Positions 1 to 64,000 of a DNA stretch of 64,000 nucleotides are shown in pieces. This DNA comes from Eremomyces bilateralis CBS 781.70. Taxonomy: Eukaryota > Ascomycota > Dothideomycetes > Eremomycetales > Eremomycetaceae. Position 1 is the stretch's first letter. Each line of letters begins with the position of its first letter. The translations under genes and the position numbers were made by a program. The stretch is taken from positions 766,808 to 830,807 of the forward strand of contig NW_022985067.1 in assembly GCF_010015585.1 (NCBI RefSeq), in the 5' to 3' direction. Below the pieces are notes generated by a model. The model was given only the letters and a program-made list of their open reading frames with translations. It did not search any database and had not been told where the DNA came from.

Positions 1-427
1 GTTGCCGGCTGGCAACATAGCATTGAGGGGGCGTATGGGGATTTGTATTGGAGTTTCAGGCCATGTAAGACCGAGAAGGGTTCCTCTGTTCGGTTGAGAG
101 GGCAATGCCGTAGCGCGGTGGTCAAGAGGGCTACAGGGTCTAAGTCGGAATGACCAACACCGTCTATATAATAGTAGCCTAGGTGGCATTGTCCTCCCGG
201 TGTCTGGACAAACAGGATCGCTCGAGGTAGTACGGTAATCTAATAGCATTTACCGAATTATTGTACAAGAACTTCGAAGCCCAAAATCCACAGCATTAAG
301 CCCTCGCCACGTGCAACATTCCAAAAGAAAAGCCCATCAACACTCTAGACTGGGTATTTAGACAACTACTAGATTTTACTTGATCTGACTTTATCAACAA
401 GATCGAAAGCGTTCCTCGATGGACTCT
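1..427. other. 3' flank of the CFEM gene, no gene seen
   Basis: No convincing reading frame, RNA gene or repeat was seen. The stretch lies just downstream of the CFEM gene on the minus strand and probably includes its 3' untranslated region. Confidence 0.5.
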
Positions 428-1431
428 TTACAACGCGGCAAACGCCAACACGGCAGCGGCAAACGCCGCAACCCCCCCCACGGCATTCTTCACCGCCTCA
501 CCGGTGAACGCCGGCGGCTTCTGGCCAGTCGGCACCGGAGGACTCGCGGTCGGTTTGCTGGTCTTATTGCCGCCTACGCCCGAGGACGGCGACGACGGGG
601 CCGCGGACGAGCTGGTTGGGGGCTTCGAGCCCGATGGGGTTGGCTTGGGAGGTCCACCGTGTCCAGCCGGGTGTTCGGGATTCGGCTTGGGAGGTCCCTC
701 ATGCCCGGCCGGGTGCTCGGGATTCGGCTTGGGAGCTTCACCATGGCCGGCCGGGTGTTCGGGTTCGGGATTCGGCTTGGGGGCTCCGCCATGTCCGGCG
801 TGCTCGGGCTCTGGGGATGCAGGCGCCGGGGAGGAAGGCGCTGCGGCTGCGGGCGCTGCGGATGCGGGAGCCGGGTTGGCAGCGGCGGGGGGTGCAGCGG
901 CAGCCGGGCCGCTGGCGGGATCAAAAGTCACGGACCCCGTGGCGCCCCCCAGTTCGCCGTGATCCATTCCCTCGTGTGAGGCGTCAGTAGAACCGGTCGA
1001 GCCGGTCGAACCGACGGTGAGAGGGACGCCGAGGCTCGAACATAAGTCTTCCAGGGCCGTCTGGACAACTAGAAGACGTTAGCATGGCGATGCGTGTACC
1101 TTGGAGAGGTGAAGAGGGGCGCGGGAAGAGCGGAGGATTGGGGAGCGGGAGAGCAGAAAAAAACGTACGCGATTGCTCGGGAACAGAGCACTCAAGCTGG
1201 ATACACGGTTCGAGGGATTCGAGTATAGCGTCCTGCGACCTGCAATGGCATGCGAAATCTTCCGCACAGGCACTATTGGCCGAGAGGGCTGTTCCGATAC
1301 AACTTGCCTTGATCGCGTCAGTCGTGGAAGCTTGAAGGCAGAGAACTGTCACCTACAGCGCAATCCGGAACCTCCGGAGCCTGGGCATAGACGATAGATG
1401 CCAAGACGGCAACGGCTACGACGGTCTTCAT
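428..1431 (-). CDS. GPI-anchored CFEM-domain cell-surface protein
   Basis: Three exons: 1431-1357, 1307-1169 and 1068-428, giving 284 aa. The start MKTVVAVAVLASIVYAQ is a clear signal peptide. Residues about 20-85 form a CFEM domain with the expected eight cysteines (pattern PDCAASC, CAEDFACHC, C..LEC, and a last cysteine in EDLCSS). CFEM proteins sit at the fungal surface; some bind haem or act in pathogenesis or adhesion. A hinge rich in Pro, Gly and His follows, with four copies of an EHPAGHG-PKPNP unit, then a Ser/Thr/Pro region and a hydrophobic tail typical of GPI attachment. Both introns (1356-1308 and 1168-1069) have GT..AG ends; the second carries CTAAC. A TATA-like TATATAGG lies near 1590-1598, about 160 bp upstream of the start. 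Haem or iron binding for this member is inference. Confidence 0.88.
642..815 (-). repeat. In-frame tandem repeat (about 42 bp x 4) in the CFEM hinge
   Basis: Four head-to-tail units start at about 642, 684, 726 and 774 on the plus strand, spaced 42, 42 and 48 bp. Each encodes a His/Pro unit of the form EHPAGHG-PKPNP. All spacings are multiples of three, so the array stays in frame and copy number could change without breaking the protein. Confidence 0.85.
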
Positions 1432-2826
1432 GATGAATGATGGACGTCGAGAACAATAGCTAAGCGAGTGACAGATAGAAGCGTGAAGATTAGTTGAAGA
1501 TGGAATGGATAATGCAAAGAAACTCGCTTGCTCGTGACCGCTTGAGACTCAGCTGCTGACAGAAAAGAAGTGGGAAAGGGAGGGAAAGCCTATATAGCGA
1601 GGGCAGCAAGAATAATATTAATGTCATACGGGAGTCATTGCAATCTACAACGTAAAATCAAATTGGAGGCGAAGTAGCACACTCTCGCCGGAAATTACAC
1701 CCATCAGCATAGATGAGTTGTCTCCTTTGGCGTCCAAATAAACGGGCAGGACGATCAACCGCGACAGGGTACGCTGGACAATGATGGGGAGAAGATATTG
1801 ATTGTTCAAGGGGCGCGAGGCCAGCTCACGGCACAGGTCATGGTCATCGATGTCAGCCAAGCGGTCTCCTGGGATTTTCCGCTGCCATTGGGAGGATGGA
1901 GCCTTCCACACTTCCCGCTACGGTTCAGAAGCGACAACATTGTTGGAACGAAGGGCTCGATCGCTCCCACGGACTAGGAGACACGGGTTCAGAGATTGGA
2001 TTGTAATATATGGTGCCAAGATTTCATATGAACAAGACACGAGATGGGGGGGAGTTTATTGATTCTCCTAGGATCCCATGTGCTCAACTTATTTAATGAG
2101 CGATGGCTGTATGCCAATGAGATTTGTTGTGAAGACAGTCCTGACGCCGTCAACTGTGTGCTGCAAATATGAGATGGGAGTGTAGGTTATGTTCCTGTCT
2201 AGAAGATTGTAGAGATGAGAGATGAGGTGTCGTTGATCTGCCGGGTTCCCCGAAGGTCATGATAGGAAAAAGGTCACGTGCCAGAATCTCAACGACTAAT
2301 TTCCGACTACTTCATGTTGACCTTCATGAATTTACTGAATGCGTCAACTTGGAAGTTGAACACTAACAAAAGTTGATTGTACCGCCTTGACAACATTCTC
2401 TCAATTCACTTAACATGATCATCCGTACCGCATGCTTCTTGCGATTTGACGATGCTTATGTGTACATCAAGCGTGTCAAGGGAGTCGTGGCTTCGATTTC
2501 GTCCGGGTCGGAATCACATCTACATCACAGAATGCGGATTCATATGAAATCTAATGTTCGAAGATAGTAGTACAAGTGTTCCAATAGTCAACTACATGCT
2601 GGGGATTCAAACCGTGTCTAGCAAGCCGTGCCTTCCTGCGCTAGGTAGGCGATACGGCAGCCGGAGAGAACTCACCCTCTTATCCAACTCCAAGCCCAAT
2701 GAAACACGCTCTAAGCAATATACATTATCCAGTAAAGATTAGGAATATGCGTCATGGTAAGGCATTAGCATCCTCGATGATCGATCGAACGCGGGGAGGA
2801 TCGCGCCATGGTGTGGATGTGGTGTC
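1432..2826. other. Intergenic, no supported gene
   Basis: Holds the CFEM promoter (TATA-like near 1590-1598) and the 3' flank of the coiled-coil gene. A minus-strand open frame at 1645-1911 (88 codons) has no recognisable domain, no matching splice partners and an overlapping plus-strand frame, so I do not call it a gene. Confidence 0.45.
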
Positions 2827-5800
2827 TCAACTCATCAACGCCTGCACTTTCTCCCTCTCAGCCACGATCTGGCTCTGCAGCCTTCGGGTCTGCCGCATTG
2901 CTTCGTCCCTATGGTAACTGTCAGTTGGTTCACGCACGTCAAGGAGCCACAGGAACAATGACTGGAATGAACTCACCTCTCCGACTGCAACTCCGCCACC
3001 TCAATCTGCGCCATGTTCATCCTCCCCACCACATCCCCCATCTCCCGTTCCGCCTCCCTCAACGCCCGCTCCAGATCCTCCACCCGCCTCTCCAACGCCT
3101 CCGTCTTCCCCGCCTCCGCCATGCTGATCCCCGGCCCACTGCTCGTCTTGTCCAGCCGCGGGCTCCGCAGCGCGAACAGCGGGTTCGGCGACTGGCTGCC
3201 ACTGCCCTGCGCGCTCGCGCGGCTCATCATCGATGTCCGCCGCGACCCCGCCGCGATGCTCGACTTCACCCGCAACAACTGCGCGCTCTGCGACTCCCGC
3301 AGCCATCGCACCTCATCCTCGTGCTCTGCGACGATCGTCTCGCTGTGCGACTGCGCCGCCATGACGTGGTCTTCCAGCTGGCGCAGCTTCCCCTGCATCT
3401 CGACGATCTTCGCCGCGCTGGCGCGCTGCTCGCGCTCGCCGCGGTTGATCGCTTCGGCAAGCCGGTGTCGCAGCTCCGAGTTGCTCTGAATCTGGGACTG
3501 CACTTGCGACGCGAGCTCGTCCATGCGCTGCGCGGACGCGTACAGGTCGGCGGCCATGGTCTGCTCTTTCGCGAGGTGAGAGATCTCGGAGGCTTGGAGG
3601 GCTCGTGCCGCCTTGCGGTATTCTTCGGCCTCGCGCATCGCGGTGTCGCGTTCGGTTTCGGCGGAGGAGATGCTGGCTTTCAGGAGGGCCATGGTGCGTT
3701 CGGCTTCGGCGGTGGTAGCTTGGTGGCCGGTAGTGGCGTCGGATTCCATTTCTTTGACGCGGGCGATCGAGAGGGCGTGGGTGGTGCGGAGTTCATTGTA
3801 GGCCTTGTGTAGGGACGCGGATTCAGCGGCGCCGAAGGATTCAGGGATGGAAATGTCGTTTTCTTGAAGGAGAGCACGGAGGGAGGCGGTTTCTAGTTGT
3901 GCGCGGTCGAGATCCATTTTCAGCCCGCTCAAGCCTTTCTCGCAATTCAACTTCTGGTCCAGCGCGTCATATGCTCGACGACGGAGGTGCGTTACCTCGC
4001 CTTTAAGATCCGTCACTTCTCGATGGAATGCAGTTCTTCGAGGCGTCAGGTTAATAGCAGCATTCAAGGCCTCATCCCTCTCTTGCTCCAAAGCCCGAAT
4101 CCGTTTCGTATGCTCCTTGGCCTGGAAAGCTTGACGATCCAACAAACTCTTCAAAGCTTGATGAAGTGCATCACGCTGCTCTTCGATATCTTTGACTCGA
4201 TCCGAGTAAGTCTGCTGATCGCGTTCCTTGACCGAGTTCGACCGTGATAGCGTGCCGCGTCTGCCCGAAATGGTTGAATTTCGAGCCAGGGAATTTGAGT
4301 GTGCTAGCCCCATAATCGAGGTCCTGACTCCAGGCGCGCTCCTTTCTTCGGCGATCATATTGAATCGGCTCGCCTGCTGTTGCATTTCCATCTGGAGCTT
4401 TCGAGCCGTGATAAGCGTCTGGTTCTCTTTTCGGAGCTGGTCCACCTCCTGCTGCATCCTGCTGTTCTCATACGATAGCGTCTGAGCTTCCGCCGCCGCT
4501 GCCTCTAAACCCTCGACCCTTGCCCTCAAGTGAGGTACAACCTCATCCCTAAGATTGTCCCGCTCGCTTCGGAGTTGTTCTAGATCCTGTCGGAGCGCGG
4601 TATAAAGGTCCTCAAAGTTCTCTCTCTGCTGCCGCTCCACCGCGAGTCGCCGTCGAGTGTCTTCAAGGGTCCCTTCGAGCTCCCGCAAACGTTGATTATC
4701 TGCGGCACCGACAGCTTGTATTTGCAACTGTTCTTCGACTTCGCGACGCAATTGAGTTTCTTCTTGCAATCGTTGATTCATGTCGACCTTTAATCGAGCC
4801 TTTTCTTGTTCCGCTTGTCTCCGCAAGCGCTCCAACTGCTCTATTTTGACATCGGAGTCGCCCGTCGGGTATCGCACAGAGCTTGCCCCTGAATCTGAAT
4901 AGTAATCGCTTGTCCTTCGGTTGTCCGTGGAAAACGCGTCTCTCTCAGATTTCCACCTCTCGACTTCATCTTCCAGTTCCATCTCACGTTTGATGGACCC
5001 GGCTAGTTCCTCGGTGACTTCCTTCAGTTCGCGCTCAAGCGCGTCGATTTTGGCAGCCATTTCGGGGTCATGTGGTGCCACTGGTCCGCCTTGGCTTGCA
5101 ATGGACCCATTTCGAGTAGCGCCATTGGACGTGGGTCCGTCAAGGACCGCATAGCCCAGACGCGATTGGGTGTAATGGTGCATCGGAGGTCTCGAAAAGT
5201 GAGGAGATGCAGGCGATGCAGGCGAACTGCCGGAGAAGGTGGTGGTCGGGGAATCCTGGCCAACCGTTTGAGATGTTGGCTTCCAGCTAAAGAACTCGGA
5301 TATCTTCTGTCCAGGCGACTTGAGTGGTTGCCCAACATTAGGAGAAATGGGGGACGGTAGAGTCTCTTCGGTATAGGTTCGGGTTGGATGATCGAGTCTC
5401 AAGCTCAGGCCATGACCCTTTTGACCATATGATCCCATCGTGGAGGATCGGCCTGACTCTGGGGGTTGGCTGGCTCCAGTAGTAGAGCTGGCTTCATCTG
5501 GTATTGAGGGTTGCGATTGGGAGTGGCCGTGATTATTAGCGCTCTCTGAAGAAGATGCCTGTCGCGATATTATTTGAATATTTGGGATCGATTTAGGAGG
5601 GTCGGGGAGTCTTGAGCTAGGAGGAGGCCCTGTAGGTAGAAAACCATGAGGAAACCTTTGAATACCATTTAGCAAAGCAATACATCAGCGGAGAGATAAA
5701 CTCACTGGTCCAGGTCTCGAGGTGCGAAAGAAGTCTCCGTCCCGCTAGGAAGAGGAGGGAGAACGGTTATAGGTGGTGGAAGAGCATCTGCCGACGGACT

Positions 5801-6133
5801 ATCAACCGAGAGCGACCGTTGACTAGTTTTCCTGATGACAACTTTCGACGATGATATGTATTCTCCGGACGAGTACCGAGCCGCAATGATAGGTGAAGCG
5901 TTCGGAGGGAGAGGTTTACGGCGTATCGGAGATTGGTTGCCAGTGGTGATGGGTAGGTTCGCAGTCTGCGCTCTGAAGGAAGAAAAGGAAGGAATCTGGA
6001 CGCTTGGAAGCGAACTCTTTCGGGGTGGAAGGGCATTCGTTGCATTCGGAGGAGGTTGAGTATTCGAACGAATAGGAAAGGGAGCAACCGGCCGGGCGCT
6101 CGCACCAGGCGGAGGAGGGCGGTGGGAGTACAT
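2827..6133 (-). CDS. Large coiled-coil protein of filamentous ascomycetes
   Basis: Exons 6133-5706, 5655-2977 and 2908-2827 give 1062 aa. The first ~140 residues are Pro/Ser-rich and look disordered, and disorder continues to about residue 330. From about residue 340 to the end there is an almost unbroken heptad-rich coiled coil (runs such as EELAGSIKREMELEDEVERW), interrupted by a Ser-rich patch near residue 590 and a Ser/Arg patch near 960. Splice frames close exactly: the last intron (2976-2909) has GTGAGT, CTGAC and ATAG, and joins ELQSER to a short tail ending in VQALMS. No catalytic domain is visible. From memory it resembles fungal proteins labelled 'M protein repeat' or intracellular-transport coiled coils; this label carries little functional meaning. 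A scaffold or cytoskeletal role is inference. Confidence 0.8.
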
Positions 6134-7725
6134 TGGATATCCAGACTATCGGGACTATCGCAACGAAAGGATCCGCGCAGACATAAACATTACGGGCATC
6201 GCTTCTGAAGCCATTCGAGAGGACGTGAGGAAGTTGGGGAAGATTACGGTGGTGAAGGCCCCGAACAAAGTTTGAAGGTGTTGAAGGCGTCTAGGGGGCT
6301 GGCAGGCGCCGGACAATCACGGACAAGCGCGAACCCCCGGTTCAGGGACAGGACGGCCGTGCTGACAGCATCAAATCATCATGGAGAATGAAGGATAGGT
6401 TGAATTGAACGCATCGACACTAAGAGCGAAGGAAGTTAAAACACTACCTTAGCGACAAGCAGTTATCCACCTGAGCCGGCATGCAGAGTGTTTTCGGCAA
6501 TGGAAGAACATGAAGAAGGCCAGAATTGACGACGGAACCATAACATCCTGGTTCATGAGTGGACTAATGCGAATGTCTCTTAGCATGAAGTCAGGGGTGA
6601 ACTTGATACTATTGGATCCGATGCGGCGCTTTGGTCGCTAAGGGGTAGCCATGGATTTTCGTGAATGGCTGCCCCTCGAACAATTGGGCAATTTGAGGGT
6701 TCGGATCGCGTACGAGGGTGGATGAGGCCCGATGACTGGTCGGTCCGAATGCAGGAACCGCCGAATGCGCAGCAGTGCAACACACATCAAATCGCTCTCT
6801 GGGGTAAGGTGAAAAGGGGGCTGTCTTGGTATGACTGCCAATGCAAGCCACGCCGTGTCATCGATTGGGATCATTGGATAATTAATAGAATACTCACATC
6901 GACCTTCTTCTAAGCGGCCAACACTTTTTGGTGTTTGTTGGGATTTCGAGGCCTAGGATTTGTATGAAGCCCATGTCGCTCGGCTCATGACTTTGGACGG
7001 ATGAATATTAATGACATGATAGCAGATAGAGACAGGTCATGGCGGCTCCGATAACTGGGATATGGTGGTCGTGCCTATCCTGTATTATCGTCGTCCCTTG
7101 CATAACTGCATGGATATCGTCTTTGGCTTACTCCGTAGAGGACCGACAATAAGGAATATATGGCCTTGAAGATGCTGTAGGACAAACCGCCACCAGGACG
7201 TATTATCGCTATTGAGAAAATGAGAGTAGATGAATTAGTCTACCCCGCTCATATCAGGATGCCATTTCAACTATAATTTCCTGGCAGCTGAAGGTCCCAA
7301 GGTAGACATCATGGCTGGACATAACGAAGGACCTTTCTCAACGCGCTGGAGCCTCGGAGAAGGGGATTACCCAAGGCTACGAATCACAGATAGGTAAATC
7401 GTCCAACAAATAGGAATATGGCATGTTGGTATCAGAAAACTCAAGGAACAGAACTTCTTTTTTATTTGGAAGAGAACCCAAGAACACATCATCTCATTTC
7501 CAAGCAGATTCACTTAACTGTCACAACAGTTCAGTGATCACCCTGCATTTGTGGTGCCTAAAGTTCACCGGGCACATCGATAGCTTTCGTAGCTTCATGT
7601 TCTCAGATGTCGAACCTGGCCTTCTCTACACGGCCGCATTCATGACATGGTAATAACACAACCTACAGCTGATTTTCGACTTTGATACCCTCAGTTCCCG
7701 AGCTTGGGGTTCCTAATACTTCGCC
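6134..7725. other. Intergenic between divergent genes, no gene seen
   Basis: The 1.6 kb lies between the start of the coiled-coil gene (minus) and the start of VPS37 (plus) and must contain both promoters. Short overlapping frames near 6580-6913 occur on both strands and show no domain. No repeat or RNA gene was recognised. Confidence 0.5.
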
Positions 7726-8529
7726 ATGTCTACACCACGAAGTCCCCTCCAATCCACCTTCCAGTCGACCACCTACAACCCCTCCACTCCACCTCCACCA
7801 CCACCAAAGCCCTCAACGCAGTCCAACACCCCCCTCTCCGGACCACCTCGTCCTCCTCCGCCGGCCAGCAGCCAGGAAGAATGGCTCTGGGACAACAGCC
7901 GCCAACAGTACCACCGCAATGACCCCCAAACCGGCGCCCCTCTCTACACCTCCAACCCACCTACCCGTCCCCCGCCGTCCTCCCACCACCAACAACCGAT
8001 CGACCCCCCCTCACCCGGCTGGCTCCCCCCCAATGTCCGTGACAAAACCACCCCCGACCTCCACGTCCTCCTCTCCAACCCCCCGCTCCTCTCCTCCCTC
8101 GCGCACACCCACCCCTCCATCCCTGCCTCCACCGCCCCTCTCACCTCCCTCCTCTCCACCAACACCACCCTCGCCCACCGTCTCCTCGCCCTTGAAACCT
8201 CCCTCGCCACCCACCGCGCCGCCACCCAATCGCGGCTCCTCGCCCTGCGCGCCCTCGAGCAGCAGTGGCGCGGGAAGCAGAGCGCCCAGGACGCGGGGTT
8301 GCAGGAGTTCGCGCCGTCGGGGCTGTATCGGAGGTTGAATCAGGCGGTGGCGGAGCAGGAGATGGTGTGTCGCGGGGTGGAGGAGAGCTTTTTGGAGGGG
8401 GAGGGGAGGGCGGAGGAGAGGGAGGTGGGGGAATGGATGAAGCGGGTGAGGGAGGGGAGGAGGGTGGCGTTTATGCGGAGGGAAGGGAGGGAGAGGTGGG
8501 ATGAGGGGAGGGTTGGGGGGTGGAGATGA
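7726..8529 (+). CDS. vps37: ESCRT-I subunit VPS37 (Mod_r domain)
   Basis: A single exon of 267 aa. The first ~110 residues are Pro/Ser/Thr-rich and include a WLWDN segment. Residues about 105-265 form the Mod_r (modifier of rudimentary) domain that defines VPS37: a helical region with LLALRALEQQWR, the conserved VEESFLEGEG segment, and the C-terminal RREGRERWDEGRVGGWR signature. In the family this subunit holds together the VPS23-VPS28-VPS37 complex on endosomes for multivesicular-body sorting. The start is the ATG at 7726, in a CCATG context. DNA of the 3' half is strongly G-rich, reflecting Arg/Glu/Gly codons. Another ESCRT gene, VPS20, lies 34 kb away on the same strand. Confidence 0.9.
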   Translation: MSTPRSPLQSTFQSTTYNPSTPPPPPPKPSTQSNTPLSGPPRPPPPASSQEEWLWDNSRQQYHRNDPQTGAPLYTSNPPTRPPPSSHHQQPIDPPSPGWLPPNVRDKTTPDLHVLLSNPPLLSSLAHTHPSIPASTAPLTSLLSTNTTLAHRLLALETSLATHRAATQSRLLALRALEQQWRGKQSAQDAGLQEFAPSGLYRRLNQAVAEQEMVCRGVEESFLEGEGRAEEREVGEWMKRVREGRRVAFMRREGRERWDEGRVGGWR

Positions 8530-8974
8530 GGGAGAGAATTAGATAGACTTGGAGTACGATGTTATGAAGCGTGTTGGATCTACTTAAGAGCATACGATAT
8601 CCAGTTTGGTCCGAATTGCTATCAGGACTCAGAGCATAGTATGGCGCACTGGGTTGGTCACGTTAAGGCACACAATTTGAACAAGGGCAGTAAGGGATGC
8701 AATTATATTCATTGCATTCATGATAAGCTATCTAAATTCACGAAATTGTGTTTGATGGCACTGTACTTTGCAATACTAAAGATCCTGTTACTGAGCAGCT
8801 GTCAGCATGACATGCTCTGATACACATCCAATAAAATAAATAAAGAAGGTTGCCAAAATCAGTTCTCCAAGGTGATGGTATTTGTTTCTTCAAAGTAAAA
8901 CTCGGTAAGAACACAGCGAATAGTTTTTTCATCATATAATGCACAACATCGGGCGAAATGATAATCGAGCGTAC
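8530..8974. other. 3' flank of VPS37, possible tail of a minus-strand RNA
   Basis: No coding region recognised. On the minus strand a good donor (GTACGC at 8974) points into this stretch, and CTGAC followed by CAG near 8790-8805 could be an acceptor, so a terminal exon of the putative spliced RNA may lie here. Confidence 0.25.
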
Positions 8975-10018
8975 CTTGCGAATGTTTCTCAACATCAATG
9001 ATAAGAGTTCGATCCTGTAGGACATTCGACACAGTCAGCAATGGTCTTGAAGCTGAACATTGAAAGTAGTGTAAAGCAAGTCTATCAGTCTACGATCCGA
9101 ATTAGCGATTTTGCATGGCGATGTGTGAAGCCAAAACATACCTCATTAAATCAGAATTTTCAGTGATACGATCATCACATCGATGCAAGATCGATCAAAT
9201 AGTGTGAATAGTAGTGATCATCATATTAAAGTATGGTTGTGGAGAAAAATGTGCGAAAAATGTTTCATACCTGCAACAGTCAGTCAGGTCAGCGAGGCTC
9301 GATTTCAGTTGCATGATATGGTTGAAAGGGTAGGAGGATAATCAGGTGACGAATTCTCAACAAATATCCCCTCCACCAACATCCACAAGTTTTGTACGAC
9401 TTGCTGATCGGATGAGGTAGGAGAGGTATGTTCTGTCCGCCCGTTCGTTCAAAGATTCTTCATGTGGGTGGATTGGGATGGGAGTGAAAAATGATCAAGT
9501 CATACCTGGACAATCGATGTTAGCGAGTGTCGTGAGTGGATGTAGCAAAGCAGAATAAAGGTGATTTCCAGATCAGACAAGGCTGAAACTAAAAGCGACA
9601 GAATCGACATAAAAATTCAGATTGAGGAATGCCTTTCCATGAGTCTTGATGTCATCATTGGAAGAGAAGGGAAGCTGATGAGTGAAAAGGTCGTGCTTAC
9701 CTTACTACTGGAAAGAACTAAGTCTTTTAGCATAACCGAGAGCATGCTTTAAATGCAATGCTCGTCAAAGTTTTAGCCTTCCGAACTATATTCATTGAAG
9801 ACCAGAACAGAGATCATCCGAGGACGACGATATTTGGAAACTAGAAGTAGGCACAGTTAGCATAAATGCCACAAAGCACCGTCTCGACCGCAAGGCATGA
9901 AATAGCAAATCTCAGAGATGTATAAAGGATCCTTCATGGTTGGTAGGATTTGGATTGTTCATAATAAGAGAAATCATCATAGAAACCGAACAGAAAGATC
10001 TGATAGCTGGTACATACC
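8975..10018 (-). ncRNA. Putative multi-intron non-coding RNA
   Basis: Minus-strand splice signals are dense while every frame of the implied exons is closed. Reading 3'-ward: a donor GTATGT at 10017; an intron ending with GCTAAC...CTTCTAG; a 140-nt exon 9840-9701 with stops in all three frames; a donor GTAAGC at 9700; then three places where a branch-like element and AG are followed at once by GTATG (AG|GT at 9506/9505, 9271/9270 and 9142/9141); and finally CTGAC...CTACAG leading to a 40-nt exon 9014-8975 with donor GTACGC. Either these are zero-length exons (stepwise splicing) or real short exons end there and I misjudge the upstream acceptors. No protein family was recognised. The strand and the existence of a transcript are inference. 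Confidence 0.25.
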
Positions 10019-11042
10019 TTGATATTGAACATATCGACCATCAAGCCTACAGCTGGGTCATATCGAAGCGCAAAACATCATACTTCGAGCGATGGAGCTC
10101 ACTGTTCAGGAGATGAAGTTGGAGGAAAAGGTGATGAAGTTTTGGAGTTTTGTAGAAAGTTTCAGTGGAGGTGGAGCTCTAGCTTCGAATATGATGACAT
10201 AAGCGAATCTCGGCGGACGACATAACCTCATAATGCTTCCTTTGTGCCTTATAGCCTTATCTCCATGCCTGTGCCAACAGAATGAGAGTACAACAGAAAG
10301 TGTACATACAAATCTAGCTGACGCTTGAGCAATTTCACCGATGGTGGGTGAATTACAGATGGAATTTATATACTCAGTTTAAACAGACTAATTAGCGGAA
10401 ATAATCTAGCTACGTGGCGTTGTGGTTATAGTCACTCATTTCACAGTCTACCAGTTGAAAGAAAGTATTACGTCGGAAAAACCCTAGGGGTGTTACCATA
10501 CCTAGGGCCTCGAGGCTTACTATAGTTTTGCTCTTTTGATAGACATCACCATGCCTACCTCGTTCTCTTTTTGCACTTCGGTACTCTTTGACGCCTTTCA
10601 AGCGACGATAGGCCCTGGAAGGAAGTCACAAAGGCATTCAGTTCTTATTGTGGTGCAAGTTCGACTCCCAGCAACTCCAATGCAAAAATCTACAGGATCG
10701 ATGATTGCTAAGGAAATGTAAAGTTTGGCTATTGGTCCTTAAAGTATCTATATGATATATCAGACCATGGGACGAAATTTGCTACCACTGCTGAAATTCG
10801 TAGAGTAAGTATCCCCTTACCTTGACATCATACTACTGTGTCTCCAGCGATGGTCAGGAATCCTTAGGCTCGGATGAGCTTAACTCATAAACAGATCAAG
10901 ACCAACCCTTAGTACTACTCCAAAATCACTCCAACTATGATCTCGGCGTCCTCCACAAGGCTAATTCAAAGTCTACGAGTTCCCAATGGCCAATGATACC
11001 TCGTCTCAGCATCTGCGCATTCAATCACTCTCTATCCCAACA
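10019..11042. other. Intergenic, scattered splice-like sites only
   Basis: No gene recognised. Minus-strand donor-like sites (GTAAGG near 10826, GTATGG near 10494) may be upstream parts of the putative RNA. An AKR relic on the plus strand begins just after. Confidence 0.3.
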
Positions 11043-11570
11043 ATGGCGCCTCAATACGAATCTTAGGATACGGCGCATGGTAAGTCCCAGATGCCCAAGA
11101 GCTAGAGGTAACCGTCGCCCGAAAGCTGGATACCGACATGTCGATGCAGGCCAAGTGTATGCCAGTCCTTTCGCTTTAGACTCCATAATTTTGTGGCTAG
11201 GACTGACATTTTTCCCAGCTACTGCACGGAAAGGGCCATTGCGAATGCCATAATACCTCCGAGCTCCCCGTTCTCCCATCCACGCCCCACACCACAGTCC
11301 CTTGGGCAACGAGACCCGTTATTACGGCACGGGGAGTCCATGAGACTGAGAGAAGACTTATACATGTTGATATCGGCGAGATGTGTAAAAAATGGAGTGC
11401 AGGTCATTCTATCGTATCCAGGCACCTGATAAAATGATACAGTCGATGATCGAGTCAATGGCCGAGTCGAAGTTGGAAGGAGATTTTCAGTGGGAGCGGG
11501 CCGATATGGCCGTATGGGGGAGATCTGGAGAAGATCGAGGAGTCGGGCAAGATATTCAGGTTTAATGATC
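11043..11570 (+). pseudogene. Decayed aldo-keto reductase gene
   Basis: Pieces of an aldo/keto reductase appear in the right order but in different frames. An N-terminal ILGYGAW segment runs into a stop codon. Then comes the strand-2 signature GYRHVDAGQVY with the catalytic-site Asp. A still-recognisable intron follows (GTATGC near 11157, ACTGAC, CCCAG near 11219) that rejoins in frame to CTERAIANAI. LREDLY follows about 11344-11362 and LEKIEESGKI near 11525-11560. Live family members are 300-330 aa NADPH oxidoreductases; here the catalytic Tyr/Lys/His region and the C-terminal half are missing. At least two frame breaks and one stop are visible. It is a host gene relic, not an expressed enzyme, unless further introns that I cannot see repair the frame. 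Confidence 0.75.
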
Positions 11571-12054
11571 CACACAGGGTTGAGGTTTGGTGATCCACCA
11601 GAGCGTGGGTTTGACTGGGACATCATTTATGGGCCCCCGAATGGTAAAAGTTGTACTCATGCAGTTTACGATGAGAATTACCAAAGTTCTTCGGCTGTAT
11701 AGGGCTGGTTTTATATTTACTTGAGGTATATGTTGATGTCGAAGCAATTTGTCTGAGTATGTCAAGAGCCGCTTGGCGGGGAACGCGTACGGTGGTCCGC
11801 GGAGTTTCGATTTCAGAGAAATAGAATTGGCCAAACTCCAGGAACTATGTCCAATGGCAGTGTACGCGCCGTCAAGGGGTCTGTCATCCCTCCACGCGTT
11901 CCAATGCTGAAATTATATGGCGAAGCGCCAATGCCCCAAACCAACTTTTGCCAAATTATCGGCGTATGAAGGCCCTTCCCAAGTCATCATTACGTGTCAA
12001 ATATTATTCCCCAGATGAATCGCGAAATTTGCGGGTGGTCCGTCAACACGGCGT
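11571..12054. other. Intergenic, nothing recognised
   Basis: Probably decayed tail of the AKR relic plus the 3' untranslated region of the next minus-strand gene. No open frame with a domain, no repeat. Confidence 0.4.
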
Positions 12055-12655
12055 TTATAGTGCCAAAACACCAAGCAGGCCGAGGGCGGCGGCAGCACCG
12101 ACACCAACGACACCGGTCGGGATAGCAGCACCGCCAGTCGACTCAGGGGCGGTAGTAGGAACAGGGGTGGAGCGAGACGAAGGGCGCGAAGTGCGAGAGG
12201 TGGTGCCGTTAGAGGCGCCGCTGCCATCGCCCGTCGTTGGCGGAACCTTGGTGGTCTGGATGCTCAGGACGCCGTCGCCGGAGATCGATGGGATAGGGCC
12301 GGTGGCGATGGAAGAAGAGGCTTCGGCATCGGGACCAAGGAGGTAGGTCTGGACGTCGGTGGGAAGGGCGGCGAACCAGCTGGGTGTGCTGCCGGCGGCG
12401 AACTCGGAGGCGATGATCGAGGAGACGGCAGCGGTGTCGGTCGCGGCGACGGCGAGGAGGGATGCTGGGAGGGCGGTGACGAGGACGCTGAGGATTGATC
12501 TGGAAGTGGATGGTTAGATTGAAGCTCAGCATGCGATCAGGCTGACTTTTAACGTACGAGTCGAGCGAAGAAGTGGCATCTTGACGCTTCTTAACTTCCG
12601 GATTGGCCATGGCACCAGCGGCCAGCGACAGGAGAGCGATGTTCTTAAACTGCAT
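12055..12655 (-). CDS. Small secreted GPI-anchored protein of unknown function
   Basis: Two exons, 12655-12558 and 12499-12055, give 180 aa. MQFKNIALLSLAAGAMA is a signal peptide, followed by a dibasic KKR processing-type site. The middle (residues about 33-115) is Ala/Ser-rich and partly hydrophobic, with LPTDVQTYLLG near residue 83. Residues about 118-155 are Ser/Thr/Pro-rich and likely O-glycosylated. The C-terminus is a hydrophobic run ending in LGLLGVLAL, typical of GPI addition. The 58-nt intron has GTACGT, CTAAC and CCAG and keeps the frame. The pattern is common among uncharacterised Ascomycota cell-wall proteins; I recognise no catalytic domain. Confidence 0.8.
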
Positions 12656-15624
12656 TTTGACGATGAGGATGAGAAATAGCTAGATGAGGAATCCGTAGAC
12701 TAGGAAGGTTGATGATGACTTGGCTCAAGATAATCGAATTGTTCAAGAAAGAATGCGCAGAAAGTTAGGATCCGATACTTTTGAAAAGAGAGGAGCTTGC
12801 ATGGTAAACGGGAACAAGGAGCTAAATAACGACCGTGTGTTCGACAAAAGGAAGTGAGGACCACGCGATTCCGCTTAAGGTGGCCAGGTCTCTATTTCCA
12901 CATCAGCGCGACCTGCTGTCCGGGCCACTAGCCGAAATGGGCATGAGTTGGACAGGCCGCTGTGCAATTATGCAATAATATCCCAGGATTGGAGAGATGA
13001 GAAATTGGCTGAAACACCGCATTCAATTCGACGATGACCCAGTTAGCGTCAGGCCACTCTCCGTCGGCCGCTTCTCCACACGGAAGGCCACGACGATCAC
13101 AGCAGAATGCGTTGATGCGAGTGAAGACAAGGCTGCTGCTGACGTTGCGACGCAGGACCAACAACACGCCTCAGCTCATCTATTCAGGCATGCCAGGTTG
13201 ACTTAAAAGATTCTTCTGGACAGGTTCTAGTGGAAAACTTTGTGATTGACACTCAGGATACCTGGTTCGTTTGCTGCAGAGGCTGGCCATTTCATGCTGT
13301 GTTGCGCGGCCAGACCAGAAATTTCGCGTTGGACTGGGTTGCTTTGAAGTGGGCCCGTTCGATAGCACCCGCATCCAGAACAATTGAAGCGAAGGATTTA
13401 GTAGTTTGGTGGAATACCGGCAAGTTAAGGTACTATGTATAGTGGACGCCTCGACGGCGGATGATTAGTGGACGGGCTGTGAGATTCTCTGGTGCTGTTT
13501 TGGAATACGATTCGCATCTATTCAGATTTCGGGGTTATGGGGTATGACACTTTTTAGTGTTTACACAGCAGTAGTAAAACTTGCCTTTCGAATATCGATA
13601 GCAAGCGAGCGAGACGATCATAATTGGGCCAGCCTTCGAATCTGGAGAAGTGGTATTGTGGACAGGAAGTGGAAATTACCATGATACAGCAGTGTCCCAA
13701 CTCTCAAGCCATTTCACAGAATCTCGGGTCCTGGTCACGTGGAACCCTTAGCGGCTCGCGCCGTTTCGCCATCTGCCTTGCTGCCTCATCCACTCGAGCT
13801 GGAGGGGAGGAGGCATCATACCCTCTAACATCCCAGCTTCATGTTGATTCCCGCTCTTCAATTCGTAGCATTTTTGCATCCGACGTGTGACTTATGGCGA
13901 ATGGATCGTCATGTGCTCACTGAAGTATTGTGAATCGATCTCGATTTAGTATTCTTCGCGTTCATGCTCCTTTCGGTCTAAGAGCTGTGGCGAAGCAGCC
14001 AACGTCACCTGCAGCCATGATGAAATTGCTGACAACTTCCTCGCGTTGCACCTATCCGATATCAACCTATGGTATACCGTACAGACGCTCATAATCCTTG
14101 GAACTATGCCGAATGATAAGACGGGTTCCGGTGAGTGGTGCAGGTCAACAATGAGGGGATGAAGATGTTCTTTGTTTGCTGCGTCTGGACTTTCTGGTGG
14201 ACCAATTGCATTACTTACCATTTCGAGCAGGTATCATAAAAATCTCCCTCCGGGCGGTGGGGTTGTAACGATGACGGACTTCTATGTGTAGCCCAGCTCG
14301 CTGCAAGTGTAAGGATCTGAAACAGTTCAGGCCTCCTTTGAGAAGGTAGCATACGTCAAGTGGTTCCGATGATGTAAGTATACTGTGAATATCGCGATCA
14401 TGGGGTCCCCTAATACTTGTTTCCTTACCTTTTGTTGGACTGGTATCGCTATAAATGCGGCCGATCGCCGTTGTTCATGGATGTCGTACTGAGTTGATCT
14501 CTTCCATTACCTGTTTCTCCGAGGTAATGGATAAGAGAAGACGACGAAACCTATCTCTTCTTTGGCCTGATTCAGTCGGGAACTCGAATGCTATGATTGT
14601 CATGTGCATTTCGCATCGCTCTGGCTTTGGAGTCTGAACCCTCAACAAGCCAGCGATTGGGTCACGAAACGGACAGTCGCGTATCAGAAACTGGTTGAAT
14701 ACATTGTCGGTGTATATCGCCCCGAAGACGCGATCAGCACTGCGATCTCAGGGACCATAATCGCCCTCGCGAGGAAACAACGTCTTTGTCAATGTGCTGT
14801 TTTCGAACCTAAAATGGCCAGTGTGATGTATCGCCGGCTGTTTGCCCCAACACTGAACCCGGAGCGGGAATTAGCCTATCAAACGCTAAAGGACGACTGA
14901 CCTGACGGCCCCTAATCATGTTGCAATTGCTACAGATCATGGTATGAGTGGTTAGTAACATAACTCTCCAAGGTATTCCGCTATCACTGGACAACAACGG
15001 CAACTATCCATTTTGCAGATTCGTCTCAACTCTACAGTTCGGTAAACACCGGCCGCCAGGACTTCTGACGACTGCCAGATTCCTTGAAGACAATGATAAT
15101 ATACCATGATGCAAATATAAGTCGGTGGAGAGTATTTATATATTAGAAAATCATTAAGAAAAGTCGAGTTTAGCTTGGGATTAAGAAACGCCAGTACGGA
15201 GTAGTTACTTACCTTACTCCTTGACTGATCATCAGCTGGAATGAAGTTTTCCTCGTCATGCTGGGTGAATGCGGCACAGCCAGTGTGTACACAATTTCCA
15301 CAACAACCTGTCCTTAGAAATCCAAAGTGAATTTGATCTCTACGATACTCTAATAATACATAAATCCACGGCTGGAACGGCAAATCGCACAGAGGCAGAA
15401 ATTTCCACCCAATATGGGAAGTCAAAGATGCATAGCGCTGATTGGTTGAAATCGAATGTCGTGGCGATTTCACGAGTTTCCAACACTGCCAACCCTGAGG
15501 CGCGTGTAACTGAACTGAACCTACACACTTCAATCTCATTGCTTAATATCCCTGATCTTCGAATCAAACACTACTGTCGTTGACTAACAAGGCCATGCTT
15601 TTGTTCCTCGAATAGAAAAACAAC
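12656..15624. other. Gene-poor 3-kb stretch with possible relics
   Basis: Many short frames on both strands, none with a recognisable start-to-stop gene. The only suggestive piece is a plus-strand frame at 14604-14900, listed separately. The minus-strand frame 15539-14952 is 195 codons long but low in family-like features and overlaps AT-rich sequence. The last few hundred bases must hold the promoter of the Sir2 gene. Confidence 0.4.
14604..14900 (+). pseudogene. Possible relic of a fungal transcription-factor-type protein
   Basis: A 98-codon open frame contains WVTKRTVAYQKLVEYIV and then ISTAISGTIIALA. This spacing of a helix followed by 'isd..i.a...lA' resembles the middle homology region of fungal Zn2Cys6-associated proteins (Fungal_trans_2-like). 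There is no zinc cluster, no upstream domain and no continuation. The similarity is from memory and weak; it may be chance. Confidence 0.2.
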
Positions 15625-17558
15625 ATGGCAGACTCGATCACAGGCACTGTCAGCCTGGAGCACCGAGATCCGAACTTGGCCCGTCCCAATATGTCCAGTC
15701 TAAGGGTCGCCACAGGGGTTGAGGTATCGGAGTCTGACAAACCCATTGGCAGTGGCACCTCTTCAGTGAAGTATAAAGAATCCACCGTCGCGACGACTGA
15801 TGGAGCCAACGATGGGGACGATGACGATGACGATAGTCAATCCGATATTTCCTATCTCGAGGATGTCCTCGAAGGAACAATCGCCTACAAACACGATGAA
15901 CGTGGTATGCCGAAACATTTGATTCTGTCTTGCGAAACCGTCCTCACACCATCCTAGATCCCGATGTATGCACTGCCGAAGAAGCTCGCTACTATCGTGA
16001 GCGCATTCGCGAGGTCGAAGTCAGTGAATTCGTGCGCGAGTCCATTGAATCCAATGTGATCAGTGCCAAAAAGCTTCTCACGGCTTTCCGGGTCAAGATT
16101 GACTTTGGCCCGACTGAACCGGACACGGCCTACTACAAGGCTTTGGGCGTCGCCATCGCTCATGAGTTGGGCAAACGCCAGAGACTCTCTCAGTATTCTA
16201 CGATTGGCGACGCAGCTTCCCTTCTCCAAAAAGCTTCCAACGTCATGGTCATTACTGGCGCAGGAGTAAGTTTGTCCCATTCACATTTATATGACTCTGT
16301 CACATTTGTCTAGAGCAACGCACTGTTATTGGGTTTTTCGTCATTTCGTAATTTCAGTCAGACATCTTCAAACATATTCCGGCCTATAAGGTGGTCATAC
16401 TTTCCAGTGTTTAGCTCAACTGATAGAACGTTAATCATCTTCTGCGAAAGCCGACTCTAACTGGTTTTCTAGATCTCGACCAGCCTCGGAATCCCGGACT
16501 TTCGTTCCAAGACGTCAGGATTCTACTCCAAACTCCGCGCACGAGGATTTGACCAACCTGAACAGGTTTTCGATCTGTCGGAGTTTGATTATGACCCTTC
16601 GTGAGTTGACACATTTCTGTTGGCTCCACAGGCATTACTCACATTCGGTAGCATCTTCTATTCTCTTGCGGGCGAGCTTCTACCGGACCTAACGCGCTAT
16701 TCGCCAACTCATCAATTCATCCGTCTCCTCCAAGACAAAGGCAAGCTTCGGCGCAACTACACGCAGAACATTGACAATATCGAAGCAAATGCTGGAATCG
16801 TGTCGGACAAGCTCATCCAATGCCATGGCTCCTGGGCAACTGCTACGTGCCGAAAGTGCGGCAATCGAGTCCCAGGCCGTGACATTTTCCCTTACATTAT
16901 GGCCAAGAAAGTTGCGCAATGCCAGAAGTGCAGGGCGGCGCTCGATGTTCAGCCTCAGATGAAGCGGAAGAGAAGCGGAAACCTTGCCTTCAAGAAGTCG
17001 AAGAGGCGATGGGGGAGTGGAGAAGATGATGACAGCGATGATGAAGGGCAATACGATATCCCCGAGCCTGGAGTCATGAAGGTATATAGTGTCCACGATG
17101 CTACGCTGGCTTCTAGCTGACATGATATTAGCCGGACATTACATTCTTCGGCGAACAATTGCCGAAGCAGTTCTTCGATGTCATCAAGTATCAGGACTAC
17201 AACGTCGTGGATCTTGTCATCGTCATAGGGACGAGCATGAAGGTCAAGCCCGTGTCGGAGATTCCAAATTTCCTTCCGAAGGGTGTGCCGCATATCTACA
17301 TTTCTCGTGATGTATGTGACCTTGCTTTATGTTGCTAGTCCCCATGCTAACATTCAACAGCCCTGCCACCACATAAACTTCGACATTTCTCTCCTAGGAG
17401 ACTGCGACCTCGTTGTCGCCGAACTCTGTCGCCGTGCTGGGTGGGAACTGAAACATGACATGGTCCCCAAGGGTCAGACCGTGTCCGCTACGCCCTATCG
17501 AGAATGGGAGCCCGAATGTACGTGGTCTATCACGCCACAGAAAGACGAGACTGCCTGA
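15625..17558 (+). CDS. Sir2-family NAD-dependent protein deacetylase (Hst1/Sir2 type)
   Basis: Model: exons 15625-15904, 15958-16265, 16473-16600, 16652-17081, 17132-17311 and 17361-17558, 507 aa. An acidic N-terminus with an Asp run precedes the sirtuin core: ITGAG/IS split by an intron, [17 protein letters not shown], the catalytic His in QCHGSWA, a zinc site from CRKC and CQKC, a basic and acidic insert (KRKRSG, KKSKRR), then FFGEQLP and [15 protein letters not shown]. The family removes acetyl groups from histones and represses transcription in the nucleus. The first intron (15905-15957) is doubtful. Without it there is a one-base frame change exactly inside a segment that, read in the other frame, looks conserved ([18 protein letters not shown]). 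The gene is therefore either frameshifted, mis-sequenced, or now splices this segment out. Confidence 0.85.
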
Positions 17559-17855
17559 GCATCGAGTATCGTTGAGCATTTGTTAGAGGAGCATCGTTAG
17601 GGCGTTTTGTGAAGTAGCATATCAAGTTTTCCGGATTTGTTCAGATAGATTTCCTGTTCAGCATCACTATTTGGTGGTGGGAGTCCTACAGCGGTGTTTT
17701 ATGTTCTGTGGGAGTCCGACTGATTTCGAGTTGCACCAGACGTTGATACTATTGTTCATAGCGTATGGTACCGATGGAATAGAAGCCACTGGTTTATCCC
17801 CTGGCACCTTTATTTAGTCTCTATCTTACCAAATTCTTGCTACCAGAGTCTAAGT

Positions 17856-19010
17856 CTAATATGATGCGGGGTAGACACTGAGCCTGCCTCCATCAATAAC
17901 TTCTACCGCGCCGTTCTTATATCCGCCGCTCTGTCCCACCAAATGGAGTATGAGGCCGGCCATTTCCTCAAACACGCCCTGACGATTAGCCGGAATTTCA
18001 TTGAACGACCACCTCAACTTCGCGCCTTCTGTCATTTCTGACGGGAACACTAAGCAGTCATTAGTCGGCACTCCCATTTCAACTCGGTATGATAACTCAC
18101 CCCCCGGCGCAATCACATTACTCCTAATTCCCCACGGCGCCAACATGCTCGCCAATATCTTCCCCAGATGAATCGCCCCCGCCTTACTCGCGCAATACGC
18201 CAGTCCATGCGCCACGTTCCTCATCAACCCCGCGATGCTCGCCACCGTGAGGATCTGACTGAGTCTCAAATCCCCCTCCTCAAACCCATTCCGTCTCGCC
18301 ACCTCCACATCCCGCTCCCTCCCTTTCCCACCCGCCTCCAACTTCCCACTCTTCCATCCCCGCCGCTCGTTCCCCTTCTCCAACAGCGGCAGAAACGCCG
18401 CGCTCACCCCCACCACGCTCGCCGTATTCGTCGCGAACGTCCCCTCCCACTTCTCCCAGCTGCCGCTGAGGATCTCGGATACCTGCTTGATGTCCGTCGC
18501 GGCGTACGCTGACCGATGCTCGGGCCCCGAGATGCCCGCGTTGTTGATGAGCACGTCGACGAAGCCGACCTCCCGCTCGATCTGAGCGGCCGCGGCGGCG
18601 ACGGAGGCTTGGTCAGTCACGGAGCATTGGATGGCGGTGACGACGGCAGCGCTGGGGTCGATGAAGGCGGCAGACGCTTGGAGCACGCTGAGGCGGCGGC
18701 CGAGGATGTAGACTTTCTTGGCTTGGGCGTTGAGGAGGGATTTGGCGAAAGCTAGACCGATGCCTGGAAACGGTGAGGAGGGGTACGGGTGTGCTCGTCC
18801 ATAAAGATCGGAACAGCGGTACGAAAGACTACGAGTATGGATAGATGTTGACAAAAACTCTAGATTGGGAACATGCAATGCACCTCACTGCGAGTTTAGG
18901 AGGATTGATCAATTGACAGTAAACGTACCAGTACCCCCTCCTGTGATGACGATCACAAGTCCCTTCGCTGAAAAGAGAGCGTCCGAACCCGTTGACCTAG
19001 CGAGATCCAT
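17856..19010 (-). CDS. Short-chain dehydrogenase/reductase (SDR)
   Basis: Exons 19010-18929, 18763-18101 and 18049-17856 give 312 aa. The NAD(P)-binding glycine motif TGGGTGIG straddles the first intron (residues about 23-30). NNAG occurs near residue 108, the catalytic Ser lies in VASIAG and the YxxxK pair in YCASK, followed by APGVFPSEMTEG. These are the hallmarks of classical SDR oxidoreductases; substrate cannot be told. The second intron (18100-18050) is 51 nt, contains no stop, and so stays open if retained; the spliced form restores the usual APG-V-FPSEM junction. An Arg/Lys/Gly-rich insert at about residues 165-200 is longer than in typical members. It is convergent with the Sir2 gene (297 bp between stops). 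Confidence 0.88.
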
Positions 19011-20144
19011 CTCTTCTAATTTAAAATAATGATACTGGGTTTACTTCCAAATCTCAATGTTCCCAAGCTCTTTCTATTCGACTCTGGTGCTGAATGGCGA
19101 GAGTTGTCCTGAATCTAACCGATATCGGAACCGATCTAAGAAACAATGAGGGGTTTACGGAAACAGCAAATACTATGGTTACCACACCACTTCCTTCGAA
19201 GAACTTAACAGGATATTAGTGACTTAGATCGGCATCAAATCGCGTGACGATCTTTCGAACTGACGTCAAGCATTGAGCCGAGTTTAGCCCCGAACTCCTC
19301 AGTTTTTATCCGATATCCCGCACTACGATTCCTGGTGCCGCGGTGCGTGGGATGCATGGGGAACTGGAAATCAGCTCCATCTGAACGAGATACGTCAATG
19401 GAGAAGATTCCAAGCATACCATCAGACGGCGGAACGGGAAAGGTGTATTATCATACACTATCGCCCAGTCGTTACCTGATTGCCCATTTGCAATCCGGTG
19501 TTAGTTCTAAGTGAACTCCTGCGTATGCTCTTGAAGCTTATCACGATTGCACATTGACCCCAGTGGCGAATATCCCGAATTTCCACACGGCGAGACTGAC
19601 TAAGTTATATAATTTGGTGTAACGACACTATAATAATGGTTTAACGGTATGGATATCAACTCACACCTCGGAACTGAGTGTTGCCTCTGATACCGTTTCA
19701 GACGTAACACATCATGTAGAGAGAAAAAGAAAATGAACAAAACGAGCGCGGTGCCGAGTTGGGCGGTGGTATGGGCCTCTGTACAGTGAAGAGGACGCCA
19801 ATGTACGGGAAGGAGTACATGTATGTAGACGAAGCGAAACGGAAAGAGAAAATACAGGGAATCGAATGAGAACGGTCTCGGTAGGTGGTGGATACAGCGG
19901 ATACAGGTACATAGGGGAAAGGGTAAGGAAAGGGGGTATGAAGCGAAATCATCGAAACGAAAAAAAGATCTTGTAGACGGAAGTGAAAAGGACGAACGAA
20001 ATCGAAGTCCCAACAACTCAAAACACACGTCGTTCCCTCAAACCCGACTCCAGGACGCCATCAATCCCAAAAATTCTCCCCGAGATCCATACTACAGTCT
20101 CATGAAGTCATGCCCGATTCCAATTTTCCACCCCCTCCTCTCCT
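19011..20144. other. Intergenic, SDR promoter and kinesin 3' flank
   Basis: No gene supported. The minus-strand open frame 20028-19600 is Phe/Pro/Ser-rich low-complexity translation of a pyrimidine-rich stretch, most likely the 3' untranslated region of the kinesin gene. Confidence 0.45.
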
Positions 20145-23100
20145 TTAGAAGCAATTCAACCCGCTCTTCTTCTTCCCCTTCTTATTCATCGCTGCCAACT
20201 GCGCCATCCGCGCCTCCAGGTTAGCCTTCTCCGCCTCGATCCGCATGCGCGCGCTCCGCTGCTCCTCCTCCAGCTGCTGCACGCTCAGCCGGCTGGCGTT
20301 GCGCTCCTTGCGCATCGCCGTGAGCTCCTCTTCCAGGCTAATGCACTTGCGGCGCCAGCCGTCCATCTCGGACTTCAGCTTCGTGGAGGACGTCTCCAGG
20401 TCCGTCAGCGCTTCCTCCAGCGTCGCGGTGAGTTGCTTCTCCGCGAACAGGTGCTTCTCGATCGTGCGGATCCGCGCTTCTTGGTCTTCGGCCAGTTGCG
20501 CCGCGGCGATGTCTTTGGATTGGTGGCGGGAGGTGGGCGGCGATGGGGCGGAATTGGCGGGGGGGTTGCCAGGGAGGGGGGGCAGAGGGATTGCGGGCGG
20601 TGGGGAGGGGAGAGAGGTGTGCGAGGTGGATTTGCGAAGGTTGGTGCTGGTGGATGTATTGGAATTGGATCGTTGGAGGTCGTTGGCTTCGCCCGGTTGA
20701 AGGGAAGCGCGCTGTGAGTGACGGCGACCGTCGAGTTGAGACTAGATATATTGTTAGCGATTGTCGTGACGTAGAAAAAGGCAGTGTATTACCTCCAGAC
20801 CAGTAATCCTTGAACGTGCTTCTTCGAGCTCCCTCTCCAAGTCAGCCTTCGCGGTCATTGTCTGCGTTAGCTGCATCTGCCTTTCAGTCTGCATCGCAGA
20901 CAGTCGGTTATTCGCAGCCTGATGCGAGTCAAAGTTCGAGTTCAATTGCTCCTCAAGCTCCTCCACGAGCCTGGAGCTCTTCCTCTCCTTTTCGCTGACG
21001 AGCTCGAGCTCCTTGAGCGTCTCGTCGTTGATCATCTTCAGTTCACTGACATTGGACTCCAGCCCGCCGATCTTCTGCTTGACGGATTCCAGCTCGTCGG
21101 TCGCCTCTTTATGCTGCGACGCGGCTTTCTCGTGCTTCTCCAGCAGGGCTTTCCGCTCGTCGGCGAGAGCGCGGACGTGCTCGTGGACGTTGTCGACCGT
21201 GGCGTCCTTGTTCAACGAGTCTGAGATGCTGGCGACGACCATCAACAGCTGCGTTTGAGAGTTGCTCAACTCCGACTTGAGGACCTCCGTTGCCGAACGA
21301 TGCTCCTCTTGAGTCGTTGCTAGCTGCTCCTGCAAAACAGCCTGGGCTTGCTTCAGCTCTTCCAACTGACCTAGCAACTTCTGGCTCGCTTCAGTCTGAG
21401 CTGCCAATGCACTGGCATTGAGCTCCTCGACTTCCTTCGAATGTGACTCCCGAAGTGATTCCAACCCTTCTTGATGCAGCTTGATGGTCGACATATGCTC
21501 CTCGATCTGCCCTTCTAAGTTCCGGACGAGACCGCGGTGCGTCTGAAGTTCTTTCTCAGTGAGCTCCCGAGCCTGGGTATCCTCTTCGACGCTGCTCAGG
21601 ATCTTGGCGTGGGAGTCCTCCAGTTGGGCGAGTCTGGCAGCATTGGCTGCCGCGACGCTCCTGTGCTCGTCGATCTCCTTGCGTAAAGCGGAGATCAGGT
21701 CAGTCTGGTCAGCGTGGTTGGGTAGTGATCCGTTGGAGCCCGCTGAGGTTTCCCGCGAATGTGTCGCCTCGGCTTTCTGGAGCGACGCCTCGAGTTCGTT
21801 GATTGTAGCAAGCAACTTCGCCTCGGTCTGCTTCATCGACTCCACGCTGGCGTCATGTTTCGACTTCCACTCCACGACCTCAGTTTGCAGCGCTACGACT
21901 TTCACCTGCGTTGCGTTGTCATCGTCTCCACGCACGCCATCCCCGTCTGACTCCCCAGACACACCGTTCGACTGGGCACCCCCGACCTCCGCTCGCAACT
22001 TCGCAATCTCCCCCATTAGCTCCTTCTCCCGCCTCCCCTGGCCTTCCTGCAGCGCTCGCATCTGCCGCTCACTCTCAATCAGCTGATCGCGCAACTGCGC
22101 GACGACCGAGATATCCAGCGGCGACGACTTGAGCGAGCTGCGCTCGCGCGTGAGCCCAGAGATGATGGCCATCTTTGCCTCCATCTCCTTGCGCACGGCG
22201 GCCAGCTCGGTCTCTAGCGCGCTCACCCGCTCCGAGCGCATGTGCAGCTCCGTCATCACGGCGTTGATGTTCAGCTCGAAGTTCTGCAGGGCGTCCGGGT
22301 CGGTTTCGAGGTTCTCGAGCGCGATGTTGCGGAGCGAAGCGAACGAGCGGGTGGCGCGGTCGGTGGATAGAACGGTTTGGCTGGATTTGCGGCGGATGAC
22401 GGGCGATGGGGAAGAGGGGCGCACGAGCTGCGCTTTTTGGACTTCCGCCTTGAGTTCCTCGACGTAATCGAGCATATCTTGGTGTTGCTCTTGGAGCTCC
22501 GCGTGGCTTTCTCTGAGTTCCGCGACGGTCTTTTCCTTCTCCTCGGCGAGTTTGCGGAGGTTGTCCATTTCCTGGGCGAGAAGGCCGCCTTCCTTCTCCG
22601 GCACCTTTTCTTTTTCGGCGACCTCCTCGCCGGCATCGGTGACCGTTGCAGCGGCCGATGTTTGCGCCGTCTCGGCTTCGGAGGGATCGATGGAGTCCTG
22701 GGATTCACCAACCGACCATAACTCGGAGGAAAGCGTGCGCGATGTGGATGGCTGTCCGTCTTCGGCGATGCCGTTCGCCTCGCTCCCTTGTACGACGGAG
22801 GTTGGGCGCGTCGAGTTCGCGGACAGCGGGTCACGACCGTTGCGTGCTTCGTCGACCGCATCCTGCAGCTCGGCGAGGGTACGGAGCGCCAGCTTATATT
22901 TGCGAGTCAACTCGTCGTAGTCGTTAAGAGTCACCTCATGCTCCATGCGCAGATCAATAAGCTCGTGAGTGACCGTATCGAGCTTGTCGGCGACAAACCG
23001 AGACTGTGAAGGACCTTCGGACGACTTGGGTTCCTTGACAGGTTCAGCCTCCCCAGCCTCTGAATAGACGCTGGATTGGTCGTCGTCGCTTTGTGTCGTA

Positions 23101-25672
23101 TCCATCTTCAAGGTCTCGGGTTTGTCCTGAGAGTTTACCTCAGGGTCCAACTCCGGAGCTTCAAGGTTTCCGTCGTCACTGTGCTCGGCGTCGCCATTGA
23201 GTTGCTCGTCATCCTCGTGCTCGGCGATCGAGTGGATTCCCTCGCTCTGCTTGCGATCGTGCCCATTCACGCCAACTTGTTCCGCCTTCGAGTCGCCTTG
23301 ACGGATAGTATCTAGCTCGTAAAGGAGAGTGTCAAGCTTCCCAATGCTGCGTTGACGTTCCACCACGTGTTCCAGTCGTTCGATCTCGCGCTGCATCATC
23401 TCGTGGTCCTGCTCCGATTCCGCGAGCCTCTCTTCTAGAGTCGAGATGTACTCCTCACAACTCGCTTCATTGTCCCGAGCACGCGTGAGTTCCTTCTTAA
23501 GGCTCTGGACAATGGCAGAACTCTTCTCTTCGCCGCTCGTGGCGCCGGAGAGGCGGGATTCGATGTCGCGGAGGTAGGTCTCGTCGTTGGCCTCGCGGTC
23601 CATGGCTTTCTGGATGCGTGCTTGGAGTTGCTGGGTGACGGTGTCCATGTATGCGATCTTGGTTTCCTTTTCCAACAGGGTGCTTTCGCTGCTCGCCAAG
23701 GATGCTCGCGTGGTGGCCAGAGATGATTCCAGGCTCTGGATGGTCTTTTCGTACTCGAGAACAACTTGCTCCACGGCTTCGCCGAAGGACGTCGATCGCT
23801 TCAACCTGTCCACCGCGCTTTCGCCAATCGTATCCTTCAACAATGGAGTGTCTTCCATATCTCCCGAATCCCGAGCTTTGGTGATCTCGGAAATCAGCCT
23901 CGCGTGTCGCTGACTCAACGTGCCGTAGTTCTCCTGGATATCAAGCAATTGGTTCTGCAGCTCCACCTCCCGGGTATTGGACCGCTCTGCCCGCTCTTGC
24001 GGAGCCGATGAGCGTCCACCCGTTCGCTCCGACAGACGGATTTGGTCCCGCAGAAACGAGATCTCTGCACGAAGCCGTTCGATGACGGCATGTCTGTCGC
24101 TGTCGTCCGCGACCTGCTGGATCTGAGGCTTGCTCTGGATCGCCCGGGCACGCTGCGCATATTGCACGGTGTTCAGCGTTTCGCTAAGATGGAACTCGGC
24201 GGGATTTATACATGCAACCATGTAGGTAATTGCATTTCCACCAAGAGAGTCCTGTAGCAGGCGGGTCAATCTGGAGTCTCGATAAGAGACATGCGATCCT
24301 GGTTGTCGAGAGGATAGCTGAGAAATGACTTTGCCCAAGCTTGCGAGACCGGCATTGATCGAGATACCCTCCTTGGCACGATCACCATGGGCGCCGGTAT
24401 TTTTCAAACGTTCGCTACCGGCCAAATCGACGAAATGAAGCTTGCTGTCCACGGTCACCCAGTTTTCCGAGGCCGACATGGATTCGATAGGCATCGAACG
24501 GCGCTTCTCTGCCTTTGGAGTGTTACTTCGCTTTTGAATGAGATTCAAGCTGAAGACCGCGTGAGATCGGGATGACTTCGCGTTGACCGCAGTGGCGTCC
24601 GTTTGACGGATGGAAGACCCGAAATTCAGCGCATCGAGAAGATCGCTGATGGAATTGATACTGACTTGCTTCAAGCCGTTCAGGAAAATGCGGCCTTTCG
24701 GGTCCTCACGGACCAGGACTTGTGGTCGTTCATTCATCGGGACCGTCTCGTCGAGTAAGAGATCGCGCAATTGCTCGTTATATATCTAATATGTTTTAGC
24801 ATGAATTTGGGGTGGATGTTCGCATTGCATACTTCGACGTAGGTGGCCTTCATTTGCCAATTCTTATCTGCTGATTTCGACACGGCATTCTGAAGAGCCT
24901 GAAGTCCGTGTGTGGAGTATCGTTGCGGCTTCTTGATGCCCGATGTGGTGTTTCGATCCCCGGAGGAGCCTGTCAACCTCTCGAACAGCGCCGCAGCTGC
25001 TCGTGGAACAACGCCTACAGGGCCATTAGCGATGTAACAACACATTCTTCACTATACATACCCATCAGGGTTGCATCATTCTGCTCCTGCGGGCCCGTCG
25101 TCCCCATGGTATACGACTTCCCCGCGCCTGACTGTCCATAGGCCAATATCGAGACATTGTAGCCTTGCACAAAGTGATTGACGCTCTCGCTGAGGTACTC
25201 CCAAACTCCTTCTTGATTGATATCCTCACCAAACACGCGATCAAAGACGAACAACTTCTTCCCCTGCGCGGATTCGACCGTCAGGCTGGTTTGGCTGGTT
25301 ACTTGGGCGGTTGAACCACGGAACCGCTGTGGGATCAATTCAAATCCAGGGTCTCCGGGGCGGATCGGTGGGCGGACACGAACGGCTGCGGGAGAAAGTA
25401 TGGGTTAGCCCTAGGAAGTCCATGATATCCTTCTCCATATCGGGGAATGCCTTTCTCTCTGCCAAAAAGATGCAGCAAATTCGGAGCGGGTTCTTTGTTC
25501 ACCTACCAACTTTCACGGACGTCTTCGAATCTTCATCCGATGCTCGACTCCCGCCTTGCCGACTGCTCGTGCTCATTCGGCTCGCACTGCGATTCGGCCT
25601 CACCATGACGCTCATCGGCCGCGGCGCCTTCTCCGGTGGAGATCCAGGTGGTGATGCTGCGATACCTGCCAT
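20145..25672 (-). CDS. Kinesin motor protein, probably kinesin-4-like
   Basis: Exons 25672-25507, 25385-25062, 25014-24833, 24785-20793 and 20741-20145 give 1753 aa. An N-terminal motor domain (residues about 52-440) starts at VKVAVRVRPP. It shows the P-loop GQSGAGKSYTMG, the switch I SSRSH, switch II DLAGSE, and YRDSRLTRLLQDSLGG. The long rest is coiled coil with acidic, Ser-rich breaks near residues 720-790 and 860-910, then a Pro-rich linker (SLPSPPPAIPLPPLP) and a last coiled coil ending in KKGKKKSGLNCF. Motor-first order and a very long stalk fit kinesin-4/KIF21-type microtubule motors; kinesin-3 is less likely because no FHA or PH domain is visible. All four splice junctions keep frame; the first codon is the first ATG after an in-frame stop. 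Confidence 0.9.
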
Positions 25673-28600
25673 CGTCTACGGGAAAGAGCGAACCGGGACG
25701 ACGCGTGCGTGGCAAGCGCAGCTCTTCAACCTCCGATGTTGGATAGATCCCTCCTCCCACCAGGTTTCGGTTCAACTGGTCGGTTCAAATGGTCTGAAAT
25801 GCTCTAGCAGGGTCGCGTTCGAATGTTCGAGGGGAGGCGGATGGAAAACGCGTTTCGAAGTATGGGGTGACGGAGTGGAAAATTCTATTGAGTCGAGAAA
25901 GCTTCTGGTGCAGGCGTCGTCTGGTCGTGCTGGGACGATATGGCCTTCATGAGGCTCATGCGCGTAGTTTCTAACAGCGACCGCAACGACGGCGGAGGAG
26001 TTCTCGCTTGGCTAGGACGTGGTCGGTAGGCGGATAAGCACCAAGACACGTCGCTTCACTTGTCGGGACGATAAGCAGCCAAATTCGACGTCGATCGACT
26101 TGCGATTCCACAGCGCCAAAAGGATATCTGCCAGTCTGGGGTCTAAAGAGGGAAAACGGCGAATGGCCAAGGGGACACGAAAATGCGAATAAAGTTGGGA
26201 CAGGGAGTAGGTGGGAGCGTTGGTTGCCGCGGCGGATCAGTGGAGACTTTGATGACAAGTTCAAGGGGGGAGAGAGACACGAAAAGTCGAAAGCGGCTTA
26301 GGTAAGGTAAGGATGGTAAGTATCAACGGTTTTTACAATAGAGATGATAGATAATTGTAGGCAAGTATTGAAATCTCCTTCGTCTGCGCTGGTACTGGTC
26401 TTGGAGAGCTGTGTATGACATATACGTTGTTGCGTGTCGTGGGCACAGTGCAGGCGACGAGGTGAATTTGCGCATTCACTGAGCGCTCTCCAAGACGCTC
26501 ACAATCTGTCACAGACTCCAAATAAACAGTAATCCAGCCAGATACCGGGGGAATTGCACCGGCGCATACGCTATGGTAAGGTGGTTTAAACTCGCCGTAA
26601 CCGGGTGTGGCCCAGTCGATGGGAACGCGGTGGTGATTGGATCGGCCCATTGGCGGAAATGCCCCCTTTCGGGAGTTCTCTCCCAAAACTGCACTGGCCC
26701 TGACGCTCCCAACGTGAATGCAAGGGGGACAGCCCGGGCAGGGGCTTTCCCGGTTGACTTGCGCCGCACGGGAAAGGGGGATTTCTGGTTTCTAGTTAGC
26801 GCCTTAGCGGGAGAGGTGTGCCCATTCAGTGAACTGCACGTGTGACGAGACTGATGTACAAGACAGCAAGTCTGCAACGCATTTCTCTCACGCTGGCTGG
26901 TTGCTGCGATATGGATTTTATCATTTTACACCGTACTGGATACATGGACCATAATTAGCCGATATGCATAACGGCCATTTCTTCATTCGCGAGATCACAT
27001 ATTGGTGGGAACTGGGAAGAGTTTGACGGGGGAGAGCATGAAGTCATTTCCCCCCTACCCAAGCATAAGTGTCTCATCTCCCCCAATATCAAAAGAGTGA
27101 AAAAGCATTAAGAGCCTGTAATATTAAGCTATCAAACCTTCCCGGCCACCTACAGTCTGCACTTCTGCAAGATGCTGGCGACCTGGAAGACACCCAACCC
27201 ATGTTCTCGTCGATCAACCGCTCCTACTACGTATGACGCCGTGCCCTCCCTTTCCGTCCAAGGCTCCAAGCCCTCCCAGTTTTTGATATTAGACAAACCA
27301 CCTCCTCGACCAGGGACGCCCGCCAAATCCAAATCTTTTCCCGCCGGGCTTCCTCGTAAGTGTTCGCGCTTCGGACGCAGTCACCTCACCTAGCCACATA
27401 CGCAACGGATGCACCCAATGCAGTCGTCGCATCATGGTGACACCCTGAAAATGTCACCCGCAGGCCGCGAGACCACCAAGCGCTTTGTCCCTCCAGACTC
27501 CAGAGTCTGGCTACGTACCTAGGTCTACGAGATGACCACCCAGTCATGCAGGTTTTGGCTTCGGAACGATGACAGACTCACTCCCAATGGAGTTTGGCAT
27601 GTGAAGTGTAAGCCGAAGAAGCTTTCAAATGATATCCACAGCCCAATCAAAATATGACGCAAGGTCGACCTTCGAGAACATTGAGGGAAGGATTTTATCA
27701 AGCGGACGTTTCAAGTTTTAGCCATCCCAGCCACCCCGCACCGCTTCCTGTAATCCTGTCAGATCTGTAAAGAAGACCACCCCCACTTCCACGGTCGTAT
27801 ATTCACTATCATGATCACTTGCATATTGCATATTGCATATTGCATATTACCAAGTACCAACGCATCAGGTACAAGAGAAACCTGCTTCTGGTTTGCTTAG
27901 AAGGATTCCCTGTATGTACTGTACATGCGTGCAACTACGGCTCTCCCAAAAGATCCAACTCGAGAAATAGGTAGTCGGTTTCCCGGAACCGATAAGTTCC
28001 AGTACTGAGGGTAGAAACCAACTTAACGGTCTCCCATGTGGCAAAGAGAGATCGATTCTATTCTTATCTGTTTGATCTGAAGGGCGGAAGTCGAGTTTGG
28101 TACGGGATGGGTCTTGGTCTCAGTCTCCCAGACTTGGACGACGTCCTCAGTCGATGATCATCAGATCTACGGATATCCAGAGAATGACGGCGTATGAACT
28201 GGATCGTACAGATATGAAGTGGGTAAACTAAGCAAATACCACGGCTGAACACCCGAAGATCTGCACAACCTACGAATCCGCCAAGGTCCCACTATCTGTC
28301 ATCGGTCATGTGTGTGCACGATCATTGATCAACGACCTAACTGATCACTGAACCGACTGACCCTCATCGCCCACGAAGGATAAATCTCCGATCTTGGGAA
28401 CCCCACAACCATCTCTCATGCATGTCTTATTCCATCTAGATAACTTCAATACTACGTCCGGTGCCACTAGAACGGCAACTAAACTTGTGGCGATCTCGTA
28501 CCACGACACATCGCCATTCCCCATTCCCCTTCAATGGCAATCCTACACCGACGATAGCCGCTGGTCTTCCGCACTCGAACCGGAGATTTATATCGCCCTA

Positions 28601-30224
28601 GGTAGTAGGAAGATCGCAAAGCTGTTCCCGAGTCACTGGGCCGATCGGCGTCTATGAAGAAGGCGTAGTTAACTATATATTAAGTGGATGGCCGATGCCT
28701 CGGTATGGGAGATCTCGAACTTGGATGGATTGGCTCGAATTGCCGTATCGACGGACGGCATGAGATCATTGTCTATGGGTATGGTATCTCGAGATTACTG
28801 GTGTATTGAGCATGCTTCTACGGGTAGGTAGAGCGTGTGTCGTTGTCAGCACTTCTGATCGCGGATTGTGGGATGGTTGTCCAATAATGTACGTCATGCA
28901 TGGAATGCTTTGGAGTTTCACAACCTCCGCCTCCCGTCCTCCACAAGGGACGATGTTTCAAAGACTGCAGTGCGTGCATCCATCATGCTTCTATGCATCC
29001 ATCGGGAATCTATGCAAATTCTCTGGTCGTCACTACTGACCTATCGCTTCCCGCTGCTCTTGTCTCTGCAACTTTGCTCAACGCCTCAGCCACTTACCTG
29101 CGTAATACCATTCTCGGAATTCTCACCGCCCTCCACGCAGCTCCCCATCACGATGAACCTCTCTGCACTTGATCGCCACAGATCTAAGATATTGCGGTCG
29201 GCTGTCTGGTGCCCGGCCTGGCCGGCGCGCAATGCCGATACGAGGCTGATCGCTGCGCTGCCGAAAGATGATCCGGATACAAATTCCAATCATGGATTGG
29301 CTGGGTGACAGCTGTTTCTGAAGCCGGCTCTGCACTACTGTAGCTACCCGTCCGCTTCCTGGTGGGTGGTATCATCCGATGTGCTTGAAATCACTCAAAT
29401 CCAGTGCGCTCGCGGCACCGCATGGCGGCTCGGCTGGAAACGTCGCGCAAAAGCACTCCCTGGACCTGTGTAAGCATCGTCGGCTGACTGCAGTGCGTGA
29501 CATTCGGTTTTCCCCTCATCTAGATTTCCATCCTCTGGATCGAATTCAAGAAACCGGGATTCCCCTCCATCTGCACAATAGGTATTTCTCTCATCATCCT
29601 CGTTGTCGTACCCCAACGCGTCGCGTCCGCAATGCATGCAGGTCGCGTAAATTTACCCCCGGACGCGTCCAACATCGGTCATCCTGGCCGTCCTGAAAAA
29701 ACCAGGTACTTATCCCGGGATAACTTGGGAAGTTGTGTCAGTTGTAAAGTGTAATATCGGAAAATTAGTTTATGACGGGAGTTATGAATTGGGATTTGCG
29801 ACGCGGGGAGAGTTCTTCCGGGTTGCTGTGGGCTGTGGGATTTCACGATTGGTTTCTTGATGTGAGACGACATGGACTATGTCTTTGATATGTGAGCGGT
29901 GAGAAATCTGGGCGCATCTCTGTTGGATTGTAGTGTTGATGCAAGAAACGGGGTATCATTGCTGGTCCTTAGACGTTCAGACTACAAGTGTGCGGCTATG
30001 TCCATGTTTGTCGATAAAGGTGACATGATATCCCTGACTGATCAGATCGTTTCCTTGCACAATCCGCCACTCGTCAGCTCGCGAGCGAATCCTCGTTCTC
30101 AATGCTCGCTGTAACCCATCCAAGTCCTCGTTCCTCAAACATCATATCCGCTCAACGCCTCTATTCCTGCAAAACCCCTCCAAAGTCGGTGGCCCATGGT
30201 ACCTATATGCCTCCAATAATTCGC
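25673..30224. other. 4.5-kb gene desert
   Basis: Both strands carry only short frames (below about 150 codons) without domains or fitting splice sites. It contains the kinesin promoter, a G/C-rich patch around 26640-26830 and one short tandem repeat at 27821-27848. The frames near 27172 and 28394 (plus) were examined and not accepted. No transposon ends, tRNA or rRNA were seen. Confidence 0.45.
27821..27848 (+). repeat. Microsatellite (GCATATT)4
   Basis: Four perfect copies of a 7-bp unit in the middle of the gene-free stretch. No function implied. Confidence 0.95.
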
Positions 30225-32133
30225 TCACCACCCGCCGCCAATGGTGCTGGCCAGCCCGGCAACCCGCTGGGTATCGGTGATGTCTTTTCCTACATCGCTC
30301 TCCACCTTCCGGTAGGTCGTGAATGCCAGTTTCTCGATCGGCACGCCGGTTAGGGACGTCCAGTGGTCCAGAACGCTCAGGATGTACGTCCTCGAGATGC
30401 CGTCGACGACGTCCGCATCGACATCGCTCGCATCGACTGGTGCCTGGCCGTTCAGCGCATGCCCATTGCTGGTCATCCGCTCCGTCGGTGGATCGATCTC
30501 CATCGCATCACCGTTGGCCGTCGTTCCTCGCTGCTCTTCGGAATCTGACTCGGCCGAAAAGTATGCCTCATCCACCTTCGCTAACCACTCCCTCTGCTCC
30601 TTCGGTCCCGCCACGGTCCGCCCCTCCGCATCCCCCTCCCTCAACCCCAGCTCCTGCAACTCGGTCACGCGGATCTGCCCCCCGCCATTCGTGCAACCCC
30701 CAGGACACGCCATCACCTCCACATACGCATACTCGCTCCCAGGTGCCGCATCCCCCTCGCGCTTCCGCACCGGCGCCTTCCGCGCACCCAGCAACCGGTT
30801 CGTCTTCGGCTTCATCTTCCGTACGAGGTTTTGAATGTTGCGGAACCCGTAGCACCGCATACCTTTCCACGCGGTGCGGCCGTCGCGGTCCTCGACGACG
30901 ATATCGAGCACGTCGGCGTTGCGGCCGCGGTCGACGCGGATGCGGCTGCCGGGGGTGGAGGCGGCGACGCGTTTAGCGATGTGGGAGAGGAAGCCGCCAG
31001 AGGTGCCGGTGGGGTCGGCGGGGGCGCCGCGGTTGGAGTGGGAGGGTGGGAAGAGGAAGGCGGAGAGGGTGGGGTCGGGGAAGCGGGGACGAGTGACGGG
31101 TTGGGGAGGGAGGGTGGCGAAGTTGAGGTTGCGGAGGGAGGCGACCTGGAGGAGTTCGCGGGGGGTGATGACACAGTCGACGTCGCGGACGGGATCGGAT
31201 GGGGGAGCGGAGTCGGGTGCCCAGGCGTCGGAGGTGAGCTCGCCGCGGGAGGCCTCGAGTTTCTTGTCGAAGCATGGCATTACTGCGAGATGCCAGATTT
31301 GGGACGGCGGGATGCCGTATGCCCTGGAGAGCACGGATTTCAGCAACGCGCCAGAGAGAGACTGCGGGGATTTGACGGCTGAGAGATTCGGAAGGAGTTG
31401 CGGATGGGTCTTCTCGGCGTAGCAGATCCAGCCTGGACAGGCCGAGGCGAGGACGGGTCGTTTCGGGGAGGAAGTGGAAGTAGCGGAATTGGCTTCCTCG
31501 TAGGCCAATACAAGGGATGCGGAGCGGAGCGCGTTGGTGTCAATCACCCAGGCGAAACTGCTGTGGTGCTTCCCTCCCGTCTTCACGCCATTGGGCCCGG
31601 AGAGAAGTTGTTCGATTAGGTGTCCGGCATCGGAGAAGGAGATGCCATGGGCAGCGGCGATGCTGGCTTTGGCCTGCGGGCTGACGCTCGCGACGAACAG
31701 CTTTCCTTCAGATACACCATTGGAAACTCCATTTGCCCCATTTTGTGTGTGGTCATGATATTCGGCTGTCCTGGAGCCAGAAACGAGATCGGAGGGGTCG
31801 AGGGAGGGGTTAGCATCCAGTGTGTCCAGCACTTCTTGGTGTGACTGCAGTGATACGAGAATGGCCTCCGCAGATGTGACACAGCCAGAGCATGCGAGGC
31901 AATCGGTCAAGGATATCTGTGCCGGAGTGGGGTTTGCGGCCGCGACTTTGTCTTCCGTCGTGACTTCATACGGATTCTATATTGCTCGTCAGTCTGAATC
32001 GCAAGTGTCATAGGGACTGGCATACCGGCTCGCCATTCTGCTTCTCAGCAGGAATGGATTCTATGGGTTTAATACATGCAACGCCCGGTGAAATGAAGTC
32101 ATTCAAGTCATCCGCGGAGAGAATGGCGCTCAT
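30225..32133 (-). CDS. nar1: Cytosolic Fe-S cluster assembly factor NAR1
   Basis: Exons 32133-32026 and 31976-30225 give 619 aa. The protein is the iron-only-hydrogenase-like component of the cytosolic iron-sulphur assembly (CIA) machinery, which passes 4Fe-4S clusters to nuclear and cytosolic enzymes. The N-terminal cluster ligands are complete: Cys20, then Cys62, Cys65 and Cys68 in DCLACSGC. The hydrogenase-like core shows [23 protein letters not shown] and [13 protein letters not shown], and the chain ends in a conserved Trp (STIGGGW). Species-variable Ser/Pro and Asp-rich inserts explain the length. The 49-nt intron near the N-terminus has GTATGC, CTGAC and ATAG. It is transcribed away from RPB12 with 417 bp between start codons. 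Confidence 0.95.
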
Positions 32134-32550
32134 CGCCTAAACAATAACCGGAAAAGCGCTCTGCGGGGGGCAAAGAGAGGAAGTTGTTGCCAGTTGATTT
32201 GTATTCTGGAGTATTGGAGGAGGCAGAACTGGGTCTCACAGACAAAGAACTAGGTAAGTGCGAGTTTAGACGAGAATTTGAGTAGTGTATGGCAGACAAT
32301 GGTGAAATGACAATAGGAGGACTCATGGTCTGCTTGATAATGCAATTCATCGGAGGCGACTCGGAGACACCGGCCCCCACTTTAATTTTCATCCCACGCT
32401 TTCGAATCCATCCATCATCACTACACTCATAATTAACTCATTCCACCATCGCACTTCCAATCAGACAGTATCAGACCATCTCCGAGGAACCCTCCAAAGC
32501 CCCTGCACACGCCCTACCACCTCCTGATACCACTATCATCGCCTTTCAAC
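32134..32550. promoter_or_regulatory. Bidirectional promoter region of NAR1 and RPB12
   Basis: The 417 bp between two divergent housekeeping start codons. A CCAAT box lies at 32457-32461 on the plus strand, 90 bp before the RPB12 start. The stretch next to RPB12 is pyrimidine/C-rich. Shared control is inference from spacing. Confidence 0.5.
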
Positions 32551-32799
32551 ATGTCCTCCCAACAACAAACCGGCGGCACCGCCCTCCAAACACCGGCCGC
32601 CGACCGCGGTTTATACTACCTCTGCGAGCGCTGCGACAACCGCGTCGAGCTCCGGAAAGGAGAGCTGATCCGTTGCAAGGCCTGTGGCAGCCGCGTCTTG
32701 TATAAGGAGAGGACGAAGAGGTAAGCAGCTCGCTTGGAGAGGCGATGATGGACGCCGTCGTTAACATGGAGTAGGATGGTGCAGTTCGAGGCTCGATGA
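32551..32799 (+). CDS. rpb12: RNA polymerase I/II/III shared subunit RPB12 (RPABC4)
   Basis: Exons 32551-32720 and 32775-32799 encode 64 aa, close to the usual size of this tiny subunit. The core has the four zinc ligands in YYLCERCDNRVEL and IRCKACGSRVLYKER, and the protein ends TKRMVQFEAR, the family's C-terminal signature. It is part of all three nuclear RNA polymerases. The 54-nt intron (32721-32774; GTAAGC, TTAAC, GTAG) falls inside the Arg codon before MVQFEAR, so the short last exon carries only 8 codons including the stop. Confidence 0.95.
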
Positions 32800-33086
32800 G
32801 CGAACCGGGACGCGGTCGATTCTTTCCACCGTACGGGGAGAGAACCTCTTTATGTTCAAGCACGGCGTCTGGCTTTTGCGATTTCGGGGATGGGACTCCG
32901 GCTGGTTATGGGCTATATCGCCTCGGGTTTTTATAAAGCATTCGCATCGACAGTTAACCGCGCCTTAGCTGCACAATAGGGATATGGAAAAGAGTATGAA
33001 TGACAATTTCCTTGGCATTGGAGGCCTTTCTATATGGACGACTAGTCTTTCTATGGTGTCTTGTGGTATTATGTGCGAGATTTCCG
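32800..33086. other. Intergenic between convergent genes
   Basis: Short gap between the RPB12 stop (plus) and the MFS transporter stop (minus); probably the two 3' ends. Nothing else seen. Confidence 0.4.
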
Positions 33087-34848
33087 TCAGACCTTGGTCC
33101 AGGTAAATATTAACCCTAAGAAGCTGTCGCGGCGCTTCGTCTTGCGTTCCCGCACCGATTCCCTTTTTGAATCCGCTCGACCGTCTCCCATATTTCCATC
33201 CACTCCAATCTCCTTGTCAAGCCCCGTGGTATATCCTTCCTTGCTCTTGGAGTCCATGTCGACCACACTGATCTGGTCCACGGGAACATCCTTTTCCCTG
33301 GCCAGTCTCCTTACCTCCTTGATTTTCCAAGCCCGTAAGAACACCATACATAGCGCAGCGCCTAGATACATGAAACCCGAGAATAGCTGTGCTCCCCGGT
33401 ATCTCCCCCCGTTAGATTTGACCAACTCCAAACCGATCACTTCACTCGCAATGCATGGGGGTCCGATGACCAGCCACAAGATACTAAGTGCAGCAGGCAA
33501 CTCCTGGAGGCCGACGACCTCCGCCGTAACCGGCGCGATCGTCGCCCAAAAAGTCCCCGCGACCGACCCTCCGAAGAGGGCGAAGGCAACCAATGCCCCA
33601 AAAGAGGTGGCCGGAATCCACCAGACCAGCACGAACACCCCGCACGTCGCCGTCATGGCGGCGCACATATTGATCCTCCCGACGGTATCGCTGAAGTACC
33701 CTACCGGCGGCCTCCCGAGCATCTGCCCCAAGTTCATAATCGCCGCGAGGATGCTCCCCTGCGCCGAAGTGTACCCCAATGACGCCGCATGAGATGGCAA
33801 GCTGAACAGCAACACCACGTACCCCAGCATGCTAAACACGCCGAACGTCGTCAACAGCAGGTACTCGTACCGCGCGAAGAACCGCCACTCGAACGGCGTC
33901 ATCACGCTCTTCACCGCCGCGTGGCGATCGCGTACCAACAGGCTGCAGACCAAGTTGACTACCGTCGTGAGGATCCCGAGGATGCGGAAACACCACGCCA
34001 GCCCTACCTGGCGGATCAACGCCTGCGACGCAAACGAATACACCAATCCCCCCAGCCCGCTCCCTGCGGTGGCGATGCCGTTCGCGAGGCTCCGCCGGCG
34101 CTGGAACCACTGCGGGACGATGCCGACGGAGCCGACGAACAGCATGCCGAGGCCGCAGCCGAAGCAGAGGCCCTGGGAGAGGAAGAGGGGCCATAGCTGG
34201 CCCGGGCGGACGAAGGAGGAGGCGAGGAAGGAGAGGAGGAGGAAGGACGTGCCGAGGAGGAGGGTTGGGCGGGTGCCGAAGGTGTGGAGGAGGTAGGTGG
34301 AGAGGGGGGAGATGAGGAGGGAGACACCGATGGAGAGGCCGCCGATGAGGGCGAAGTCGAGGGGGGAGGCGGAGGGGAAGGTGTTGGTGTTGAGGTAGTG
34401 GGCGAGGAAGACAGCGTACGACTGCGTTTGTTAGCTGGTTTTCGGGGACAATGGCGGTTGGCAGGTTACACACGCTATTCATACCCCATGTGTGGGCATT
34501 GATTCCTGCAACGCAGAGCACACACACCCATCCGTAGCCTCCCTCAGGAGGACCATCTCTTGCCAATGCCACTGTATCTGCTCCCGTCTCAACATCCACC
34601 GCCACCTGCCCCGCGGAACTATTTCCGTCTTCGCTGGTTGCATCGGGGCTCGTGCTCCGTTCGATCGCATCTTCGTCTTTTGCTCTCGAGACCTCCGACG
34701 TGCGATTGCTCGAGATGCGTGACACGGGGGGTTCCAACGCCGTGGCGGATTGCTCAATTGTTAGGTTCGTTGGGTTGTCGGGCCGATCCTGATTTGCATG
34801 GTTGTTGGTATTCAAGGAAGCCGACGCCTCCCGCTTCGCAAACGTCAT
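33087..34848 (-). CDS. Monocarboxylate-type MFS transporter (MCH/SLC16-like)
   Basis: Exons 34848-34474 and 34421-33087 give 569 aa. After a ~95-residue hydrophilic, Ser/Thr/Glu-rich N-terminus comes the family hallmark PPEGGYGWVCVL at the first membrane helix, then SSYAVFLAHYL, with about 12 hydrophobic segments in total. A short central loop (MTPFEWRFF) separates the two halves and the C-terminal tail is basic and charged. Members in yeast include Mch4 and Mch5 (riboflavin uptake); substrates are mostly unknown. I chose the ATG at 34848 because a longer open frame upstream runs through an AT-rich TATA-like block (34920-34935) that is better read as promoter. The 52-nt intron (34473-34422) has GTGTGT, CTAAC and GCAG. 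Confidence 0.88.
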
Positions 34849-35652
34849 CGGTACATGTACAGGTGCATCAATCCGATCGAATAATGGCAAGATAACGGGA
34901 GAAATACAGCGACGCGGCAAAATATATATATCTAAATTCCCCTCGGGCGAAACGATGACTGGAATTTCCACTCGATCAATTGTGGGTACAGAGCAGAAAA
35001 TCCGTTCCTGATAGCGGCCGCTATTCCTTAGTTTGCTGTGTGGACCCGACTGGAATCCGTTCAGTCAGACTCCGCACATCTCGTACGTAACAACACCAAG
35101 CTCGTCACGAGCGGATACGGATCGCGGTAGGAAGTCGGCCATTTTCCCCTCATCGCGCCCTTCTACCTGCTGCGGCTTACACAGGATGAGTTGCTCTGAC
35201 TTCCAACATCAAGGTACTTTCTGTACGGGAGGTTATTGGACCCTGAAGGCACCTGGTTTTCGGGTAAAACGGCAGCGAGTTGGATGGATGCGATAGGTAC
35301 TCTAGAGTGTAATATCCCTGGGGGTAAAATATGCGTGTTTGGGTACATACTTGCCGCAGCAACACTACGGTAGGATGATACATTGCGGTACTTAGATACC
35401 GGAGTCTAATTCTCTTGTTCCGGATGACAGAATTTCGACATATTCGTGTAGACAAAGTCCGATGCCGGACGGAAAACTCCGGTGCCTCGTAAGCTGTTGA
35501 TTACTGGTTCTATCAGACCATTTGTAAAGAAGCCGGAATATATATACCCGTGGTACGGGTTTGTTCTATCCGTGTGGCATGTCTGGGCTGGAGGTTGAAT
35601 GATGTATCAGGGCAAACGACCAGGTACATCTACTCTTACGAAGATAGATCCA
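34849..35652. other. Intergenic between two MFS genes
   Basis: Contains the upstream gene's core promoter (a run of alternating TA at about 34920-34933, some 75 bp before the start on the minus strand). A second TA run lies near 35538-35547. No gene seen. Confidence 0.45.
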
Positions 35653-37078
35653 TCAAATCCACCCAACCCGATGCCCAAGATAGCTAAACCCTCCAAAGAA
35701 GGCCGTCACTCCAGTAAATGCAATCAACCCTCCATACCCATTGTCATACGCGAACTTCGATCTCCCTCCCCACCCCGTTCCAGCCTTCAACAACACCTCA
35801 CTAAGGGGACCCGAGACCACATTCCCTAAACCCTTCCCGACCGCCAGCAGCGCAAAAATCAACCCCGTATCCGCAGCGTTGTTCACCTTCTGCACATCAC
35901 GCACGATGCCCGACCACGTCGTCGAATAACTCCCGGCGAAAAGCCCGTAGATCATGCTGAACAGGTACAGCAGCGTAAGGTTCGACGCCAGCCCCCAGAA
36001 GAGAAACACCGCGACGCACGTTCCCACCGTCGACAACATGATACACGTCGTGATATGGAACCGATCCACCGCGATTCCCATGAACACGCACCCTACTACG
36101 CTCATCAAGTTCAGCAGCGTCAACGTCAGCGACGACTTGAACCCCGACGCTCCCAGCGCTGTCGCGTGCATCGGCAGGTAGATCGACGGCAGAAAGAACC
36201 CCAGCGACTCGACCACGCTGCCGATCTGCAGCATGCCGAAGACCCGGGTCGTGGCGAACCGGAAATCGAGGCGCCGCGCGTGCATCGCCGGAGAGACCGG
36301 TAGCCGTGGTTTGAGGTAGTAGAGCAGCGGGGCGGTCAGGATGCACACGGCCAGCGCCCAGATGCGCAGGGTGGTACGGAAGCCGTAGGAGTCGAGGAGC
36401 CATTGCATGAGGAAGGGGAGGACGACACCGGCAAGCCCAGTGCCAGCCCACATGATGCCGAAGGCGAGGCCTTTGCGGCGGATGAACCACTCGTTTAAGA
36501 AGAGAATGGTGGGGGAATAGGCGATGGAGCCGCCGATGCCGTAGAGGAGGCCTTGGGTGGCGATGAGGTGGGTGACGGTCTGGGAAAAAGAACTGAGGCC
36601 GAGGGCGAGGCAGAGGATGACCAGGCCGATGACGGCGAAGGGGCGGCGGAGTTTGGGGAAGGCTTTCATGGCACCGAAGACGATAAGGGAGTCGAGGTAC
36701 ATGATTCCGGAGGATACGGTGCCGATTAGGGCGATGTTGCTGGATCCGGCGAACGGTTCATGAGTGCTGTAATATTGCTGGAAGACACCATATGAAAATG
36801 GAAACCCTATATCTTGCTCAGTGTCTCATCGATATAGGTATTAGAACGAAGGAATTACCCCAAACTAAGGACTCGACCATAAACGCCGCGGCCAGGAATA
36901 GCCATGCGTCTTTCCCTCCATCTGCTGGCGGGAGAGAAAACTCCTGAACCCCATCCTGCAATGAAGGCTCTCGATGGTTTCCCTGTGAATCCAGCTCTTG
37001 AGGATTTCCGACACCGGAGTCATCTCCTCTCAACCGAGCAGTCGCAATTGGGCGAAGTTCTACATCCAGGGACTCCAT
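35653..37078 (-). CDS. Second monocarboxylate-type MFS transporter
   Basis: Exons 37078-36859 and 36806-35653 give 457 aa. The ~55-residue N-terminus is hydrophilic. The first membrane helix is DAWLFLAAAFMVESLVWG, joined across the intron to FPFSYGVFQQYY, the position where MCT-type proteins carry their 'GVF..YY' motif. About 12 hydrophobic helices follow, with no long tail. The classical GGYGW motif before helix 1 is replaced by a GGKDAW-type start, so it belongs to a different subgroup from its neighbour. Low residue-level similarity between the two argues against a recent tandem duplication. Substrate unknown. The 52-nt intron (36858-36807) ends in ATAG. Confidence 0.85.
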
Positions 37079-37875
37079 TTAGACCTAGAGAAGCGAGGTC
37101 AAACCCTATATACTCGAATTCTCGGAACCAAATCAATTGTCAAGGGAAGGAAAACAGTCAGCTTGGACACAGGATTCATTTTCAACCGTTCACACAGTCG
37201 GACTCATCGAAGGTATCTTGGGCTGTCATCACCGATCGGCCATGACTGCATCTTCGGATTTCGGAGTAATAGAGCCATGTAGTGGGGGCAGTACGTAGTA
37301 GTATATGGTAGCGTGCAGATACCAGTGGGTCACTGGGTCGACACTTTACACTATGGAAGGTTGTCAATATTGATGATCATATTGTTGAGGTATTTTTGAA
37401 TCAATTCACAATATCTGGCAGTCCGAAGATCTGGTACCTTTCCTATGGACGTATAATATATGAAGAGTTAAGAAGTGTGGAGTGCATCCCCCTGATCCTT
37501 TGATCCTCCAACCCCAAATGCGCATCATATCAAATTGCTTGAGGCACAGCAATCAACATGTGGCGTTCAGCCCCTGGAATTTTCATCAGGCGGTGATCCC
37601 TGCCACTTGTTGCCATCATCGTTCGTTTCGAGTTTCGACATTCAACTCCCGGTTCCATTCTTTGCTCCATCCGAACTTTGTGAATGGCTCAAATCTTATG
37701 AATGGGTCAAAAAGGGTGTTTGCCCTTCCAGTTTTCAGCCGTCGACATTCATCAGAAATCATGACCATCTTGTCTCTGTGAACCAGCTATTCTTCTCCCT
37801 TGTCTCGTTCGGTCTCCTTTCGGGGTTTGAGTCAACTCTATAGTCGACTTTATAAGAGTCAAAACTTTATACATC
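37079..37875. other. Divergent promoter region, no gene seen
   Basis: Lies between the MFS gene start (minus) and the glycosyltransferase start (plus). A TATA-like TTTATAAG lies near 37847-37856, only ~20-30 bp before the glycosyltransferase ATG. Nothing else recognised. Confidence 0.45.
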
Positions 37876-39444
37876 ATGTTGCTTCCGCAACGATACGCTA
37901 AAAGCGTGGCCGCCATCGTGGTCGTCGCCCTCTTTCTCCTGTTTTTAGTCGCTTTCCGCCTACAGTATTCCTGGTCCGATCCCAAGCTCACGCCGCTTCG
38001 ACCTCCAGTCAATTATTACGACACCTCCCGGATCCCGCAGACCATCGACAAGGCCTACGCCGCTCCGATCCCCGCCAACGAATGCTGGCCGGAGCTCGAA
38101 TACCTTCGACAGAAGGATTTGGATTTGGGCACCAACGTGACATGGTCGAGACGATGCATTCAGCCGATGTTTGGAAAATCGGACCGAGACGAGGTCAAGA
38201 AGCTGCCCGGATCGTTGATCACGCAGCAGTCGGTCCTCGACCTCGGGTCGTGTGCACATGAAGATATCCCTCCGTGCGAAGTGCTCCCGCTGAACGTCCC
38301 ACATACCTATCCCGAGAAGCAATATGCACATATCATCTTCGGCGTGGCGTCCAAGTACGAACGGATCCGGGATTCCTTGCCCGCGACAGCGCATTGGTTG
38401 GCTCTTTCCGGGGCGGAGTTGATCGGCGTTGTTGTCGACGTCGACGCGAGCGAGACGGGCAAGTTGCGGGCGCTGGAAAAAGAATACGCGGACTGGGACA
38501 TCAAGGCGAAGTTCACGGCGCCGACTCTGACCGAGTACATTCCCAACAACAACGATGAAGACCGGAGCACCGACCGCGACATCCCCATCGAGCACCATCA
38601 CTTCATGATGATCCGCGATATGATGAAATACACGACCTCTCGAACCCAGTGGCTGGGCATTCTCGACGACGACACCTTCTTCCCCTCTCTCTACCCTATC
38701 GGCGAAGAACTCTCCAAGTACGACCACACCAAACCCTTCTGGCTCGGCGGCCTCTCCGAAGACTTCTTCCACGTGAAGGTCTGGGGTCTCATGGCCTTCG
38801 GCGGCGCCGGCGTCTTCATCTCCATGCCGCTCGCCCGCAAGCTCGACCCCGTCCTCGAAACCTGCATCGCCGACGCCTCCGTCGACACCGGCGACGGCAT
38901 CCTCCGCGACTGCATCTACACCAAGACTAGCACCAAGCTGACCATCATCACCCGCCTCTACCAGCACGACATGCTAGGCGACCTCTCCGGCTTCTTCGAA
39001 AGCGGCATCCAACCCCTCAGCATCCACCACTGGAAATCCTGGTATGACGAACCCGTCATGGCCCAGGCCGCTGTGGCCGGCGTCTGCGGCGACTGCTATC
39101 TGCAGCGCTGGCAGTTTGGCGAGAACACGCTCTTCGCCAACGGGTACAGCATCACCCTCTACCCCGAGGGATTGGAGAACATCGACCTGACCCATTGCGA
39201 GGGCACCTGGGCGTACCCCGCGCACGGGATCAGCGGGCATGAGTACGATTTCAGCTTCGGGCCGCTGCGGCCGAAGTTAGAGGCGGACCAGAAGAAGAGC
39301 TATCGGCTGAAGGACGCGGTGCGCATGGCGAACGGGGTGTTGCGGCAGATTTACGTGTATAAGGGCGATGTGGAGCGGGGGGAGATGGATGAGGTGGTGG
39401 AGCTGTTGTGGGAGCCGGGGAGGGAGGGGACGGCGTCGGGTTGA
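37876..39444 (+). CDS. Golgi-type glycosyltransferase (GT31/fringe-like)
   Basis: A single exon of 522 aa. One N-terminal membrane anchor (residues about 11-30, IVVVALFLLFLVAF) makes it a type II membrane protein. The catalytic region shows HIIFGVASKYERI near 152-165 and a DDD metal-binding motif at residues 264-266 (LGILDDDTFFPS). WLGGLSED and GGAGVFIS (near 300-325) and DTGDGILRDC follow; this arrangement is that of fringe-like/DUF604 glycosyltransferases, which use UDP-sugars in the Golgi. Donor and acceptor are unknown. Many paired cysteines in the C-terminal half suggest lumenal disulphides. Absence of introns is unusual beside its neighbours but normal for some members. Confidence 0.85.
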   Translation: MLLPQRYAKSVAAIVVVALFLLFLVAFRLQYSWSDPKLTPLRPPVNYYDTSRIPQTIDKAYAAPIPANECWPELEYLRQKDLDLGTNVTWSRRCIQPMFGKSDRDEVKKLPGSLITQQSVLDLGSCAHEDIPPCEVLPLNVPHTYPEKQYAHIIFGVASKYERIRDSLPATAHWLALSGAELIGVVVDVDASETGKLRALEKEYADWDIKAKFTAPTLTEYIPNNNDEDRSTDRDIPIEHHHFMMIRDMMKYTTSRTQWLGILDDDTFFPSLYPIGEELSKYDHTKPFWLGGLSEDFFHVKVWGLMAFGGAGVFISMPLARKLDPVLETCIADASVDTGDGILRDCIYTKTSTKLTIITRLYQHDMLGDLSGFFESGIQPLSIHHWKSWYDEPVMAQAAVAGVCGDCYLQRWQFGENTLFANGYSITLYPEGLENIDLTHCEGTWAYPAHGISGHEYDFSFGPLRPKLEADQKKSYRLKDAVRMANGVLRQIYVYKGDVERGEMDEVVELLWEPGREGTASG

Positions 39445-40034
39445 GTACCATTACACGATGATGACCGAAGTGCTCCGGCGTCGTTGGAGGTGCCGGTACC
39501 GCCGAGCGAGGCAACGGGCAGTGGATTACGAGTCATGAGGTGCTATGGTACCTCATGATATGTGTGCTGCAGAAAGCAGACCGCGAGAATGACATGAGAC
39601 CAAACGAAAGGAATGCGGTCCTCATCGCACAGCGCCACAAGGAAGTCCCTCATGCGGTGCTCGAACGTGTACTTCGGATGATTCAAAGCGACCCAATATG
39701 ATCCGTTGTGGGTGATGTGCCCTGGAAAATATGAGCGGTGTTTGGGATGAATGTTGGCTCATGGACGGATCATATACACTTACGGGTAGCAAATACACTA
39801 GTGGTCGGGTCAGGAGTTAGGGGTCACGAGGTGGTGTTCCAATGTCGGTGGTTCGGCTGGGATACCACTAAAATGAATAGGTATAATGTCCTCTGGTTTG
39901 ATGCATCGTGTATTACTAGTTGTATCCTAGAATATCAAACCAAAAGTGGCCGAATGAAGCAAAGTTAGTCTATCAAAATGTAAGCCCAAAGGCTTGACTT
40001 TTACCTAGGGACAAGAATCAAATAGGTATATACA
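39445..40034. other. Intergenic between convergent genes
   Basis: The 3' flanks of the glycosyltransferase (plus) and RIX7 (minus). No gene, repeat or RNA recognised. Confidence 0.45.
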
Positions 40035-42218
40035 TCAAATCCTCGAAGCCAACTTCCCCTTCATCCTCTCATATTTCTGAATATCCACCACACTCGTCCG
40101 CACCGTCTCGCATGCATGCTCGAAATCCTGCAACTCCACCACCTCCGCCCCCCTCCGCAGCGCACTCTGCCCAGCACGTCTTAACAAGCTCCCCAGATCC
40201 GCGCCGCTGAAATTCCCGCACCGCCGTCCAATCTCTGCGAACTCCTCGTGGATCGGCGTCTTCTGAATCAGCGCCTTCAGAATATCCACCCGCTCTTGCT
40301 CGCCCGGCAGCCCGACGAACAGCAACGTCTCCAGCCGGCCCGGACGCAGCATCGCCGGATCGATGATATCCGGACGGTTAGTGGCGGCGATGACGTAGAT
40401 GCCCTGGCGGGCGCTGAGGCCGTCGAGCTCGGTGAGGAGGGTGTTGACAACGCGGGCGGAGGAGTCGGAGAGGGCGTCCTCGCGCTTGGGGGAGAGGGCG
40501 TCGAGCTCGTCGAAGAAGATGACGCAGGGGATGGAGGAGCGGGCGCGCTGGAACACCTGGCGCACGGCGCGCTCGGACTCGCCAACGTACTTGTTGAGGA
40601 GCTCGGGGCCCTTGACGCTGATGAAGTTGGCTTTGGACTCGTTGGCGACAGCTTTGGCGAGGAGGGTCTTGCCGCACCCAGGGGGGCCCCAGAGGAGGAT
40701 GCCAGTGGGGGCGAGGATGCCGACTTTGCGGAAGCGTTCGGGGTTTTTGATGGGCTCGACGATGGCGGTTTGGAGCTCGGCGCGGACTTCTTCCAGGGCG
40801 CCGATGTCTTGCCAGGTCGTGTCGGGGATGGTTGCAAATCCTTCTCGTTTCGATGAGGGCTGGATGCCAGGGAGGACCTCCAAGAACGCCCTCATAGAGA
40901 TAGCCGTATCTTCGAATCCAATCGGGCGGGGTTGGTCTTTGTTCTTGACCCGTTCAATCAGTCGCGTGATCGACTTGTCCATGCCAGAGTAGTCTTTCGC
41001 CTGATCAATGTCCATATCCACTTCCGTTTCGGTAGCTTGCCGCTCCAACGCTTCCCGATATTGATCCATCGACCATGTCCCCGCCTTGCCAACCAGGTCT
41101 CGAAGATCCGCGCCAACGAACCCAGGAGTCTTCTTCGCTAAGATAGCAAAATCGACATCCACAGCGACATGGATGTCTCTCGTCTGCGCACGGAGGATGG
41201 ACTCCCGCATAGGCTCGTTCGGAACGCCCATGTTGATCTCCGTATCGAACCTACCCCCACGACGCAGCGCCGGATCCAAACTGTCCGGACGATTCGTTGC
41301 CGCCAGCACGATCACCGGCTTCCCGTCATTCGCCTCCATCGCGAGACTGTCCATGCAAATGAGAATCTGAGCGACGATCCGCTTCTCCATCTGACTCTGC
41401 GCGGTATCGCGCTTGGGAGCGATGACGTCGATCTCATCGATGAATATCAGGCAGGGCGCAAGCCGTCGTGCTTCCTCGAAGTGCTCCCTGATCTGCTTTT
41501 CCGATTCACCGGACATGCCAGAGACCACCGAAGGACCCAGGATTTCGATGAACGGCACGCCGAGTTTTGCAGCAAATGCTCTCGAGATGACGGTCTTTCC
41601 GCACCCCGGTGGACCGTGAAGGAGGATGCCTCTCGGGATCGGAATTTTTCGTTTGGCGTATTCTTCAGGGCAAAGTAGAGGCAGTACCAGGTGGTCTTTT
41701 AACTCTTTCTTGATCGCGTCTACGCCACCGACATCTTCGAGACGTATATGTGTCGGAGGACTGCGATCCACGGGTTCGGGTGCGGGCTTCCGTCGCTTCT
41801 TTACTGGTTGTTCGCCGTCCGCCAATTTGCCTTCCCTCTTCTTGGTGGGTTTCTCTCCGCTGACGCCTGGGGCGGGAGATCCAGTGGTAGGAGGGGTCCA
41901 TGATTGCACGATGGTCTTGTTCATAAGGTTCGACGCCGGCGGGGGCGCTGGGTCTTCTAGATCGCCGTCGAACGAGTCGATATCGTCGTCGCCATTCTCT
42001 TCCGCGAGCACCGCGAGGACTCGCTCGATGCTATCCTCCAAGATGGGTTTGGGCCTCCGTCGTAGGCTCGAGTTGGAGTGTTTGATCCAGTCGTAGACTG
42101 AATAGGATGTGAGTAGCTCGCCTTCGCGTTCATCTTGTAATTTGCGGACTACTTGATAGACCTCGCGGTCGAGTCCTTGCCGGAGGGACGGTCTCGACTT
42201 TGTGTGCTTGCTCGGCAT
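40035..42218 (-). CDS. rix7: Ribosome biogenesis AAA-ATPase RIX7 (NVL homologue)
   Basis: A single exon of 727 aa. Two AAA modules are present, each with GPPGCGKT (near residues 202 and 470), a Walker B (IFIDEIDVIAPKR, IFFDELDALSPKR) and sensor motifs (AATNRPDSLDPALRR, AATNRPDIIDPAMLRPGR). The N-terminal ~75 residues form the small helical domain typical of NVL/RIX7, followed by a basic stretch KKRRK likely to be a nuclear signal. The family strips the assembly factor Nsa1 from pre-60S particles in the nucleolus. The open frame reaches back to a GTG at 42224, but the first ATG is 42218. It shares a 457-bp divergent promoter region with VPS20. Confidence 0.95.
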   Translation of the reverse strand: MPSKHTKSRPSLRQGLDREVYQVVRKLQDEREGELLTSYSVYDWIKHSNSSLRRRPKPILEDSIERVLAVLAEENGDDDIDSFDGDLEDPAPPPASNLMNKTIVQSWTPPTTGSPAPGVSGEKPTKKREGKLADGEQPVKKRRKPAPEPVDRSPPTHIRLEDVGGVDAIKKELKDHLVLPLLCPEEYAKRKIPIPRGILLHGPPGCGKTVISRAFAAKLGVPFIEILGPSVVSGMSGESEKQIREHFEEARRLAPCLIFIDEIDVIAPKRDTAQSQMEKRIVAQILICMDSLAMEANDGKPVIVLAATNRPDSLDPALRRGGRFDTEINMGVPNEPMRESILRAQTRDIHVAVDVDFAILAKKTPGFVGADLRDLVGKAGTWSMDQYREALERQATETEVDMDIDQAKDYSGMDKSITRLIERVKNKDQPRPIGFEDTAISMRAFLEVLPGIQPSSKREGFATIPDTTWQDIGALEEVRAELQTAIVEPIKNPERFRKVGILAPTGILLWGPPGCGKTLLAKAVANESKANFISVKGPELLNKYVGESERAVRQVFQRARSSIPCVIFFDELDALSPKREDALSDSSARVVNTLLTELDGLSARQGIYVIAATNRPDIIDPAMLRPGRLETLLFVGLPGEQERVDILKALIQKTPIHEEFAEIGRRCGNFSGADLGSLLRRAGQSALRRGAEVVELQDFEHACETVRTSVVDIQKYERMKGKLASRI

Positions 42219-42675
42219 TTTCACACGATCCGAACTACAGGTATCGGGGATGCAAAAGAGAGATTAAAGAGAGTTAGGACTCATGTCCTACAGTACCACT
42301 GGTACTTCAACACGATGCGGTGGTCTTCGACTTTGGCGGGAAGTCCTTCACTGTTGAATGTTGAATGTCCAAATCTAAAATTTATCGTCCCCTGCCAGTT
42401 TGGATCGACGCCGGAAACGGAGGGTGGAGGTGCTGGCTTATCGATAAGGGACGTCACAGCACGACACCAGGCCCTCTAGTCAACAGCCGCAAATGCAGGC
42501 TATTAATACATCCCACTTCATTCGAAAATGCAAATACAGTATTGAAAGCTTCGGCTTACTCTGCGGTGAAGTTGCAATTGTTCCCGTACCCGTTGAGCAT
42601 TTACGCCACACAATTCTCGGAGTCCGGCAGTCAACTGGAGTTGAAGCTCATGGAAGGCATCCGCAATCGATCAAT
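42219..42675. promoter_or_regulatory. Divergent promoter region of RIX7 and VPS20
   Basis: 457 bp between two start codons pointing away from each other. No clear TATA box or known operator; housekeeping-type spacing. Confidence 0.4.
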
Positions 42676-43421
42676 ATGGGCAACTCCAGTAGCTCTAATA
42701 AGATATCGGCCCAGGATAAGTGAGCATGTCTGAACCGAGCTCGCCGCAACTCTCTAACGGCGGTGCAGGGCTATTCTTGATATGAAAATCCAGCGCGACA
42801 AGCTACAACAGTACCAAAAGCGGATCGCCGTCATCACCGAGCGCGAACGAGAAATCGCGAAGGAGTGTCTACAGAAGGGTGAGAAAAAACGAGCGCTACT
42901 AGCGCTACGGCGGAAGAAATACCAAGAGTCCTTGTTAGCCAAGACGGACGATCAATTGGCGCAGTTGGAGATCCTCACGAACGACATCGAGTTTGCGCGG
43001 GTTCAGAAAGATGTCTTGTTCGGACTCCAACAGGGCACGGTGGTTTTGAAGGAGATACATAGGGAGATGGGAGGCATACAGCGGGTGGAGAAGCTGTTAG
43101 AAGACACGACGGAGGCTCAGGCAGCTCAAAGAGTTTGTCTCCTTGCAACCTTTTCGCTATTGCCCCGTACGCTAACCCCTTCAATAGGAGATAAGCGAAA
43201 TGCTAGGTGGCAGAATGTCGAACCAGGACGAAGATGAGGTGGAAGATGAGCTAGAAGCCCTCCAGGCGGAAGTGAATGCTCACCAGTTCCCGGATGCGCC
43301 GCGGAAGAATGTGGAGGGGGAGCCAACTCGGAAGGTGCGCGAGACTCCACGAGAAAGAGCACAACGGAGGCGACAGGAGGCAGAAGCAGAGGAGGAGGAG
43401 AGAGAAGCAGTTCCAGCATAA
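42676..43421 (+). CDS. vps20: ESCRT-III subunit VPS20 (CHMP6)
   Basis: Exons 42676-42719, 42769-43132 and 43188-43421 give 213 aa. The first exon is only 44 nt and encodes MGNSSSSNKISAQD, a textbook N-myristoylation start (Gly2, Ser/Asn after it). The Snf7-type helical core follows (KIQRDKLQQYQKRI, KKRALLALRRKKYQE), then the EISEMLGG segment and an acidic region. The tail is a Glu/Arg-rich region with the ETPRERAQRRRQEAE stretch. In the family VPS20 links ESCRT-II to Snf7 polymer on endosomal membranes. The second intron has the weaker donor GTTTGT but a strong CTAAC and AATAG. Missing the tiny first exon would lose the lipid anchor. Confidence 0.93.
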
Positions 43422-43851
43422 GACCGTCTGCATTGTTCTTGATTTCAAGCTAAGGAGTAACGTCGGGGGAGTGAGTGTTTTGCATTTCCGAGCGTTTTGG
43501 ATATCTGGTTTTGCGCCTCTTCTATTCCTCACCGACCGGCGGAACCAGTGGCATATGATTATTTGATAATCCGACTATCTAGCTGTATGAGTTATTGGTA
43601 TTAAATCAATGCTTCCTAGGAATAAGTGCCTATCGATGCTCGTAGCAAATGATCCTCCTAACGCACGTGCTTTATATCTCCCCCACCCACGTCATTGGTT
43701 TGCCCCCCTTAGAACTTCGCCAATTCCATCCCCCCAATATAATAGACACAAAGCACGTAACCTCAATCCATGCCTGGATTTCAAAATAGCAGGTCACGAT
43801 TCAAGCCCTCAGCTGTCCCGTCGCATTCAAGAACCTTGAATATCCACTACA
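43422..43851. other. Intergenic, nothing recognised
   Basis: VPS20 3' flank and promoter of the PITH gene; C-rich stretch at about 43676-43735. No gene seen. Confidence 0.4.
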
Positions 43852-44567
43852 ATGTCGCATTGCCACGATGAGCACGATCATCACCACCATGACCACGACG
43901 GCCATGATCATTCGGACGACATCACACCAGCACTACAGAACTTACTTCATGGGCAGATAGACTTCAGCGCCGTAAGCACTCTCAACGAGACCGATCCGCG
44001 GTCTGGCGCCGCCATCTTGCAGAAAACATGGGCACAGCGGCTAGAAGACCAGCCGGAGCTTAGAAGCGACGCTGACGAGCAGATTCTAATGCTGGTCCCG
44101 TAGGTTTGGGCGCCGCTTATGCTATAAGATAGTATTAATAGGATCACAGGTTCACCGGGCAAGTCCGATTACATAGCATCATCCTCCGCACCTCCGCATC
44201 CGACTCTGCCCCTCGCACCCTCAAAGTCTTCATCAACCGCGACGACCTCGACTTCTCTACCGCCACTGACCTCCAGCCCACGCAGACCTTCGAGCTCGCG
44301 CAGACCTCGGACATCCAAGAGCATCCCGTGAAGCGGGTGCTCTTTAACTCCACGCGGCAGCTCGGGTTATTTTTCGAAGATAACTTCTCCGGCGGCGACG
44401 AGGATGAGACGGTGATCACCTACCTGGCGTTTAAGGGGGATTTCATGAAGCTGAATAAGGAGCCGGTGAGCTTCCTATACGAGGCGGCGGCGAATCCGTC
44501 GGATCATACGCCGATTGTAGGGACGAAGCAAGGGATGGGGAGTGACATTGGTCGTGGAGGCGCGTAG
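43852..44567 (+). CDS. PITH-domain protein (DUF1000)
   Basis: Exons 43852-44099 and 44150-44567 give 221 aa. The first ~22 residues are almost entirely His, Asp and Glu (CHDEHDHHHHDHDGH), a likely metal-binding tail. Then follows the PITH domain: LQNLLHGQIDFSAVSTLNE, ILMLVPFTGQVRLHSI, an antiparallel beta core with TLKVFINRDDLDF, VLFNSTRQLGLFFEDN and VITYLAFKGDF. PITH domains occur at the C-terminus of thioredoxin-like proteins that bind the 26S proteasome and in small stand-alone proteins like this one. The 50-nt intron splits a Pro codon and ends at ATCACAG. Proteasome contact here is inference. Confidence 0.9.
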
Positions 44568-45070
44568 ATGGTGGTCAGCGGGCGGGTTTACGCGTTGGAG
44601 AAGCAAAGCGAGCAAATGATACCCACGCGAAAGCAGATGACGTCTGTCGAGAAGAGCGTTGCATATGACCGGTGTCTGTCTATTTGGATTGGTTGTGTAA
44701 AATAAAGGCTAAGGCTCGGGATAGTGCAGTTCAACGTACCTTACTCCTGAAGAAGCATTTCGCTCTTGTATCGCTCTAGGGCTTAGGAGGCTTCGTCATG
44801 TAAGCTACAATTGCAAGAGTCATAAACTCAAATAGTCACACTAGCCAAGCTGTGCCCGGAGTGATAATCCAAGCATATGAATTAAATTAAATACCCCGCG
44901 TCGAGCTTGACTTTCGGCTTCGATTATCGGGGACGTATTCAACGCATCTAATGATCTAATGTCTATGCTAAAACATTCGGTCCACTTCAAGACTTAGAGA
45001 CATATATCAACCCGATCCCCTCAACTTCGAATTCTTAAGCAGACAGCCGTATCCCCTACGACAATAGAAG
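44568..45070. other. Intergenic, nothing recognised
   Basis: Between two plus-strand genes. AT-rich near 44878-44895. No gene, tRNA or repeat seen. Confidence 0.45.
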
Positions 45071-45835
45071 ATGTTTTACGAACCAGGGAAGACCAGCCAT
45101 GGGCTGAAGCGCGATCCATTCAAGGTTCTCTTGTGATTTGATAAAGATAGAATTGTACTAACTTCCGTAAAAGGCATGCGTTGTCCCTCGCCCGATCGGA
45201 TGGATATCCACGATAAACAACGCCGGACAAGCCAACCTGGCGCCGTACAGCCAGTTCAACAACCTGACCTTCGACCCTCCATATGTCATGTTCTCCGCCA
45301 ACCAGAACCCCGACGGGGTACGCAAGGACTCCGTCGTGAACGTCGAGCAGTCGGGGAGGTTTTGCTGGAACCTGGCGACCTGGGATCTGCGAGAGCAAGT
45401 CAACATCACCGCGGAGCAAGTCCCCTATGGCGTCGACGAGTTCGAGCGCGCGAACCTGACGAAAGAGTGGAGTCGGGTGATCGAGAAGGTGCCAATGGTC
45501 AAAGAAAGCCCGGTCCGGTTCGAATGCACGTATTATTCGACGTTGAAGCTTCCGGGGAACGCGCCGGTGGGGTCGGTGGACGTGGTCATTGGCAAGGTTG
45601 TCGCCATTCATATTGACGATAGCGTGCTCACGGATGGGATTTTGGACATTCGGAAAACGCAGCCGATCGCTCGATGTGGTAAGTGGAGTGGATCGTTCGG
45701 CTTCAAATGTCCATGCTCACTATCGAAGGGTATTATCAATACGCCGTGATCCGGGAGACGTTCGACATGATTATCCCGGGAGACAATTCTCAACTCCTTA
45801 ACGGGTTGGAAGGAAAGTCGTCAAACCAGACTTAG
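45071..45835 (+). CDS. Flavin-reductase-like FMN-binding split-barrel protein
   Basis: Exons 45071-45124, 45174-45678 and 45729-45835 give 221 aa. It starts MFYEPGKTSHGLKRDPFK and continues into VVPRPIGWISTIN and NLAPYSQFNNLTFDPPYVMFS, the conserved FMN-binding segment of the DIM6/NTAB-type flavin reductase-like family. Later motifs are ETFDMIIPGDN near the end and GKVVAIHIDD. Members are small cytosolic flavoproteins or flavin reductases of uncertain substrate. The first intron (45125-45173) has an unusual donor, GTTCTC, but a perfect TACTAAC branch site; the second has GTAAGT. It is convergent with the next gene. Confidence 0.85.
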
Positions 45836-46087
45836 GTTCGATGATCTGCGTCGAAGTGTATGGAGTGTGGATTGTTTGCCGTCACTCGAGCTTGCCAGCG
45901 TGCGAGCAATAGCAATCGAATTTCGTGCTGCGTATGCTTGACTATCTTGATCTCGTCAGAGAGACATGTTCATAGATATCGATTTCGTAGAGGATTTACC
46001 AGGATGGGTAGAATGGCGCCAATCTTATACAGGTCGTTGCGATGCAATCGGATCTTGAACCAATCTCTCTCGCCTATCACTTGGCGC

Positions 46088-46906
46088 TCATTCTCCATCA
46101 GGTTGGGATTGTGACTGGGTCGAGGAGGTCACTTTGTCTAACACCGACATCGACTTCTTCATCCGCTCCACAATATCGCTCATGCTCGCCATCATGTCTC
46201 CATTACACCGTGACTTCGCCTCGTCCCAAATGGTCTCGGTCGGGTCTCTTGTCCCCGCCTCGACTGTTGACTCGCCCAGCCCCGTTCCTTGTATCCGCAG
46301 CATCAGGGCAGTTCCTTGACCCAACGACGATTCCTCTTCCTCAAACGTGGGTGCGTTGGTGATGGATGTCGCTGTCACGGCCCAGTCCGGGCTGAGGCTT
46401 TGTACTTCGTCGATGGTCTGTCCGTCGGGCCCTACATCGACCAAAACATACCGCTCTTTGACACCCGGACGAGGGCGCGGTAATGCTGGTACCCGCGATC
46501 GTACCCGCGCCTTGCCTTTCGAATCGGCTTCCGTATCTGAGGGCGGATAGGGCGGTGGTTCGGTGCCTAGCGATCGCATGGCGGCCGCCACAAGGACATC
46601 GTGGTCGTCGTCCGCGAAGATGTAATGAACGGACGGGTGATGGTACTCGCCGCTAGATTCATCTTCGATGAGAGAAAAGAAAGGGTTGAAGTTGGGGGGA
46701 GGAAGCAGTTGGTCGTCGCTTGGTTCGATGTAGTCGTGCGGCGCGGTGGCGTCCTCGACTTCTGGTTCTTCTGGTTCTTCTGGTTCAGCGTGTGGTTCAT
46801 CATGAGTCTCCTCATTCTCTTCCGCAGGTCGCCCTTCTTGCATCTTGGCTGATCGAGCTTTCGGTGATGAGGCCACCGCGTCGGCGGTGTTCTGCCGTGA
46901 GGCCAT
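46088..46906 (-). CDS. Conserved acidic fungal protein of unknown function
   Basis: A single exon of 272 aa. The first ~60 residues are very acidic (runs of Glu-Glu-Pro). A central segment with FNPFFSLIEDESSGEYHHP and VHYIFADDDHD (about residues 72-103) looks like the conserved core, followed by LPRPRPGVKERYVLVDVG and a C-terminal helix (MMASMSDIVERMKKSM). I recognise no characterised domain. The ordered, motif-like core and intact frame make it a real gene; from memory, similar unnamed proteins exist in other Pezizomycotina. No localisation signal is visible. Confidence 0.75.
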   Translation of the reverse strand: MASRQNTADAVASSPKARSAKMQEGRPAEENEETHDEPHAEPEEPEEPEVEDATAPHDYIEPSDDQLLPPPNFNPFFSLIEDESSGEYHHPSVHYIFADDDHDVLVAAAMRSLGTEPPPYPPSDTEADSKGKARVRSRVPALPRPRPGVKERYVLVDVGPDGQTIDEVQSLSPDWAVTATSITNAPTFEEEESSLGQGTALMLRIQGTGLGESTVEAGTRDPTETIWDEAKSRCNGDMMASMSDIVERMKKSMSVLDKVTSSTQSQSQPDGE

Positions 46907-47795
46907 AGTTCTACATATAGGAATTCGAGGACAGCTCCAGGTCTATGATGGGTTCATATTCTATCGAAGATCTGCCTGCGGCCCACAGGTCAAATGACGC
47001 CGAGGTATTCCACACTACCGTAATGAAATGAAATGAAACAACGAACATGCGATGGAGGATCGAGTTTAAATGGGAGTTATAGAGCTGGAAGGCAACGGAA
47101 AATGTCACCGGTCATCAAGCTCCATGAAGCTCACTTGAACCCATGACTCGCGCAGGACCCTTGTGATTCAAATGTGGTGTGATGTTCGATGGAGTACCAG
47201 GAATTATTTCATACATTTGGCACCAACTTCAGGTTGAACCAAATGTCCAGCACAATGAGTGTATGGATTCTATCTTGTATTGTCAGGGACATGGAATTAA
47301 CAGCGATCATTGAGGTCGAAGCCACAATAGCTGCTTTTCTGTGGGCTCTGATCATCCTAATCAACAGACAAAACCGCAACTCAGGCGTCTGTATTAATAT
47401 TGCCGGGACCAGCCACAAGATTCAGTGTCTGGATATCGCTCTCAAATTGTACCCTAACTGTCTCGCCATTCCTCGTGGAAATCAGGGGAAACCCCTGGTT
47501 CGTAGTCGAGATAACAAGCAATAGACCCCAGAACCCCCCATGGTTGTATGCCAACTGCCCAACCTGTCATGACTTTGTCTCTTGTAGGCGATATGCCAAT
47601 TCATGACCAGGATATCCTGCGAAGCAAGGCTGTCATGATGTGCGGCCAGGTTGACGCGTAGGAAGGCCCGTTAAACAGCCTCGCTGGACACGAGGATCGC
47701 GGAACGGTCCCCTTAGTGACACGTCTCGAGTCCGGCAAGCTGATGAAGCCCCAAATTATGATATACTCTTGTGGTCCATTGATAGCACGCTTCTT
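46907..47795. other. Intergenic, nothing recognised
   Basis: Promoter side of the acidic-protein gene and 3' flank of APC11. Short frames at 47189-47606 on both strands show no domain. Confidence 0.45.
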
Positions 47796-48221
47796 TCACC
47801 CTTCTTTCGCTTTCCAGACTATAATATTTGTGGTCAGACCCGCACGGCGTAAAGCTGATATGATAGATCACATACCTTGACGACACATAGGACAACGCTC
47901 TTGGGAGGCTTCTTGTTGAACCCAGGCATATATGCAGTGCTTTATAGATAATCAGTCTCAGAGTCTCCTTAAAACAAGGAATCTGATAATGGCCTCACCA
48001 TATGGAAAGAGTGATTACAGTCGCCCATCACTAGATTGACGGTCAGCAGGCACCAAGCATAAAGGTACCGTAGACTCACAAAGAGGACACTGATCTCCGG
48101 GATATTTACACTTAGAGCAGGTGCTATCATAAGGATTCCTGCATATCCCACAGACATCATCTTCAGGCATATCCCATCTCCATGCCGCCACGGCGTTCCA
48201 CCGCTTGATGGTGACCTTCAT
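47796..48221 (-). CDS. apc11: Anaphase-promoting complex RING subunit APC11
   Basis: Exons 48221-48080, 48030-47999, 47939-47876 and 47818-47796 give 86 aa, the usual size. The start MKVTIKRWNAVAAWRWD is the family signature. The RING-H2 zinc ligands follow in order: CGIC, CSKC, C of QCPL, DCNHSFHMHC, then CPMC, ending RQVWKAKEG. It is the catalytic RING of the APC/C ubiquitin ligase, working with APC2 in the nucleus to drive mitotic exit. Three introns cut this tiny gene; exon 2 is 32 nt and exon 4 only 23 nt, and all three junctions keep frame with good donors. An in-frame upstream ATG at 48245 exists, but MKV is the conserved start. Confidence 0.92.
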
Positions 48222-48514
48222 AATGAAACAAACGCGTTGATACAAATGTTTTTAATCTTTCGTACGCTTGGAAAACCGGGAATAGGATGGGAAATTGGAG
48301 GAGAAAAAAAGGTTGGCTGTTGATGTTGATGTTGATACCCAAACTTTATCACCACCATCAAAGACATGAGACGACTTGAACGTCAATAAAAACCACCCCT
48401 GTCACATTGTTAGTAAACATCGAATTCCCTCACACTTCATGAAGTTCTTTCTTTCCTTCCATGATAGTATCATGAATTGCAAAATTATTGTTCATTTAAT
48501 CGAATCCTATCCTA

Positions 48515-49621
48515 TCACGCGTAACTAGGAACCTCAACGTTCTTCACAACCACCTTATTATCCTTATTGTTTGCATAATTCGCATCAATACTCCCAAACC
48601 GTATCCTCACCCACTCCCCTGCAGTCACCCCCACCGGCGGCAGCGCTCGATTATTATCCCCTTCAATCTGCCCCCTCTCCAAAAGGGGACTCTTCACTGC
48701 CTGCAAGAGCGTGCTATCGTCCGGCCCAGCGAAGTAGATAACCCCGTACCTTGGAATGTCCCTCTGATCCTCCGGCGGCAGGACCACCCGATGGATGGAG
48801 CTCTCGAGATAGCCTCCGGTGAGGAATGACAAGGTGTCGGCGACGTTGACGGTGATGCTTTCTTTGAGCGGCTTTACCCACTTCCACTTCTTCTCCCCGT
48901 ATGGCCGAACCTGCAGCGCTGCGACCGGCTGTCGCATCAGGAGTGTGAAGGTGCCGAAGTCCGTGTGTCCATATACGTTTTGCTCGATGTTATGCTGCTT
49001 CATGATCTCCAGCTCGTCCGGGGTTCGGGGATGATACAGCATGTATCTGAGATGACACTGGGATTGCGACTCGTAATCATGCAGCTTCCACAGCGCTTCT
49101 TCATCGTCGAGTTCCATGATGATCGCGGACAAGATCAGCAGTCGTCGAAGGACGTATGACGCCAAATGTCTCTGGAACTTCTCCGTCTTTTCCGCGTCAT
49201 CGACAAGCGGCTGTGGTCTCAGCCTCTCTTTGTAGAAGTCGTTCCATTTCGGATCATCGTACAGCTCTAGGCTATCGACTAGACCATGCTGCTGCTTGCG
49301 GCTTCCGCGTGGCTTCCACCCAAAGAACCCCTGCTTTGTGGGGTCGACCCGGTATTTCTGTTTCGCCTCACCAGGTAGATCAAAGATATCTTTGGCGCGA
49401 GCGAATTGGTCGTCGACCTCTTCCTCGGATAGGCCGAAGTTGATCACGTAGAAGAAGCCGACGGTGGAGATGGCATGCTTTAGTTGGGATGCGAGCTTCT
49501 TCTTTCCGCCGGGTTCGTCGAATTGAGAAAGGTCAATGGTCACTAGGTCGGCCCACTCGAGATCCGCAGTAGTCTCTGGTATATCTTGATATCGAGTGTA
49601 CTCAGTGGCAGTCATCGTCAT
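48515..49621 (-). CDS. 2-oxoglutarate/Fe(II)-dependent dioxygenase
   Basis: A single exon of 368 aa of the isopenicillin-N-synthase-like superfamily. The N-terminal DIOX_N part (about residues 27-130) has IDLSQFDEP and STVGFFYVINFGL. The iron triad is complete: His219 and Asp221 in YGHTDFGTFTLL and His277 in SSIHRVV, with Arg291 (PRYGVIYF) placed to bind 2-oxoglutarate. The usual third residue of the R-x-S motif is Gly here. Substrate is unknown; such enzymes hydroxylate small molecules. It is the downstream neighbour, same strand, of the ring-cleavage dioxygenase 1 kb away, which hints at but does not prove a joint pathway. A TATATAAG element lies near 49766-49774, about 145 bp upstream. Confidence 0.9.
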   Translation of the reverse strand: MTMTATEYTRYQDIPETTADLEWADLVTIDLSQFDEPGGKKKLASQLKHAISTVGFFYVINFGLSEEEVDDQFARAKDIFDLPGEAKQKYRVDPTKQGFFGWKPRGSRKQQHGLVDSLELYDDPKWNDFYKERLRPQPLVDDAEKTEKFQRHLASYVLRRLLILSAIIMELDDEEALWKLHDYESQSQCHLRYMLYHPRTPDELEIMKQHNIEQNVYGHTDFGTFTLLMRQPVAALQVRPYGEKKWKWVKPLKESITVNVADTLSFLTGGYLESSIHRVVLPPEDQRDIPRYGVIYFAGPDDSTLLQAVKSPLLERGQIEGDNNRALPPVGVTAGEWVRIRFGSIDANYANNKDNKVVVKNVEVPSYA

Positions 49622-50606
49622 GTTGACTGATTTTTAGTTTGATACCCTCCTGTCCTTGTATGGCCGGATGAGGATCACAGAAACCAATGAACTTGGATAT
49701 ATGAACATTGCCTATCTTGTAGCAGTACTAATAAATTTTGACTCCAGAACCATTCCCATTATTCCCTTATATAAACTTGACCTAAGTTTGTCATTGCGCT
49801 TTGTGGTTAGCAAAACGCGGGGATTTATAGAACCCCACCACGGCCATTAGCCGGTTAGCCCCTATTGCTGAAGGAAGCCTCAAGTCCTCGCAACATCTAC
49901 TTCTTACTTCTAGAGGTTAAGATATATCTATCTAGCTGATGCCTTCTGGTACACGGAATATGCTCTGGTATTACGAAGTGCTTCATCAACGTCATAGCCA
50001 CACACGGCGTCACTTGAAAGTCACGCCCTTCTCCTCTTCCTTTCTTGGCGCAGTTTCTGCCAGTGCCCAAGGGACTGGCTGTGGGGGAAAGGCTGGGGTT
50101 GTGGGAATGCGATGTGTCGGGCGGGTTTTGGTTTGTAGAGCCGTTTGGATGTTGAGTTTGGATCCTGGGAGACCGAGATGGGTTTGCTACTATTACTGTG
50201 CTAGGATAGTAGTGACCAGACCTTGGCGTGAACCCCTGGTAGCGGAACCGCGAGACACTGTAACTGGTGGGTACCCGGATATTAAGAATCCGTTATTCGA
50301 GGGAATCAAGAAAGCACTGGTATGGTCGGAAGTGTAAGGTAGACCGGGGGTCAGTCCCCCTCAGTCCGCATAACACAGAAAAGGGGTGTCGCGGTGCATG
50401 TAACCAATGAATGAGGTCATGAATTGTATCGCTAAAATTGTACAATACCAATCTGAACCCTACAGCGGACATGCCGAAATAGTCCGGCTCAGAGACAACT
50501 CCTTCCCATCATGACAGACATCCAAGTCTGTGCTGAGGATCATGATAAATCCGCAATGAAATCCCAACGCCCCACAATCCGACCGTCCGGTCGAACATCC
50601 GTCAAA
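49622..50606. other. Intergenic between two minus-strand oxygenase genes
   Basis: Holds the 2-oxoglutarate oxygenase promoter (TATATAAG near 49770). The plus-strand frame 49939-50337 has no family features. Nothing else seen. Confidence 0.45.
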
Positions 50607-51607
50607 CTATAACCTTGAGACATTGGCGTCCTCGGCGTTGGGGTTCACCACCGGGGCAAGCGTGACGTTGTACTCCAATTCTAGCGTCGCCTTCTCGTCG
50701 CCCTCTAGGGGCACGAAGTCGACGACCAGATCGTCCTTGACGGCGAACACGGAGTCGTCCTCGAGATGGGGGTCTTCTTTGGGGAAGATCTGGGTGGTGA
50801 CAGGCTTGTATCCAGCGTGTGTGACCTATTCCAACGTTAATTCTGGCGTGGAGCACTCATTCGGATCGCAACATACCATGAGATGGATATGCGCCGGCCG
50901 CCACGGCGACCTATCCATAGCTGACAGCAGCTTAAACGCCGGCCCCTCCGTCGGCAGCGAATACGCCGTCGGCTTCAACGCGTAGAAATGATACTCCCCG
51001 TTCTCGTTCGTGCGGAACTTCCCCCTTAGGTTGTTCGGCGACTGATTTTCGGGGTCCTGGAAATCGTACTTCCCGTTCGACGACGCCTGCCAGATGTCGA
51101 ACACGGCGCCGGCAATCGGCTTCTTGGTCTCCAGGTCCAGCACCCGCCCGTGCATCAGCGTCACCTGCCCGTCGTGCGGGTCCTGCATGATGCTGTCGCC
51201 GGGGTTGCGGAAGGGGGCGTGCGGGCTCCAGAAGGGGCCGAGGATGGAGGAGGAGGTGGGGATTTCACCGGATTCGGAGACGTGTCTATGGGCGATTTCG
51301 TCGACGAGGCTGGGGAGGGTTAATTTTCGGATTTGGGCGCATTGAGGCTGTGTGGTGCTTACGATTCAAGTCCGATGACGTCTGATATCCGGTGGGCTTC
51401 ATTTCGCTGTGCGGTGCTGATTTGGCCGATTGTGTTCATGAAATTCACGCCGATCATCCACTCGTCGATCGTGAGCTCCACCTCCCGAGCGAAGTCGTGG
51501 ATGTGTGACATGAGCGATCCGAGGACTTCTCTGGTTCGCGGGTCGGTTTTCGGGCCCATGGCCTCCACCACCATCTTGGTGAAGTTCGGATCGAAACGTT
51601 CAGCCAT
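50607..51607 (-). CDS. Intradiol ring-cleavage dioxygenase (catechol/hydroxyquinol type)
   Basis: Exons 51607-51363, 51309-50877 and 50825-50607 give 298 aa. It has the N-terminal helical dimerisation domain (residues about 12-95) that marks the catechol and hydroxyquinol 1,2-dioxygenase group, then [10 protein letters not shown] and the catalytic beta-barrel. All four non-haem Fe(III) ligands are present with family spacing: Tyr163 (GKYDFQ), Tyr198 (TAYSLP), His222 and His224 (PAHIHLM). The reaction opens a 1,2-dihydroxybenzene between the hydroxyls to a cis,cis-muconate (or maleylacetate from hydroxyquinol). No signal peptide, so intracellular. The last intron (50876-50826) sits just after the ligand motif. 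A TATA-like run (TATATATTAATA) lies about 165 bp upstream in the shared intergenic region. Confidence 0.92.
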
Positions 51608-52568
51608 TGTGAAATAGGGTATCAGTAGATCGGATTTACCGAAAAACGCTTAAGTGGAATGGGGATAGGGTTTGGCACTGGGATGTTATGTGCAAAAGAC
51701 TTTTGATTGCTCGGAGAGTGGATGGAGGAGAGATATCTTGATATCCGACAGAAACTCGGTCTGGCTTCCGGTATTAATATATAAATAAAAGCTCCATTAC
51801 GATACGGTCCCGACAACCAGAGCCTGGAGAAATAGGAGCTAATACCTAGCCTCATCCCCACAATGGGCCAGGGCGTCCGACTACAATTGACGGCAGATCA
51901 ATCGGCTGTTCTCTTATCCGTCCCAATCCGTCCACTAAAACCGTCGATGGTGCTTGGAGGGAGATCCGATTTTGCATGCCGATGAAATAGATCGCATCAT
52001 GGTCAGGCGTTTCCTAGAGCTTTTCTAGATCTGATCCTCCGGAGAAATTTATCGTCGTGCAGTTTCAGGGCGTCGAAGGATACTGGTTGAGAGCTCTCGA
52101 TGCGATCCGATTGGGAATGGGGAGTCGCAAGACGCAAACTCGCAATGGTCGGGAAACGTGGAGAAGGAAATTCGCCACCTTGTGCTCGGAGTGCATCATC
52201 CAAGATTACCGACTACGGGTGCCGCTGTGGTGGGGCATTTCTGCCCCGCGCCGTTCTGGTGATATAGGTACTGACTAGAATGACAGCACGCGACGCGATT
52301 GTGGGGGGGCAATTTCGGTGATGAGCAATGTGCGGAAGTTTGCCGTTTTTAACATCCATGATCCATCCAGGATTTCAGGCGCATCGTGAACACGGCGAAA
52401 TCTCGGGATTGTGGGGTTCTCGGGACCGTGGGGTTGGTAATTGAGCAATTCATTCGGCTGGCGGATCGTAGCAAAGCTTCCATTCTTCCAGAAACTCCGT
52501 GGAAGCGTGCCAATTGCAGGATATTGAGTCCCGTATATCCGCATTCCGTCTCCTAGGACATAGACATC
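51608..52568. promoter_or_regulatory. Shared divergent promoter of ring-cleavage dioxygenase and cyclase
   Basis: 961 bp between two start codons pointing outward. A TATA-like run at about 51771-51789 serves the dioxygenase side. CGG-N5-CCG at 51631-51641 has the form of a Zn2Cys6 regulator half-site pair but lies only 24 bp from the start, so its role is uncertain. Joint control of the two genes is inference. Confidence 0.45.
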
Positions 52569-53817
52569 ATGCTGCACCATCTGATGATAGGGACTTGGAC
52601 CCCTCCAGGGGCCATATTCACAGTCGAATTCGATGATGAGAAATTGACTTTGAAGCTGGTCAAGCGGACTGCTATACCGCAAGATGAGCCCATCTCATGG
52701 ATGACCTTTGACGTGAGTTACACCTCCCTGGAGGATGACGCGCAAGACTAACTAACACAGAAGTATAGCACTCGAAGAAAAATATATACGGCGCATCAAT
52801 GAAGAAATGGTCGAGCTACACCGTGAAGAGTCCGACTGAAATCGAACATTATGCCTCGCATGAGATTGGAGGCCACCGTATGAACCCTTAAATCGCTTGA
52901 TAAGTAGCCCGGATTGACTCCGAAATAGCATCAGCAACGAGCGCAGAGTCCAACACACGAGCGATCTTCCTTCTAGCAGCGCAAAAGCCCCCCTATAATG
53001 TCTACTGCAATCCATTCTACAAGTTCGCTGGCTACGGCAACATCTTTTCCGTCCACAAGTCTGGGGCACTGAAGGAGAACATCCAAGATTACGAGTATTG
53101 CCCCGAGTCCGCGATCCACGGCATGGTTTTCGACAGCTCTGAGAAATACCTATACTCTGCAGATATGTGGGCGAACAAGATTTGGACGCATAAGAAGGAC
53201 CTGGAGACTGGAACCTTGACGACTGTTGGGAGCGTCGATGCCCCTGATCCGGGAGATCACCCGCGGTGGGTGGAGTTACATCCAGACGGGCACTACCTTT
53301 ATGCCTTGATGGAGGGAGGCAATAGGCTGGGAGTGTATCTGATAGACGAGAAGACACACTTGCCCGTGTTCACTCAGATCACATATCCCCTCATTCCACC
53401 AGGTAAACGACCAGACACCATAATCACTCTTCCACCAACCCACTAATGTCCACAGGAATGGGCACCTCCTTCCCCAAAATGTACCGCTCCGACGTCGTTT
53501 TCCTCTCCCACTCCAAAACCTACCTCTTCGCGACCGCCCGCTCCAACTCGCCCTCTCTAACCGGATACATCTCCGTCTTCAAGATCGGACCGACCGGCAA
53601 TATTGAGCGGCAAATCTGCATGAATCCGACGCCGACCAGCGGCGGTCATTCAAATGCCGTGAGCCCCTGCGACTGGAGCGACGAGTGGCTGGCGCTCACG
53701 GATGATGAGAAAGGGTTTGTGGAGATATATCGGTGGAGAGATGAGTTCTTGGGACGGGTGGCGCATTTGGATATTCCGGAGCCGGGGTTCGGGATGAATG
53801 CGATTTGGTACGATTAA
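52569..53817 (+). CDS. Carboxy-cis,cis-muconate cyclase-like beta-propeller
   Basis: Exons 52569-52712, 52769-52877, 52929-53402 and 53456-53817 give 362 aa. The start MLHHLMIGTWTPPGAIFTVEFD and repeats such as HGMVFDSSEKYLYSADMWANKIW, HPRWVELHPDGHYLYALMEG and GGHSNAVSPC are those of the fungal 3-carboxy-cis,cis-muconate lactonizing enzyme, a seven-bladed propeller of ~365 aa (cytosolic; lactonase superfamily). It closes ring-cleaved muconates to a muconolactone. The four exons join in frame with GTGAGT, GTATGA and GTAAAC donors and strong TAACTAAC or TAATG-type branch regions. Its divergent pairing with a ring-cleavage dioxygenase supports the assignment. Whether it prefers carboxylated muconate is not visible. 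Confidence 0.9.
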
Positions 53818-54389
53818 CAGAGCGATAATTGATATCCACTGGCATGTGTCAATCAAGCTGTACTATAACTATAATCATAGACCTGTGTGAATTCTTTGGA
53901 ATATTTATTCCTCGATACATGAATTCCGCCCAAGACGTTTCCCCGATAAATGCCTTCGTTGCTCAAATGGAGCTAGTCCTAACACAGGATAGGGTGTCTC
54001 ACCTTAGCGGCTTAGCTCCAGTCGACATCATCGGTTCAGATTCAGTTGCCGATTTACAACTCCGCCGTGTTTTCCCACGTTTCTTGCCCTCCGACAGATC
54101 CACCTCGATGAGGGCTTGGACCGCTAGAGCTCAAGAGATGCATTTGAATTATCCTTCGGGAGTAATATCGGACATTGCTCCAGCCACGTCACACGTGTTA
54201 ATATTTCCATAATCCACCACTAATTGCAATATGTTGACCTTGCGCTGACAAAGTCTCTATTCGCTTGAACTCAGCCTAGGCGAATATTCCATAATTCTAT
54301 TCTACAATATACCTCTATCCATTGCGTTTAATGTTCTCTAGATACTCATCGGGTGGTTTTATTCGCATCAGACACAATCGGTATTCATC
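53818..54389. other. Intergenic, promoter of the EthD-hydrolase gene
   Basis: A plus-strand frame at 53829-54212 (127 codons) lacks family features and is probably chance. AT-rich sequence before 54390 fits a promoter. Confidence 0.4.
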
Positions 54390-56093
54390 ATGTCTTCCAA
54401 ACCAGGGCTCCTCTATGTAACCATGCAACCTAGCCCCTCTCTTCCCATCGAGCGCTTCCACGACTGGTACAACAACGAACACGGTCCGCTCCGTCTGCGC
54501 CTCCCATTTTTCCGCAACGGATTGCGGTACCGCGCGTCGGATCTGAGTTCCGACCAGCTGGCATCGGCAAAGCGCCCGGAATGGCTGGCGATCTACGATG
54601 TGACAGATACGGAGGAGCTGGGGAAGCCGGTGTATACACGGCTGCGAGACGCGGACGTGAAGACGTCGAGGGAGAAGGAGACGATGAAGCAGATCAAAGT
54701 CGACAGGGAGATCTTAGACTTAGCCGGCGAATGGAAGAGTGAGAGCTTCGAAGAGGTGGAGACGCTCCGTGGCGATGTAGAGACGGAGGGCAACGTTCTC
54801 ATGGTCGTGAGCGTGAAACTCCAGCTTAGCAAAGCGGCCGAGGAACAGGTATTGAACTGGTTCCCCTCAGAACATATTCCGCTCGTCTCCAAGTCTCCCG
54901 GCTGGCGCCGCACCCGTCACTTCGTCACTTCGAGTCTCGACGATCAGCACGTACGAACATTCCTTACACTCCATGAATGGGCGCCATCTAATAGCATTGG
55001 CGGGTCGGAGTTTCGGCAAGCCTCGACCATTGAATGGGTGCAACGGCTCAACAAGGAGACGGCCGCAGATATCAGTATCCGGACGTATAACCTGCATCTC
55101 ATCTTCGGATCCGCACCGAGACACCTTGGTGACATCGCCGAATGGTCCTACAGCAACGACATGACCCGCACATTCCCCCCCACCGACCCAACTAGCCCCT
55201 TCGGCAGCGCCATCGAATCCTACATCACCACCCCCGACGGCGCCGCCCTTCCCTTCCGCCTCGAAGGCTCCCCCTCCCCATCCGCCCCCCTCATCGTCTG
55301 CATCAACTCCATCCTCACCACCTATCCCATCTGGGACTCCTTCGTCTCCTCCTTCTTCGCCCACCCGCCCAACCGCCGCTACCGCATCCTCCGTTACAAC
55401 CCCCGCGGCCGCTCCCAACACACCGGCACCGCTCCCGTTTCCATCGACCTCCTCGCCGCCGATGCCATCACCCTCCTCGACGCCCTGCGCGTGCCCAAGG
55501 CCGCGTGCGTCATCGGCGTGTCGCTGGGCGGGATCACGGCGCTGAACACGGCGCTGAAGCACGCGGGGCGGGTGGAGGCGTTCGTGTCGTGCGATACGAA
55601 TGCGCGGGCGCCGCCGAGCAATGCGGCGGCGTGGGACGAGCGGATCGCGGTCGCGGAGAAGGAGGGGTTGACGGCGGATGGGAAGGCGGTGGTGGGAGAG
55701 CGGCTGGCGGAGATGACGGTGCGGCGGTGGTTTGTGGGGGAGAGTTACGATGGGGGGGCGATGGAGCGGGAGGCGGAGCGGGTGAAGGAGATGGTACGGA
55801 CGAATAGTTTGGAGGGGTTCCGGAGGGGGGTGAGGGCGTTGTATGCGTATGATGTTGGGGGTGAGATGGCAGAGGGGAAGGTGAGGGGGTTGTTTGTGGT
55901 GGGGAAGGGGGATGGGGTGTTACCGGATACGATGAAGAAGATGGCGGACGCGTATCGGTGGAGAGGGGCGGATGGGAAAGAGGGAGGGGTGGAGTTGAAG
56001 GTGGTGGATGGGGCGGGACATTTGCCGATGGTGGAACAGGGCGGTGCGGTGGCCAAACTGGTACAGGAGTTCTTGGCTGAAGTACCGGTATAG
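54390..56093 (+). CDS. EthD-EthD-alpha/beta-hydrolase fusion (enol-lactonase-like)
   Basis: A single exon of 567 aa. Residues 1-120 and 132-240 each look like an EthD/dimeric alpha-beta barrel domain: IERFHDWYNNEHGPLRL in the first, LNWFPSEHIPLVSKSPGW in the second. Residues about 275-565 form an alpha/beta hydrolase of the 3-oxoadipate enol-lactonase type with the full triad: Ser378 (GVSLGG), Asp508 (GKGDGVLP) and His544 (GAGHLPMVEQ). Hydrolases of this type open beta-ketoadipate enol-lactone. The EthD fold includes methylmuconolactone isomerases, so I infer a possible isomerase-hydrolase enzyme acting after the cyclase next door. The lower half of the gene is very G-rich. Codon usage shifts from C-ending to G-ending runs inside the hydrolase, without a frame break. 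Confidence 0.88.
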   Translation: MSSKPGLLYVTMQPSPSLPIERFHDWYNNEHGPLRLRLPFFRNGLRYRASDLSSDQLASAKRPEWLAIYDVTDTEELGKPVYTRLRDADVKTSREKETMKQIKVDREILDLAGEWKSESFEEVETLRGDVETEGNVLMVVSVKLQLSKAAEEQVLNWFPSEHIPLVSKSPGWRRTRHFVTSSLDDQHVRTFLTLHEWAPSNSIGGSEFRQASTIEWVQRLNKETAADISIRTYNLHLIFGSAPRHLGDIAEWSYSNDMTRTFPPTDPTSPFGSAIESYITTPDGAALPFRLEGSPSPSAPLIVCINSILTTYPIWDSFVSSFFAHPPNRRYRILRYNPRGRSQHTGTAPVSIDLLAADAITLLDALRVPKAACVIGVSLGGITALNTALKHAGRVEAFVSCDTNARAPPSNAAAWDERIAVAEKEGLTADGKAVVGERLAEMTVRRWFVGESYDGGAMEREAERVKEMVRTNSLEGFRRGVRALYAYDVGGEMAEGKVRGLFVVGKGDGVLPDTMKKMADAYRWRGADGKEGGVELKVVDGAGHLPMVEQGGAVAKLVQEFLAEVPV

Positions 56094-56849
56094 ATAATAG
56101 CACCTGGAATAAAATAGGCCAGTGGTGCATAAAGGCAACCTTTCTGCCCCAAATCATAACGAACGTAGCTAGCACGTGATCTCTGCCTTCCTAGAATATA
56201 GAATCACACCCTGTAGGATATTTAATCAAGTATTCTTAATCATCATGGGAGGAATAGTTAATCGCTCAAAAACAGCATCTTCGCGATCAGTGCATACTTC
56301 CTAATTAGGAATTCAAACGATACCCTTTTCTCATCTGATCGTCTGATCGTATAGTGATGTTTTGATCCTGATCTCGCGCCACATAACCACCTTGTTTATA
56401 GCACTCACTCTCCGTCTTCCGGAAGTCCTCCGCATCCACGCCACTAAGCTATGAACTCCGTCCCTACTGTGCCGCCTGTGAAGGAAGCGGAATCGAGGAT
56501 GACTATCCGACAGCCCGTCGGATATCCTATACTATGTTAACACCGCGCGATTGATTTAAACGATACGATGTAAACAAACCTCTGCCGTGATATACTGGTT
56601 CTCCCTCCTGAGCGTATCCTGCTTCCGGGACTTCATCGTCTCGCTCTCCGTACGAGGGTTCAAATCCTGCAAATTGAATGTGTTATGGGCATGGCCCATG
56701 GTTGGCATAGGCTGAGAGCCTAAGCCTAATCAAGCCTAGTAGCGTCGAGATGGAACCTCATCAAGATTCCTCTGTCACAGATACCTTTACTCTTTATCTC
56801 AATCTAGAATATCTTTGGCTATGTGTATGTTGTGTGCATCCAGCTACCG
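56094..56849. other. Intergenic, decayed sequence
   Basis: No gene recognised. A T-arm-like GGTTCAAATCC occurs near 56659-56669 but no tRNA fold could be built around it. Confidence 0.4.
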
Positions 56850-57040
56850 TGCCGTAACAGACGCGGAGAGACTATAGGCTACGACGCCCATAGGCGCGGC
56901 ACGATGAACCGGGTTCGGTAATCCATGCCGTGACGCCGTCTCCTGGAGATGCGAGGAGATCAGCTAAATAACAAAAGACTTCCCTGTACCCGCCTCGCCA
57001 TCAACGCTAAGTTGGTAGCGGCTGGACATGACCGTGTAGA
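56850..57040 (-). pseudogene. Degenerate PIF1-like helicase fragment (probably Helitron-derived)
   Basis: On the minus strand a P-loop segment VDGEAGTGKSFVI (near 57004-56965) is followed, after a stop and frame change, by LPNPVHRAAPMGVVAY (near 56925-56876). These are Walker A and motif Ia of PIF1-family helicases in correct order and spacing. No continuous frame exists and flanking sequence is not recognisable. PIF1-type helicases of this kind are carried by fungal Helitrons, so a dead rolling-circle transposon piece is the likely source; a decayed host helicase gene is the alternative. No replication-initiator (Rep) motif was found nearby. Confidence 0.6.
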
Positions 57041-57458
57041 CGAGTAGCGGCGCGATAAGCCCGTGACATAGCGCTATAATCTCTGCGAGCAGCGGCTCTA
57101 TCCTCATCGTGCTGACTATATATCCCGGCACGGTGGAATAGGGAAGCCTCCCGCCTCCAAGACATATCGTCCTCAGTGTCGGTTGGTTACGAGGACGAGG
57201 TGTCTCTTGTAGACGTAGCGGTGGGTCGAAGATGGGGGATCTAATGATGTCAGCCTTAACGTATTCGAATCATTCACTCTACCTATAGCGTCACCACGAT
57301 CGTGACCGTAACGACATCGCTAGCACTTCTTGACCAGTAGTCGGCGACGCTTTAAAGTAAACTCACTATCAACCCTCCAGGACCTGCAGTTCGAGCATAC
57401 TCTACCACCGGGGTCTCCAGAAGATGACATGGAGGAGGTAATAGTGGTAGGTCAGGAA

Positions 57459-57572
57459 TGATTCGACCACTTAAGTAACTCGCTACGCTCGTGTAACCCC
57501 TGTCTAGCCAATTAGAGGGCAAAGAAGAATTGATTCGACCATTTATGATTTAAGTAACTCGCTACGCTCGTG
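57459..57572 (+). repeat. Two direct copies of an 'AAGTAACTCGCTACGCTCGTG' type motif
   Basis: Copy 1 spans 57459-57493 and copy 2 57531-57572. Both start TGATTCGACCA and end GTAACTCGCTACGCTCGTG; copy 2 has a short insertion. Copy 2 is framed by TGATTTA and TAAATCA, giving a 7-bp stem around the motif. It lies about 450 bp from the helicase relic and may be transposon-end debris. Confidence 0.7.
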
Positions 57573-58755
57573 ATAAATCAGATCGGCACTGGACCACATC
57601 ATCGAAAGGTGGCTCTAGGGCATCTGATGATCCAGCTTGGGATAGGCGGATAGGTACACTGGATTACTGAGGCCCAAGACACGGACCCAACCACGGTGGG
57701 GCTGTTTTAGATGCAAACCTAAATTTCCACATGGAGAAGATGAATCCAATGAGCAGACTTATTTACAAACCGCTATGTTGGGGACATCTCATGCAAGTAA
57801 ACATTCAACATGGGGGCGGAATCTGATCTTATAGTGTGGAGCCCATCACCATTCTAATTTCTACATGCACTCATGCAGTCAGCAATTCGGTATGAACCGA
57901 ATTCAGGCTCCTGACTTACTGATAGATAGCCATATTTCCTGGTGTATACAGAGTACATGATTCATGTTGCGTTGTTTTGCTGTTTTATTGTATAACGCAA
58001 CCAGCTTCCACCAGTCCACAACTCCCAGCGATCGAAGGCAAACCCACCAAAGGAACCAAATGGTGTCCCTGCGAAATGAGGCTCTGCATCCCGGTGTGCG
58101 TAATCCTTCCTCCATATGGAAAATGTTCTGCCCCCAAGTGCGGTGATCTCGCCGCTAGTCACGTCAAACAAATGGCGGAGTGGAGGACACAGCCACGCTT
58201 CAACAGCGCGGCTTCAAAGACATCCGTTCCAACACGCACGCCTGGGCACGCTAGTCACCCATCGGCCATCAGGCTGTGATTCCCTGCAGGATCGCAATCT
58301 CGCACGCACCTTGGAGCGGGCTTGGGACGAGGACTGTTCCGCCTAACAAGCCACTCGTCAGCGCTTCAGGTGGCCACCCTTGCGAGTTTGCGTCAGGGCG
58401 TCTTTTGCGAGTGGTTTCGGGGGATAGCGCAGCTCTTCGGCTCAGCCTTCTGCTTCCAAAATTAACCGGCCGCATGCTGCTTTGCTTGGGGCCTCATTGA
58501 CCTTGTTATGCTTATTTTCTGAAGACTTCACTGCTTCAAATACTGAGAATCACCTCTTTCTAGCTGGTTCATTGTTTTGCAGAGTATTATCGTTGACAGG
58601 AGTGGTTTGTGTTGACTCCCTTTCACGTCTCTTCGCCATAAGACGATATTCCAGCCTACGTCACCCCTGATTCCCCTCCAGAACATAATATTGAAGACCT
58701 TCAACCACTGTCAATAGAATTTCACTAAGCAGAGATAATCTGAGAAATTGTCAAG
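57573..58755. other. Intergenic, promoter of the Sur7-like gene
   Basis: Short frames on both strands around 57900-58670, none with a domain. Probably the decayed edge of the transposon-related patch followed by the Sur7-like gene's promoter. Confidence 0.4.
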
Positions 58756-59866
58756 ATGGGGAAAGGCGGTCGCTTTGCGTGTATCTTCCTGCCCATGGTA
58801 GCGACCATTGCGGCGCTCATATGCATCATCCTGATCTTCTTGGGACAACAAAACAAGAACGACAGCAACCTCTCCAACATATACTACTTCAAAGTTAGTA
58901 TCTAATGTCGTACCTAGTTTGTTCTCGCGACTAACCCATTCGCAGGCGGACACAAGAAACTTCACCGGAAATCCATTGAATCTCGATGACCCCAACCTAC
59001 CCTCTATCCCTGGTGTCGACATCGACGACAAGTTCCTCAAACTCCTCAACGCCGCCGCCACCACCAACAAGCTCGAAGACATCTACACCGTCGGCATCTG
59101 GTCCTACTGCAGCGGCCCTGCCCCAGCTGACGGCAAAGCCTACAAGCCCACCTTCTGCTCCAAGCGCTCCAGCAATTTTGCCTTCGACCCCATCGAAGTC
59201 TGGGGCCTCAACGGCACCAACATCCAAAACGCCTTCCCCGATAAACTCGAAGACGGCCTGAAGATCTACCGATCCATCTCCCGCTGGCTGTTCATCGCCC
59301 ACGCCGTCGCTTTCTTCGTCACCCTCGCCGAGCTCATCGTCGGCCTCTTCGCCATCTTCTCCCGCTGGGGTAGCTGCGCCACCTCCATCGTCGCCTCCGC
59401 CGCCTCCCTCTTCACCGTCGCCGGCGCCATCACCGCCTCCGCCCTGTATGGCACCCTCGCCGGCACCTTCAACACCGTCCTCCGGCCCTATGGCTTCGAC
59501 GCCTCCCTCGGCAAGAACGGCCTCGTCGTTGAGTGGCTCGCCGCCGCCTTCTCCCTCGCCGCCGGCATCCTGTGGGTCATCAGCATGTGCTGCTGCAGCG
59601 GCCAGAGCAATCGCCGCGAGAAAGACTATAATCAGACCCGCAACAAGGGGCGCACCGGCACGGGGCTGGGCGGGTTCTTGAACCGCGGTGTCTCTCGCGG
59701 AACGACTGCCGAGAAGACCCCCTATACATATGAGCCAGTGTCGTATCAGCCCGCTGGACAGGGGTCGAATTGGCAGCCGGGACAGCCGGTGCCGTTGCAG
59801 GATATGGAGACGGGGAGGGTGGGTGGACAGGCGAGCGGGGCGTATGAGCCGTATCGGCATTCGTGA
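58756..59866 (+). CDS. Sur7/PalI-family plasma-membrane protein
   Basis: Exons 58756-58893 and 58946-59866 give 352 aa. Four membrane helices are visible: ACIFLPMVATIAALICII (residues 8-29), and three grouped at about 165-275. A large extracellular loop (about 35-165) carries the W-x-Y-C motif GIWSYCSG that marks the Sur7/claudin-like family, a second Cys in PTFCSK, and possible N-glycosylation sites. The cytosolic tail is Gly/Pro/Tyr/Gln-rich. Sur7 proteins sit in eisosomes (MCC domains) and organise the plasma membrane; PalI relatives sense pH. Which subgroup this is cannot be decided. The intron (58894-58945) has GTTAGT, CTAAC and GCAG. Confidence 0.9.
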
Positions 59867-60409
59867 GGGATGAAAACGGGTGGGATTTGGTGAGAATGGC
59901 GTTTCATCGAGTTATGAGGGATGCTAGATTACGGTCTCGATCGGCTGCGAGACTGACGATTCTGCTGCATGTCATGGCGTTTGGGATATGGGATTCGGGT
60001 TTTATTTGGCGGGCTTCACTGTAGATATAGATCTAACTTCTAGCGGAGGATTCCAATACTATTCAACGGCCGATTTCAAGACCCTCTACCTACTTAACGT
60101 GATACCATTATAGGGCCTCTCTACAGTAGCCTACCTCGTTGCACCTTGGATATTGTTATCTACTATTGTTTGAACGAAGGTTCAGGCAGCAAGTTCTGGG
60201 ATATCTAGTTTGAATGCGCGGGGCCATTTTACAGATTTCAAGGCCCTTTTCCTCCCCTCCAGTTTTTGTATCGAGAGCCACAGCATGAAAGTTGAGCCAT
60301 GTTTAGATCACTGAATCCTGTAGGTTTATTATCTGACTCGTAACTCAATAGGTACCAACATCAAACTTCAAAGGTTAGGACTTCATGTCACTCCAGGCTA
60401 ATACATTGT
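59867..60409. other. Intergenic between convergent genes
   Basis: 3' flanks of the Sur7-like gene and the HET gene. Nothing recognised. Confidence 0.45.
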
Positions 60410-62125
60410 TCATTTGGTGGAATCTTGAACTTTGTACAATATCCTAATGACGACAGGTCTGATTTTGAGAGGGGGAGAATTGACTGTAAATTGAAAGCGC
60501 TTCTCCAGAATCTGTACAGTCCCTTTAGCGCCTTTGAAACGCTCATCTGGTTTGCTGCGATTTACAGCGTTATTATCGTCAAGGACATTGAATCGTCCAG
60601 AATCAAGATCCTTTTTGGTAATCCCATATGTCCATCCATCTCCGAGGTACGTTTGACAATCGGCATCAGGGACTGGGAAACTGATACGAAGCGTCGTTCC
60701 ATCCTTGAGAGGTAAGTTAAATGATGCGTCCTCGCGTCCTACAGGTAACGTCGCTTCGTCTTTGTAAAAAGATACGTTAAGCCATGCGTTTTGTTTAGGT
60801 GTGGTGACTGGCGGTATGGGGACTAATCCATACGTGTATTTGTATTCCCAGACGTCAGGGGCTCCTCCTTGTTTTCCAGGCAGGAGTGTATCATGTGATA
60901 TATCGCCACACAGAATGGGTAGGATGGCGTCGGTGTAGGGGATACCATCTAGCTCGAAGCGCTCTCGGGCATCAGGCGCAGGAGGTTTCCAAGGCTTCCG
61001 TCGAACGTCGAACGTCGAACCTTGGATGCATATATCTTCTGCCGACCCTCCGACCTCGGATGGAAGGAGTACGGCTGCTGGAGGGAAAGAAATTCGACGA
61101 TAAAAAGACTTCCCCAGGCGCGATCGATTGGAGTTAAGAGGTATGCATGCTCGGCCGTGCTCTTGTCCAGACCGCGAGGATGCCTCCAACATGGCATAAC
61201 AGCCGCTCAGTGTTGTCACCAACGGTAGGGTTATTCTCAAGCCCACGCTTGTAATGTGAAAGGTGGAGGTGGGAGCGTGGTGAGTTGTTACTAGATTAGT
61301 TGCCACAAATTGCCCGCAGTTTTTGAATACGGCTGGGGAAGGGGCCAGGAAACTTCTCCAGAAAATAGGAACGGCGGGGGTCCAACTCCAGCAAAACATC
61401 GTGTGGTCATTGGAGACTTTGATTATCTCTTCTTGGAGCCTCAAGAAAGCCTTGCTTCCTTCACCGTATAGAAGCGGCATGTTGATGTTAAACAGACCAA
61501 GCATACAGTAAGCCATGTCCTCTGGCCGGGTCGTCGATCGTGATGCTAGCCAGGACATCCTCTCCGCCACGCTGCACCAAAAGAAATCTGGATCCTCTTG
61601 GAGATATTGCCCACGGATCCCGGTGATTTGGGATATAAGAGAACCCATGGACAACTTCGTTCCGAACTCGGCCCATCGCTTGTCGAAAAAGACGAGGTTC
61701 CCAGGAGCAATTAGCTCTTGGAGGGTCCAGCCTCTAGTAAACCATCGGGAAGAAGATAGACTCACCAACGGGTCTTGTCCGTCTTCCGGGGCCCATTCGA
61801 AGTCCTCTAGAAAGGTGAAGCACACGTGTGAGTCTCGATACCACATATACATCGAGTTGATGGCCTCCGAGAGCTCCGCGGAGCTTGACTTGTCGATACA
61901 GTTGGTGTCGACCCATATGTACTCTAGGTCCCAAGTGAGTGTTTGCTTGCAAGCATTTCTGATCTTCTCGGCCCCTTTCGTGGATGCCGTGCGTTTCTCG
62001 GGGTCCTGCCAGTCCTGAAGACTGACTTCTTCGTCGCACCAGGTATGAGAGAGAATGGCATAGGGAGGAAACTCTGGGCCGAAAAAGTCCTCCAAGTGGA
62101 GGGTTCGGGCATTGATTAAACGCAT
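60410..62125 (-). CDS. HET-domain protein (heterokaryon incompatibility type)
   Basis: A single exon of 571 aa from the ATG at 62125, which gives the typical HET start MRLINARTLHLEDFF. The same frame stays open to 62368, but the extra 81 residues are unlike the family. HET motifs are in order: YAILSHTWCDEEVSLQDW, YIWVDTNCIDKSSSAELSEAINSMYMWYRDS, then SRWFTRGWTLQELIAP and RPEDMAYCMLGLFNINMPLLYGEG (to about residue 245). The C-terminal half has no NACHT, WD40 or ankyrin part and looks like the variable beta-rich region seen in stand-alone HET proteins. HET proteins mediate non-self recognition and regulated cell death in filamentous fungi; the role of this copy is not known. The frame is intact. 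Confidence 0.88.
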   Translation of the reverse strand: MRLINARTLHLEDFFGPEFPPYAILSHTWCDEEVSLQDWQDPEKRTASTKGAEKIRNACKQTLTWDLEYIWVDTNCIDKSSSAELSEAINSMYMWYRDSHVCFTFLEDFEWAPEDGQDPLVSLSSSRWFTRGWTLQELIAPGNLVFFDKRWAEFGTKLSMGSLISQITGIRGQYLQEDPDFFWCSVAERMSWLASRSTTRPEDMAYCMLGLFNINMPLLYGEGSKAFLRLQEEIIKVSNDHTMFCWSWTPAVPIFWRSFLAPSPAVFKNCGQFVATNLVTTHHAPTSTFHITSVGLRITLPLVTTLSGCYAMLEASSRSGQEHGRACIPLNSNRSRLGKSFYRRISFPPAAVLLPSEVGGSAEDICIQGSTFDVRRKPWKPPAPDARERFELDGIPYTDAILPILCGDISHDTLLPGKQGGAPDVWEYKYTYGLVPIPPVTTPKQNAWLNVSFYKDEATLPVGREDASFNLPLKDGTTLRISFPVPDADCQTYLGDGWTYGITKKDLDSGRFNVLDDNNAVNRSKPDERFKGAKGTVQILEKRFQFTVNSPPLKIRPVVIRILYKVQDSTK

Positions 62126-62785
62126 CCGTGGAATAAATTCAATGATCGCCGGCTCTTCAATGTCTGCTGGACAAACTGGAAACACGGAAGGAATAGTTTG
62201 AAAGGTGAGCACGCAAGTTGACAACCCGACTTTGATGAAGACTAGGCTGAAGTTTATAGGCCATTTTTCGAGGATCGGCACTGCTCCAAATGCACCAGGC
62301 TTTCTGAATTTCCCAGCCTGACATCTGGCAATTCGAATAGACTTGGGATTAGGGTGTGTTACATACAACTAAAACCTTGAAGTTGATGGGCTAGGATGCG
62401 GACACAGGGCGTGGCAGTGCTCGCCAATCCGTCCAAACCAACTATCACCATCAAGCTTTCCTCTATCAAAGTCATCTACTCTCGAATCAGAGAACCACAA
62501 GTAGTTTGATATCCCTTGGCTAGAGCTTAACGGCCTTAGGTTGGTAAACTCAATCCACTATAGAAGAGCAATGTGATGCATGACTATGGAATCATCGTGT
62601 GTTTAAAGGAAAGAGGTTCGCATTACGTGGTGGTTTTGAGGGTTTACTGGGCTTCTGTGATGTGCGACGCCGCAAATATAACAGGTATATCTCGATGTAA
62701 TTGTGCGTTGCGGTTCCAAGGCATAGGAAGTCTCGCCAGGGATACACTGGGTTCCCTTACAGCCGGTTGCCTCTTTTCATTAATA
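62126..62785. other. HET promoter region
   Basis: 660 bp between the HET start and the transposable element. Nothing else recognised. Confidence 0.45.
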
Positions 62786-63265
62786 CAGTCACTAGCTAGC
62801 GAAATTGGCTTCCGCCTTTTGCAGGTCTAAGGATTCTCAGCGCACAGCCACCTGCAGATCTTGGCGTAAACAACGCAATACGATTCTTAGTGACCAATAG
62901 CTAGTCCACAGTATTGTTTCGGCGCTAAAATGTTTGTGAAGTTGAGGCCTCACAAGGAGCGGGAGGCGTTAATTAGGAAGGCACAGCGGGACTGGCAGCG
63001 GGAAAATCAACAGGAAAAACAGCAGAAACCATCTCCTATACTCGATCAACCTACTAGTACGGAGGATCTCGGTTTTTATATCGATTTACATCCCGAGTTC
63101 TGATATATAGATGATGGTAGTCAAATTGAGGTTTTGGCCTTTTGGGGCGGTCATGGGGCACGGATATTGAAAACGTTTCGCGGCTAAAATATATTTATGC
63201 CAAGAGTTACAGAGAATAAAGTTTAGGGCCGCCGTTTAGGCGGAAGCCAATTTCGCTAGTCACTG
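62786..63265. mobile_element. Complete non-autonomous Tc1/mariner-type element (480 bp)
   Basis: Terminal inverted repeats at 62786-62816 and 63239-63265 match base for base apart from one mismatch and a 4-bp CTAG duplication in the left copy. Ends read CAGT...ACTG and both sides are flanked by TA (62784-62785 and 63266-63267), the target duplication of the Tc1/mariner superfamily. The interior is too short for a transposase and holds only a 57-codon frame. Well-matched ends suggest a fairly recent insertion. It would need a transposase from elsewhere in the genome. Confidence 0.88.
62930..63103 (+). CDS. Small open frame inside the mariner-type element
   Basis: 57 codons starting MFVKLRPHKERE, with a basic/Gln-rich helix (IRKAQRDWQRENQQEKQQK) and an acidic end. 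I do not recognise it. It could be a leftover of the C-terminal end of a transposase or simply chance; the strong charge pattern is the only support. Confidence 0.25.
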   Translation: MFVKLRPHKEREALIRKAQRDWQRENQQEKQQKPSPILDQPTSTEDLGFYIDLHPEF

Positions 63266-63644
63266 TATGATCATCTGTGTGGTTTAGAAACTAGAGGCTA
63301 TGATCCACAAGAGGACGATCACTGACCACAAGTGCCACAAGCAGTGAGTGACGAGCTGTGTTGGCTCCAATCTTTGGCATGGCTGGAGGCGCACGACATG
63401 ATCCCAGCCCTCATGACTGATTGGCCGGGCCAATCTCATGCTGAGATTCGATGCAAGAGATTCTGCTACTTGAATCCAGAAGGACAACAAGTGAGCAAGA
63501 CCAGATCAGATGTGTTCTGACGATGAGCCATATCGAAGGTGGGACGGGAGGAGGTAGTCCGCGTGGCGTCCCATTTAACCTTTTAGCCCGCTTGTTGAGC
63601 TCAAAGGATGCAGTAACTGGTATAAGGCTTGGAAGCACCTATCC
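63266..63644. other. Intergenic, nothing recognised
   Basis: Between the transposable element and the 3' end of the WD40 gene. Short frames on both strands, no domain. Confidence 0.4.
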
Positions 63645-64000
63645 TCATCCCACCACCCTAAATCCTAGGGGGCTCTCGCACGAGTATGCCAACACGTAGC
63701 TCCTAGGATGCCAGGCGACGCACTGATTGCCACCTTGCGTGTCGAAGCTATGCACATACTCGCCAGTCTCAGTGTGAGCAATGTCGATGGTGTTGCCTTC
63801 GTCACTTCCACCCACGATGTATGATCCATCGAAGGAGAAAGACACACTTTTCACAGGGCCCACGCAGCTGGGCAACGTCCGCTTGCAGATCATATCGGTG
63901 GTGTCCCACAGAGAAATAAGAGCATCGGAGCCGCCAATCGCGAGGTATGTGCCTGGAGGAGATAGCTCGATCGAGAAGATCGAGGAAGTGTGGGCGTTTA
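63645..64000 (-). CDS. THO-complex WD40 subunit (Tho3/Tex1-like), 3' part
   Basis: The window edge cuts off the 5' part; 118 codons plus the stop remain. Visible blades read FSIELSPPGTYLAIGGSDALISLWD, then RTLPSCVGPVKSVSFSFDGSYIVGG and GEYVHSFDTQGGNQCVAWHP. Their order and the end LAYSCESPLGFRVVG match the last WD40 repeats of THOC3/Tex1, a propeller in the THO/TREX complex that couples transcription to mRNA export in the nucleus. Another WD40 protein cannot be fully excluded from the fragment alone. No intron is needed in this part. Confidence 0.75.
   Translation of the reverse strand, partial: NAHTSSIFSIELSPPGTYLAIGGSDALISLWDTTDMICKRTLPSCVGPVKSVSFSFDGSYIVGGSDEGNTIDIAHTETGEYVHSFDTQGGNQCVAWHPRSYVLAYSCESPLGFRVVG

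Follow-up and report, generated by a model that had tools for sequence, protein, structure and literature searches.

The window analysed here, a 64,000-nucleotide stretch of Eremomyces bilateralis CBS 781.70 (contig NW_022985067.1), contains three adjoining intact genes at 50607-56093, which encode an intradiol dioxygenase, a divergently transcribed propeller cyclase and a hydrolase. This raises the question whether the three genes form one pathway unit, and on which aromatic compound the unit would act. Recomputed gene models gave the same coordinates, strands and iron ligands as the initial annotation, and the three successive chemical steps it had proposed were borne out by the enzyme types. 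Because the cyclase is close to the Neurospora enzyme and the hydrolase is laid out like A. niger ChdA, we consider it very probable that the trio is prcA-cmcA-chdA and that it brings together at one locus the upper protocatechuate branch of the beta-ketoadipate pathway of fungi. Protocatechuate is an aromatic acid derived from lignin. The dioxygenase would open it to 3-carboxy-cis,cis-muconate, the propeller would close this compound to 3-carboxymuconolactone, and the two-part hydrolase would convert the lactone to beta-ketoadipate. Published work has shown these reactions for the enzymes of A. niger; for E. bilateralis we infer them from homology, from the layout of the proteins and from their neighbourhood. 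The chemistry is already known, and what is unusual is the arrangement with all three genes side by side.

Cyclase, dioxygenase and their arrangement

For the propeller cyclase (52569..53817, plus strand; 4 exons, 362 aa; introns 52713-52768, 52878-52928 and 53403-53455) one of several splice options was picked for its branch-point-like context and its fit to 1JOF, the solved structure of the Neurospora 3-carboxymuconate cyclase. The protein matched Pfam Lactonase (PF10282, 4.3e-16), and over the full length 249 of 360 aligned residues (69%) were identical to 1JOF (E 1.2e-177); compared with 1JOF, it lacks four residues behind the IPPG motif and has an additional one in the LETG loop. It was the sole copy found in the genome and, with this identity, would have to act in the ordinary pathway, provided that the fungus possesses that pathway. 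On the same two grounds we rejected a new substrate, which the initial annotation had held possible. That suggestion is probably wrong also in view of the ChdA-like hydrolase (PMC10406623) and the kinship of PrcA to catechol dioxygenases described in PMC9204233. It is thus very unlikely that the genes form a new pathway in which a different substrate, a substituted catechol, yields a carboxy-muconate-like intermediate, even though a gene for a 2-oxoglutarate oxygenase is found at a distance of 985 bp, on the strand of the dioxygenase gene. The oxygenase gene (48515-49621) is intact, with the iron motif H219-x-D221 and H277. Its proposed membership in the trio was not supported: nothing was found tying it to the three genes, and its PDB matches were diverse (TropC, thymine dioxygenase and others).

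The dioxygenase (50607..51607, minus strand; 3 exons, 298 aa; introns 51362-51310 of 53 nt and 50876-50826 of 51 nt) matched Pfam Dioxygenase_N (9.1e-27) and Dioxygenase_C (2.4e-39). The two Tyr and two His iron ligands of the intradiol family are intact (Tyr163, Tyr198, His222, His224). Its best PDB matches were named hydroxyquinol dioxygenases or placed among them, and its top plasmid match was found in a catechol-type cluster together with catC and muconate cycloisomerase. No PrcA sequence was among its matches in the PDB and plasmid searches. The conflict that had been seen between this dioxygenase class and a propeller acting on carboxy-muconate dissolves, because the fungal protocatechuate dioxygenase belongs among the relatives of catechol dioxygenases: PMC9204233 gives 33.2% identity between A. 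niger PrcA and a yeast catechol dioxygenase.

The same matches would also fit a 1,2-dioxygenase for catechol or hydroxyquinol whose gene just happens to be next to cmcA and chdA, with protocatechuate being opened by a dioxygenase encoded elsewhere in the genome. Such a neighbourhood has a parallel in Ceratocystidaceae, where a cyclase gene adjoins the dioxygenase gene CDO2, read by the authors as catechol branch (PMC8896014). We regard this alternative as improbable, since the actual neighbours of the window dioxygenase are a protocatechuate-branch cyclase gene and a ChdA-like gene, and since other genes look better suited to the competing roles. Two other genes of the genome encode both dioxygenase domains, with only 37-43% identity to the window dioxygenase, by exon; judged by motifs and not by a tree, the paralogue C21 seems nearer to hydroxyquinol dioxygenases and the paralogue C2 nearer to catechol dioxygenases. 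Neighbourhood and elimination indicate that the window dioxygenase is probably PrcA, a protocatechuate 3,4-dioxygenase, and the trio neighbourhood helps to separate PrcA from related dioxygenases.

The divergent intergenic region between the dioxygenase and cyclase genes (51608..52568) comprises 961 bp. It had no 10-mer in common with the region upstream of chdA, and this comparison of the trio's two intergenic regions therefore found no shared regulatory site. The adjacency of the three genes is not chance: each has strong homologs, and the adjacency would be expected with a probability of about 7e-8 under random gene order, if 9,500 genes are assumed for the genome. The initial annotation had rightly called the compact unit notable, as the genes of the protocatechuate branch do not form a cluster in A. 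nidulans and Scedosporium according to PMC8283699. E. bilateralis is very probably a fungus with the three protocatechuate-branch genes as a single unit.

The two-part hydrolase

The probable 3-carboxymuconolactone hydrolase/decarboxylase gene (chdA-like; 54390..56093, plus strand) consists of a single exon for 567 aa (62.8 kDa); the open frame spans 54342-56093 and its first ATG is at 54390. It had been described as an enol-lactonase-like hydrolase, which holds for the C-terminal half and leaves out the N-terminal part of about 260 aa. The C-terminal half is a PcaD-like alpha/beta hydrolase domain (55200..56090, plus strand), with 3-oxoadipate enol-lactonase 2XUA as best PDB match, pcaD as best NCBIfam match and Ser378, Asp508 and His544 as triad candidates. 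The hydrolase stayed far below the curated NCBIfam cut-offs for PcaD, PcaDC and PcaCD (117.3/255.85, 116.1/390 and 78.4/430 bits, respectively). No second full-length copy was found in the genome, and no relative was confirmed when the complete protein was used in a genome_contigs scan. Structure prediction for the whole protein from the single sequence reached a pLDDT of only 36.3. A. niger ChdA has 60.95 kDa, a C-terminal half like 2XUA and an uncharacterised N-terminal half (PMC10406623). The window hydrolase shares this description (about 61 kDa, enol-lactonase-like C-half, extra N-half), and size, two-part layout and C-half matches make it probable that it is ChdA-like.

The N-terminal half (54390..55160, plus strand) comprises two DUF4286/EthD-like domains. 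In a 22-row alignment, two rows of which are fragments, F23, W26, Y27, H31, P33, R46, Y69, L77, Y82 and R106 are invariant and R35 is nearly so. The window N-half itself missed the gathering score of Pfam PF14114 (DUF4286; 24.0 vs 25.8 bits), and at E<=0.1 the alignment members matched PF14114 (16/22), EthD (14/22) and ABM (8/22). A PDB profile search with this alignment returned a single, non-significant match (2FTR, E 0.37). The second domain, predicted alone, gave a model with a pLDDT of 60.8, in which the ferredoxin-like order beta-alpha-beta-beta-alpha-beta of a DABB-type fold can broadly be made out together with an extra short strand. Its top Foldseek match was YwmB, and matches to IsdG/IsdI were weak (E about 1e-3).

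A possible fusion origin of ChdA

The adjacency of all three genes hints at the source of one enzyme. The ChdA N-half resembles bacterial DUF4286 proteins, and in the C-half tree ChdA groups (100/97) with nine bacterial hydrolases, eight of which had been collected because they adjoin DUF4286 genes. This grouping suggests a gene fusion as the origin of ChdA. For the ninth hydrolase, from Roseomonas, the annotation shows no DUF4286 gene within 6 kb, and this genus does not occur among the DUF4286 matches; a tree constrained to join ChdA with the eight linked hydrolases and to leave out Roseomonas is worse by 11.5 log units (AU p 0.178). Most hydrolases adjoining DUF4286 genes (19 upstream vs 8 downstream) belong to a second, more distant type.

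Several results, the last two included, count against a fusion, and the tree built for the N-half does not decide the matter. Among its 88 rows, ChdA falls outside the hydrolase-linked DUF4286 clade at a weak fork (62/52), and constraining it to the hydrolase-linked rows was not rejected (AU p 0.117). The ChdA N-half scored highest with DUF4286 proteins that have no hydrolase gene beside them (L111, 72 bits; L114, 70; L106, 65), and the best hydrolase-linked match was L041 with 64 bits. Across the 80 DUF4286 loci, nothing related to the window dioxygenase turned up, and the cyclase had a single weak match (L113, 52 bits).

We tentatively propose, while thinking it somewhat doubtful, that ChdA arose from fused bacterial neighbours, a DUF4286 protein of the DABB type and a PcaD-like lactonase, and that its N-half is a muconolactone-isomerase-like proton shuttle and not a true decarboxylase. 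The N-half would then shift the double bond in the ring of 3-carboxymuconolactone, yielding an enol-lactone, with the conserved H31, R35, R46 and Y69 as foremost candidate residues, and the C-half would open the enol-lactone to the beta-keto acid. CO2 would be lost afterwards, spontaneously or with an AhpD/CMD-type partner. A proton shuttle with later CO2 loss could explain why the A. niger protein NRRL3_00837 is essential in vivo and has no effect in vitro; no counterpart of this protein was identified with certainty. The fusion reading gives the unexplained half of ChdA an origin and a mechanism that can be put to the test; ChdA belongs to a route of lignin degradation that takes a different course in bacteria.

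Comparison with known systems

Like bacterial PcaD and the PcaDC/PcaCD fusions, the window hydrolase has a PcaD-like half with Ser/Asp/His candidates, but its partner half resembles DUF4286/EthD and not the CMD-type PcaC of the fusions. In the DUF4286-hydrolase-CMD group of Massilia putida (NZ_CP019037), relatives of both ChdA halves are present as separate genes in the same order. The hydrolases of such bacterial groups cluster with the ChdA C-half, whereas the N-half is not clearly grouped with their DUF4286 proteins.

The closest functional parallel is the protocatechuate branch of A. niger, which has the same three enzyme types and a single-copy cyclase. In vitro, PrcA, CmcA and ChdA jointly turn protocatechuate into beta-ketoadipate, and protocatechuate induces the three genes together (Sgro et al. 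2023, PMC10406623). By locus number, the A. niger cyclase gene (NRRL3_02586) lies away from prcA and chdA, while all three genes adjoin in E. bilateralis. If tags run along the chromosome, prcA (NRRL3_01405) and chdA (NRRL3_01409) are a linked pair in A. niger, as are cmcA (AO090023000419) and chdA (AO090023000421) in A. oryzae, where prcA (AO090038000040) is by its tag located elsewhere. The published locus tags thus suggest only pairwise linkage in these two species, and in the light of the trio the partial linkages would appear to be what is left of an older cluster.

Three intact genes of a probable protocatechuate branch

The initial annotation described a compact unit of ring-cleavage and lactone-processing genes at window positions 50607-56093, and this observation was borne out: all three genes are intact in the assembly, which comprises 26.6 Mb in 62 contigs. 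The prcA-like dioxygenase gene (51607-50607, minus strand, 3 exons) encodes 298 aa, including the four iron ligands that had been claimed (Tyr163, Tyr198, His222, His224). It is separated by 961 bp from the divergently transcribed cmcA-like cyclase gene (52569-53817, plus strand, 4 exons, 362 aa), for which a second intron of 51 nt was chosen among several listed splice options. The chdA-like hydrolase gene (54390-56093, plus strand) consists of one exon and encodes 567 aa (62.8 kDa).

In the PDB search the cyclase aligned along its full length with 1JOF, the carboxy-cis,cis-muconate cyclase of Neurospora (E 1.2e-177; 249 of 360 aligned residues identical). A second copy was not found in the fungus's own genome, as all four search matches fell inside the window gene. 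The dioxygenase matched both Pfam Dioxygenase_N and Dioxygenase_C. Its best PDB match was PnpC, with hydroxyquinol dioxygenases among the next ones, and its best plasmid match (47.6% identity) lies in a catechol-type cluster with muconate cycloisomerase and catC. The substrate cannot be read from these matches, since the available text of PMC9204233 places fungal PrcA in the same superfamily as the catechol-type dioxygenases. The genome has two more genes with both domains, on contigs C21 and C2, whose exons are 37-43% identical to those of the window gene. Two Dioxygenase_C matches on C22 and C3 were weaker and stayed under the family cut-off. By our own reading of motifs rather than a tree, the C21 paralogue appears hydroxyquinol-like and the C2 paralogue catechol-like. 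Since the paralogues were read as other types and the best matches were not decisive, it is from neighbourhood and elimination that we infer the window dioxygenase to be PrcA. We concluded that the pathway encoded by the trio is very probably the ordinary one.

In the catechol-like paralogue (C2:1527377-1528239) the N-terminal region is interrupted by an in-frame stop, which may point to a pseudogene, to an intron that went unrecognised or to a fault in the assembly. Elsewhere in the window, a 2-oxoglutarate/Fe(II) oxygenase gene (48515-49621) is intact (368 aa, H219-x-D221 and H277), a HET-domain (heterokaryon incompatibility) protein is encoded close to the trio (60413-62368), and 30228-31976 encodes an iron-only hydrogenase large-subunit family protein, presumably an ordinary Nar1-type iron-sulfur protein.

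The two-part hydrolase and its bacterial relatives

The C-half of the hydrolase (55200-56090) had the 3-oxoadipate enol-lactonase 2XUA as its best PDB match and pcaD, far under cut-off, as its best NCBIfam match; Ser378, Asp508 and His544 are catalytic candidates. The N-half (54390-55160) had no Pfam match over a curated cut-off. Size and two-part layout fit the A. niger ChdA as described in the available text of PMC10406623 (60.95 kDa, a C-half resembling 2XUA, and an uncharacterised N-half that is presumed to act as the decarboxylase). The sole further match of the hydrolase in the genome was weak (97 residues, C14); C14 encodes a small 'EEHIPDV' protein (L025:2934-3350), without Pfam match, that is weakly similar to the N-half. 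Candidate counterparts of A. niger NRRL3_00837 are two AhpD/CMD-like (carboxymuconolactone-decarboxylase family) genes, at C9:631669-632055 and C4:781429-781794.

When 72,556 plasmids were searched with the N-half by tblastn, 22 records were obtained at E<=10, and 6 of 15 plasmid records among the matches listed carried a DUF4286 annotation. Directly after the DUF4286 gene of Massilia putida comes an alpha/beta hydrolase gene, whose product was the top-ranked plasmid match of the C-half, and next a CMD gene; a second alpha/beta hydrolase gene lies upstream. Paraburkholderia largidicola has an upstream-type hydrolase gene, a DUF4286-like gene, a transporter gene and then a CMD gene. In four other annotated neighbourhoods no such hydrolase adjoined the DUF4286-like gene; two further records carried no annotation.

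A scan of 84,980 species genomes of bacteria and archaea with an alignment of the Massilia and Paraburkholderia proteins found 340 relatives. The best 80 loci, some of them cut by contig ends, were examined, and neighbours were counted at >=60 bits. DUF4286 scored 130 bits or more in 27 of these 80; of those 27, a PcaD-like hydrolase was adjacent in 22 (19 upstream, 8 downstream), a CMD gene was present in 22, and both occurred in 18. None of the remaining 53 showed an adjacent hydrolase, and two of them had a CMD gene; in one of the 53 (L070) hydrolases and CMD lie farther upstream. The window dioxygenase had a match in none of the 80 loci, and the cyclase a weak one in a single locus. The group hydrolase - DUF4286 - hydrolase - CMD was seen at L029:9178-12005 and similar loci of alpha- and betaproteobacteria.

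A tree of 50 rows was built from the ChdA C-half, 8 hydrolases downstream and 4 upstream of DUF4286 genes, 6 annotated pcaD (two long ones shortened to 265 residues), 2 further hydrolases from plasmids and 29 background hydrolases taken from a scan of Alphaproteobacteria. The C-half, on a long branch (1.56), formed a clade (100/97) with the 8 downstream hydrolases and a Roseomonas hydrolase. In a scan of 289 genomes its best match (119.9 bits; next 100.6) was the DUF4286-linked hydrolase of a bacterial genome sampled for having this gene group, which also held the only DUF4286 neighbour among the 30 loci examined (flanks of ~1.5 kb). The N-half tree gave no clear grouping; therefore the idea that ChdA may be a fusion of DUF4286-type and hydrolase genes draws mainly on the C-half.

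A possible chemistry of the N-half

In 3-carboxymuconolactone the carboxyl group sits on a double bond, which makes its direct loss as CO2 chemically difficult. Muconolactone isomerase, a DABB-fold enzyme, moves the ring double bond. A shift of this kind in 3-carboxymuconolactone would give an enol-lactone, and its opening would yield a beta-keto acid readily losing CO2. The DABB fold is common to DUF4286, EthD and ABM, which were matched at E<=0.1 by 16, 14 and 8 of the 22 N-half alignment rows, respectively. The strand/helix order predicted by a low-confidence model for the second of the two DUF4286/EthD-like domains broadly fits this fold, with an extra short strand. Invariant in all 22 rows are F23, W26, Y27, H31, P33, R46, Y69, L77, Y82 and R106. 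This lead on the ChdA mechanism is speculative and testable.

Gene arrangement in comparison with other fungi

The arrangement of the trio is unusual. The available text of PMC8283699 describes the protocatechuate-branch genes of A. nidulans and Scedosporium as not clustered. The third gene in that paper presumably corresponds to the AN5232-type protein, which is no longer taken for the hydrolase in PMC10406623; the dioxygenase and cyclase genes of PMC8283699 are likewise apart from each other. All three genes side by side were not found described in the available open-licence literature, and the cluster review of Martins et al. 2019 may contain such a case. In Ceratocystidaceae a cyclase gene is reported upstream of CDO2 (PMC8896014, available text). 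The locus tags of A. niger prcA and chdA are four numbers apart (PMC10406623), and those of A. oryzae cmcA and chdA two, with prcA elsewhere (PMC12335040), in the accessible parts of these papers. If the tags follow chromosome order, the trio in the window represents the full set, of which the A. niger and A. oryzae pairs are parts.
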